64,000 nt of DNA. Source: Cephalotus follicularis. Its lineage: Eukaryota > Streptophyta > Magnoliopsida > Oxalidales > Cephalotaceae. This document shows, piece after piece, positions 1-64,000 of the stretch (positions within the stretch are counted from its first letter, which is position 1; every line of letters begins with the position of its first letter). Location: the NCBI GenBank assembly GCA_001972305.1, contig BDDD01000993.1, forward strand, positions 186,001 through 250,000. Reading direction: 5' to 3'. The notes beneath the pieces are model-generated. The model was not told where the DNA came from and searched no databases. It worked only from the letters and a program-made list of their open reading frames with translations. The position numbers were made by a program, and so were the translations under genes.

Positions 1-3000
1 TGCCGGAGCGACCTACCAACTGTTGGTAAATAAAATTTTTGAACCTCAGATCGGGAAGGATATGGAGGTTTACATTGACGATATGCTCGTCAAGACACCA
101 GAGAGAAGTTTTCATATTAAAGACTTGGAAGAGACCTTTGAGGTATTAAGAAGATACAAGATGCGCCTTAACCCTTCCAAATACACTTTTGGGGTCACTT
201 CTGGTAAGTTCCTCGGGTTTATGGTTTCTAGCAGAGGAATAGAGGCCAACCTAGAGAAGATATCAGCTAATCAGAGCATGAAGCCTCCTTAATCTATCAG
301 GGATGTGCAGAGGTTAAATGGTAAAATTGCAGCCTTGAGCAGGTTCGTCTCTAAGTCAGCAGAAAAATGTTTACCCTTCTTCAAGGTGTTAAGGGACCCT
401 AAGTGGTTCCTCTGGTCAGAAGAATGTCAAGCAGCCTTCGAGAAATTGAAGGAATACCTGACTTCCCCTCCTCTGATATCAAAACCAAGAGATGGGAAAG
501 ACTTGTATTTGTACCTTGTGGTGACACAAGGCGCAGTGAGTGCAGTTCTAGTTAGGGAAGAAATGAAAGTTCAAAGGTCAGTGTATTATGTAAGTAAGGC
601 CTTGAATGATGCTGAGGAGAGGTATCCGGAGGTAGAGAAGTTTTCCTATGCTCTGATTATTGCTACGAGAAAGCTAAGGTTGTATTTTCAGGCCCATACT
701 ATCAAAGTTTTAACTGACAAGCCACTTAGACAAGTGCTAGCAAAGCTAGACATGTCGGGCAAACTAGTCAAGTGGTTCGTCGAATTGAGCGAGTACGACG
801 TGAAGTATAAAGTCATACCAACAATAAAATCACAGGTCTTGACAGATTTTGTAGGAGATAATACACCTATGGAGTATATGGAAGAAGACTCCTTAGAAAA
901 TGAAAAGGGGTTATGGAAACTATCGTTGATGGCTCATCCTGTGTATCCAGAAGTGGAGCAGGATTGGTGGTTACTAGTCCAGATGGATGGACCTCCGAGT
1001 ATGCTCTGAGATTTGGGTTCAAAGTGACAAATAACGAAGCGGAATGAGAAGCTCTAATTGTTGGATTGACAATTGCGAAGCACTTAGAGGTTCAAAAAAT
1101 TAGTGATTCTCAACTGGTAATTGGTCTGGTGAGTGGAGAGTACGAGACTAGAGAAGATTCTATAGCTAAATACTTAGCCCATGTTCAGAATTTGAGGTCG
1201 GCTTTTGAATTATTCCAATTTTTGAAAGTTGTCAGAGCAGATAACGCAAGAGCAGATCAGTTGTCAAAGTTAGTTACAGTGGGGGAATTAGAAAAAAATC
1301 AAACTGTACTTGTAGACTATCTAAACAGGTCCACTATCTCAGACACGGATGTGATGGACATCGATATTCAACAGTAGCCAAACTGGATGACCCCAGATGG
1401 AACTTTTTCAGGGGACCCAGTGGAGGGGAGAATGTTGGTCTATAGATCAAAGAGATACCAATTAGATAAGGGATCCTCTACAAAAGGTCATTTTCTTTCC
1501 CGTTGTTGAGATATTTAACTCCCTCAGAGGTCGACTACGCTCTAAGGGAGGTCCATGAAGGAGTGTACGGAAACCACATGGGGGGCAGAACCTTGTCCAA
1601 TAAATTGTTGAGACAAGGCTATTTTTGGATGACCATGCACCAGGATGCCATCGACTTTGTGAGAAAATATGATAAGTGTTAGAGGAATGCCAACATAAGC
1701 AGAAGACCATCAGAGCCTTTGACATCTATCACTGCCTCTTGGCCCTTTGCACAATGGGGAATGGATTTTGTTGGATCATTACCAGTAGCAACAGAGCAGA
1801 GAAAGTACCTCATTGTGGTGGTGGACTATTTCACCAAATGGGTGGAAGCGGAGCCCATAGCCACAATAACTGAAAGCAAGACGGAGAGTTTCATCTGGAA
1901 GTCAATCATTTGCAGATTTGGAGTCCCAAGAGTAATTGTCTCTAATAATGGGAAGCAGTTTGATTGCCAAGCTTTCCGAGACTTTTGCAAAGAATGGAGA
2001 ATTGAGCATAGGCTTGCATCGGTAGCCTACCCCAGAGCAATGACCAAGAAGAGGTCATTAATAGGGAGATCATCTTAGGGTTGAAAAAATGCCTCAAAAA
2101 TAGCAAAGGAATATGGAAAGAAGAGCTACCAAGTGTGTTATGGGATTATAGAATCACTCCTCGGATGATAACCGGTGAGTCCCCATTTAGCCTTTGTTTT
2201 GGGTCAGAAGCTATGATTCCAGTGGAGATTGGGGTGCACTCTCCCAAAGTCGTGCATTTCAATGAAACTAATAACGAGAAGGGTTGAGTAACCTTCTCGA
2301 CTTAGTGGAAGAGCTCAGAGATAAAGTTACAATCAGAGTAGTAGCCTATCAACAGAGGGTGAGCTACTATTACAACAAAATGGTTAACCCCGGACCACTA
2401 AGGGAGGGAGACTTAGTCCTTAGAAATGCGTCAATAGTTGATCCCACTGGCACTAGTGGAAAATTAGCTCATAATTGGGAAGGACTCTACAAGATGAAGA
2501 AAGTGCTCTGACCAGAAACATTCAAACTTGAAATTCTAGGGGGCAAGGAGATTCTTAAAGCTTGGAATACCGAGCATATGAGGAAGTACTATCAGTGATG
2601 TTTGCAAGTATTTACAAATATCCAATTTCAAGAATGTCAATAAAGATGAATTTTTTACTCAAGAAATAGTTCCAATTTGCAAGGGACACCAGGTCCAATG
2701 TTCATGTCTTCAAGTCTCTGAACAACCTCCAACAAATTCCCTCAACAAAAATTTTAATACAAGCTTATCAGAAGCTCCTAAGGGAGTGATCGGAGCAGAG
2801 TGAAGTCTCAAGAAGACTAAGGTCAGACTAGGCTAAAGTCTCGAACAGACTAAGGTCTTCTGCCCAACAAGACTTCGTCAGAAGAGCACCCAAGACTCCT
2901 TTTGAAGAGCACCTAAAGCTTTGACACAAGCTCACTAACAAAAGACTTCTAAGGAAGCAAACAAAAAGACCCTTAAGAGGGTAAATAAAAGACTCCCAAT

Positions 3001-4480
3001 GGGAAAAATACTGGTCTATCAACTCATAAGAACTTGGCGGACCAGACCAATATCGTATATTGAGAGGCGAACTCATAAGAACTCGCAACGATCAAGTTTG
3101 TTGGACTGAGTGCTTTAATACAAGTGTCTCCACAAGGGTTGCAAGCTCAGACGACCTGGTCTGAAAAATATCAAACCAAACGAGATCCTAGTCTACAAAC
3201 CCGTAAGAACTTTTCAGACCAGACCTAAGACTTGGTCTGCGAACACTTAAGAACTAGCAAATGCCAAGTCTCCTTGCCTAAGTGCTTTGATACAAAGTGT
3301 CCTACGAGGGCTAGAAAACTTAGGTAACCTAGTCTGAAAAATGTCAGACCATCTTAAAAAAGTCTACAAATAAGATAGACTAAGTAAAAATTCCTAAGGG
3401 AATTACCAAAGCTCTAATAAAGCTACAAAAGCATGCAAAATGAAAAAGAGGAACTTCCCAAGGGAATGAAAAAGATTCAGTGATGCCAAAGCTTTGTATT
3501 TTATTGCTTAAAGAAAAATTACATTAGAAGAGCAAATTGAGTACAAGGCGCAAGGCGAAAAGAAAAAATTCTAGCCTAGTCTTCATCCTCCCAAGGGATA
3601 TCATGTATAGAAGGAGAAGCAGGCTCTAAAGACGACATATCCTCGGCACCAGGACTAGAGTAAGGAACAAGTGCGTGTGACTACTCTACCCTTTGCACAT
3701 CTTCATTATTCTCGAAGGTAAGGCGAGCTTCCGCTTCCTTAGCATCAATGCCCTTGGGGAAAAAATCATACTGGTCCATAGATGGACAACAAACAATAGA
3801 CTCCTGAGGAGTCTTAGGATGGCGAGTGACCCAGTTTCGACAGGTATAAAAGCTCATGTGATAGAATATCGCAGACTCCCTAAGGACTTCCTCTTTAAAA
3901 CCTTTAGAAGCCCTAAAGTCTTTTACGGCCTTAGCCAGAGCACCCTGGAACTCCGCGGAAGCCTTAAACTCCACAAGGGCTTCATCAACCGTCACTTGAG
4001 TCGGAGCAGCTTCCATCTCCTGGATCCTCGAGAGTGTTTCCTCCGCAGTTATCAGCGTATCACCAAGACGCTTATTAGTCCACACAAGTTTCTCTCCATC
4101 CTCCTTCGCCTTGTTAAGAGCTTCCAGAGCCTGCCTTTTCTCCTCTAGGACTGACTCCTGAGCTCCGAGCACCTCATCTAGCTGAGTGCGAGTTACATTA
4201 GCTGACTGCTTAAGCTCTGCGATCTCAGTGTGAAACCGGTCAATAAGCTCATAGTCCTCCTTGGCGTTTCTCAACAAAAGATAGGCGTCATTCAGAGCCT
4301 GATGAAGAAAGACCAAAGTTAAGGGAGAAGTAAAAAGTTTAGTTTAAAAGAAGAATATGAGGGAACTACAAACCCTAATGTTGCTCTGAAGGCAGTGAGT
4401 CCAAAGTTGGCTGATAGACCAACCCTCTAACGCATCCGCCTTGGTAGGAAAGAGACACAACTTGTTGAGTTCAACTGACA
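1..4480 (+). mobile_element. Broken Ty3/gypsy LTR retrotransposon, Tat lineage (pol and 3' region)
   Basis: The window opens inside a gypsy-type pol. The order is reverse transcriptase (YIDDMLVK motif near 75-100), RNase H (about 480-900), a second archaeal-type RNase H (about 1000-1270, with an SDSQLV motif), then integrase (about 1480-2590, with GMDFVGSLP and FTKWVEAEP motifs) ending in a KAWN..HMRKYY tail. The paired RNase H domains are the hallmark of the plant Tat lineage (Retand/Ogre). About 1.9 kb of mostly non-coding DNA with one antisense ORF follows, also typical of Tat elements. The copy is a fossil: pol is broken about six or more times, the 5' part lies outside the window, and no 3' LTR was recognised before 4583. 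The right edge near 4480 is approximate. Confidence 0.85.
3681..4316 (-). other. Antisense ORF in the 3' region of the Tat-type element
   Basis: An open frame of 211 codons runs opposite to pol. It is Glu/Lys/Ala-rich and looks like a long coiled coil over its first two thirds (heptad-like stretches rich in ELKQ, EEKRQALEAL and AEETLSRIQEME), then a less ordered tail. Additional antisense ORFs between pol and the 3' LTR are known from Tat-lineage elements, and their function is unsettled. It is treated here as part of the fossil element, not as a host gene. Confidence 0.5.
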
Positions 4481-4582
4481 CAACTTATTTCACATTTTGA
4501 TTTAATCATTTTAATAAGATTTATCAATAACAAGTATAAGCATTTTTGCTCTATTTTTTGAAAAAATTATACCTACTGTGTA

Positions 4583-7464
4583 TGTCACGCCCCGAATCGT
4601 GGGATGGGCCTCACGGTTTGACACATGGCAATCCGTACAATTGATACCAATAATTCCCATAAAATTTAAAACAAAAACAAATCATAAATAAAGCATTTAC
4701 TTAATGTGTGGATTACAGACCCAGTTCGAATCATATAAATTACACATCGTCATGAACCAAAATAATATAAATACATAATTTATTTTCTGCAAATTATCCA
4801 CGGAAGCGTACTGTCGAGGAGGAGAAACTTACTGTACCTTCTTATCCTTGCCGCTGCTGCGATGTACCTCCAATACCTGTACCTGTACCTGGCCCATTCA
4901 AAGAAATGGGTCAGCAACCCTGAGGGTTGTGTAGGTCACCCCATACCCGGGCACATACCAAAGGAACAAACAAATACAAGCAGAGGAGAAAATAATATAA
5001 ATGTGCATGCATACAAATCATAGTCCATAGCATAATCATCATCATCATTTTTATCCTCGGACTACTCTACTCAAACCATATATAACAATCATACACAGAG
5101 GAGTCTAGTCCGGTCATCCTGTGGTCATGGTCAATATACATGGTTCACCTTTAGGCTCACCTGCCCGCGGAATTCTCCTCCGGGTTCACCTGCCGAGCGG
5201 AATTCGCCCTTTGCTCACCTGCTCTGACGGTTCACCCTTTGGATCACCAGCTCTGGCGGAATTCACCTTTAGGTTCACCATTAGCGGATTCGCCCGAGGA
5301 TCACCTGCCTCGCGGAGTTCACCCCGTAGGTTCACCAGCTCGGCGGAATTCTCCCCTGTTGGGCTCACCAGCTTGGTATTATCCTTAGACTTCAGTTGTT
5401 AATTCCATTCATTTCCTTTATCATTTTAAAATCATTCTTTAATGCATAGTGAAACGCCATTAGGAGACAAGTAAAACGCATGCATGCATTTCCTCTAAAC
5501 GCACCGTACGGCATTGATTTATCATTTCCTTCTCATTTTATGACTGCATGCATGCTATAGCATTTAAACATTGGCGCCAACTCATCCACGTCACTGTTCA
5601 TGCATTTACTCTTAAATCATTCTCATTCGCTAGTTTGCAAGTATACCCAGAATGCGTCCCTGCATTGCTAAGGCCATCCCTGTCATTGCATATACTAAAG
5701 CCATGGCGCACGAAGTAGCTCACTGGGGACGTCCGACGGTGGATGGTACACGCGCAGGTTACATGGGGGACGTGCTTGGATGTCATTTGGCGCACATGGG
5801 CGTCATGGCAGAGGACAATGGTGTCCCATGGCCGAGGATAGCGCCTGCATCAGTAAACTCAGGCGTTGCAACAATGGCATCACGGACCTGCAAGCTCTGC
5901 ACTGGACATCTCGGGCATGACAGTAGTGGTACCTCGGACATGCGAGTATTGCGCTACTTCTACTGGCGCCATGGCAGAGAAGAGATGGGCTTCTCTGCGT
6001 AACGTCATGGCAGAGCAGAGGAGCGCCGGTGCGAATTATGGGAGCTCAGCAATGTCATCCTCGGCACCTTGGGTATGCCCGAGACACAGTTGCAGGTGGT
6101 GGGAGAGTTCGGGCCTAGCTAGAGAGGCTTAGCACTTTCGTCCTCAGCACCTTCAAAGCTCGGCCATGGCGTCTCAGATGCATGGAGGGCTCAGCGTGGC
6201 ACCTCAGCTCTGGTCATCACAGCGGTTGGCTCTTCGGACGTTACTCCACGGCCATTGTTCCTCAGGTGCTTCATCTTGGACGTCTCATTGGAGCGAGACA
6301 CATGCAGTGAAAGGTAACGCATGCATCTCCTAGAAATGGCTCTTTTGGCATGGCCCCGAGCACTCAGTGGAGAAGACGAAAGCAAAGAACAAAGGGCGGA
6401 CGCTTCCTCTGCGTTTGGCACCTCTGGCGTCTTCACAGTGAAAGCCCGGTGCCATTATATGCAAGGGAAAATGAGGAACTCAACTTGGCGTCCTCGGCAG
6501 CGTTCTTGACACAAGGACGTGTGGGTGGTTATGGCAGTGGTGGAAGCGCATGCAGAGGACAGGGGGATCCTCTGCACTTGGCATCCTCGGCAGTGTCCTT
6601 CTTGAACGTGTGGCAGAGATGGCGCCTTCGTGCGCCTGCTCTGTTTCTCATCCTCTCAATATTGCAATATATATATACATACATAGGTATACTGTTATTA
6701 TGCCAAGTAATCCACTATTTAGCATTTATATGTATATATGTCATCTGCCTATAAACAAGCATAACAACACGCAATGACACGAGCAGAGAAGGCATACATA
6801 CACACACACAAAACAATCACATATACATACATGCTGGTAGGCACTCGGATGAGGAGCAACCTACCTGCAGATTGTTGGAAACGGAGATCGTCCTCTTGCT
6901 CCTCAATTCCTGGACTTTCTCCCTTGCCAAGGACTACCACACTTCAAGTTGTCTCTTCTCTTACTCTTGCTTTATTCCCTTTACTCCCATGAAGTGGATA
7001 TTTATAGATTGCAGAGCCTTCCTCTTGTCTTCTTTCCCCTTTTCTGCCAACAGCTGGTCCCAGCTCCCCCTTTCTCTCTTCTCTTGACCATTCTGGAACC
7101 AGAGCATGTGAAAAATGCTAAAAGCATAGTTCATGGCACCACTTGTCCTTTTATACCCACAAATAGAAGACTCTGGAGGTTTCACGAAATTTGAAGGAAA
7201 TTGGCTATTCTTTGGGCCTTGGACTAGCTACAGCAATTGGGCCTCACTTGGGCCGTTTTACACTTTCTATGATAAATCCCAAGAATCTGATTACACCATC
7301 AGATCCAGCCCAATGAAAATAACATAATTCCTTTAGCCCACTTTCATAAATTATACCCCATTAAGGCCCAAATAAATACATAATAAATTCGGGTCCAGCC
7401 CAAAAAGTGAGAAAATAATTACAAGACTCAATAATAATATTTTATAATATTTATGGCTCTTACA
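4583..7464 (-). mobile_element. Solo LTR, family A, copy A1
   Basis: This is a 2882-bp unit with ends TGTCACGCC and GCTCTTACA, flanked by the exact 5-bp duplication GTGTA (4578-4582 and 7465-7469). No internal retroelement sequence is present, so it reads as a solo LTR. Orientation is minus: a TATA box (minus-strand TATAAAAGG, about 7148-7155) lies about 310 bp inside the 7464 end, followed by a long transcribed-type region. That region holds a degenerate array rich in CATGGC, GCATG and CTCGG (about 5570-6640) and a minisatellite (about 5140-5375). Ends and layout match copies at 29525 and 50977. The TGTAACACC/TGTCACACC start is common in plant gypsy LTRs, but lineage is not proven. Confidence 0.85.
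5140..5375. repeat. Minisatellite in LTR A1, about 8 units of roughly 30 bp
   Basis: Diverged head-to-tail units built on GGTTCACCAGCTCGGCGG followed by AATTCACC-type sequence. Arrays with a related GGATCACC core occupy the equivalent position in copies A2 (33681-33785) and A3 (51738-51915). Confidence 0.75.
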
Positions 7465-7540
7465 GTGTATTTATTCAATTGTTTTGCAACGTTATTTATG
7501 TGGCTCTGAAAATAAACTACCGTAGAGCAATCAATTAACG

Positions 7541-7670
7541 ACTGGCCCATTAGCCGAAGACACTAGCCCAAACTCAACTCAGAGTTAAGATATTGATTCA
7601 ATTATGGCCCAATCTGCTATACACAAAGTAAAGAGTGTGCATTAGGGTTTTATTGTATGCCTATATAAAA
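7541..7670 (+). promoter_or_regulatory. RPS9 core promoter: site II motifs, telo-box, TATA box
   Basis: Three GGCCCA/AGCCCA site II-type motifs lie near 7544, 7565 and 7605. A telo-box (TTAGGGTTT, reverse of AAACCCTAA) lies at 7642-7650 and a TATA box (CTATATAAAA) at 7661-7670. This combination is characteristic of plant ribosomal-protein promoters, where TCP-type and Pur-alpha-like factors act. The ATG follows about 80 bp downstream of the TATA box. Confidence 0.8.
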
Positions 7671-7750
7671 CACACATCTATTATTCGAACAGTTTCATCA
7701 TCCCCAAATTCGGCTTTGCTTTCTCGCTGTGACGGGAAGCCGACTTAGCC

Positions 7751-10634
<2,884 letters not shown>

Positions 10635-12330
10635 ACCTTAGGGTAGTAGCAGCGCAAGTAATTCAAGTATTTGTTTTTTGGCCTGCATCAACTTTGGGTA
10701 TGTAATTTGATAATAGACTTCCCATCATTAGTTGTTACTGTAGTGGATGGTTCTTATATGTGTACTCGATAATGTGACTTTATTTGGTTCGGAAACTTAA
10801 TTTATTGTTTTTGAGATAAAAGACTTTCGATTTTGTTTGATGAAATCATTCACCACATGAATGTGTACCCATCCGATATTTGTGGATGTGTAAGTGTGAT
10901 TTATGAGTCATTTCATTGCCATACATCTTAACGCTAACAAAACTATCTTTTAAAAAAAATATGATAAATATATTTTTTTAAAATTATGGTTTGGCACATC
11001 CAGGACTTGTACTTAAACACCTAAACGCTAACAAGACTAAACTAAAGTTGAACTAACCAAAGTAATCCACAAAGCCCAACCCTTGAAGCTCAAATACCCC
11101 AGTAATCAACACGTTAACACTAAAAAAATTCGTTCATTGATTTTATCAAATTCAACGAGCCAATCTCACTCTTCAATGATTCAATCCAAATCAGTTGGTA
11201 TAATCCAAATAATTGTTTGCAAATTGTTTAGGTTTTTACCTATTCTTTTAATTTACTTGTTGCCGCGCATGTATCCACACAGATATTGTCATATTGGCGT
11301 TAGATAAATACTGCTATCAATTATTCGGGTCCTCGGCTGCACATGCTGCAAAACATTAAAGACCTACACAAATCACGAGCGTCAACTACCTATAGATTTT
11401 TAGTTGTGGGTTTGCAAGGAAGGTCCACATGTTTGTTATTTAGTGGTCCAACAAGGCATGCAAATGCAACATCACCACTCTCAATTATAGCATAAAAAAC
11501 AATCTCCAACTTCGCTTTGCCGCTTTGACTTTGATCGTTAAAGTTTATACTCTCTAGCCCAAATATTTTGCATTACTAATTGTAACAAGCACCTTCATTG
11601 TACACCACAAGTAACACCTCCACCTAATATCTTGCCATTTGTTCCTCAATATCCGTCTTAAACAAACCTTTTTTTTGCCCAAAACCACATCGCCATATGT
11701 GATTCTCCTGCCACGTGGACTCCACTTATATCTAACATGATTATGACCGGAAAGATTTGATGCGTGCACAAGCCAATCTCCATTATACACTTGCTAACTA
11801 ACCTGTACAGTTATCCTCCATAATCTATCTCTAACTTAAATTTCATTATATCTCTAATTTAATTCTATTGCTCATTGTTATATGATTCTTATTCTTAATT
11901 GTTATTTTTCACTCTATTTATCTTATAAAAATAATTTTACATTAATTTTATTATAACAATTTATTTATTCATTAATTCAATTTTAACTCTTTCAAAAAGA
12001 TGTAAAACCAAAGATAATTGGCCCATCTGCTGCTAATCACTTTGTATGATTTTACACTATCTAATGCCTATAAATGAAAATCTCAATGTCAAGCGGGTTT
12101 GATGCTAATCATTATTAACAATTAATTAAAACAGTAATAGAAGTTGTTGAATAATAATATTGGTACAATTGAAAATACGAGTGACGTGTTCCATAAAAAA
12201 TACTAGTACGAATATCTAACCGACGTGGCAACGAAGCATAGATTCAAAACCTGCTTAGCTAACAAAACGGCAACGATCTTTTTATGTTTAGACCAGTCTC
12301 CGCCCGAGTATTAATCAGACACATGTCCTT
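10635..12330. other. RPS9 3' UTR and intergenic DNA
   Basis: The first 200 bp or so are the probable RPS9 3' UTR. The rest is AT-rich and shows no gene, repeat array or recognisable element. Confidence 0.5.
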
Positions 12331-12335
12331 ATCAA

Positions 12336-12450
12336 TCACCACGTGATACACCACTCTCGACACGTGTCACCCCAACAGATGAAGTAACCGACACGTTATC
12401 CAGAAACGCGTCGTTTTATCACCCTTACAGTTACGTGGATGTATAAATAC
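12336..12450 (+). promoter_or_regulatory. ABRE/G-box promoter of the small unknown gene
   Basis: Two CACGTG G-boxes lie at 12339-12344 and 12361-12366, the second inside the palindrome GACACGTGTC. Further ACGT-core sites are GACACGTT (about 12390) and TTACGTGG (about 12431), and a CGCGTC coupling-like element lies near 12407. A TATA box (TATAAATAC) follows at 12442-12450. Multiple ABREs plus a coupling element suggest induction by abscisic acid, drought or salt through AREB/ABF bZIP factors, or light control through G-box binders. Confidence 0.65.
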
Positions 12451-12520
12451 ACGAATCAATCCCCCCGCCCCACGCAAAAAAAAAAAAATCAAAGAATCTC
12501 TCTCTCTCACAAATTCAGGT

Positions 12521-12907
12521 ATGACGGTGAAGGCGTCTCAAGGTGAAGAATCGAAGTCTGGGCTTCATGATCTGGCAATGACGGAGCCGGAGAAAATCGG
12601 AGAGAAGGCGGAGACGGAGTCGACGACGTCCTCTATGGAGGAGGAGGAGAATGAGTCGCCGAAATCGGTGCAATCTTGGGGGAGGAAGAGGAAGGAGGAG
12701 GTCGTGAAGAAGTTGCACAACCAGGTGCTAAAGATAAGAGAGGAGGATTCTAATATTGGCCAAGATATCGGTGAGAAAGATAAGGTTCATGGTGGTTACA
12801 CCACTAATCCTGTGGATCTCGTGTTTTTCACAAGGCCGATCTTGCCTTGCTCGCCTCTAAGCGGCAAGACTACTAGCGCCACTACTACTGTCAAGGCCTT
12901 GCACTAA
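12521..12907 (+). CDS. Small hydrophilic protein of unknown function, 128 aa
   Basis: I do not recognise a family. The start is the first ATG after the TATA box at 12442 and an A/CT-rich leader, and the frame is open for 128 codons. Residues 1-55 are Glu/Ser/Thr-rich and probably disordered (MEEEENESPKS). Residues 58-80 form a basic, probably helical segment (WGRKRKEEVVKKLHNQVLKIREE) that could serve as a nuclear signal or a binding helix. The C-terminal third holds a more hydrophobic patch (NPVDLVFFTRPILP) and a Ser/Thr-rich end. There is no signal peptide or membrane span. That this is a real gene is supported by its promoter, by a likely 3' UTR intron, and by a decayed inverted copy of its 3' part at 14060-14362. 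The promoter suggests stress or ABA response; the role is unknown. Confidence 0.7.
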   Translation: MTVKASQGEESKSGLHDLAMTEPEKIGEKAETESTTSSMEEEENESPKSVQSWGRKRKEEVVKKLHNQVLKIREEDSNIGQDIGEKDKVHGGYTTNPVDLVFFTRPILPCSPLSGKTTSATTTVKALH

Positions 12908-12928
12908 TCGAGATATGAATTCATCAAG

Positions 12929-13473
12929 GTTTGATTCTTTGCTTTGTTTCTTGAATGCTAAACTCGTTGATTATTAAAGAACCATGAAATTGAATGGTTT
13001 TAGCTCCATTAGTGCAAAGTCCTGATGATAATTTAGGTCGATCAATGCAAATAATCTCTATTCTTTTTTTCCGTGGCCTTACACGCGAAAATTAGATTTA
13101 GTTGAATAATTAATCCAGGTAATCTCTGTTTTTGTATTAGGAACAAATTCACTTAAAAAAAATTGTTTAGGATGTTATCTTGAGGTAGCATATTTATATC
13201 ATAATTTTTAAATACATATAATTGGAATTTATTTTCTTAATTTCTCTTCTTTGCTTGAATTATATTTATCTTCTTCTTCTTCTTTTTTATTTTCCGTGTT
13301 CCCGCAAAAATATAATCCAGTTTTAGAAACTTTCGCCTAAGCAAGTAAAACAGTAAATTTGTAGGGAAATTGGTGTGATTGTTATCAGATTCGGGTTTGG
13401 ATAGATCCGAATCAATATAATCATAATTCGATACGAATTACTGATTTGTTAGTATTTTGTTTTGTTTGCGCAG
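12929..13473 (+). other. Probable 3' UTR intron of the small unknown gene
   Basis: A donor (CATCAAG/GTTTGA) lies 21 bp after the stop codon. A strong acceptor (TTTGTTTGCGCAG) ends at 13473 after a T-rich tract, and the following exon-like sequence reads GAGTCAAGAGAAG. It is inferred from splice signals only. A 3' UTR intron can trigger nonsense-mediated decay if its distance from the stop is great enough. Confidence 0.4.
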
Positions 13474-14059
13474 GAGTCAAGAGAAGAAGTAAGCCACAAA
13501 ATGCAAGCAGTTTAAAAGGCTAGTGAAGTTGTGCTTTTAGTTTTAGTTGTTGGATCTTTTAGGTTTCTTTACACTTTTTTTTTTCTTTATTAGTAGTTTC
13601 TAGATTCGTCCATTGGCAGAGAGAGAGAAAGTCTTATGTGTTAAGCATGGTGTACAGTCAAAAAACCGAACTGGTGTGAACAATTCTCCAGCTTTGTCTC
13701 GCTATGGGGTTGGATTTGCCTCACTATTTCAGTAATTTCTAAGCTAGGTGTATATATTAATTAAAATATGAATACGACAGTTGAATTTTATATGTTATTT
13801 ACGTATATCATGTATATTAATTTTTAAATCATTCGAATATATGTAGATATGCTGTCATTTATCGATATGTAAAAATGATATGATAATCAATTTTTTTACA
13901 TGTAAATAGTAAATCTATAGATATTCAATTGAATTAAATTTTAACATAAATGATTTATATGTTTATAACATTAAATTCAACGATTAGATTGGTATTTAAA
14001 AGGTACAAGAGGATGACATAAGTTTAAGTTTGTAAGAATAATTTCTTATTGATTATTGT

Positions 14060-14362
14060 TTTATTAGTTAGAAGAAGGAGAAGAGATTGAGTTTAGCATT
14101 CAAGAAACAAAGCGAAAATAAAGCTTGATGCTTGATGAATTCATATCTCGATCAGTTCAAGGCCTAGACCATAGTAGTAACGGTGGTAGTAGTTCTGCAG
14201 CTTGGAGGTTAGCGAGGCAAGATCAGCCTTGTCAAAAACACAGAGATCCCCATGATTAGCTGTAAAACCATCATTAACCTTATTCTTTCTCCCCGCTAGG
14301 TTGGCCAATATGGGAATCCTCTTCTTAAAGCACATGATTATGCACCTTCTTCATGTCCCACT
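14060..14362 (-). pseudogene. Inverted, decayed partial copy of the gene at 12521
   Basis: On the minus strand this stretch matches about 12700-12965 of the upstream gene. It covers the codons for the KKLHNQVLK region through the stop and into the 3' flank (shared strings include TCGAGATATGAATTC and CTTTGTTTCTTGAATGC). The copy lacks the gene's first half, has an in-frame TAA shortly after the KK(V)HNHVL-like start, and carries several substitutions. An open stretch of 64 codons survives within it (14141-14335). It lies about 1.1 kb from the parent in inverted orientation, so a read-through transcript could fold back on the parent mRNA. Confidence 0.8.
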
Positions 14363-15640
14363 CCTTCTATTCTATTTAATCAACACTGATGAATGAGGTA
14401 CCAGGTGTAAGTAAATCATGTCTCGAATATACTTTAATATTTATATAACTTACAAATCTAGCATCTAAATTTAATCACATAACTAAATTAACATTAACTG
14501 ACATTTTTTTTTTCAATCTTTTCATCTACACTTAACTATTTAAGCATTTATAGAATCTTTTCATGTTTCCGTGTAAAGATTTATGTAAATAGATTAAGGT
14601 GTCTGAAACCAATGTGTCTTATATTATTAAAGAGGGTGGATCTATTGTCATTTGATGGTAAACTTCATTTTGTAGCACTCATCAGAGTTGAAATTAAAAT
14701 TAATATACTATAGTGAATACAAGATAAGATGATAAAGTTTTTAGTTTGTTATTCGGTAATTATGAATCTTGTTTCATTATTATAACACTAGATATAAATT
14801 AAAAGTATAACATGCAGGATAATTCAATCAAAATAAAAGCGTGAGATATCTTAACATTCGTTTCACGTATAAAGTGGCGATTGTGAGCAGTATGGTTCGT
14901 TTCACGTGTAAAGTGGCGATTGTGAGCAGTATGGTTCGTAGACTGAACTTAAAGAATGTATTGTTAAATAATATTTATATATTAGATTATGGCTTGGTAG
15001 ACAATATTTTTATTCCGATAATGGAATTTCAATAGATTTTTATTTTTATTTTAATTTTTATTGAAAGGCAATTATTATTTAATATTATGTTTAAAAGTAA
15101 ATAAAAAAATTAGAAATGTATTTCTTGATTTTGAAAACTGAATAGGCCACGTAGTCAAAGACTAAATGTGAGAAGGACCTCTATTAGGCTTAGTGATGAG
15201 GCCCCATGTTAGTTAACTTTCAGACCGCCCGCAAGAGTACCTCATCTTCAAGACTTGAAGGATTGGAGATTGGTACCATATGTTTTCTAAAATATTCTGG
15301 ACCTAAAAAGAGAGAATTTAGAAGGTATATCAAGAAGATAGATTAAAATATAAGAGTTTATTGACTAATTTACAACATAGGTGGAATTGACATATGAAAT
15401 GTGCAAAGTAGTCTATGCTTGTAGAGCACCATTAACAGCATTTTGATTGATTCATGCACCTCGTCTTGCTTGTTCCGAATAAGATTGGGATAATTGTTTG
15501 TTGCTATCTCCTTTTTTTTTTTCTTTCTAAATATTAGGAATTGATCACTCTATTTTCTGGTCAATATTATGTTATTACTAACCTTATTTGTTTTAAGTTG
15601 TATAAGATATGTTCTTTTTTTGAGGAGGCAGAAGTCTCAA
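14363..15640. other. AT-rich intergenic DNA
   Basis: No gene or element was recognised apart from the short tandem duplication at 14857-14934. Confidence 0.5.
14857..14934. repeat. Tandem duplication, 39 bp x 2
   Basis: Two adjacent 39-bp units beginning TTCGTTTCACGT differ at one position. Confidence 0.95.
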
Positions 15641-15651
15641 TTTGGTGATAT

Positions 15652-16332
15652 GTGGTTGCGGTGGAAGATAAATGTTTGAAATATTTTACGAAAATTCCAT
15701 TATCATTTATGGTAAGTGCAGCAGTAGATCACAGGAATAAACTTAATGGACTAAATGCTATACTCAACAATATTAATAGTTGTATGCTTGCACATCGATT
15801 TCCAATTGAGGTTAATAGAGATACAATTTATGGGTATTTAATGGAAATGATTGCCATTATGTTGAAAACTTTGACACTTCTATAGCTCATCATCAAGTAA
15901 CTGCTCCATCATCTGATATAGATAAAAAACTTACTTCTTTAATGAAATTTGCTCTCGGTAGTTCATCGAGTGCCCATCGAAGGAGTTTTGGACGACCAAA
16001 AAAAACTTGAACTCCATAGACACCTAGCGGAACCGTCTCCTTCCGACTACATGACGAACGGACATGCAGATTATTTGGATTTGTTAAGTTGGTGAAAAAC
16101 ACACAGTTTGTAATATCCTGTACTTACTAAAATCGATCAGGATTTACTGACAGCTTCAGTTTTCATAGTAGCTTTTGAGTGTGCTTTCTCTGCAGGTGAT
16201 CGAGTATTGGATGATCGACATAGCAGATTGTGTATGCAATCATTGGAGACGTGTATCTGTTTAAAGAATCGAATATCACAGAATGCACAAATTGAAAATC
16301 TAAAGGACGAAGATACCAATAGTGACGAGTGA
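15652..16332 (+). mobile_element. Decayed hAT-family transposase remnant
   Basis: Two separated stretches resemble hAT transposase. At 15652-15880 the frame contains a DHRNKLNGL motif, as in the hAT segment before the dimerisation region (usual form DPRNKL). At 16139-16332 the translation reads LLTASVFIVAFECAFSAGDRVLDD and continues into LETCICLKNRI, matching the C-terminal dimerisation domain (usual form VASESAFSTGGRVLD). The stretch between them is out of frame and interrupted, so the gene is dead. No terminal inverted repeats were found. It is an ordinary DNA transposon relic, not a domesticated gene. Confidence 0.75.
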
Positions 16333-17534
16333 ATGTAGATCACAGTCATACTATGTGAAGAACTCCTAGTACGCACGAGAAAAAAAAGGTTTTTTCTTCC
16401 TAGACCGTAAGAGTTTAAATTGTAAACGGCAAAATAAAGGGTTTTTTTACTGATAGTTTTAATAGTTGTAACATTTAATTCATTATATGTAACCAATAAT
16501 TTAATTTGAGTAATAAAACATTATAATTTTGCAACCCAAATTAAGCTTTGTATGATAAATTACGTATATATTTTGTGATTAAAATTCGAACATTATTACA
16601 TTCTTTAAAAAATTAATTACAAAAAATGAAAAACCAAATAATTTAAAAAAGAATAACCGAAAAAAATTAAATAAAAAATGTCAAGAACGGCCCGTTTGTA
16701 TTAAAAAAAGGTCAGACCGAAATCAGGCCTCACTCCAAAAAACATATTGTGTATTAAAAAAAGGGCTGTGCCTTCTCTAGTTTAGCTGTGATAATGTGTA
16801 TTGTCCAACCAAAAAACATAATTGTCATGTGATTTGTATGTTTATTAAAAAATAAAAAAATATTTAGAACCTTCTTTTAAAAACAAATCATTTCTGTATG
16901 CATTTTACAAATCAGCAAATTCCCACCCCTCAAGGATTGGGAATATTTTGATACCTTTGCTAGCATTTTGAACGACTAGCTTTCACTTATAGCGTGCTTG
17001 TCTCGACAACATGACAAGCACCAAATGTTTTTTCATACTCTCAAGTGAGCTGTAGCAAAATCCAACTGCAGGCCACTGTAGCAGTAGTGCACAAGAAAGT
17101 CTATTGCAAACATATCTTGATTTGAAGAAATTGGGGCCCAAATCACCAAAAGATTATTTTGCAGTTTATAAGGGTCAGATGCAGCAGATTTTTTTTTTTT
17201 ATTGTAGGAATACAAAATGACTGATTGGAGGCCAAGCCAGATGTGCACTAAAAAATTTACTGGAAAAACTATAATGGAGAATGAGAATTGGATAGAGACC
17301 TTATGATTGTCTAACATCATAAACTAGATGACTGTGACATACAAGGGGATCTTAATTTGAGTCCACTCTGTAAAATTTGTAATTCATGCTAACATCATAA
17401 ACTAGAGAGACCTTATGATTGTCTAACAACAATAGCAAAGACAAAGTCTTAAATTCTTAACAGAAAGTTAAACAGAATAAGACTAATGAGTCCATTGGCA
17501 AAAGAACAGAACGGAACAAATGCCTCTATAGCGG
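16333..17534. other. Intergenic DNA and probable alpha-tubulin 3' UTR
   Basis: AT-rich, with A-tracts around 16600-16870. The part below 17535 probably includes the tubulin 3' UTR (minus strand). A string of about 35 bp (GAGACCTTATGATTG and neighbours) is repeated at about 17296 and 17406, a small local duplication. No other gene is seen. Confidence 0.4.
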
Positions 17535-19874
<2,340 letters not shown>

Positions 19875-19883
19875 AAAAATATA

Positions 19884-21854
19884 GGGTAAATTACATAAAA
19901 ACACTTGAGTGTTATCTCCGTTGACACTTTAGCACCTGAATATTACAAAATGATAAAATCACACCTCATTATTAACGTTGTTAACAGAAATTGTAAAATA
20001 CAATATTACCTTTATCAGTCATCCTGTTGTATTTCCTTCATGTCTCAGTTTGATCTCTCCCTCTTCATTGCACGAGATTGTCCTTTCTTCTTCCTTGAAT
20101 ATATAGAAAGCTTTCTTTTCTTCCTATGCTGTTTAGGAGGTATTGGGTTGGCATTTTCACCTTCACTGTCGGCAAGAGAATCACTCATAGACCTACAATG
20201 AAGAGGCAAGCTTCATTGTCACTCATAGACCTATCTTCATCAGAACTAAGTACCAATCCTTCACAATGAAGATGTTGACAGTGAAGCTTGCCTCTGTCGT
20301 AATCGCAAAATGAAGATGTTGATAGAGACACGCACAATGAAGATGTTGTGCAGGATTTGTACTTAGTTCCTTACGCAAAATGAAGATGTTGACAGAGGCG
20401 CGCACAATGAAGATGTTGTGGAGGATTGGTGTTGAGTTCCTTACGACGGTGAAGCTCACCTTTGTGCCGACAGTAAAGCTGACTGTAATCGCCACTGTGC
20501 GCCTCCGCCGTAATAGCAAAAATTCCTATCTTCATTTTGCTGATGGCGGAGGCGAGCTTCACTGTCAACATCTTCATTGTGCGCGCACCTACCGTAATCG
20601 CAAAAGGAAGATCGCCTCTGTGCCGGCGCTCCCTGTAGCGCGCTCAGGTAAGAAACTCTGTGGTGGTTTGCTGCCTGCAGGTACTGTCTCCCACTGGCCC
20701 CCCACCCTGTCCCCTCCTCTACCACTTGAAGCATTCCCCAAATGCCCACCAAGTGTTTGTGGAATTCTCCCCCCTTCCCCCCCCCCCATGTCAGCCTCCA
20801 AGCCTCCTCTTTTGGCTGAGGTTCCTCCTGGCCTTCCTTTGGTTTCCCTTTTGGCGTCTGGTCAAGCCCACTTTCCCCCCTCCCCGTTGGTGGGCGCTCT
20901 TGCTCCTGCCGCAAGCCCCCCTGCCCCATCCCTCCCCATACCTCCCTCGACTGCTGTCTCCTTTTGCCAGGCCCAAAGACGGACGACTTCTCACCCACAA
21001 GTACACTAAAATCACACAATGTTACAAAATGCTAATCTCATGCATCAAATCAAATATTTGATTAAACCAAATGGAAACATGAACATGAAACTCTTCTTTT
21101 CTTTGTTGCGCTATTTGACGATGGGTTAATTTTGGTATTAACAATGTAACGACCCGGCCCAATCTTGTGAGGTATTATCCGCTTTGGGTTCAAGAGGTGG
21201 CCCCCGTGTCCCACACGTGGCACTTTGCCCCACACGATTTTGTCCTCAAAAGGCGCCTCACAAGTTTGAGAAGGGTTTTCACATATATACCAAGGATCTC
21301 CCCAGTACACTTTAGATGTGGGATGCGGGTCATGACAAACTCCCCCGTTTAATCCTTGGCGCCCTCGCCAGGGGAGAGGCCAAACAGATCCAAATACCAC
21401 GACAGGCTCGTGGTCAGCCCAGAATGACCGTGTATCCGACATAGAAGTTATATTGGGTCAGCTCTGATACCACCTGTAACGACCCGGCCCAATCTTGTGA
21501 GGTATTGTCCACTTTGGGTTCAAGAGGTGGCCCCCGTGTCCCACACGTGGCACTTTGCCCCGCACGATTTTGTCCTCAAAAGGCGCCTCACAAGTTTGAG
21601 AAGGGTTTTCACATATATACCAAGGATCTCCCCAGTACACTTCCGATGTGGGATGCGGGTCATGACAAACAAAATATTATTAATATAATGCTGACGTGGT
21701 GGTGTAAAACTAATGGATCAACTAACAGCGGATTAATGACAGGTGTCAAACTGTCTACCAAACAGCATCATAAGTGTCAAAGTTTCTGTTTTGAATCTTC
21801 AGGTGTTAAAGTGTCAACGGAGATAAAATTCAGGTGTTTTTGTGTAATTTACCC
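19884..21854. mobile_element. Non-autonomous Mutator-like element, copy 1
   Basis: The 1971-bp element has terminal inverted repeats of about 70 bp (both ends start GGGTAAATTACA, then AAAACAC and TTGACACTTTA blocks). It is flanked by the exact 9-bp duplication AAAAATATA (19875-19883 and 21855-21863), the duplication size of Mutator elements. It holds no transposase. The left half carries tandem and inverted copies of AATGAAGATGTTG-type units (about 20260-20590). The middle (about 20600-21000) is a C-rich, proline-coding stretch foreign to the rest, perhaps captured gene sequence. A TRIM sits at 21145-21667. Confidence 0.85.
21145..21667 (-). mobile_element. TRIM (miniature LTR retrotransposon) nested in the Mutator-like element
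   Basis: Two 193-bp LTRs (21145-21337 and 21475-21667) flank a 137-bp core with no coding capacity. The exact 5-bp duplication AACAA lies on both sides (21140-21144 and 21668-21672). The minus-strand primer-binding site GGTGGTATCAGAGC (initiator tRNA-Met type) abuts the 21475 LTR, and a purine tract abuts the other, fixing minus orientation. The element looks whole for a TRIM. The LTRs differ at about 5 of 193 positions, so it is fairly recent. The related element at 22293-23658 shows the unoccupied site near 23470. Confidence 0.92.
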
Positions 21855-21863
21855 AAAAATATA

Positions 21864-22283
21864 TTGAATTATTATGTGTAAGTTGTTATGTTAATGCATA
21901 AAAAATAGAAAAAAAAAACGAGTTAAAAATTCTTTGTTTTTTTTTTTTTTTATTTTTATTGTTTATGCAATGAGAATGATGATTTATTAATACCCATATG
22001 GAAGGGACGGGGGGTGAATGAATAATGATAAAATAAACAAAGACGGGGATGAGAAATGAAATATTCGTCCCACCCCTCTCCATTGGCATTCTTAATACAA
22101 CAAACCATGAGGAACACGCAATTTATGTATCTTATCTAATTCTAATGTAAACTAGTATTTAATCCGCATTATATGCACGATTTGAAACTATACAATTTAA
22201 AAGTTTAGAAAAATGTATCAATAATATAACCGATAATATGAGTTTTTAAAATATAAATAGTAGTGAATTTATACATAACAAGA
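21864..22283. other. AT-rich spacer between the two Mutator-like elements
   Basis: Contains a poly-T run (about 21937-21953) and no gene. Confidence 0.4.
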
Positions 22284-22292
22284 TAATTTTAT

Positions 22293-23658
22293 GGGTAAAT
22301 TACACAAAAACACCTGAGTTTTATCTTCGTTGACACTTTAGCACATGAAGATTACAAAATGACAAAGTCACACCTCATTATTAATGTTCTTAACAGAAAT
22401 TGCAAAATACAATACTACCATTATATTAAAAAATCTGCACTTAGTGTATTAAAAAATCTCACTTCCCTCTCCATGCTCTCCCTCCCTCACCAAACCACAC
22501 CAGCGGCCTCTCGTCACAACCATCATCTTTAGCAAACTCAACAACCACAATTAGCGCACCACAACCCACAGTCGTTGCTCTACACCAGCCCACGCCCATA
22601 CCAAGCTAGCAACGATGCCACACAACCACTAACACAAAGCATCTTTATAACCCGCCACTGCCATTCCTCAACAACCACCATATTTAACCACAAGTCAGTC
22701 ATCAAATTCAATACACACCCATAAACACGAACACAACCCAAACACTGAACCCAACAAGTCATGGTGTCGTCGTGCTATCCTTGCTTCGATCTGTTGTTTA
22801 CTACTCAATGGGAGAATGGCAAATTGCTCAATGGGGCTCTCGGGAGAGGGACCGGGGGCTGTAGAAGGAGACGGTCTTGTAGCTTGTTGATATTGCTCAT
22901 AGTGAACTTGACGAATCCTTATTTTTTCTCTTTCTAGATTGGAGTCTTTCAGCGAGTTCATCCTCCGGGGTGCGATTAAGCTCGTTTTGGAGCAATCTAG
23001 TGTAAGCGGGATTCATTTCGTTTTCTTGGAAAAATAAGAGCAACCCATTCAATTTTGATAGTTTGGAGAGGATCAGGGAGTCCTCGATTTCACCAGGAAT
23101 ATGGACAACAAAAGATAAGTAGAGGGCCTCCGCAGGCGTCTCAAGTATTTCATGAGAAACTGGGTGCCCCTCCAAAATGGGTTGCCCTTCTCCTTGCTGG
23201 TGGCCCAACTGCAATTCAAGATCCAGCTCCTCATTTTGGTTGGCGTCCTTCATCAGCCTAGCGACTTCCCGCGAATCCTAAACTTGTTGTTGCGCAGGCT
23301 GATCATGCTCAGGGATTGAGGTTGAAGCCCACGGGTACAAGGGCTGAGGAGCAGGTTGAGGAGCAGGTTCTGGATCAGCAGTAGGAGCACCCACAAACAC
23401 GCTTAGATCATTATTGAAAAAGTTGTTAATGACCCTCAAGGTAAAAGAGCTGAAGGGTTACTTTTGGTATTAACAAAATGTTATTAATATAATACTGACG
23501 TGGCGATGTAAAACTAACGGATCAACTAACAGCAGATTAATGGCATGTGTCTAACTGTCTACCAAACAGCATCATAAGTGTCAAAGTTTCTATTTTGAAT
23601 TTTCAGGTGCTAAAGTGTCAACGGAAATAAAAATCATGTGTTTTTGTGTAATTGACCT
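22293..23658. mobile_element. Non-autonomous Mutator-like element, copy 2
   Basis: The 1366-bp element has the same terminal inverted repeats as copy 1 (GGGTAAATTACAC, then ACACCTGAG and TTGACACTTTAGCAC). It is flanked by a 9-bp duplication with one mismatch (TAATTTTAT / TAATTTCAT). The subterminal 150 bp match copy 1 but the interior differs. About 22740-23440 on the minus strand encodes fragments of an acidic, Gln/Glu-rich protein (ELDLELQLGHQQGEGQP, then LQNELNRTPEDELAERL) that I cannot assign. It looks like captured sequence, as in Pack-MULEs. Confidence 0.8.
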
Positions 23659-23667
23659 TAATTTCAT

Positions 23668-25688
23668 TTATTAAAATATAATTGACAAGAGGATACAGTT
23701 TCATTTACCAAAATATAATTATCAAAACAACACAATTTTAATTATTATAACTTAAAATGATATGTAATTCTATAATAAATTTAGGTGACGTGATGCGTTA
23801 CAATTTTACTCGATGAGTTGGCAATAAACTACATATTCAGTTTGCTTACCACACCATCTAGAATTATAAACGAAACGAGTTACTCGCGAGTAGCTCGATT
23901 TGGGCTTGTCTCATGGTCCGTGGGTTAGTATTGAGTTTAGGCTCAAATATGAGTTTTAAGTTCGTCACCGAACTCTAACCCATAAGATTGGATGCTTATT
24001 TTTCTTTAATTTTTACATAATGATAAAAAGGCTCTCTGTTTCCTTACTTTGCGGCTCCGTGATGATAATTGTCACTTAAGCTGGCATGATAAAAAAGTAT
24101 CCAAACATTATTACATTTACTTTGGCCTTTTAGTACACTACCTGTCATGATAATAGACATGCATATTAAATTTGAAAAGTAAAATTTTCAATATAAAACT
24201 TAAGATACTCACTAAAAAGCTAATTCCCCGTGCTCTTAAAACAGTAATACACTGTAACTATTAACATAATCTCTTGAGAATTTGCAGGCTTTAAAGCTAG
24301 AAATGACGGCTCTAACTGTAGCATAGCAAGCTAATAAATTAGGAAACCTAAAGTAATTACAAGCCCATAAAAAGCATATCAAGTGCTCGTAATTAAGCTC
24401 TAATTAGAATAATATTCCCTTAGGAACAATCTGCGGGACTAATTGGGGAGACCAAAATTGAGACACATATGTAACAGCAGGTCAAACGTAAGTCTTTTCA
24501 AAGAAGTAAAGATGTTTCAAAATATTTTGAGGATCAGACTTCATACACAGGTCACATTAGATTTAGATCTATTAAATATACCACAAAAATGTGTGTACAT
24601 AAGCAATCCAGCGATTAATGACGAAGGCCCATCTTGATATTGGATTAGCCCAGAATGCATGCATGTAGTTCTGTGTATGAGCCAGGGCCAGGAGTTAATT
24701 ATGTGGACCATCTGGATCTCAGTGATAGTCCTGGTCCTGTATGGTTTATTTATTTTTATACACTTGCCATTGAAAATTGAAACGGCATAAACTGACATAC
24801 AATTTATTTATGTTTGCTTGTGAATAACCTAATACAATTAACTGCCTTTTCATTAAACCATTCATACATAAAAGTTACACTAAATAAATACTCGTGTGAG
24901 ATCTAATTTTATGCGAGAATTTAAGTTCTATAGGATGTGTCAGGCGTCCACATGTCGAAAACCCACCTGATTATGTGTTTTGATCATCATTCGCCGTTAT
25001 AAAAGAGAATTACTAAAAAATAATACAAAAAGCTTAAGTTGTATAATGGGGTTAATTGAACAACGAAGGCTATGACCATTTGAGGGTCCCCAAAGTGGCT
25101 GTGGTTAAGGGTCTTCGATTTTGTAGGAGATGGGGACGTTAATTTGCCATGCCCCATGATATTTATGTGGCCATTCTATTTCTTTAAAACTGTCAATGGT
25201 ATCTCACCTTATATACGTACATAGCATTCCATTTTCCAATGTAAGTTGGATAAATTTGGAGTCATTATTATCTCGAATTTATCGGGTATATCTGTCGGTT
25301 TAAATTTATATAAATACTAATTTTAATTTCGAATCAATCGAATGTCAGAAATTTATATTGTTCTTAAAGTAAATTGAACATACTCTATTATTTCAGCTTC
25401 AAATCTAACTATCCACACCCATGTTTTAAAACAATTCAGTTGTCACATTATCCAATCTTACGATCGAAACTAACTCTACATTTACACTCAGGACTTATTA
25501 CGGTCGGTTACCTTCTACGATCACCGATCTTAAAAATCACGGTCTCTAATTTCAAATTTTGAGGATAAAAAATATCAAATTATCCATGTTTCCTTTTTGC
25601 CCCAGAAAAAAAAGAAATTGTATAAGTGCCGGCAAAAAAACATGAATGCCATATTGGTCCATAAATATAACACTAAGATGCAAGGAGG

Positions 25689-25731
<43 letters not shown>

Positions 25732-26464
25732 TTATTTTTATATAATGCTAAATATAATATCAAACAACAGTCATTTAATAGTTTACTGATGAGAAGTTTT
25801 GGCCAATGGGTGATTAAGGAACTATAAGTGAAGCTGTATCCATCAAATGAATGATCATGGATTTGGTGGGTTAGATATTAGCTAATGTTAAACAGATGCA
25901 TCCCAGAAACGAGAAAACCCAGACAACAAATGTAATATAAGTTGTCATCTCGACCCTTTAATATATATAAAGATAATCTCATGATCAACACAAATTTTAG
26001 AAGGATAGCACATGTGGGTCATTCAAAATATAAACATGGATTATTCAAAATGGTTCACCGAAACGGATACGATGTCTCGAAAAGGGGCTACAACACAGCC
26101 TAAGCCTTTGCGTCTTATTTATAAATCATCTGGCCTTAAAAAGACAAATAAGCTTTGTGTTTTAAATTTTTAATATCTCTGATTTAAAACAATTATAGAC
26201 TTGGATTGGAGTCACAAGGAGCCAAATGAAACACACAAGTACACTTTGACTGTCAACGTAATAGCCGACCATTTTCCTCCTCTTTGTGACCTTGACCTCA
26301 CTTTTAACGCCATGATAACCAAAAAATCGTATTCTTCTCCAAAAACTGGAGATGGTGGTAAGTAACATCTGAAAAAATAGCCATGAAAAAAACTCTCAAA
26401 AATTTCAAAAGTATAGTGAAATTTTTAAAGAAAAAGCCTTGAAGATCAATTAGAGCTTTAATAC
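23668..26464. other. Gene-free AT-rich interval
   Basis: No gene or complete element was recognised. A CT microsatellite (about 19 repeats) lies at 25691-25729, and short GAGTTACTCG-type palindromic strings occur near 23880. Confidence 0.45.
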
Positions 26465-27008
26465 TGATGTGAGGAAATTTCTCTTTAAAACATAATCCAA
26501 CGTGTCTCCAGGAAGAGACGACAGATGTCTATTACAGGTCTGGACACATGGTCAGCCGTTATTTTTTGAAAGACATTAATATGCCGTGATTTTCGGGCGT
26601 TACCAACCCACAACTAGAGACACATTCATACACTACACACGTCCTAAAGGGAAAGTACCATCAAATCCGTCAGAGATCAGAGGAAATGCCCTGGGTCTTC
26701 GGGTATTTTCCTTAGGAGCAGCCATCAACTCTAATTTTCACGCTCTACAGTTACGTTCGAGGCCTATAAATACTAAAACCAACGACTTTAACCGGGTCAA
26801 CCATTTTAGCACTCTAAAGAAACTTACTTTCTCTGTGCAACCTCTAACTTGAGTGTTGGAGTGACTCCTGGATCTTCAACCCTCTTTGCTCTATTTGTAC
26901 AGGGATAATCGATCAAAACACCTTTTTCGGACATATTCGCGTGTTCTCATTAACAAATCAAAACCCTCCACGTAAGGTACTGTTGAAGGGAGATTTTCTG
27001 TGTCAACA
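26465..27008 (+). mobile_element. Probable solo LTR of about 0.54 kb
   Basis: The unit starts TGATGTGAGG and ends TGTGTCAACA, an ending common in Tat-type gypsy LTRs. A TATA-like CCTATAAATAC lies at about 26763, with leader-like sequence after it. The flanks AATAC / AATAA agree at 4 of 5 positions. No internal region is present. The family is inferred from the end sequence only. Confidence 0.5.
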
Positions 27009-29524
27009 AATAACATGTTAAGAAATTTCAAGATAGAGAAAATCAAGAGCAATTGTCACTTACAACTAATGACATCTTATTGAGAGGTCGAGAGAGACCT
27101 AAAAAGAATTTGCCTCAAAGCAAATATCACTCAGCAATTTAAATCAATAAGACAAAAAAAAAAAAAAAACAAATCTTTACTGCTAAAATAGAGACGCAAA
27201 ATCCTCAATTTCTATCTGAAACAAATTAAGGATAAAAAATTTGGAGCAGTGGGGAGGCTTAAGAGAAGAGAATGAGATAAAAAAGGATTTGAATTTTTCT
27301 TTTCTATTATTAGCTAGCAAAATTAAATGAAGCAAGGAGGTATTTTTCTAGTCTTTCTTTTATTTTGCTTTTTTTAAAGTGCATTTGTATTTAATTTTTA
27401 ATGATTGACTATAAAAAATACAGAGCGAATTGTTAGTCTTAATTTCGAGCTCAAGACCAACTCTTCAGTAAATTGATTTTGAATATCATGAATTATTGAT
27501 AGTTTGATGTTGACTTTGCACTCATGAATCATTTATGTTTTGTTTGGATTTTGTGTACTTTTGGTTAATCTTCATTTATTGTTTGAAACTTCTTATAATC
27601 TTGAATAATTTCGAACCCTTTAGTTAAATTCTTAATTTCATCATGTTTATTATATAATCTTGTATTATTGTTTATGTCACATGTGTTTTGTCTACTAATT
27701 TATAAATAGATATTAGAGAAACAATTCTTGATCATAAGAGTAGGAAATAATTATTCATTGAGATTTTGTAAAATCCTGTCTACTAGTCTAGAGTGTCTGA
27801 TAATAACAAAATTTGTTTGAGTGCTTAAAAACGGATAAACGAACACTACAATCATGAATTTTGTCATAAACATATAAATAGCCTAATTATGTTAGAGGAT
27901 GACAACTTTAATCAATAATATTATTTAAGAATTTTTTTTATTCTAATAGATTCTTGTATTTTTTTTATAAATTCAAAAAATCTCTCATGAATTCAAAATT
28001 TATCGTTCAATTAGAATGAAATCTAGTTATTAATGTTTTTGGTCCCGCGTTACTAATAATATCTCAAGACTTTGTCAATCTTTTTGTGTCGTTTGTGCAA
28101 AGAAAATATGGTGTTCACTCGGTGCACAACTTACTTATGCATTAGATCGGTAATACGCAGTAACGTAAACCTAAAAAAAAATTGTTGAAAAAATAACAAA
28201 TAAATGATAGATAATTGTACATTAGACTAAGGCGCATTTGACTTCTGCATCGACTGCAACTAAAATTTCTCGTGTCCATGTACTTTTAGGCGTTGTCATG
28301 TTGACAGAATCTGTCAGTGAAATAAATGAGTTTAAGAAAACGACGTATCATTTTGATAATTTGATTAAATGTGATAGTAGGAGTAGCAGAGTACTCATTT
28401 ATCACCACAAATAATAAAGAAACATAGTTGCCATCTTTTTCTTTACCCTGATTGGCGTTAATTATACATGTGATTAAGGATCACTAATGGTTTTATAAAT
28501 TGTAATTGATTTTTTTATATAGTTAAGAGAAAGATATTTAATTAATGGATCACTTAAATCTGAGATGTCTCACTTGTTTAAGTGGAATGATACTAATTCA
28601 ATTAAAAGTTATTCACATAAATTATAATTAATTACCCTTGTTAGAAGATGCTTAGTAAACACTATATATATACATTTGGTAAAAAAATCATGTAAAATTG
28701 AAGAAATAAATTTCCACTGACTCACTAAACAATGTGGAGTTCAACACAACAAGGCGACAAAAATGGGTAATTTGAAGCATAATCACTTTTTTGCAGAAAC
28801 TAGGGGACCATGTGATGTGAGGCTTTAAATAGTTAACACCTTTTTTCCAGCTAAGAAGAAGAGCTATCAGCTATGGAAGATACTTCCATTATACATGTTA
28901 CTAACAAAACTTCTACACCATACACTGTTTTTTCATTTTTATTTTTTTATCCTTTGATTCCTTTTTCAATAATCAACAATTTTCATTTTCATGCATGCCA
29001 CTGCAACCTATAAAGTGGAAACTTTTAAAAGTTTAGCGTTAGGGAGCAATTAATGTTGGCCGTTGATTCAATTCTGAATGTTGAGTTTCCTTATAATATA
29101 AATTTTTAGCATGAAACATGTTTTTACGAAAAGGAGAATTCTCTTCGAGTATTTGTTTTTTTTAGGTGTGAGAATAGTGAGAAAGATAGGCTATCATATC
29201 TCTTAGTATGCGAAGTTGACGGTAACATAATTCACCATCTTATATCTAACAAGATTTTCATTGTATTTATTTTGGGATCGAAGCTAAGGATCATACAGGA
29301 GATAATATCGATCATATATTATGATGAGGACAAAGGTCATTAACAAAAGACACGTAAAGTTTTGGTAAAGACTCTAGCTCTCAATCTCTTTGGAGTGCTC
29401 TTAAGCCTTAAACATTGAGAAACGTTTTTAATGTCTAGTACCACTTAATAGAGTTGCAAGTGGTCGGGTTGATCCGTGAAACCGGTCTGTCTGATCTTTA
29501 AACTGACCCGGACCGTGCGTCATG
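27009..29524. other. Gene-free AT-rich interval
   Basis: No gene, array or delimited element was seen. GGTCGGGTTGATCCG and ACCGGTCTG strings near 29460-29515 resemble debris of a small repeat also seen near 39290-39480. Confidence 0.4.
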
Positions 29525-30474
29525 TGTAACACCCAAAATTTTATAAATTAAAAAAATAGCTTTTGGACTGAGCTGAATTGTTTAAGGAAAAAATGGGCTC
29601 AAATGGTATCAATATTGTGATGGGCTGAAATTGGAATAATAAATAAACGGTATTTTGGGCATTGAATAATTATCTAGGCAATTGTGCCCAAATGTTTATT
29701 ATTGGTAGTGGGCCGAATTATGATATTGGGTCAATTATTATAAATAAAGAAGAGAAAGTGATGTTGGGCTTGGAAGTATTTATTAATGGCTCGAAATTGA
29801 ATTAAAAAAGAAAAGAGAGTGTTGGGCCAACTCCCTTAGTCATTAGCCCATATTTTATGTTATAACGGTTGAGAATTGTGTAGCCAATTCTAGAGTCTTC
29901 CACCGGATGCTTATAAAAAGGGGAAATGTTGAGTGGGAACGGCTGCTGATATTTTGGGAAAGAAAGAGATCAGGAGGTGGCTTTCTCTGGAGACACCTTG
30001 TCTCCCTCTTATCCCTCTCTTCCAATCTTGAAAGAAGGATCCAGAGGACAAAGAGTGAACCAGTGGAGGAAGGAGCTTAAGTGAAGGCAAAGGAAGTGTG
30101 TTAAGGCTCTTCAGATTTCAGGTAGGATCTACTTCCTACTCAATGCTCTGTTTTTTTATGTGTATTGGTTACAATTGTTACAGTGTGATTACTCTGGCTA
30201 GTGATAAACAAATGTAGAATGACTGAGAAGTGGTTAAGGTCCCTTGCAATAATGAGTATTTTACTGAATATTGTGTAAATATGTTAAATGGCATTTTATC
30301 ACGCCTATGCCCGACCATGCCATGTATTGAGCATGCCCTCCATATGTTGTACATGTGTCCTGACGTTTATACAACGCCATACGTCCAGAACTCTCCATGT
30401 GCGTGCGTTTCTAGCATGCCGAGCTCACCAACACGGGCGTACCTGAGCGTACAACGCCATTGAGCCGAGGTGCC

Positions 30475-32696
30475 TGTTAGTATAGTGACCCAACAATCCA
30501 TTAGATGGGTTGTCATATTATGTCTTATCTTGTATGAAACAATCTTATTCCTTGTATATATAATGCGTGCTAATTTGTTATGGCTATATCACTTGTGTTT
30601 ATCACTTAATTGAAGTAGTTTATTATTTACATGCTTACACTTGTGATGCCCTGACATAAGGTTGGATGCCTAGCATGGAGGCTGTGAGATTGGTTACCTT
30701 ATTCCTTATGTCGAATTAGTTCCAAGTCATAGGTTCACTTTGTGGACATCAGTGAACCGGATAGACTTGGGCGTATGTTGCCTGCTCATGGAATTGGAGA
30801 ATGGATTCTCTCACTACCATCTGTGTTGGACACTAAGGCAAATACAGGGTGCGCGCTGGAAGCGTGTACACTGAACTGGACCCGCGTAGGAGATACTATT
30901 TGGATAGTCGCTATTCTCGTGTCAGTAGTGACTCCTACTTGTTGCGGTTGTATATAAGTGTTGATCACTTAGCGAGTTCACAAAATCGTCTGATCCTTAG
31001 ACCTGAGCGACTACTCTATATTGTATGGAGACGGTTATGCTTTGATCTCCACCTTACCCAGTCCTTGCGCAGGGCTGACAATCGGGTGGTCTTTGGGTAT
31101 GATCGAATCTATACGAATATAAGTGAGTGCACAATATGGGATTGTCACACCTGAGCGAAGGTGATCGACTCTATTATGATCTGATTATACTTTGGACTTA
31201 TGAAACCCTTGGCCAAGGTTGAGGTAGACTGGAAATTAGATTTCTGGAGAGTTTACCAAAGGTCATAGAAATGATCAGATATTTTAGCCATTGAGGTATT
31301 GTCTAGGGTTGACACACATCCTTATCTTAGATCTCAATCAGGGCCAAGCATGACAATGAATTATAGTACACGTGAACCGACAACTTAGAAAATCTAGGGT
31401 TAAAGAGGTATGTAATAAATTATGATCAAATTAATTAGATTAATTTTTCCATATGGATAATATTAGATATTATTCCGATAGCATTTAAATTGGTTTAGGA
31501 CCATTTAGATGGCTAAACCGAACCCTATGGGCTTTTCGGTAATTTATGAATACCTCCTTTTTTTTAACCAAAATTTTAAAGGGTCCCTGTCTAATAATGA
31601 TTAGTTTTTTAATATGTTGGACATATTAAGACTTGGTGTCAAATATCGGTTATGTTAATTTTACATTTTGTGGAAACACATTTGTTTGATCTTACTTAAT
31701 TAATATTAGAAGGAATTAAATAAGTTGGGACTTATACTCAAATTGATTTATATATACCAGTCAAAGCGTCGACGCCTTCTGGGAAAGCGTCGGTGCATAC
31801 CTTTGGACAAAGCGTCGACGCCTTCTGGGAAGCGTCGACGCTTAAGGCTTGCATAGGCGTTGATGACTTTTAGAAATACGTCGACATTTAGTGCCATGTA
31901 ATGTATAAGCGTCAACGCTACTATTGAAAGCGTCGACACTTAGCGCGGGTTGTGCAGCCTGTGCACAAACTCACTTCGTGGGCACGTTTTCTCTCTCATC
32001 TTCAACAATTTTCTCTTATCATTGCACGTTATGGAAACGTGGGGATCATGGCTACAGACTCCCTGGAAGTGAGGACCATGATTCCGTGTTTGTGGGAGAG
32101 TGGGCTGGTGAGAAGCATTATTTGCAGAAAATGTTTCTGGTTTTTAGATAGTGAGGCTTTTGCTGGGCAAAAACGTGACAAGACCTTTCTCTGCACTTAG
32201 AGTTTTCCTTCACTAATAAACACCAAGCAAAGTTAACTTATATAGGGTAGATTATTTTTTATTACATTAATCAAACTCAAATTTCCTTATATAAGTTTTG
32301 AGAGAAAGTGGGAGTTAAAGTAAAATCTATTTTTGCTTCTTGCTGGAATTGTGTTGTTGTTGCTGGGAGTAGTAGCAGTACGAATTGGAAGGCAATATCA
32401 GCGTCTTCTCAAGCTTGAAGCGGTAAAGAAAGGAGGAGCCATCACCGTTGGTATATCTCTTTGCCTCCCTTTGTTATTACATTGCTTGTATGTCACCATT
32501 GGATGCAATAGTGATATCTTTTCAATTAGTGTGTTGATGTGGTGATCCATGTGGCTTGTGGTTATGCCATAATGGACTGGTTTTTAGCCTTTGTTGGGTG
32601 TTCTTCCGCTGCATATTTGTTGAATAAAATTTTGTTCTACACCCTACATGCTTTAGTCCATTTATGGCATAGGAAATGGTTAATCCATTTCCATCA
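30475..32696 (+). mobile_element. Solo LTR, family D, inserted into LTR A2
   Basis: The 2222-bp unit starts TGTTAGTATAG and ends CCATTTCCATCA. It is flanked by the exact 5-bp duplication GTGCC (30470-30474 and 32697-32701); removing it rejoins the GCATG-rich array of A2. It contains a GTCGAC array at 31767-31938. It has no coding domain. The plus orientation is chosen from TG...CA only and is uncertain, and so is the family. Confidence 0.75.
31767..31938. repeat. GTCGAC array in LTR D, 8 units
   Basis: GTCGAC or one- to two-base variants occur near 31768, 31788, 31814, 31834, 31859, 31880, 31911 and 31932, most in the context AGCGTCGACGC. Spacing is 20-31 bp. Confidence 0.85.
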
Positions 32697-33680
32697 GTGC
32701 CATGCCGAGCACTCCATGTGTTGAGGAGCCAAAGTGCCGAGGATGCAAGGTGTGAGCTCTCCACTGTCCTCCGAATGCATCCTAAGCATGCTCCATGAGC
32801 CAAGCATGCATGCGTTAGAGGACATACATTTGAGCAACGCACCAGAGCTCCCATACTTGCGTGCCGAGGAGCCATGCTTGCCGAGCATCCCATACAACGG
32901 CGCCGAGCTCTCCTCCGCATGCACCTGAGCATGTAACGGTGCGAGCACTCTCCCCTGCCATGCAAGCTCCGTACATGCAACGCATGTGAGCTCTCTTCTG
33001 CCATGTGAGCACTCTCATTTGCCATGCGAGCTCTCCTCTACCATGCAAGCTCTCCTCTACCACGCAACGCCAAGCCAAGGACGCAACGCCATGCGTCATG
33101 TGCATGGACCTGAACTCCTGAGCATGCGACGTCCTCTGTCACGCATGTGTGCATCATCCTCTGTCATGTGTTTTGAGATTGCTACTTCGTGCAAGGACGT
33201 GCATCCGGGGATGCACCAGTGTAATGCATCCTAGTCTGCCTTGCATGCATGCATCTGAGCGGTGCGCCACAACCACCATGTCGTGTTCCCGAGTGCACCA
33301 TGCATGCGTCCCGGACCTGTTATGTTGTGTGCTCAGCATGTTATTACATGCATGCTAGTCCTGCGCCAACAATGCTCTTGCAAGCGTCCAGAGCATGCAA
33401 GATATACGCCTAACAGTGCCCATGCATGGGTCCAGGACATGCAGCACGTAGCATGCGTTGCATACATGCGCCTAGCCTGGCCAATCAGTTAAATGACAGG
33501 GGAGATGGTTACAGTGTTAAGGGGAAAATGGGGCTATATTAATAGAAAATAAAAAATGGACATAGTATAGGGTAGTGTAGTGCATGATAGTAAAGCCAGA
33601 CCATACAGTGAAATATAAATGTAGTGTTACTGTACTGTAGTATGAGTGTACTGTAAATGTAATGTACTGTACTGTAATGG

Positions 33681-33785
33681 ACTGGATCACCGACCGAGCT
33701 GAGCCAATGGATCACCAACCGAGCTGAGCCCTACGGGGATCACCTACAGAGCTAAGCCACTGGATCACCGACCTAGTTGAGCCAC
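33681..33785. repeat. Minisatellite in LTR A2, 4 units
   Basis: Units of GGATCACCGACCGAGCTGAG type, 23-30 bp apart, in the same relative place as the arrays of A1 and A3. Confidence 0.85.
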
Positions 33786-33835
33786 ACTGACTGAATGATT
33801 GTTACTGTCACTGTTATTGTTATTGACGTTATTGA

Positions 33836-36800
33836 GTAAATACATTTTATATCGACATAATAACCAATGATATGAATTTATGTCAATAATTTTTTATAGT
33901 TCGTCATATTTATATTTTTATCTAATATTTCCTTTTATCATTTATTGTATCTACATAAGTTGTGTCTCTGTGACACCTCCACACAGATATGATGGATTTC
34001 TTTTATCCGATTCTATTCCAATGTTCTCAAAATTTCTCATATTCAAGCTTTTTATAATTCTATTTCCAACATCACAGTTCACAACATCAATATAGTTATT
34101 TATTTAAAAAAATAAAAGAGACTAAGGGTTTGTTTGTTAGCACTTATTAGACACTTATCATTATCTGAATTTGATAGAAACAAATTCACAATCATTAAGT
34201 CCATTTGTTTGTATTGATACAAAAACCAATTCCTCAACAGTATCTCACGTGTAGGACTTTGATTTGTAGAGAAAACGCTGTGGATGCTCCGAGAAAGTTG
34301 TTTGTGATGGTGTTTGATTGCCTTTCCTGCACAAGGAGAACAAACTAGCCGAAGGTTCAGGAGGATTCACTTCCGGGGACTCTCCGATGCTAAAGTCAGT
34401 AAAGGCAGTAAAAAGGTTCTTTAGAGAGTAAAAATGACGGACATGTGTAATGCTGCTTTGTTGTATTTATAGTTTCTGATTGTAACTGTCTTGCATGACT
34501 TGAGGAGATGATTATTGTACCCCTAAAGAAATGCCGAGTATCTCGTCATTTCCCTGATTTGGCGTCGGAGCGTTATTGTGCGTTATCACTTGGCGGTATT
34601 TTAAGAGAGATTTTTCTCGTATCAATTTGCGTATCTGATTTGTGTATTAATTGTTCTGAAATAATAATACATGAAATCGAGTCTGAAGCGATAAGTGAGG
34701 CTCTTATTATATTTTTTTTTTTTACAAAAATACCATCATTGTGTTTTAAAAATACCAACTCTATCCTTAAATCCCTTTTTTTCTTTCTTTCTTTCTGTTC
34801 ATTCTTCTTCTTCTATTCTTCTGTTTATTCATTTTCTCACTTTGTCTTCTCACTACCGACGCCAGAGCTCGCCATCTTACTATCGTCAGAGCCCAACCCC
34901 CCACATGTATGCATCCCTTTCCTCTATCTCTTTTTCCTATCTCCTCTATCTTTCTCTCTAAACCCTAGTATTTTTAATTTTGAGATGTATTTTGATGTAA
35001 TTTATCAATATTTCCTGCTTTCATATTATTGATTCAACCTTCCTATTATACACTCTTTAATCTTCACACTGATTTTTTGGCACTACATTGTGAAATTACT
35101 AATGAACAGAGCAACTCCATCACCGTAAATCGGAAGCAATACATATTCAACAACTGATAAATAATTAGTATATGATATGTTCAAGATTATCATTATTCTT
35201 TCCTTTTTTTTAATTTTATCGTCTGGGTTTCTTAAATTTAGACATAACAATTAATTTTTTCATCTGAGTATCTCAAATTTTGAACTCCATTGCATAGTTG
35301 TGTTGGTACACTTTTAGAAATGTTAAAAAAATACATTAGATTTGTATTAGATTATTATTGTTACCAAACAAATAGTTATTTAAATGATTTTGTTATCTAA
35401 TGCATTAAAGTAGTAACATATTAAAATTTTAAAAAATATTTATTCATGGTTATAAAATTAATTAATATGTTTAAATTGGCAATTTAATAGAAATTAAGGA
35501 TTAGTTGTATGTTAAAACAAAACAAAAAAATTTATTTAGGTTCATAATTGATTTTTAATTTTACCAAATAGTCTGCTTTTAACAATTCAGAAAATCAAAA
35601 TAAGAAATTATACATATTTAGATATTTTAAACAGATCAGTTACCAAAAAATCTTAATTATTTAGTATTCAAAATTCATACTATCTCTTAATTTTTCAAAA
35701 CTATTAAAATATTTATTCAGATTTAGTCACTTAACACTTAATATAAATAAATGCATCATAAATGCCAATTACCGAGACAAACCAAAAAACGTCACCTTAC
35801 TTGACAATATCATAATCTTCTTGATTGATTTTCTTTTTTGTTGCGCTTCTAGTAGGACGTAGGAATTACCGCAAATATCATATTTGTATGAGTGATATTG
35901 TATATCTTAATATTTTAACTATTGCCCCCTCCCCCAAATAATATGTATGTTCATTAAAACGGATCATTATTGCATTATAGACGTGAAATGTCACACCAAT
36001 TGTGAAAATATTAGTAAAAATATTAAGTCATTTGTTACCATTTCATTCACATTATTAACACCGGTAGAGAAATGTTATCCAACTTTTTTTTGAGAACCAT
36101 AACTTTTTTAGATGAGAGAGAGAGAGAGAGAGTACATAGGACATGTTAGGACATGATTGTAAATTGTTTAGTTAAACTTCTTTTAATAAAAATTATGAAT
36201 GAGTTTAATACAATGTGAGATAATCCTCTTCCTCTATAACTCAGTTGTAGGCAAGGAGCAATAGATGAAAATTAAAACCCAAATCATATGTTCTTCACCA
36301 CTAAATGTTAACCCGAATACAAAAGTAGATTCTCCGTTGCAACTTGTGACCTTAAGAAACATGAAGCCTGTGTTACCCAAGTGGGTCACGTGTGTGTGTC
36401 AAATATATTAAATACTATTGCTTTCTTAAAGAGTAGGGTAACACATTGACAAATTGGGTTGAATAACAAATGAAACTAGTTTAGGCCTCAAATACAAAAT
36501 GTCCCAGCCCAATCTACAGGTTTTTTGCTGTGGCTGATGTGAAAAACCAAATGATTGCAACCTGATGTGACCTTAACCACGACTTGTGGGAATATTGTTG
36601 GAGCTTCATTTGTAGACATACATATGGTAATGTAGCTTGCCTTATTGACATAACTATATAGAACATTGCAACTTGAGGTTGCCCACTCACCTACTCTGCT
36701 ACTCTTTAACATGGCTAGTTTGCCATGTTAATGCATCCTACTTGTCATGTAACCTCTCTCAAATGTCGTCGACACCATTTTGGCTATTCCTAACATTATT

Positions 36801-39800
36801 CTATTTTATTTTCTATTTGAAGAAAAATTCCATGTCAAATTTTAGACATCCAAATTGACAACCAACCCAAATGATAAAACACGTGTAGATGAATATTTGT
36901 ACTTTTAAATGCTAATATAAGGGATTAGTAGAAACAAGGCGTCAGTTAAAAGCCTCGTAAAATATCAATAAAATTGATCCAACTCAACTCAAATGAATCT
37001 CAATAGAAATAAATTAATCAAAGATTACCGTATTATTATTATGATTATCAAGCTATAATCACTACTTAAACCTACTTTTTAATTAGATGTTGCATTATAA
37101 TACAACACTATCAAAAAATCAAATTAGTTAATACATGTTAGAAGTTGTTTGGTATACTGTAATATTATGGAGAATATACGAGATATAAGGATATGCGTAA
37201 ATATGAATTTATTTAATATATTATTTTATAAAATTATTTAAATATTTAAATATTTAATATAATGTAATATCATTCAAAATATACATATAATTTTTATTTA
37301 AAAAAAAAATCAATTAAAACAGACTATCTAACATTCCCCGTAGCAAACGACCTATAATCACATGGCTCTTCTCATTCGTGACTCTTCCATATACATTTAA
37401 TAAACTGAGAGTACCATAGTCAACTGTCATGGACTGATCAAATTCAAAGAAATATATGAACAAGACTCCTCATAAGTTCTCGGGTCCTAATTCAAATTTA
37501 AAATATAAGATACTAATTATAGGCAAAGATAAAGCTGCATCAAAGGCAAATATAAGTAAATTTAAAGTCTGCATCATAGAACTGCAAAAGTGTTAAAAGT
37601 AAAGGATATTTTACCCCGAAAATTAGAGTATAGGCTAGCTTAGGCCTTTCATATTCAGTCATATCGTTATCAATACAAAAGATAAAAAAATTCGTTATTT
37701 ATGACAATCTTTACCATGGGACCCAGTTGAAACTTATATAGGATTAGGAACATGGTTTGTCACTAAAAAATCAAATTATTTTTTCAAATATTATTATTTT
37801 TGTTGCTTTCTAGATTATAAAAAGAAAAAACAAATTATAAAATGGGACAAGATAATAATATAATAACAAAGTGATGCCATGGTTTTTTAAAAGAGAGCAA
37901 AGCAGCGCGTCGATATCAGGTCCCTGCAATCTCCATATTATCTAATATAGACTGTAGCTATGTTCTTTGGGTAGAGATACCTTTCACTCTTTCAGTGACA
38001 CACATGGTCCGGATACCTGATACAAGAACCTAAATATCAACACAGTAACTACACAGGTGGCAGGACCAATTATTGGGATTTTTTTTAAAAAAATGTCAGT
38101 GTTACTATAGGGCCAAAAACCAAAGAAATATAATGTGCATGGGCTCAATTCTGAATTCTTATGATGCAGTACACAGGATTGGGACCTAGCAAATTTATTA
38201 GAGATTTGTTGGTATGCAGTGGCATTTATGCAATGTTGAATTTAGCTAAGATGAAAAAAGTGTTCGTGGACCATTATCTACTGTTGTTACACAAACTTTG
38301 CGTCATCCAATAAATGTATCCTATGCATGGGGGATATAAATCCAACAACAATGAGTTAAAAGTAAGTGCCAAGGTTTTCACTAAATGGTCGTTTTAGCAA
38401 ATAATAATAGTATGCCATTTTCCCGTTTGCTTGTGTCCACCGTAAGGTTTGGAATTTGTATCTTCTTTCAAATTTTTGGTGAGAAGAAATTAAATTCAAT
38501 GAATTTGTACTAAAAATGTGTAATGGATTCCTCTCAATTAGGAATAAATCGAAACCTAACACTGATGTGTGAAATGTGAAATTTTTACATATCTCAAATT
38601 TATGGTTCAAGGCATACTTATAAAATAATTAAATTTTGAATTGATATCTTTGTTATTGAAAAATAATATTAATATGATATTCTACGTGTATATGATATAA
38701 GTACTTACCTTTATTTGGCATATTAAATGATATATTATTTGATAACAAAATCAGAAAAACAATGAAATTTTTTGGTCAGTGAAATTTGAATCTAGTAAGG
38801 GCAATGAATATCCAATAAAAATAAAAGATTGGTCTGCTTCGTTAAATTATCGGCCTAAATTCACTAATTAAGGTCAGAATTTAAGGTTTTGATGCTTTTG
38901 CCACTACATGTCGTATGAAGTAACCATATATGATATCATTTATGTGCTTTTTCATAAAGGTTATGTAGATTCATCAAAGATTTTATTTAGTCTTTTCATG
39001 GGATTTTGCTAATGAACTATTGAGATTGTAGCCTTGTTGTTAGGACTTAATTAGTAGTTATCCTGTCCAATTTAGTAGAGGACACTTATAATGTGCTTTC
39101 TTTGACTTAATCACTAGTTATCCTGTCCAATTAGGTAGAAGACACTTATAATGGGCTTTCTTTGCTGGTTGCCGATGCAATTTGAGACAAATTAATTACT
39201 TGGTAGCCTCTCACTAATATACCACATTAATGTTATTAATGTATAACGTAAGGCCATTGCATATAAATAAACATAGTTACTAAGCTCGGACCGAATCTGT
39301 CGTTTCGATCGATGAATTAGTCAGTGAACCGGTCTGAGTTAAGCAACATGCAAGTTTTGTAGTCGAACTAAGATTGAACCGATCGATTCGGTTGTCTCGC
39401 TAGGTTGAACCGGTGACCAAAGGTTGATCCGGACTGATCAGATCGATGAACCGACCTGAGTCACACAGAACTGGTTAGATCAACGTTTATTTATTATTAT
39501 TGTGAAATTAATTAACTAATGTATTCATTGACCCACAAATTGAACAATTGACCTAATTTGTTAGCCTTTTGACTAAGACCACACGTTGTTTCTTGCCGTC
39601 ACTAAACTTATTCACATATATCTAATTATAATAGCTTAAATACTAGGTGATAATTACCAAAAAAAAAAAAACTAAGTCATAGCTAAAAAAAAAAAAAAAA
39701 CCCATAGCAATAGCATTTCTTTAATATCTCTCTCAACAAGTCTCATTCAAAACCTTTACTAACAGCAGTGTCGCACGCATCTGATAGTGTTACAGACCAA

Positions 39801-40415
39801 GGTCGTATACGTGTGCTGATATTAGGTGGTAGATCGAGACAACTCTTGGTTTTTTATTTGTCAGTAGTTTATGTGACACTCTTTAAAGATGATGTTAGGT
39901 CATGGTAAAAGCAAACTTAGTATGCTAGTTATCGAACAATCCTTAAAATCAAATACAGGCTTCGGGAGCTTATTCAATTATGTAGCATCGTTTTTAACCG
40001 TAATTATGTGATTACGATCATGTGGGACGATGAAGTTTTGGACTACGATATTTTCAAGCGATACTGTGTCAAGTACAAACTCAATACCAGTTTCTAGTGT
40101 AGTACTATTGTTTTTCACTTTATTTTTATTATCGTGGTTATGATTTTGCTCGCTTTTGCATATGTAAATTGTCTGTTAGTATTCCGTGATGTTGGCTATT
40201 ATTGTCATGTTCTTGCTAATCCAGATTATTAATGAAGTCAACATTTTTTTATATAAAAAACAAACTGATACAAGATAGTGTTAGAAATATGTCATATTAA
40301 AATCAGTAAATACTGGGATATACTCAGCTAGGAAATAGATTTATCTATATTTTTACAGAGAAATAAATGAAAAAAGTAAACAAAAATACATGATAGTTGA
40401 ATAACATGAGGACGA
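33836..40415. other. Gene-free AT-rich interval
   Basis: No gene was found. A hAT-like edge (GGGTTTGTTTGTTAGCAC, about 34129) occurs, and about 34235-34690 looks like retroelement LTR debris without clear ends. A GA microsatellite lies at 36113-36132, a tandem duplication at 39044-39163, and GAACCGGTC-type repeat debris at 39290-39480. The T-rich frames at 34.5-35.0 kb are not convincing as coding. Confidence 0.4.
39044..39163. repeat. Tandem duplication, 60 bp x 2
   Basis: Two adjacent 60-bp units beginning GACTTAAT and ending GCTTTCTTT, about 90% identical. Confidence 0.95.
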
Positions 40416-42103
40416 TGTTGGGTACCCAAATCCCACGTCGAAAAGATACAAAGGATGAGGGAAAGTCTAACCCTATAAATAAGGCTTTTATGGGTAGGTT
40501 TTATTGACTCATGATCCTTGTAACATCAAATATAACTAGTGTAACGCTATTAAGAGAATATGCAACTGAGTTTTTGGTGGTCAAGAGAGTGGTAGGGTTT
40601 TGCAGCTTTTATCTTTTTAAAAGTTGTAGGGTTATCCTAGAGAGCATCGTGGATGTGAGCCACGTTAAAATTGCTTTATTATTTGGTGTTTGTATTTGTC
40701 GTGTTCAATTCCTAACAAGTTGTTGATGTGACACCCCACTTAAGAATGGGTAAGAGGAAAAGACTATCCATGAGATGAAGCCATCATGAGGAAAGAGCTA
40801 GATTAAGCCATCATGAGGAAAGAGCTCTCCATGAGATGGAGCTGCCCTTGTGACAATAATGAACCGGATCCATCGAAAAGGGGGAAAAGTATGGCTGTGC
40901 TATATAAGAAATGATCCTTGAATCTAATTACATGAGGCGTTTTTCGATTGATTGGCTGAGGAGTTAGTGAAAACTCCAAGGTTAAGCGTGCTACGCTCAG
41001 GGCAAAATCAGGATGGGTGATCTCCTAGGAAATCTGACCAATCCATCAAGTAGGATAAAATCGTGATGGCCCACGTGGAAACACAGATGTATGGGCACTG
41101 TATGTTCTGCGTGGGACGGAAGCGGACAATTTCTCATATGGTTAAGGATCGGGTAGTTACAATTGGTATCAGAGACAGACCCCTTTCAGTAGATGTGGTT
41201 CGGGGACGAACCAGACGAAAGCTGGTGGGCCTGTGACACCTCACTTATGAGTGGGCAAGATGAAAGGGCTATCCATGAGATGAAGCCATCCTGAGGAAAG
41301 AGCTAGATGAATCCATCCTAAGGAAAGAGCTCTCCATAAGATGGAGCCGCCCTTGTGACAGTAATGAACCGGATCCATCGAAAAGGGGAAAAATATGACT
41401 GTGCTATATAAGAAATGATCCTTGAACTTAATTACATGAGGCGTCTTTTGATGGATTGGCTGAGGAGTTAGTGGAAACTCCAAGGTTAAGAGTGCTACGC
41501 TCAGAGCAAAACCAGGATGGGTGACCTCCTGGGAAGTCTGACCAATCCATCAAGTAGGACAAAACCGTGATGGCCCACGTGGAAACACATGTGTATGGGC
41601 GCTGTATGTTCTGTGTGGGACAGAAGCAGACAATTTCTCATGTGGTTAAGGATCGGGTCGTTACAGTTGATGTCTACTAAGGAATATGTATGCTTGTTGA
41701 TGTGTTTAGTGTTTTGAGTTGATGAAGGATTTGTTGGGTGTCAACTCAAATCCCTTGTCGGAAAGATATAAAGAATGAAAGAAAGCCTAACCCTATAAAT
41801 AATGCTTTTACGTCTATGTTTTATTGACCCTTGATTTTTGCAACACAAAATATAGCTAGTGTTTGACTATTAAGAGATTATGTAATTGAGTTTTTGATGG
41901 TCAAAAGGGTGGTAGAGTTTTGTAGTTTTTATCGTTCCAAAGTCGTAAAGTTATTTTAAAGAGAATAAAAAAAGGTTATTGAATTGAATATTAATAGATT
42001 ACCCCCTTTAAAATTATGGATATATGTCCTTATGCATTGATTCAAGCATATTAAAAATTATTGTGTTGTTTATTTTGTGCAATGCTTATTCAATTCCTAA
42101 CCA
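40416..42103 (+). mobile_element. TRIM-like LTR element hosting a Cassandra insertion
   Basis: Direct repeats starting TGTTGGGT and ending TTCCTAAC(C)A lie at 40416-40717 and 41732-42103, each with the block TCTAACCCTATAAATAA. The second repeat holds extra sequence. Without the nested element the core is only about 70 bp. A purine-rich GATGAAGGA lies just before the second repeat. No target duplication was found (flanks GACGA and ATGAT), consistent with age. Confidence 0.65.
40727..41665 (+). mobile_element. Cassandra TRIM with 5S rRNA-like LTRs
   Basis: Two LTRs (40727-41161, 435 bp; 41232-41665, 434 bp) flank a 70-bp core. The exact 5-bp duplication GTTGA lies at 40722-40726 and 41666-41670. 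The core starts with a primer-binding site (TTGGTATCAGAG) and ends in a purine-rich tract. Each LTR carries a 5S rRNA-like segment with the polymerase III internal control blocks (GTTAAGCGTGCT, AGGATGGGTGA, CTCCT.GGAA), the hallmark of Cassandra. It looks structurally whole for a non-coding element. The LTRs differ at about 39 of 435 positions (about 9%), so the insertion is old. Confidence 0.95.
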
Positions 42104-42120
42104 ATGATACAAATAAAGTA

Positions 42121-42461
42121 GGGATAAATCCATTATTGCCCCATAAACTTTCACGTTGTGTCACATTGACCCTCGAACTTTTTTTCGTATCAAAGTTGCC
42201 CCTAAACTCTTCTCCGTTATTCACTGTTGCTTTCCATCAATTTTTCCATTCAAAATCACCGTTAAGTGTGAGCTGGCAGTTAAATCCCACATATCACCTA
42301 ACGTGCCAGCTCACACTTAACAGTAATTTTGGATGGAAAAATTGACGGAAGACAACAATAAATAACGGGGAAGAGTTTGGGGGAAACTTTGACACGAAAA
42401 AAGTTCAGGGGTCAATGTGACACAACGTGTAAAGTTCAGAGAGCAATAATGGAGTTAACCC
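42121..42461. mobile_element. Foldback MITE of Mutator type
   Basis: The 341-bp near-palindrome has arms of about 150 bp (GGGATAAATCCATTATTGC at the left, its imperfect reverse complement at the right), meeting near GAGCTGGCA / TGCCAGCTC. It is flanked by the exact 9-bp duplication AATAAAGTA (42112-42120 and 42462-42470). It is non-coding. Confidence 0.9.
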
Positions 42462-42469
42462 AATAAAGT

Positions 42470-43727
42470 ATTATTATTATATGTACTATTAATACTATTT
42501 GAAGATATCCATAAACCAATACTTTCTCCGTCTACTTTTAGAAATTCTGTTTGACCAGAAATATTGTGTTGGGGTCACTGAATATAAGGGTGGCTGCACG
42601 CAACGCTAAATGAAGTCGTTTTTGTATCGTTTTTAAGTTTTTTTATCAACAGTTGAAATTCAATTTGTCTATTTGAAGTGGTTAGAAATGTTCGATTGAT
42701 TTGAAAATTGATATGCATGATCTGCATATTTAGAATATCAAATCTAACGATTGAATTTACAAAATATAAAGAATAGATTAAACATTTTTGGGTATTCGGT
42801 ACATCGTTACGTGTTGTTACATACTTTACTAGGTGGACCACTTGGGTCCACATCATTCTTAAATATATTACTATATGCCTTACTATGATAGGTGTAATTC
42901 GCTCCAAGCCTAAAACCCACTTGCTCGACGAACGCATTATATAGCGGTATCTCACGTGTTGCTACATGTTTTATGAGGTGGACCCGAATGATTGGATTTA
43001 CAAAATATAAAAAACAGGTTAAACAATTTTAGATTTTTTTGGTGTTCAGCACACCGTCACGTGTTGCTACATGCCTTATTAGGTGCATTCGTTAGATTTT
43101 ATGTTGTTGATATATAGATCATGCATGTTAATTTCAAGTCAATCGGACATCAATAACTACTCAAATATGCAAATTAAATTCTAACTGCAAAAAAATTGGC
43201 CCGTTAAAAAAAAAAAACTAGCACTGGACACTTTAAAAAAAGTGCTCGCACCCATCTGGTCTTGCGGCGACCCACGCACCCAGCTGGGCTTGTGGCCATC
43301 CGCACGTCCGGCTTTCCCAATGTTATTTTAGGCTGCCATTAAATAGTTTTGTTAGTTATTTGACCAAAAATAGTTTTGTTAGTCATTAATTCTCTTGCTT
43401 TAAATGTTGTCTAATCATAGGAATTTTAAAACTAAGAATATTACTAGTGAAAAGTTGCTTTGTTAAACGGTTTTCATTAAGAGCTAAATAATCTATACAT
43501 TTAGGTTGCGTTACATTGTTCAGATTATCTTTTAATATTTTTGGGAATGTTATTTTTATGTCAGAGATAGTTAAAATTGGTTAGAGTTATCTTTCAACAT
43601 TCCTAAAAATATGAATATCATACCCGAATTTAGTTTGTAAATGTGATTCTCATATAGTCTAAACATTTTCATAAAACATGAGAATGTTATTCCACCTAAA
43701 ATTCAAAGAATTATGCATAAGAATGTG
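42470..43727. other. Intergenic DNA with diverged internal repeats
   Basis: Phrases such as CACGTGTTGCTACATG and ACAAAATATAAA recur at about 42740-43090, suggesting an old tandem or dispersed repeat. No gene was seen. Confidence 0.4.
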
Positions 43728-45066
43728 TGTCAAGCCCGGACCCAGCCCGGCTGGAATCCGTTGTGTCCGCTACGAGGTCAAGCCTTCCAACAGAGACTCA
43801 CCTCGTAGGTTCAGCAGAACAGAGTTTCAGAAAAGCATTTTAAAACAGAAAGTTTCTTCAAAACAGAAAAGTTTCTTGAAAAACTTAAAAATAATTCTAA
43901 CTCTTAAAATTTTACGAAAATCGGGCATGTAGTATTCGTTTATAGGACAATGCCCCCTGTAAAGAAAAACACAGTTTTATAATATCACACTCCCGAAGGA
44001 GGAAACAGTTTGTAATGGGCTCAGCCCTCAACAGATCACAATTTAAAAGTAGAAAACAAGTAATGAGTTGGGCTCTGCCTCAACCATATAAACAAAACTT
44101 AAAACCCGAATAAGGCTCAGCCCTTTTTAAACAAAACCAAAACATTTATACAAACATATAAGTAATGCAGAATTTAAAATATTTATACAGTGATGCTATG
44201 CATATGTTGACTCTGGTAGCATGCCCTTTTTGGTCTCACCTCAGCAGAGTGACTGACTCCAGCTGACAAAACTCAGCAGACTAACTTGTCAGAACTAAAA
44301 ACAGAAAACAGAAGAGAGGATTAGTCCACAGGACTAGTGAGATGGAACAAAAAGACTCCGCAGAGTTTTGCTCGCATATAAAAATATCTTTACAGAAAAG
44401 ATATAACAGCAGTATAAAACTGAAACAGAGTTTTAAGAAACAAAAATCCAAATACAGCATCTGATTTATAAAACAGATATAAAACGACTTAAACAGAATA
44501 TAAATCTAAAATCGATTTATAAAACCAAAGTTTCCCCGAAAACAGCAGAAAACCAGATCATTTCTTTCAAACAGATTCAAATCCTCAGATTTTTCATACA
44601 TATAATAGTAACAGAGTTTAAACAGAAATAAATAAATATATAGAGATGCCATGGGTCTACTAGGTAAGGTTGACGCCTGGGCCCCGTNCGGGAGAGAGGA
44701 GAGAGAAACCGGGGAGAGAGATAGAAAGGCAAAAGTGAGCCAAAAAAATGGCATTTCCCATATGTATTCAACTCTAAACGGACTGGGTTCGTCCAAAATT
44801 AAACCGATACGGACAGAAATTGGATATTTAGGACATAACACTTGGCCTATTTTCTGAATTCAGCAGTCTTTTTAGAAAAACATCATTTAATTTACGGAAA
44901 GAAAAATTTATTTCTTATGCAGAAAACCATCAGAATAAAATTATAAAAATTTAAATAATGCCATGATGCATATCATGAATGCCAGAAAACAGATTAACAG
45001 ATCGACAGACAGACAGAAGCCACGTAGGCTCACAGACACAGACCGTACAAGGACACGGATGTCACA
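43728..45066 (-). mobile_element. Solo LTR, family C, copy C1
   Basis: A 1339-bp unit with ends TGTCAAGCCC and GGATGTCACA, flanked by the exact duplication ATGTG (43723-43727 and 45067-45071). It is collinear with copy C2 on both sides of position 44688, where the window's only ambiguous base (N) lies; C2 has about 1.45 kb more there. Orientation is inferred as minus from C2. No internal domain is present. Confidence 0.85.
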
Positions 45067-45946
45067 ATGTGATTATATTCTCTTCAAAATAAAAACCTAA
45101 ATCAAACACAACCTTAAGATCAGACTAATTCATTATTTGCCCATTATATTAAAACTAGGCATTGACCCGCGCTTCACAGCAGAGAGTAATATATCTGATT
45201 AATACAGTGGACTGCATGGTTTTGTCAATAATAATGTATAATTTTACTGTCTATTCCACTGCCTCAGCAAGCATACCACCACACATCCCCATAAGCTACT
45301 CCAATGCATCTGAACCATGACATCCACACAAAATCCAAAGCAAATAAATAAATAAATTATGATCATCATTGAAAAAGACTATATATGAGTTAGGAGAAAT
45401 TAAAAGAATAGTTAGCAAGTGATAATAAAACTACATAATAAACAAATAACGAAAATAAAGATAAATTAATGTGATACATAAATTAAAAGGAAAGTATAAA
45501 ATAACATGATAATTAAATGAAATCGAAATTGTAGAGAGAAACTAGAAAATTAATATAAATAAAAAAGAAAATAAATGAAATGAAATAAATTAAAGATGAT
45601 TTGAATTAATTATCAACACAATAACAAAGAAAAATAATAATAACAAATGCTATGTGATAAATAAATGAAGGAAATATATAGAGAGAAATGTAAGACAGAA
45701 ATAAATGAAAAAGATAAAATTGCGCGATACGAGTGTTAAATAAGTAAAAGTGAAAATAAATATAATGCATGAATTAAATAAAAGTAGAAACTAAAACAAA
45801 AATATAAAGTTGAATAAATGAATATCAAAAGATAAAGTAACACAATAAGACATTATTTGAAAAGGATAAATGAAAGGATAATTAAGACATATATTCTCAC
45901 ACGTTAACAGTAACTAGTACAAATAGATGGAATCATAGAAACTTGT
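45067..45946. other. A-rich low-complexity DNA
   Basis: AAATAAAT-type sequence without a gene. The same kind of sequence resumes at 54316, so LTR B1 inserted within one A-rich block. A Helitron-like string (ACTAGGCATTGACCCGCGC) lies near 45154. Confidence 0.5.
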
Positions 45947-46120
45947 TGTAATGACCGCAATTTCAAATTTAATGTATATTGTATAAATAATGAATAAATA
46001 CACATTGATTTGAAATTTATACTTATTTGTCCATGGATTAAGTTAGTGATTGTTATTGAGAATTTAATTGACTGACATTGTGACAAATAAGGGCGAAATT
46101 GGAAAACTGAAATAAGGAAC

Positions 46121-46240
46121 AACCGACTATTGAGATAAACAGTCGACTAGCCACTTCTGAAGGAAACGGTCAACTATTAGAGAAAACAGTTGACTGGACG
46201 GCTCAATGAAGTAGTCGACTACTAGAGGAAACAGTCGACT
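46121..46240. repeat. GTCGAC array 1 in LTR B1, 6 units
   Basis: Cores near 46122, 46142, 46169, 46189, 46214 and 46234. Three are intact, the others are ACCGAC, GTCAAC and GTTGAC. Typical context is AAACAGTCGACT with spacing 20-27 bp. Confidence 0.85.
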
Positions 46241-46530
46241 GGGAGAGTTCAGACAGAATCTGTTACACTTCAATTAGAACAAAGCAATGGCATGAAATGG
46301 CCTCTTAACTAGGACAGGTTTCCTAGGACGTGTCAAGGATGCCAAAACGTGTCTTCAGCTGTTGCATGAAGGAAAGGTTAGTGTCCTGAGCACATGCAAC
46401 CTGCAAAAATCGAAAGAAGAAAATAGAAAACAGTGATAGAGAGAAAGGAGAAAAGGTTGGAAACTTGAGTTAGAAAACTTACAAATCTCTCAGATAAAAT
46501 TCCTTTTATAACAGATGTTCGAAGGAGTGG

Positions 46531-47355
46531 TGACACGTTCGGACCCAGCCCAGCTGGAATCCGTCGCACCCACTACGAGGCCAAACCTCCCATCAGAGAC
46601 TCACATCGTAGGTTCAGCAGATCAGAGTTTCAGAAATACATTTTTAAGCAGAGAATTTTTTTAAAACATAAAAAAAACAGAAAAGTTTCTTGAAAATAAT
46701 TCTAAGTCTTAAATTTTCATGAAAATCGGGCATGTAGTATCCGTTTGTCGGACTATACCCCCTGTAATGAAAAACACAGTTTATAAAATTCACACCCCAG
46801 AAGGAGGAAATCAGTTGTTTATAAAGTGGGCTCAGCCCGCAGTAGACCACATGTTAAAATATAAAACAAGTATGGGTTGGGCTCTGCCTCAACCATATTA
46901 TTAAAACATAATTCAAAAATTGGGCTCAGCCCTTCTAAACAAAATCATAAAAACATTTATCTAAAATATAAGAAATGTAAAAATTTAAATGCTAATGTCG
47001 TGGATGATATGCAGATGTTGACTCTGGTAGGCATGCCCTTGTGGTCTCACCTCAGCAGATAGACTGACTCCAGCTGACAGAGTTCAGCAGACTAACCTGT
47101 CAGAATTAAAAACAAAAACAGAGCAGGGGTTAGTCCACAGAACTAGTGAGATGGAACAAAAGACTTAGCAGGGTTTTGCTCGCATAAAAATATCTTTGCA
47201 GAAAAGATATAACAAAAGTATAAAGCAACTGAAACAGAATTTCAGAAACAGAATCAAAATTCAGAATCTGATTTATAAAACAGATTAAAAACAGATATTT
47301 CTAGAAATCAGCAGAAAACCAGATCATTTCTTTCAAACAGATTTAAATCATCAAA

Positions 47356-47391
<36 letters not shown>

Positions 47392-49324
47392 TATATATAT
47401 ATATATCATAATTAACAGAGTTTAAACAGAATAAATATATAAAGATGCAATGGGTCTACTAGGTAAGGTTGACGTCTGGATCCCGTAGGGCCGAACGTCC
47501 AGCATAAATAGTTGCACTGACACCGTCGTGTCAAAGAATCAACAGAAGGTCACACACATGCAGACAGTGCCTCTCACGGGCATCAGATAAGTAACCAATA
47601 CAATACCGAGATCACAATGCATCTAAACATATTTAACAGATTTCAGAATACATAATCTCCAATTCCTCAAAACAGACTTTAAATAGATTTAAACAGATAC
47701 AGAAATCATCAGAGCCATCAAAACATATTTAAAACAGATTTAAACAGATACAAAATTCATTTTTTTTATCAAATACAGATATAACCGAAAATAATGTAAT
47801 ACTATGACTATCATCATGTGAGCATTTGAAAATATTAAAACAAAGTTTCAGACATTAAAATTTGAACATCTTTCAGAAACTGAGTAAATCCAAATTCATT
47901 CAGATACGAAAGTAAATAAGTGAAAACGTTCAAACATTCAAACCATTTAAAAGAACTTCAGAAATAAAATGGTTCAAGAAAGGCGTTCTACTGACAGAAC
48001 AGACGAGCAAATCCCACGACTGGTCACCTCCATGGCTGATCTCAATAGCAGGATCCTCTACCAACAGACAGATAGATAACAGACTATCAGAATTCAAACA
48101 TGTACAATGTCGTGCAATGCGTTTTGCAATGAAATGCGCGCAGATGTCAGAAAACTAAAACCGATCAATACGCTCAAAAGTAGCCGAAATACGATTATTA
48201 AAAACATCGTTTAAACTTCAATTAAATATACTTTCAAAATCATTAAAGCAAGTCCAACTGTTCGTCCAGGTTATCAAATTTCGAATCAGATAAACAATTG
48301 AAGTTCATAATATCGCAGAAACAGATACAGAAATACAGAATTCAACAGAAAGCAGAATTAACGGAACAGAGTTCAGAATTTACTGAAATCAGACAGAACG
48401 AAGCACGGAACCGGAATCGCGGAGCAGAACTGGAACAGATCACCTCCATGAGGAAAACGGAGTCGGAAAGCTGGACGCGTATGAAACGCGTTGTCTGAGG
48501 CTACCGGCGAGTGGGCTCACGTGCTGCCGCTGACTGGCACCTGTCAGCCACGCGCAGCGGTTGGGCCCCGGAGGATGAGGAACACTGATCTGAGGCGCGT
48601 TGGTCACGGTGCCACCGCATCTGGCCGGAATGAGCACGTTGACCGTGGCGGCCTTCGCTGCTGATCTACGCTGTCGGCGTCGTCATGGGTCAGGGCTAGT
48701 CGGGTTCGACTCACCTCGAAGCGAGGATGTTAGATCTAGGTTCGCCTTGCAGTGAAGATCACCGGAGACGGAGAAAGGCACAAAATAGAGGCAGAGAGAT
48801 AAGATCTCGTCGGGTGAGCACGGGGCTGTTTCCGGCTCCGAGGTGGGGTGCGGCTTGGTCGGGAGGCCGAGGTGGTCCCGTTGATGGTTTCACCAGCGTC
48901 ATTTCGGCAGTGACGTTGGCGGCAGAGGCAGAAGACAGAGAGAGAACGGGAGAGAGGAGATAGAAACCGGGGAGAGAGAAAAATCCCAAAAATGAGACAA
49001 AAAAGGCATCTCCCTTATATATATTCAACCAAAACGGACAGGTTTTTGTCCAGAATTTAACCGATACGAACAGAAATTGGATATTTAGGACATACAACTT
49101 GACTTATTTTTCGAATTTAGCAGTTATTTCAGTAAGACATCATTTAATTTACAGTCAAGAAAATTAATTTGTTATGCAGAAAACCATAAGAATAAAATCA
49201 TAAAAAAATATTAATGCGGTGATGCATATGCCATGAAAGCTAAAAAAACAGACTAACAGCTAGGCAGACAGACAAAAAGCCACGTGGGCTCACAGATACA
49301 GACTACTGGGACAAGGATGTCACA
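46531..49324 (-). mobile_element. Solo LTR, family C, copy C2, nested in B1
   Basis: A 2794-bp unit with ends TGACACGTTC and GGATGTCACA, flanked by the exact duplication AGTGG (46526-46530 and 49325-49329). A minus-strand TATA-like string (ATATATATAAGGG, about 49013-49025) lies about 300 bp inside the right end. The region at 48480-48960 is GC-rich. It has no coding domain. Confidence 0.88.
47361..47405. repeat. Compound microsatellite (CA)14 then (TA)n in LTR C2
   Basis: Fourteen CA units, then GA and TA dinucleotides. C1 lacks the expansion at the same place (about 44600). Confidence 0.95.
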
Positions 49325-49773
49325 AGTGGAGTGTTAGAAACATCTTGGAAAAGAGGAATCGTATTGTACTAAGCTTGCATGCTGGAGATAGAGTTTCAAA
49401 GCTAAACTGGAAACTTGAAATTGAAGTGGTAAGCTTCTGTTTTGAATTCGATTGTTATCATAGTTAAACAATCTTATAGATGTACTGATTTTCGTTATAT
49501 ATATCTACTATTAACATGCAAACATAGATTGGTTTCTGGATTATTGAAGATTGAATGAGTTGAAGGAGTATTGAGTAATAAAGAGAAGAATCAATCCAAT
49601 TGATTCTGGGATAGTGAATTTAGGTAGGTTTTATGACATGATTTTGAGGATATAGTATGTATATCATGTCCATATAGTTTATGTATGATTGTATGTTGAT
49701 ATTGGAGTGAATTGGATTAAGAATTGTACTACTCTGTTTTTCTGTTAAACTGTGAATCGCTATCCTGAGAAAA

Positions 49774-49907
49774 ACAGTCGACTGTTTAAGATAAACAGTC
49801 GACTACTCAAAAGGAACAGTCGACTGTTAATGAGAAACAGTCGACTATGCAATAGAACAACCGACTGATCAAGAGAGACAGTCGACTGTTAAGAAAAATT
49901 GTCAGCT
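49774..49907. repeat. GTCGAC array 2 in LTR B1, 21-bp period
   Basis: Cores near 49777, 49798, 49819, 49840, 49860, 49881 and a decayed one at 49901, with spacings 21, 21, 21, 20, 21 and 20. The usual unit is TTAAGAGAAACAGTCGACTG. Confidence 0.9.
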
Positions 49908-50976
49908 TTTAAGAGAAACTGAAATTGGACGATATCTTACTGTTTATACTTGGCAATCATGAATTCATACCGGATTACCGAATTCATGCTTCTAAGGATC
50001 AATACATCTTATGAATTGAACGGATTGTGCATTATTGTTGTTGATGCTTGAGTTGATATTGCTTGTACTATTGATTCTTGAACTGCTAATGAATGTACTG
50101 TTATGAAATGCATATTGTCACTGTTATAGATATATTTTATCTATCAAGTAATTTCAAAAATTACAACTATTTCAAAGGGATTTCAAGGATTTCCAGCAAA
50201 TGTGCTATATGCACAATTTACTGTTTTAAACTACTGTTTTCTCTACGTAGAACCACCGTACTATTACTGTACTGTCACTGTTCCTCAAAATGGAACCCTA
50301 CTGAATTGTTTTACTGTTTTCTCAAAAGAGAATTACTTTCATATTACATTATATATGTAATTACTGTACTGTATTGTATTGACTGTGATTGATAGTTTCT
50401 GATGGTCTTGTGATAGGAGTGTATCACGGACTACAGAGGTGAGCCTAGGTGCTAAGAGTTGGCTAGAGCTTATACACCAAACTTATCTACAATACAGACC
50501 GTGACTGTTAATTTCCCACCAAGTGCCATCAATACTGTTTACCTTTTCTATCATCATCGGAGTGTATGGTGGTAGTTAGTTGGTGCATCGTTGGGGCTAG
50601 GAGGTAGCGACAGATGACACCCACTACTGATCTTCGGACAACTGGACTGATTGTTTGTACCATTTGTGGTATTTTTGATAACTGGTTGTTTGTAGCCACT
50701 TGGCATCATTGATTTATATATATATACGGTTTTTTAAATATATAAACTGTCATGCATGATTACATTTATATATTCATCTTCATGCATAATTCCTGCTTAG
50801 CCGAGTGAGGATAAAGGCTAATATCTATAATTGCATATTAACGTAGGAAAGTGGAGACTTGCTGCTGAAGTTTCGTGATGAAGGTTTTATTTTAAGGTTG
50901 TATTTGTAAAATGTTTAAGTCGTACCCCTTCTGTTATATTTACATTCCCAATATGTAATATATAACTTTGTAGTGT

Positions 50977-53900
50977 TGTAACGCCCCAAACACCAAGGGT
51001 CAACCCCCAAGGTTTGTCACGCTACTAGCAGTATCATTCATTATCCAATATTCAGCAGAAATTAAAAACTTTTAACAATATAATAATGCATGTGGAATAA
51101 ATCTAATTAAATATCAATTGCGTGGATAAACCCTGTGTTATGCAATATTGTTCATAAAAGCTCTGCCACACACCGGCAGGTCAAAAAATACAATATAATT
51201 ATACTCTTGGGTCCTCGAACTGCAATAAAAGGGAGGAGACTCACCCGGGGTTTCAATCCTCAGCTCGCTGCAAGCTCTACCTGTACCTGACCCATTACAT
51301 TAAAATGCAATGGGTCAGGGACCACTGGTCGTGTAGGAATTACAACCCACTCATGTATGGAGATGCAGATGTAGCAGGCAGTATGCAATGCAATGAGATG
51401 CAACAATGAACAGTACAATACATTTATTGAATTCAGTCATTAACAATCAATCGTTAACAATCAATCATTAATTGTTCTATGATTAACAGTCACTATAAAA
51501 TTCTTCCTCGGCCTCCCCGCTTGGGGAGAAGCGGTAACGCACTCCGGACGTGAAGGGCAAAGAAGCTGGGAGGAATAAACTTTATAATTCAGGCAGACCG
51601 GTTCCTCGGGTTCCTCGGCTTAAGGAAGAGCAATAACGCGCTCTAGACGTTATAGGCGGAGGGGAGGAACATAACTATTATACAGTATTAGTAACAGTCA
51701 TTCAGAACACTATACAATAATAACATTAACAGTAACAGTCAGTGTGGCTCATCTCAGTCGGTTATCAGTCGGCTCATCTCAGTTGGTGATCCGACGGCTC
51801 ATCTCGGTCGGTGATCCATTGGGCTATCTCGGTGATCCACCAAGCTCATCTCGAAGATAGCCTTACCGGTTCATCTCGGTCTGTGATCCCGTAGGCTCAT
51901 CTCGGTTGGTGATCCAATACAGTACAATATATTAACACTACATTAATAGTACATTAACACTACCGTACATTATCTTAACATTTCAATAACACTACAGTAC
52001 GTTGACAATTCACTGTGTGGTCTGCCTTCATTATTTTACACTATGCCATAGTACACCACACTTTATTATACTATATCATTTTCACTATACTATTTATTAA
52101 TACTCCTACATTTACTGCACCAGTCTCTTGTCCTTTCACTGACAGCAACCATCATTCCATCCCATATATAGATAGATATATAGAGGTGTCACCAGGGAGA
52201 AGTGCCACTCACGTATCACACCTGTATGGGCGCGTGCAAGAGCACATTGTTTGGCATAGGGACGACAGGCCATCGCGCCCTGCTCGGGATGCCTGGGAAG
52301 AGACGGCACATGCATGGCAGAGGAGGGGTTGAGTGCATGGCGCATGGATACCATGCTTGGAAAGCCTTGGCAGTCGATGTTGCATGCTGATAACGTATGC
52401 AGGGAGAGCCTGGGCGCATGGCAGAGGACAAGCTCGGCGTTGGACGGGAGCTCAGAACGCATGCACAGTGCACGAATGCATACTTTGGAATGCACACTTG
52501 GTGAGCTCGGGTAGTGCAGTGCATGGCGTGCATGGCACCTCTGCCATGGCTGCCGTGCTCAAATACTAGAGGTGGAGCTCGGCAGGTATCGTGCTCGGGC
52601 ATGGAGCTTGGCACTTGTGCTCCTCGGCGCCTTGGCAGCTCAGGCATGTCACCTCGAGCATGACCACGGCACCTCAGGTGCTTACATGGAGCTCGGGCGC
52701 TTTGACAGTGGAGCTTGACAGGGGTGCTCGGGCGTATAGGATGGCGATGGCAGTGGTTGGAAGCCCACGTGTCATGCTAAGGTCGCATGCATGGGGAGCT
52801 CAGCGCATGAGTGCCAAACAATGCATACCTGGGAAGCAAGGCCTCTCAGCGTGTGGCTCCTCGACGCTTGCAGTGGACAGGACGCATGTGTGTCCGCTGG
52901 CGATGGCTCCTCGGCATGTATAGTGCATGGTGGGTTAAGGCGCTACACCTTTCATGCTCGTGGTGTTCACGTAGCAGTGCTTAGCACCATTTCCGTGGAG
53001 ATCTCTTCACCTCGGCGCATGGAAAAGAAGTGCACTGGCGTTTGGCACCTCAGCAGCTGGCAGCACAGGCATACCATGGGAGCTCAACATGATGGCAGGT
53101 CGGGCACGGGCTCCTCGGCACCACGACAGCTCAGGTGTGGGAGTTTGGTGAGCTCAGCGCTTTCCATTCCATGCTCAGCTGCATGGCGCTACATGCTTGG
53201 GGACGCATGCATGCAAAATGTAGAGCTCGGCATTTCAGTGGGGAGTTCAGTACGTTCACGCGATGGCTACTCGACTCATGGCATGTGGGTGTTTGGTACC
53301 ATGCCTTGCTCGGGCGTTATATGGAAGGATGCACAGTTAGTGCACGTGATGCCAAGGTGCATCCTATCGCATTCTCGTGCTTGGACACATACGCTCGGGA
53401 GGCAGGGCATGGCAACACATGGAACACCACGGCTTGGTTGGGTGCATAAAGTGCAGTAGGGATAAGACTATATCATGGTGAGCATGTAGGTATCTACTAA
53501 TGCTAGAATCGTAACACCCATTCTACTCATTCACCCTTCTATCATTACCAAATTCAATACAAACAATAACAGGACCATAAGAAATAAAGCACTGAGTAGG
53601 AAGTAGATCCTATCTCAATCTGACGAGTTTGTTGCACAAATTCCTTTGCTCAGCACACTTCCTTCAATTGCTCCTTGTCTCCTCTGATTCCTTTTCCTTG
53701 CTCATTTACTAGTAACTTCCTGGTATCTCTTTCTCTCCCAATTTGCCAACAGCCCACACTCCACTCTCTCCCTTCCTTTTTATAGCCAAATCTAAGGAAG
53801 GCTCTAGAATATTTGAGACAATTCCAACAATTTCCTCTTCATTTTGGGCTGCTCATTTTCAACCCATCACTCTCTTCCTCCTCTTAATAAATTCGGCCCA

Positions 53901-54155
53901 GGTCTCTTCTTTTTTCTCTAATGGCCCAAGCATTATTTAAAGCCCATATTCCTTTTCTTCTTCATTAAGTCCAATTCCAACCAAAAGTAATATTAACATA
54001 TTTTTTGTCCAAAATGTCATTTATTCATTGTAAGGTCCAAAGGGGCATTTCTTCAGTATCACATTTTGAGCCCAATTCCTTCTTTAACAATACGGCTCAA
54101 CATTCGGTTCAGTCCAAAAGCCAGTCTTTTATATAATAAAATTCCAGGCATTACA
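50977..54155 (-). mobile_element. Solo LTR, family A, copy A3, nested in B1
   Basis: A 3179-bp unit with ends TGTAACGCC and GGCATTACA, themselves inverted repeats, flanked by the exact duplication AGTGT (50972-50976 and 54156-54160). A minus-strand TATA box (CTATAAAAAGG, about 53777-53786) lies about 370 bp inside the right end. The leader matches A2, including the GGATCTACTTCCTACTCAG-type block. A GCATG/CTCGG-rich region spans about 52190-53460 and a minisatellite 51738-51915. The long frames inside the GCATG-rich part are not genes. Confidence 0.9.
51738..51915. repeat. Minisatellite in LTR A3, about 7 units
   Basis: Units of GGCTCATCTCGGTCGGTGAT type with CC(A/G) joints, 20-33 bp apart, on the opposite strand to those of A2. 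Confidence 0.85.
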
Positions 54156-54315
54156 AGTGTAATGAAGCTTAAGCATGTAGTATGGGCTATATGTGTATGC
54201 TACTTTGAATAAATCAGTATAATGTTTATGCTTCCGCAATTTAAAAAAGTTTTTAATTATTAGGAAATACTAGACTAAATTTTAACCATGTGTTAATTAA
54301 AAGAGGGGTGTGACA

Positions 54316-54896
54316 CTTGTTATATACACACCCCAAAATTTTATGTATAGCAAGAAAACACGTAAATAAATAAATTATAATTATTATTAACCATGTTATT
54401 TTTTTAATAAATTTTTTGACAAATAAATTGGTAAATAAGTCAAAGTTTAAATAAAAATAACATTATGATTAAACAAAAGTGAAAATATAAAGCTAAATAA
54501 ATGAAAGCGAGAATATAAATTAACATTAAAATAAAGGAAAACATAAAGTTAAACTTTTTTTTATAAATGTAATCATGCATGATGTTAAATGCAATCCCTT
54601 TATCACCATGATGTTAGTAATGAAACATAATATCATTAAGCAAATATTTTTTTTTTCAAATTCAAACATATTGAGTTATGATATTACATAAAAGGTTAAA
54701 CCAAAGTAAAATCATACTTTTCTTTTTATTTTCCTTTTCTTTTATTTGCCTTTTCTCCCCCTTTTTCTCTCTCGAATATTTGGACAACAAAAAAAAATCT
54801 CATACCACTTTTCTTCTCTTTCCTACAAACAACATTACACAAAAATAAAACCTCACTAAAAAAGACAAATTCTCACACACCAACACAGCGCAAATA
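54316..54896. other. A-rich low-complexity DNA, right flank of LTR B1
   Basis: Continuation of the A-rich block at 45067-45946. No gene was seen. Confidence 0.5.
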
Positions 54897-55977
54897 GGGG
54901 TGTGCAAAATTATTCGAAACACGAAAACTCGAATCGAACAGAGTTGATTTTTTTCGGCTAGGGTAATCAGGGTAATTCGGTTATTCGGGTCGATTGAGAT
55001 GGGTCTCTCTTAAAGTTCAGTTTAGGTACGATTGGAGAATTTTACAATTTCGGATACTCGGATATCCGAATATTTAGCGTAAAAAATAACTATTGTGGAG
55101 CAAATTAAAAAGCCAAAATTTAAGTCCAAGTCACAAGTCCTAACCTAATTGTCTGGTCCAACCCAATGCCCATGAAAACAAATACCTAACCCAATGTGGC
55201 AATGTCGGTCCATTCCAATCCCTTTGTCCTAATATGAAATATCCCCTTAATTCCTAATCTCTAATTCCCAATATCCCAACCCTAAATGACTCAACCAAAT
55301 CGAATCCCATCATCCCAAATATCCCAAATTCCCAACCTCACTCTACTGATCGATCTCACTTCTCACAGTGTGTCATTCCACCGAACTTATATCTCTCACC
55401 CCACCGAGTCACCAACGACGACATCTTAGTCTCCTTCTCACACCTCCGATGTTTCTCTTCTTAGTCTCACTCTCACACTACCGACTCCATTCTATTCTCT
55501 TTCTCACTTTGACATTCAGTGGCTCACGCTCTGACGATCACGTTCAGTGGCTCACCATCGATACCTCACACCGACACCGAACCACAACCAGGCCAGCAGT
55601 TACTAGCCCACCACAAAGCCTCACTCAGTTAGGATTGTTCAATAGGGTATTACCCGCCCCGTATTTATTTTTGGTTTCGGGTATCGATTTTTTGAGTTGT
55701 ATTTTTTACACCTGAAACTGAACTGAACTTGATGTTTGGGTTTCAGTTACTCGATCTGAACATCAAGTTCGGTTTTTGGGTTTTCCAGTTTTACCCGAAA
55801 TGATCAAGCTTTTTCGCTTTTCTCCCTACTTTTCATCCTACTTTTCATTTAGTAGCCTTTACCATTTCCTCTTGGGGTTCATCTTTTTCCATTTCTTATG
55901 CTTGTTCCATTAGCTCTCTCCCCAGTCCATTGGATGCCGCTACTACTGAATTGACAATTGGAGGTTGAGAAAGAGCC

Positions 55978-56016
<39 letters not shown>

Positions 56017-56722
56017 GAGTTTTGTTTTAGTTGTGAAGCCAAAGAGACTAGGATAGCATATTACAATTGCTTTTCTCCCTTTTTCGATTGAGCATATTAC
56101 TATTGCTTTATAATTTGTGCAATTGGAGTTTCATTACATCATATGTACGATTGCTTTTCTCACTTTTTTCAGTTGAGCAGATTACGATTACTTTACATAT
56201 TAGTTATCGAGCATGTCTGTTCGCTAAGAATGAGATGAGGTGTTGAGGCTTAGCATAGCCAGGTTGAGCCGTTGACAGGTTGAGGGTAGTGTTGTAGTGA
56301 GGTTGAGGGTTAACGTGGCTGGTCAAGGAGATTGTTTCAATGATTCGATTTAGGGTTATCGGGTTACTGGTACTGGGTTAGATAGGTAGCAATAGTAACA
56401 TGGCAGGTTTCTTGTAATGGAGTTCTGTGTTGGGCCATTTCTTGGTTAGGTTAAGGCGTTAGTTAGGTTTATGGTAATGGGCCTAATGGGTTTCAATGCA
56501 TATAATGGGTTAGTAGTAGGTTTAGTTAGTTAGGTAATGGTTAGCATAATTTCGGCTATTCGGGTACCCGAATATTTGAAAATATATATTCTTCCTCCCA
56601 TACCCAGACTGAATTTAAGAAATACCCAATAATAACAACCCGAATAACTGAATTACCCGAATCCAAAAAAAGTTTAGTGCGGTTCAGTTCTGTTTTTTGG
56701 GTTTCGAATAATTTTGCACGCC
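54897..56722. mobile_element. Non-autonomous hAT-like DNA transposon
   Basis: Inverted ends GGGGTGTGCAAAATTATTCG (left) and the reverse complement of GGCGTGCAAAATTATTCG (right, ending 56722) bound about 1.83 kb. The GGGGTGTGCAAA end is typical of hAT elements. The subterminal parts repeat ATTCGGG/CCGAAT strings. No transposase frame was found, and no clear 8-bp duplication was identified. A GA microsatellite lies at 55981-56012. Confidence 0.65.
55981..56012. repeat. (GA)16 microsatellite
   Basis: Uninterrupted GA dinucleotides inside the hAT-like element. Confidence 0.95.
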
Positions 56723-57189
56723 TTTACACTCAGTTACTCCCATTCTCACCAGTCATCTCAGTCAGCACAAAAGAACCTTAAACAAACGGAGAAACAGGGT
56801 AGAAAACAAAAAAAAACTGAAAACAATATAATTTCGTGTTTTATTCAAAACACCCGAAATCTGAACCATACTTCGGTTCGGGTAGCTCAAAAGATTTGGA
56901 GAAGTCTGGTGGTGGTGATGCGCTTAAACGCGCGACAGTTTGTCATTGCGTCCGTTGCACTCACTCTAGTGCCAGGTACAGTTCCTTCATCTTTTTATTT
57001 ATTTTTTGTTTTTATATATATTAATATTAATAATTTATTCCTCTTTTTTGTTGTGGATTGTTGTTTTTTTTTTTACGAATTTGGAGATTTGGGTGGTGGA
57101 TGGTTTGATAATGTTGAGGTGACAGTCGTGGTTCGGGGTATTTCTGTTTGCTATGGGGTGTACAAGTGGTGAATGACAGTAGGTATTTG
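56723..57189 (+). other. Possible 5' exon of an unidentified gene, cut by LTR B2
   Basis: After a leader-like stretch, an ATG at about 56920 opens a short frame (MRLNARQFVIASVALTLVP). A plausible splice donor follows (GTGCCAG/GTACAG, about 56973) with a T-rich, intron-like region to 57060. The solo LTR at 57190 follows and no further exons were recognised. It could equally be chance; I cannot name a gene. Confidence 0.2.
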
Positions 57190-58350
57190 TGTCACACCCC
57201 GATTTTTATTAACACATGGTTAATCCAATTTAATCTAGTACTTATCAATTTATTTAAAACCCTTAACTTTACGAAAGCATTAATAATACTGGATTATTCA
57301 AAATATTATACACATACAGTCCATACCACATGCTTAAACTTATTACAATTCAAAGTTATATATTACATATTGAAAATGCAAATATAACACGGGTATGACT
57401 TATTTCAAATTACAACCTTAGATAAAACTTCAAAGCAAAGCTTCAACAGCACTTGTCCCAATCCCTTGCTTGTCAATCTGAAATTTGTAGGTATTAGCCT
57501 TTTGTCTACTCAGCTAAGTAGGAAATATGCATGAAGATGAATATATAATTGTAATCATGCATGACAGTTTATATTTCAAAAATAAGGTATATATATAAAT
57601 CAATATATATAAGAAACCATGCCCAAGTGGCTACAAACAATCAGATATCAAGAATACCACAAAGGGTACAATCAGTACAGTTGCCTGAAGACTAGTGGGT
57701 GTCACACTTCCCTACCTCCTAGCCTCAACGATGCACCACCTAACTATCACCTACACTCCGATGATGATAGAAAAGGTAAACAGTATTGCTGACATTTAGC
57801 GAGCAATTAACAGTCAAGATCTGCGATGCAGATAAGTTTGGTATATAAGCTCTAGCCAACTCCTGGCATAGAGGCCCACCTCCGTAGTCAGTGATACACT
57901 CCAATCACTAGACTAACAGACTATCAATCGCAAACAATTCAGTTATTACATATATAATGTAATATAAACAGTAATTCTCATCGGTAGAGAAAACAGTATA
58001 CAGTAATAGTAACAGTAGATTCTAGTTTGAGAAAACAATTGAAAATATTCAGTTTGTGTATAAAGCACTCAGTTCTTGAAATTTTTGAAACATTAGTAAT
58101 TATAGAAATTGCTTTGGTGGATATGATATATCCATAACAATGAATACTTTACAGTAATATGCAATTTGCACGACAGTACAATCACTATCAATTTTAAGGA
58201 TCAAACAATAGTATGCTTAAGTTGTTCAACTCATATAATCAGACTACACATAGCAAAGGTTGATTATTAGCATCATTCGATATGGAAGTTAGTGTATTCT
58301 CAAGAGAATCGAACAAAATAGTACCAAATATATAGACAGTTGCAGTAAAG

Positions 58351-58575
58351 CGTCGTCGGTTCTCTCTTAGGCTTCGACGGTTAACCTCTTAAGCGTTGAT
58401 TGTTAGCCTCTTAAGCGTCGACATTTTTCTCTTAAGCGTCGACAATTTTTACCTTTAAGCGTCGACGGTTTCTATAAAGCGTAGATGGTTTTCTTCGATT
58501 AGGTGTCGACTGTTTCAGTCAAAGAGTCGACAATTTTCACTTTAAGCGTCGACGGTTCCTTATTAAGCGTCGACG
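58351..58575. repeat. GTCGAC array 2 in LTR B2, 11 units
   Basis: Cores near 58352, 58372, 58394, 58417, 58438, 58461, 58481, 58505, 58526, 58548 and 58569, spaced 20-24 bp. The usual context is TTAAGCGTCGACGGTT; seven cores are intact. Confidence 0.9.
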
Positions 58576-59363
58576 GTTTCCTTTGTTCATGCAATTCACA
58601 GAAGAATAGAAAAACAGAGCATGAATTTACACAATCCAATTCAGTCTAACATCAACATGTAGTTACATATAAACTGTCCTAACGCGATTTACATGTTATA
58701 TCTTCATAAATATGTCATAAATCCTACCTCAGAAGCTATCCCAGAACCAATTTGGATTGATTCTTCTCTTTACACTTCAATTCTCCTTCAATTCAACCCA
58801 ATCTTCAATAATTCCAGAAATCTCCTTCAATTCATCCCAATCTTCAATAATTCCAGAAATCAATCTATGTTGCATGTTAATATCAGATACATGCACAAAT
58901 CAGTATAGACATAAACGGAGTAACTATAATACTAACAACCGAATTCAAACTAGAAGCTTACCAATTCTATTTAAGCTTCAATTTCAACTTTGAACTCCAT
59001 TTTCCTTCAACATGCAAATCCCAGATTACTCCAGATTAATTTCTCTCTTTCCAGAGATTTCTAACTCTCAACTCAACTCACAACAGTCTGATATAAAAGA
59101 TTTCGTTTCCAACAGACTGTTTAATCCCCTAACTCAAATTCTCAGTCTTTTCACGTCTCTCTCTAATTCCACTGAACTCATTGATTTTCTCTCAGTTTTG
59201 CAGGTTACAACGCCAAGACACCAATCTCTCATGCAGATAGTAGCTGGCACTCTGATTTTTCCAGTGTTTGACACGTTCCTAGACCACCTGTCCAGGTTAA
59301 AAGCCAATCACGCCATTGCTCTGCTTCAATCGACACGTATAAGACACTTGTCTGGGCTTAAAG

Positions 59364-59440
59364 CGTCAACGGTGTTGCCCTTGGCGTCGACGGTTATGCG
59401 GCCGCTCAAAGCGCCGATGGTTTAGCCTTTGGCGTCGACG
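59364..59440. repeat. GTCGAC array 1 in LTR B2, 4 units
   Basis: Cores near 59365 (GTCAAC), 59386 (GTCGAC), 59413 (GCCGAT) and 59434 (GTCGAC), in the context GGCGTCGACGGTT. It lies where array 1 of B1 lies. Confidence 0.8.
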
Positions 59441-59663
59441 GTTAAGCGCCAGATTTTTTTCCTTTAAGTTTCTTTCAATTAACTCCCCATTTAATTCAAT
59501 TTCATCATTCATTCATCTTAATGTCATTTAATTAAGCCTTCAACTTATCCCATCAACAACTATTAGCTTAATCAATGGATAATTAAACATTAATTTCAAT
59601 TCAATGTATCATTTATTCGTCATTTATACAATATACATTAAAATTGAAATTACGGTTATTACA

Positions 59664-60480
59664 ATTTGGGTCTTCTCATTTCATGATTAGGGGTTGCTGG
59701 TAGTGGTGGTGTTCTTTCTAGGTGTTGGGTCTTTATAGTAGGGGTTTGTGTAGGTATTTTTTTGTGCGTTTGTAAATGCATTGTAAATCTATTATAATTT
59801 GTAAGTGATCAATCAAATCTTTCTCCAACTCTTCCCTGCTTGTGTTTTTTACTCCATTTATAAAAAGTAAAAATTTGACATATGCATGATTTGGGATTTT
59901 ATTTCCATATTTTTTGCCAAATTTTTTGTTTAATTTAGGAAAGTGCTCCACATATCTAGATTTTTTGTTTGAATTTGAGGATTATTTTTAGATATGTGCA
60001 GGGATGATATGGAGAAACCAATTTTCTCTTGAAACTTGTTAGTCAAGAATTCTTTATATCCATCATTATTTTTTTTTATTTTTTTTGCATAAAGAGTAAA
60101 ATACAAAGGATAAAATTGCATTCTAATTTTTTTTTTATAAAGGATATAAAGAGGGGAAGACGGGGATACGAATATTGTATAAATTGACACTTCACATATC
60201 AAAAATATCATCTTTTAAAATATTGATTAATAAAGTCAGAATCAAGATATCCGAATTTACGTCTCGTACATGGTCAGTTTGAGCCACCGATAAGTTTAAC
60301 TATTGGATTTTTGCTCATTACTTGCAATGAGTAACCAATAACATCGTGCCACAAAGGCAGCTCCACACCCCATTCATTTCTCATACTCTAGTCCTTTAGT
60401 TGCTAAGAGAATACCCATTGTGGAGTTAATTAGTATCCTCAAATTTTATTATCTTTTAAAATTTTAACTAGTAAAGTTAT
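59664..60480. other. AT-rich intergenic DNA upstream of ABCB19
   Basis: No gene or delimited element was seen. Confidence 0.4.
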
Positions 60481-60483
60481 ATA

Positions 60484-60750
60484 CTCCCTCAATCCTATAT
60501 TAAGGGTCTAACTTTTTATTTTAGGATGTCTTAAAACAAGAGTTACATTACTTACATACCAAATTTAAATCATAAATTAGTGTCCACATATCCAACTCAA
60601 TATTTAACATATCCAACTCAATAATTAAGCCTTTAATTAAGTAAAGATAGAATTAAAATTCCAAATATAAACTTAATAAAAATCTATTCATTAAAAGGTT
60701 TACATATAAATTTTTTAACGGTACTCTTAATTAATATGGATATAGGGAGG
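60484..60750. mobile_element. Probable Stowaway-like MITE
   Basis: About 267 bp, AT-rich, with inverted ends CTCCCTCAATCCTATATTAA (left) and an imperfect reverse match (CCTCCCTATATCCATATTAA, right). The CTCCCTC start is typical of Stowaway MITEs. A TA precedes the left end, but the right TA is not preserved. Confidence 0.5.
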
Positions 60751-60944
60751 ACACAAAAATCGAAAAGCATAAGGAGGATAGTTAAACAGCATACACTGCT
60801 AACCAGATTCCACATGGTTAAAAAAAACATACAACCAACCAGGGTCCACAATTAAACCAGTTAAAGATCAACATCCGCTTGCACGTTCCCTCTCTATTTT
60901 GACACCTGGTCTAACACACACATACACATTCCATCCTATATATT

Positions 60945-61252
60945 TAGTTTCCATATATACCCTTCCCTTCTCTTTCTATTTATATATAATGCACTCCTCA
61001 GCTATCATCTTGAACTGATAAACCATAAAAGGACAGTGGCCACTTCTTCGAGAGACTAATAAAGGATCCTTAGATCTCTCATTTTCAATGCTTAAACCCC
61101 ACAAAACTCATTCCCTCCCTCTCTCTCTTCAATGGCTCTAAACCCACAAGCGAAAACCACTTTAGTATTATCTACCTTGAATCACTCTTAATTAGTAGTT
61201 TCCCTTTTTGCATTGAAGAAGGCGGTATTCTTCTTTCTGTTTTAAGCTTGAA
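60945..61252 (+). promoter_or_regulatory. ABCB19 core promoter and 5' leader
   Basis: TATA-like strings lie at about 60947 (CTATATATTTAG) and 60979-60990 (TTTATATATAATG), followed by a leader of about 240 bp with CT-rich stretches (TCCCTCCCTCTCTCTC near 61110). Confidence 0.5.
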
Positions 61253-63936
61253 ATGACTGACACAACAGAAGCGAAGCCATTACCAGATTCAGAGAAGAAG
61301 AAGGAGCAAAGCTTGCCATTTTATCAGCTATTCTCATTCGCAGACAAGTATGATTGGTTACTCATGATCAGTGGCAGCTTAGGCGCTATCATTCATGGCT
61401 CTTCAATGCCTGTCTTTTTCTTGTTGTTTGGTGAAATGGTTAATGGCTTTGGCAAGAACCAATCTGATTTACACAAAATGACCCAGGAAGTCTCCAAGGT
61501 AGCTATATCATATTCTACAACTTTCCTCTTCCTTTTTTTCTTTTCTTTTTTTTTAGTATTTCAGATCTAAAGATCTGATATTTTTACACTTAATTATATA
61601 ATTCTTTTGTTCCAATGCAGTATGCTCTCTATTTTGTGTATCTTGGTCTCGTAGTGTGCTTATCGTCCTATGCAGGTAAGTTATATTGTTTTTATTTTTC
61701 TTTCTTAATTTAAAGAATAATGTTATGAAAGAAAAAAAAAATATAACTTACAGTGACTACTGTTTGACAATCAAACTTTTAATTAAACCAATTCAATGAT
61801 AATTCTTCATCCTTTTTAATTTAATTTAATAATTTTATTACACATCAGTTAGTCGTTATTGTAACATTACTCAAATTTACATGTTCACTAATACTACAGT
61901 ACAGTACAGTACAGACTCTCCCTCCCTCTCTCCTTTGTCTTTTTAAGAGAGAGAGAGAGAGAGAGAGTTGGTGCAACATGGGTGGATGATGGCTCAGTGA
62001 CGGGTGTTGACTCGTGTAGCCAGTTCACATCGGACCGATGGGTTCGAGCCCACGTGGTCCTGTGGACCTTCCCTTGTCCTATTTATCGTCTTCACCTGTC
62101 AATCTCATTTGTTCTAATTTTTGTCTTACGACATGATCTAAACAACATTGTATGGACCTATGACCAATCTCTATCACCTTTTATTATACTTGACGTTAAT
62201 CGGCATATTGGAATGTGAAACAACCCCATTAACAAATTGAATGTGAGATTTAAGCAGAGATTGCTTGCTGGATGTACACTGGAGAGAGGCAAGTAAGCAC
62301 ACTGAGGAACAAGTATTTAGAAGCAGTTTTGAAACAAGATGTTGGCTTCTTTGACACTGACGCAAGAACTGGTGATATTGTTTTTAGTGTCTCAACGGAT
62401 ACTCTTCTTGTACAAGACGCCATTAGCGAGAAGGTTACTATATATATTATTATATCTTAGATTATTTTGTATAATTGCTAAAATAATTGACTGAATTGCA
62501 TTTAAGGTTACTATGTTGTTGTTGTTTTACCTTTATCATTTGCTTGTTCGTTTAATTTCGTTCCTCTTGCAATTTTGTGTGTGTAATGGATTAGGTGGTC
62601 CAAATCTAGTCTTTGGTTGGCGTTAAATAGCAAAATGCTAATCTGGGCTGTTTCTTATCCATCAACGCGGGTCCCATGTCTGAATCTTTGCATTTTCTAA
62701 GTTTTTAACTGCGCATGCTAGCTAATTTGAGTAAACGTGCGCCAGCTCTATTGCCCATTTGTAATATGGGATTTTGATTGATCAATTGCTTGTAAATATT
62801 TATATATATATATATATGATATAAATATTGTTGAGGGGTGATGTACTAGTGAACAGAGATTATTGTATTCAAACAATTTCAATGATACAGCTTCATGTAT
62901 TTATTTATTTTATTTGTGGATCTTTCAGGTTGGAAACTTCATACATTATTTATCAACATTTCTGGCTGGATTGGTGGTTGGTTTTGTATCAGCATGGAGG
63001 CTAGCACTGCTAAGTGTGGCTGTGATACCGGGAATTGCCTTTGCCGGGGGCTTGTATGCTTATACTCTAACTGGCCTCACCTCCAAGAGCAGGGAATCCT
63101 ATGCAAATGCTGGCATAATTGCTGAGCAGGTGAGCTATATATGTGAGCTAAAGAAATTTGTAAATAAATTGAATTGCCTATACGTTAGTGTTTTAGTAAT
63201 GAAACAATTCCAATTTGGATGGTTGTTTAATCTTATTGAGTATAATATGTTCCATATCATATTTCTTTCTCTTTATAGTTTGATAATGAAACAAGCGTGC
63301 AATTTTTGGAAATCCTGTTAGCCTTCTTTTTTAAGCACTCACTATTGAAATAAGTGAGCTTTTTATTCACTTTGCGCATCAAATGATGCTTTAGCATGTG
63401 TTACACTCCAAAGGGTTATTTGCCTTTTCTTAAAATTATGGTTTTATGTCATTGATTCCTGATAAAAGTTCTAAACTCGCATTTCTACTATTTAACTATG
63501 AAAAATGGCGTTAGCCAAACTGCAAAAATAGACACTTTTTCTTTAGCAATTTTAGATTAATCTTCCTGATGATGTACAATTCGCAATATTTCTAAAGCAT
63601 GACTCAGATGTAATATTTTCCATACTTGATTTCATCAATTTGTTCCACTTAATCCTTTAAATAATGATTCATATAGGCCATTGCACAAGTTCGTACTGTT
63701 TACTCTTATGTTGGTGAGAGCAAGGCCCTCAATGCCTATTCAGATGCCATACAAAACACCTTGAAGCTCGGGTACAAAGCCGGGATGGCTAAAGGTCTGG
63801 GGCTCGGATGCACCTATGGAATTGCATGCATGTCATGGGCCCTTGTTTTCTGGTATGCTGGCGTTTTCATCAGGAATGGACAGACTGATGGAGGGAAGGC
63901 ATTCACAGCTATTTTCTCTGCCATTGTTGGTGGAAT
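61253..63936 (+). CDS. ABCB19: ABC transporter B family member 19 (auxin exporter), 5' part
   Basis: Plasma-membrane ATP-driven exporter of indole-3-acetic acid, working with PIN1 and TWD1 in polar auxin transport. Exons in the window are 61253-61498, 61621-61675, 62258-62433, 62929-63129 and 63677-63936, with GT-AG introns and continuous phase. The last ends within the Met codon of IVGGM and the gene runs on past 64000. The 312 complete codons cover most of the first transmembrane domain. Features are a charged N-tail with EKKKEQSLPF, TM1 about residues 35-60 (GSSMPVFFLLFGEMV), TM2 about 83-107, the intracellular loop AVLKQDVGFFDTDARTGD, TM3/4 about 162-205, and a helix at about 275-300. The nucleotide-binding domains lie outside. 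Blocks such as SVSTDTLLVQDAISEKVGNF match ABCB19 rather than ABCB1, as I recall those sequences. No defect is visible. Confidence 0.95.
61947..61967. repeat. (GA)10 microsatellite in ABCB19 intron 2
   Basis: GA dinucleotides, preceded at about 61900 by a short CAGTA repeat. Confidence 0.9.
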
Positions 63937-64000
63937 GTAAGATCTCAAGCTGAAACAAGTCATTTTACCCACTGCAGATTTCTGAAGCTTCAATTTGTGA

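What the first reader, a model, noticed from the sequence alone, without database searches (positions are those of the whole stretch)
46121..59440. Paired GTCGAC palindrome arrays evolve in concert inside each family B LTR
Copies B1 and B2 each carry two arrays about 1 kb or more apart once nested inserts are discounted, at homologous positions. In B1 both arrays use the flanked core AGTCGACT (46121-46240, 49774-49907). In B2 both mainly use CGTCGACG (58351-58575, 59364-59440). The central hexamer and the roughly 21-bp period are kept while flanking bases switch together, at both sites in one copy. Independent drift would not give this. Possible causes are gene conversion or slippage-linked spread between arrays, or selection for a shared binding site or hairpin seed. 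A period of two helical turns would place palindromes on one face of DNA. I know of no named element defined by this pattern.
Basis: partly seen in the sequence, partly recalled or inferred. Interest (0 to 1): 0.75.

Follow-up and report, generated by a model that had tools for sequence, protein, structure and literature searches.

The report
Two-dialect palindrome arrays in retrotransposon LTRs
Jumping genes of two different kinds in this plant-like genome carry clusters of the same short mirror-image DNA word, in one of two spellings that hardly ever mix, which looks like a set of docking sites for a DNA-binding protein.

Summary
B1 and B2 are solo LTRs with 5-bp target duplications; each has two GTCGAC arrays, B1 AGTCGACT ("AT"), B2 mainly CGTCGACG ("CG"). 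Genome-wide (1.58 Gb) there are 224,538 close GTCGAC pairs against 3,925 for the reversed control. AT-AT pairs number 109,633, CG-CG 18,436, mixed 164, GGTCGACC pairs 2 (control 3). In 50 family-B copies with a call at both arrays, 49 agree. The agreement is mostly lineage-level: dialect changes 3-4 times on the between-array tree, supported independent switches number 2, and spacers of the two arrays are no more alike within a copy than between copies, so per-copy gene conversion is not the rule (one clear transfer, L078). LTRs look mosaic. A Ty1/copia family carries CG arrays in LTRs without DNA similarity to the Ty3/gypsy family B. Best reading: clustered binding sites for dimeric protein(s) with two specificities, kept by selection around the LTR promoter. 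The kind is known (palindromic repeated motifs of Sirevirus LTRs; VANC target arrays); I found no report of the two-dialect, two-superfamily form.

The parts
45947..54315 (+). B1: solo LTR, TGTAATGACC...GGTGTGACA, 5-bp target duplication CTTGT on both sides; split by two nested solo LTRs
   Evidence: ends and duplications read; alignment to B2
46121..46240 (+). B1 array 1, AT dialect (AGTCGACT); cores 46142, 46214, 46234 plus CpG-decayed GTCAAC and GTTGAC
46505..46510 (+). TATA-like TTTATA between the arrays of B1 (promoter role inferred; TTTTATA or C[CT]TTTATA found in the scanned stretch of 29 of 69 copies)
46531..49324 (.). nested solo LTR of family A, target duplication AGTGG, separating array 1 from array 2 of B1
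   Evidence: related A copy at 43737-45067
49774..49907 (+). B1 array 2, AT dialect; cores 49777, 49798, 49819, 49840, 49881; folds strongly as RNA (z -7.3)
50977..54155 (.). nested solo LTR of family C, target duplication AGTGT, inside B1
57190..59663 (-). B2: complete solo LTR of the same family, target duplication ATTTG
58351..58575 (-). B2 array 2, mainly CG dialect (CGTCGACG) with T.G, T.T and A.A members; a 140-nt part of it shows no excess RNA folding (z -0.3)
59364..59440 (-). B2 array 1, CG dialect; cores 59386, 59434 plus a decayed GTTGAC
59092..59097 (-). TATA-like TTTATA between the arrays of B2
31763..31940 (+). third array of the window, CG dialect, in an LTR that appears to begin at 30475 (TGTTAG) and belongs to a Ty1/copia-type family without detectable DNA similarity to B

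Best explanation
The arrays are clusters of binding sites for sequence-specific, probably dimeric DNA-binding protein(s). The site is CAGTCGACTG (AT dialect) or about GCGTCGACGC (CG dialect). The clusters sit at two places in the LTR, in B1 and B2 on either side of a TATA-like sequence, so they would act as upstream and downstream control elements of the element's promoter: activation, or VANC-like anti-silencing. New sites arise by tandem duplication and occasional transfer. Sites that keep the recognised ten bases are retained in the replicating lineages while spacers drift. The two dialects would reflect two protein specificities, and LTR recombination carries array blocks between lineages. 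Shown: site and spacer pattern, two dialects, rarity of mixing, presence in two superfamilies, one transfer. Likely but not firmly supported: mosaic LTRs. Inferred: the protein, the dimer, the promoter role, and activation or anti-silencing.
For: Genome-wide pairs 224,538 v 3,925 control; AT-AT 109,633, CG-CG 18,436, mixed 88+76, GGTCGACC pairs 2 v 3 control. In 54 distinct AT spacers from one contig C and G follow the A/T flanks in 46 of 54 each, giving CAGTCGACTG, and positions 3-9 after and 3-8 before the core have at most 0.33 bit. Arrays 1 and 2 of a copy share the site but little of the spacer, and AT arrays 1 and 2 differ in spacing. CG arrays occur in family B (Ty3/gypsy: RVT_1, gag, SH3_Tf2-1) and in a Ty1/copia LTR (L088: RVT_2, E 6e-46, with the array in the adjoining 3' LTR). 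Symmetric consensus without covariation beyond the first flank fits two half-sites read separately by a protein.
Against: No binding protein is identified; DUF1985 (a VANC domain) gave 0 matches, but its control did not ring either. There are no expression, methylation or binding data. The TATA-like box is found in only 29 of 69 copies. Within the AT clade of family B decamers are only moderately better kept than spacers (0.877 v 0.819). Spacers of arrays 1 and 2 are slightly more alike than shuffled letters (0.319 v 0.274, largest shuffle 0.306), so some shared origin remains visible. Most arrays also fold well as RNA, which a hairpin explanation predicts. Three of 11 neighbouring array pairs on one contig differ in dialect. 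The T/A-flanked form was not counted genome-wide.
Confidence: 0.6

Rival explanations
1. Plain descent. LTR lineages carry in both arrays the flank type their ancestor had; nothing keeps the arrays alike and they have no function.
For: Dialect maps to few changes on the between-array tree (3; for array 1 taken alone, 4) and supported independent switches number 2, too few to show coupling. Array block and dialect are mostly inherited together.
Against: Does not explain why the same decamer recurs with unrelated spacers, why CG arrays occur in Ty1/copia as well as Ty3/gypsy, why mixed pairs are about 190 times rarer than independent flanks would give (copies are not independent), or why a CpG-bearing site appears to outlast its spacers.
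Confidence: 0.2
2. Secondary structure. The palindromes pair with one another as RNA or single-stranded DNA; sites must match to pair, so one array keeps one dialect. The hairpins would serve the element or attract small RNAs, as proposed for maize Sireviruses.
For: 11 of 14 arrays tested fold better than shuffles with z of -3.2 or lower. Sirevirus palindrome clusters are reported as small-RNA hot spots (passages of PMC10760457 and PMC5311732).
Against: Any array of like palindromes folds well, so the folding is not independent evidence. B2's two arrays and L092 do not fold significantly. Beyond the first flank the two sides of a site show no covariation; pairing between sites was not tested this way. 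Pairing alone does not fix which sequence is used, yet GGTCGACC pairs are absent.
Confidence: 0.13
3. Gene conversion or slippage-linked spread between the two arrays of each copy.
For: L078 array 1 holds about 90 bp that are 90% identical to array 2 of B2, inside array-1 flanks.
Against: Spacer identity between arrays is the same within a copy (0.319) as between copies (0.324) in 26 AT copies, and 0.422 v 0.401 in 4 CG copies. AT arrays 1 and 2 keep different spacing patterns. L078's array 1 resembles the array 2 of B2 more than its own array 2.
Confidence: 0.07

Closest known systems
Palindromic repeated motifs (RM) of Sirevirus LTRs (Bousios 2010, PMC2829016; section 9 and passages read; the 2016 maize follow-up PMC4728375 is not held, and is known only from citing passages)
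   Same: Many copies of a palindrome, mostly CpG-bearing, clustered in LTRs of plant retrotransposons upstream of a TATA box; elements differ in the exact palindrome; the Vitis motif CGGTCGACCG even has the GTCGAC core.
   Different: That paper reports RM as specific to Sireviruses among Ty1/copia elements, with a CGG-CCG signature in all but one. Here there is no CGG-CCG signature, the arrays occur in Ty3/gypsy too, at two places per LTR, and in two flank dialects found in several families; the G/C-flanked form of the Vitis motif is essentially absent as pairs.
VANC target motif arrays of VANDAL elements (Hosaka 2017, PMC5735166; parts 1-3 of 6 read)
   Same: Short motifs in tandem repeats in non-coding parts of one element, at several places, in C-type and T-type versions that differ between subfamilies and diverge together; VANC6 motifs also occur in the unrelated AT9TSD1.
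   Different: VANDALs encode the reader protein themselves (DNA transposons, from recall MULEs); the published VANC21 motif is not a palindrome. Here the carriers are LTR elements and no reader is known.
Heat-response elements in Brassicaceae COPIA LTRs (PMC5059998, abstract and outline read)
   Same: Several LTR families in one host carry binding sites of the same factor, mostly gained species-specifically.
   Different: A known host factor; long two-dialect arrays are not described in what I read.

Membership tests
Sirevirus palindromic repeated motifs | carrier is a Sirevirus (Ty1/copia) | tested here: not met
   Family B internal regions give RVT_1, gag and SH3_Tf2-1, i.e. Ty3/gypsy; for the copia family at 31763 the lineage was not determined
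Sirevirus palindromic repeated motifs | CGG-CCG core signature | tested here: not met
   Decamers are CAGTCGACTG and about GCGTCGACGC
Sirevirus palindromic repeated motifs | palindrome repeated many times, clustered in the LTR | tested here: met
Sirevirus palindromic repeated motifs | cluster shortly upstream of a conserved TATA box | tested here: inconclusive
   TATA-like box between the arrays in B1 and B2, but found in only 29 of 69 copies
VANC-type anti-silencing system | motif arrays in non-coding element DNA, lineage-specific motif variants | tested here: met
VANC-type anti-silencing system | VANC protein (DUF1985 domain) encoded in the genome | tested here: inconclusive
   0 matches to PF09331, but none of the 14 control genomes matched either
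VANC-type anti-silencing system | motif-dependent loss of DNA methylation | not testable with these tools
LTR retrotransposon (B1, B2 as solo LTRs) | TG...CA ends and 5-bp target duplication | tested here: met
   CTTGT for B1, ATTTG for B2

The most novel reading that the evidence does not exclude
One plant-like genome holds a two-channel regulatory code for its retrotransposons: two protein specificities, reading CAGTCGACTG or GCGTCGACGC, each addressed by several LTR families and at least one of them by both superfamilies, which acquired paired site arrays on their own or by LTR recombination. It would be an anti-silencing or activation system shared among elements that are otherwise unrelated.
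Probability: 0.33. Interest if true: 0.82.

Novelty: new variant of a known kind. Interest (0 to 1): 0.62.

Why it matters
There is about one close GTCGAC pair per 7 kb of a 1.58 Gb genome, in two spellings that hardly mix, in LTRs of both Ty3/gypsy and Ty1/copia elements. This gives a direct handle on an open question: whether retrotransposons of one genome depend on a few common trans-acting readers, and how sites and readers coevolve. It can be tested with two 10-bp probes.

Tried and rejected
Uniform old subfamilies: disfavoured. AT-CG identity is 0.724 between the arrays and 0.866 downstream of array 2. Against an over-strong reading: CG-CG identity between the arrays is just as low (0.725; AT-AT 0.806), so that block is diverse in general and CG is not one subfamily; the downstream tree has only 5 well-supported branches of 41, which force at least 2 dialect changes of the 8 on the best tree; and many CG copies were found through their downstream similarity to B1.

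CpG decay as the source of the two dialects: rejected. Decay of CGTCGACG gives T.G or C.A flanks (21 and 39 of 371 array sites in the held loci, against 199 A.T and 74 C.G), not A.T; the double-decay form T.A is seen 7 times.

Strict helical phasing: holds for array 2 of AT copies (70 of 70 spacings are 20-21 or 39-42) but not for array 1 (26 of 64 at 20-21, 18 at 25-28, 15 at 45-50).

VANC protein search by DUF1985: no match, control silent, so not informative.

Literature: among the papers listed (lists cut at 8 to 15 rows out of 22 to 854 papers) I saw none on these two decamers in LTRs; one search found no paper with all its terms. The nearest is PMC2829016. The library lacks most subscription journals, so this does not show that it is unpublished.
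Full report
What is there. B1 (45947-54315, + strand) and B2 (57190-59663, - strand) are solo LTRs of one family. B1 begins TGTAATGACC, ends GGTGTGACA and is flanked by the 5-bp duplication CTTGT; B2 is flanked by ATTTG. B1 is split by two further solo LTRs with their own duplications: A at 46531-49324 (AGTGG) and C at 50977-54155 (AGTGT). GTCGAC occurs 25 times in the window against 3.8 expected. B1's two arrays are A...T flanked, B2's mainly C...G flanked. The gap between the arrays, with the insert discounted, is about 0.74 kb in B1 and 0.79 kb in B2.

Scale. GTCGAC pairs with a gap of 4-34 bases number 224,538 against 3,925 for the pattern read backwards; with a gap of 12-18 bases, 176,928 against 2,136. 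That is about one pair per 7 kb.

Two dialects. With a gap of 8-18 bases, AGTCGACT pairs number 109,633 (control 346), CGTCGACG pairs 18,436 (control 46), mixed pairs 88 on one strand and 76 on the other, and GGTCGACC pairs 2 (control 3). The T/A-flanked form was not counted genome-wide; it could also arise by CpG decay of the CG form. If flanks were drawn independently about 31,700 mixed pairs would be expected (my arithmetic), so mixing is about 190 times too rare. These counts are not independent events, because elements are multicopy and arrays grow by duplication. Of the 100 mixed pairs listed, 21 are one recurring string, i.e. probably one lineage.

Site against spacer. The 100 pairs listed from the start of one contig hold 86 distinct strings; in the 54 distinct AT pairs with 18-24 bp spacing (A and T fixed by choice) the next base is C or G in 46 of 54 on each side, giving CAGTCGACTG, and positions 3-9 after and 3-8 before the core have at most 0.33 bit. 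Spacing is 19-22 bp in 81 of the 100 and 27-28 bp in 10. Within the AT clade of family B the decamer is only somewhat better kept than the spacer (0.877 against 0.819 identity to B1 in array 2); the stronger contrast is between families.

Both arrays of a copy. From loci found mostly by similarity to B1 or B2 (30 of 40 scored places, 30 of 40, 14 of 40 fetched, and L002) plus B1 and B2 themselves I kept 69 copies after dropping five repeats of the same place or sequence. Fifty have a majority call at both arrays: 28 AT/AT, 21 CG/CG, 1 CG/AT (L016) (Fisher p 3e-13; B1's array 1 was read from the window). Nineteen were not counted: 18 lacked a typed site at one array and one (L057) was tied. Some of the 50 are the two LTRs of one element. 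On a tree of the array-free segment between the arrays the AT copies fall in one group with two CG copies inside (3 changes; the branch is weakly supported, 84/88). Independent contrasts number 2 on supported branches (4 on all branches of this tree, 9 on the downstream tree); where array 2 differs it goes the same way as array 1, never the other way, but so few cannot reach significance. So the agreement in family B is shown, but coupled change is not.

Not uniform. For 44 copies with both segments, AT-CG identity is 0.724 between the arrays and 0.866 downstream of array 2; AT-AT is 0.806 and 0.852, CG-CG 0.725 and 0.891. CG copies are thus as unlike each other between the arrays as they are unlike AT copies. 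On the downstream tree dialect needs 8 changes, of which well-supported branches force 2. Of B1's five best downstream matches (L010-L014) four are CG copies and one is untyped, whereas its five best between-array matches (L040-L044) are all AT. I read this as mosaic LTRs in which the array block and the downstream block have different histories; choosing loci by one block or the other exaggerates the contrast.

No general conversion between arrays. Spacer identity between arrays 1 and 2 is 0.319 within a copy and 0.324 between copies for 26 AT copies (letters shuffled: mean 0.274, largest 0.306), and 0.422 against 0.401 (shuffled 0.289) for 4 CG copies; array 2 against array 2 of other copies gives 0.572 and 0.515. 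One exception is clear: array 1 of L078 holds about 90 bp that are 90% identical to array 2 of B2, inside array-1 flanks. In AT copies array 2 keeps a strict 20-21 bp rhythm while array 1 mixes 20-21, 25-28 and 45-50 bp.

Two superfamilies. Internal regions of one AT element (L083) and one CG element (L084) of family B give reverse transcriptase RVT_1, gag and a Tf2-type SH3 domain, with integrase parts in L083, i.e. Ty3/gypsy; assignment to the Tekay/Del lineage would be from recall and was not tested. The window's third array (31763-31940) lies in another family (L086, L088, L090, L091), without detectable DNA similarity to B. In L088 a copia reverse transcriptase (RVT_2, E 6e-46) lies upstream of a 3' LTR that starts TGTTAG and carries CG-type sites, the two exact ones about 145 and 165 bp into the LTR; the window copy's LTR starts alike at 30475. 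Of the eight loci fetched around CG arrays, four show a second array 0.8-1.15 kb away, all CG/CG (L086, L090, L091, L092); three of these are one family, and L090 and L092 were chosen where one search already listed two CG arrays. On one contig, 8 of 11 neighbouring arrays 0.7-1.7 kb apart share dialect and 3 do not; membership in one element was not checked for these.

Structure. Eleven of 14 arrays fold as RNA with z of -3.2 or lower; B2's two arrays and L092 do not. The two sides of a site show no covariation beyond the first flank in 155 AT and 75 CG contexts. A symmetric consensus without covariation is what two separately read half-sites give.

Reading. Arrays of a fixed ten-base palindrome amid drifting spacers, in two spellings, in LTRs of two superfamilies, point to binding sites of a dimeric protein with two specificities, placed in B1 and B2 on either side of a TATA-like box. 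Whether it activates, de-silences or represses is open; sites that only served host repression should be lost by the element, which is why I favour activation or anti-silencing. The closest known kinds are the palindromic repeated motifs of Sirevirus LTRs (PMC2829016; the Vitis motif is CGGTCGACCG) and the VANC target arrays with C- and T-types (PMC5735166). It is not a member of the first as defined there (Ty3/gypsy carrier, no CGG-CCG signature), and the defining features of the second could not all be tested.

Noticed in passing
51746-51916 and 33681-33785: A separate tandem motif of about 25 bp (GGCTCATCTCGGTCGGTGATCC) inside the family C solo LTR and a related stretch, in opposite orientation at the two places; another family-specific array.
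   Followed up: no
L078:142-230: Array 1 of this family-B copy contains a run of array-2 monomers: a direct case of transfer between the two array positions.
   Followed up: partly
L016, L062, L020: Recombinant-looking family-B copies: CG array 1 with AT array 2 (L016), or CG array 2 on a backbone that groups with AT copies (L062, L020).
   Followed up: partly
44688: A single N in the window inside an A-family copy, where that copy also lacks about 1.5 kb of the other A copy; possibly an assembly join.
   Followed up: no
L002:2355-2789: Transposase_21 (tnp2) fragment, E 1.8e-52, next to a distant family-B LTR.
   Followed up: no
46142-46240 and other arrays: CpG decay of the AT site gives AGTTGACT, which contains TTGAC, the W-box core as I recall it; old arrays may turn into WRKY-like sites.
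   Followed up: no
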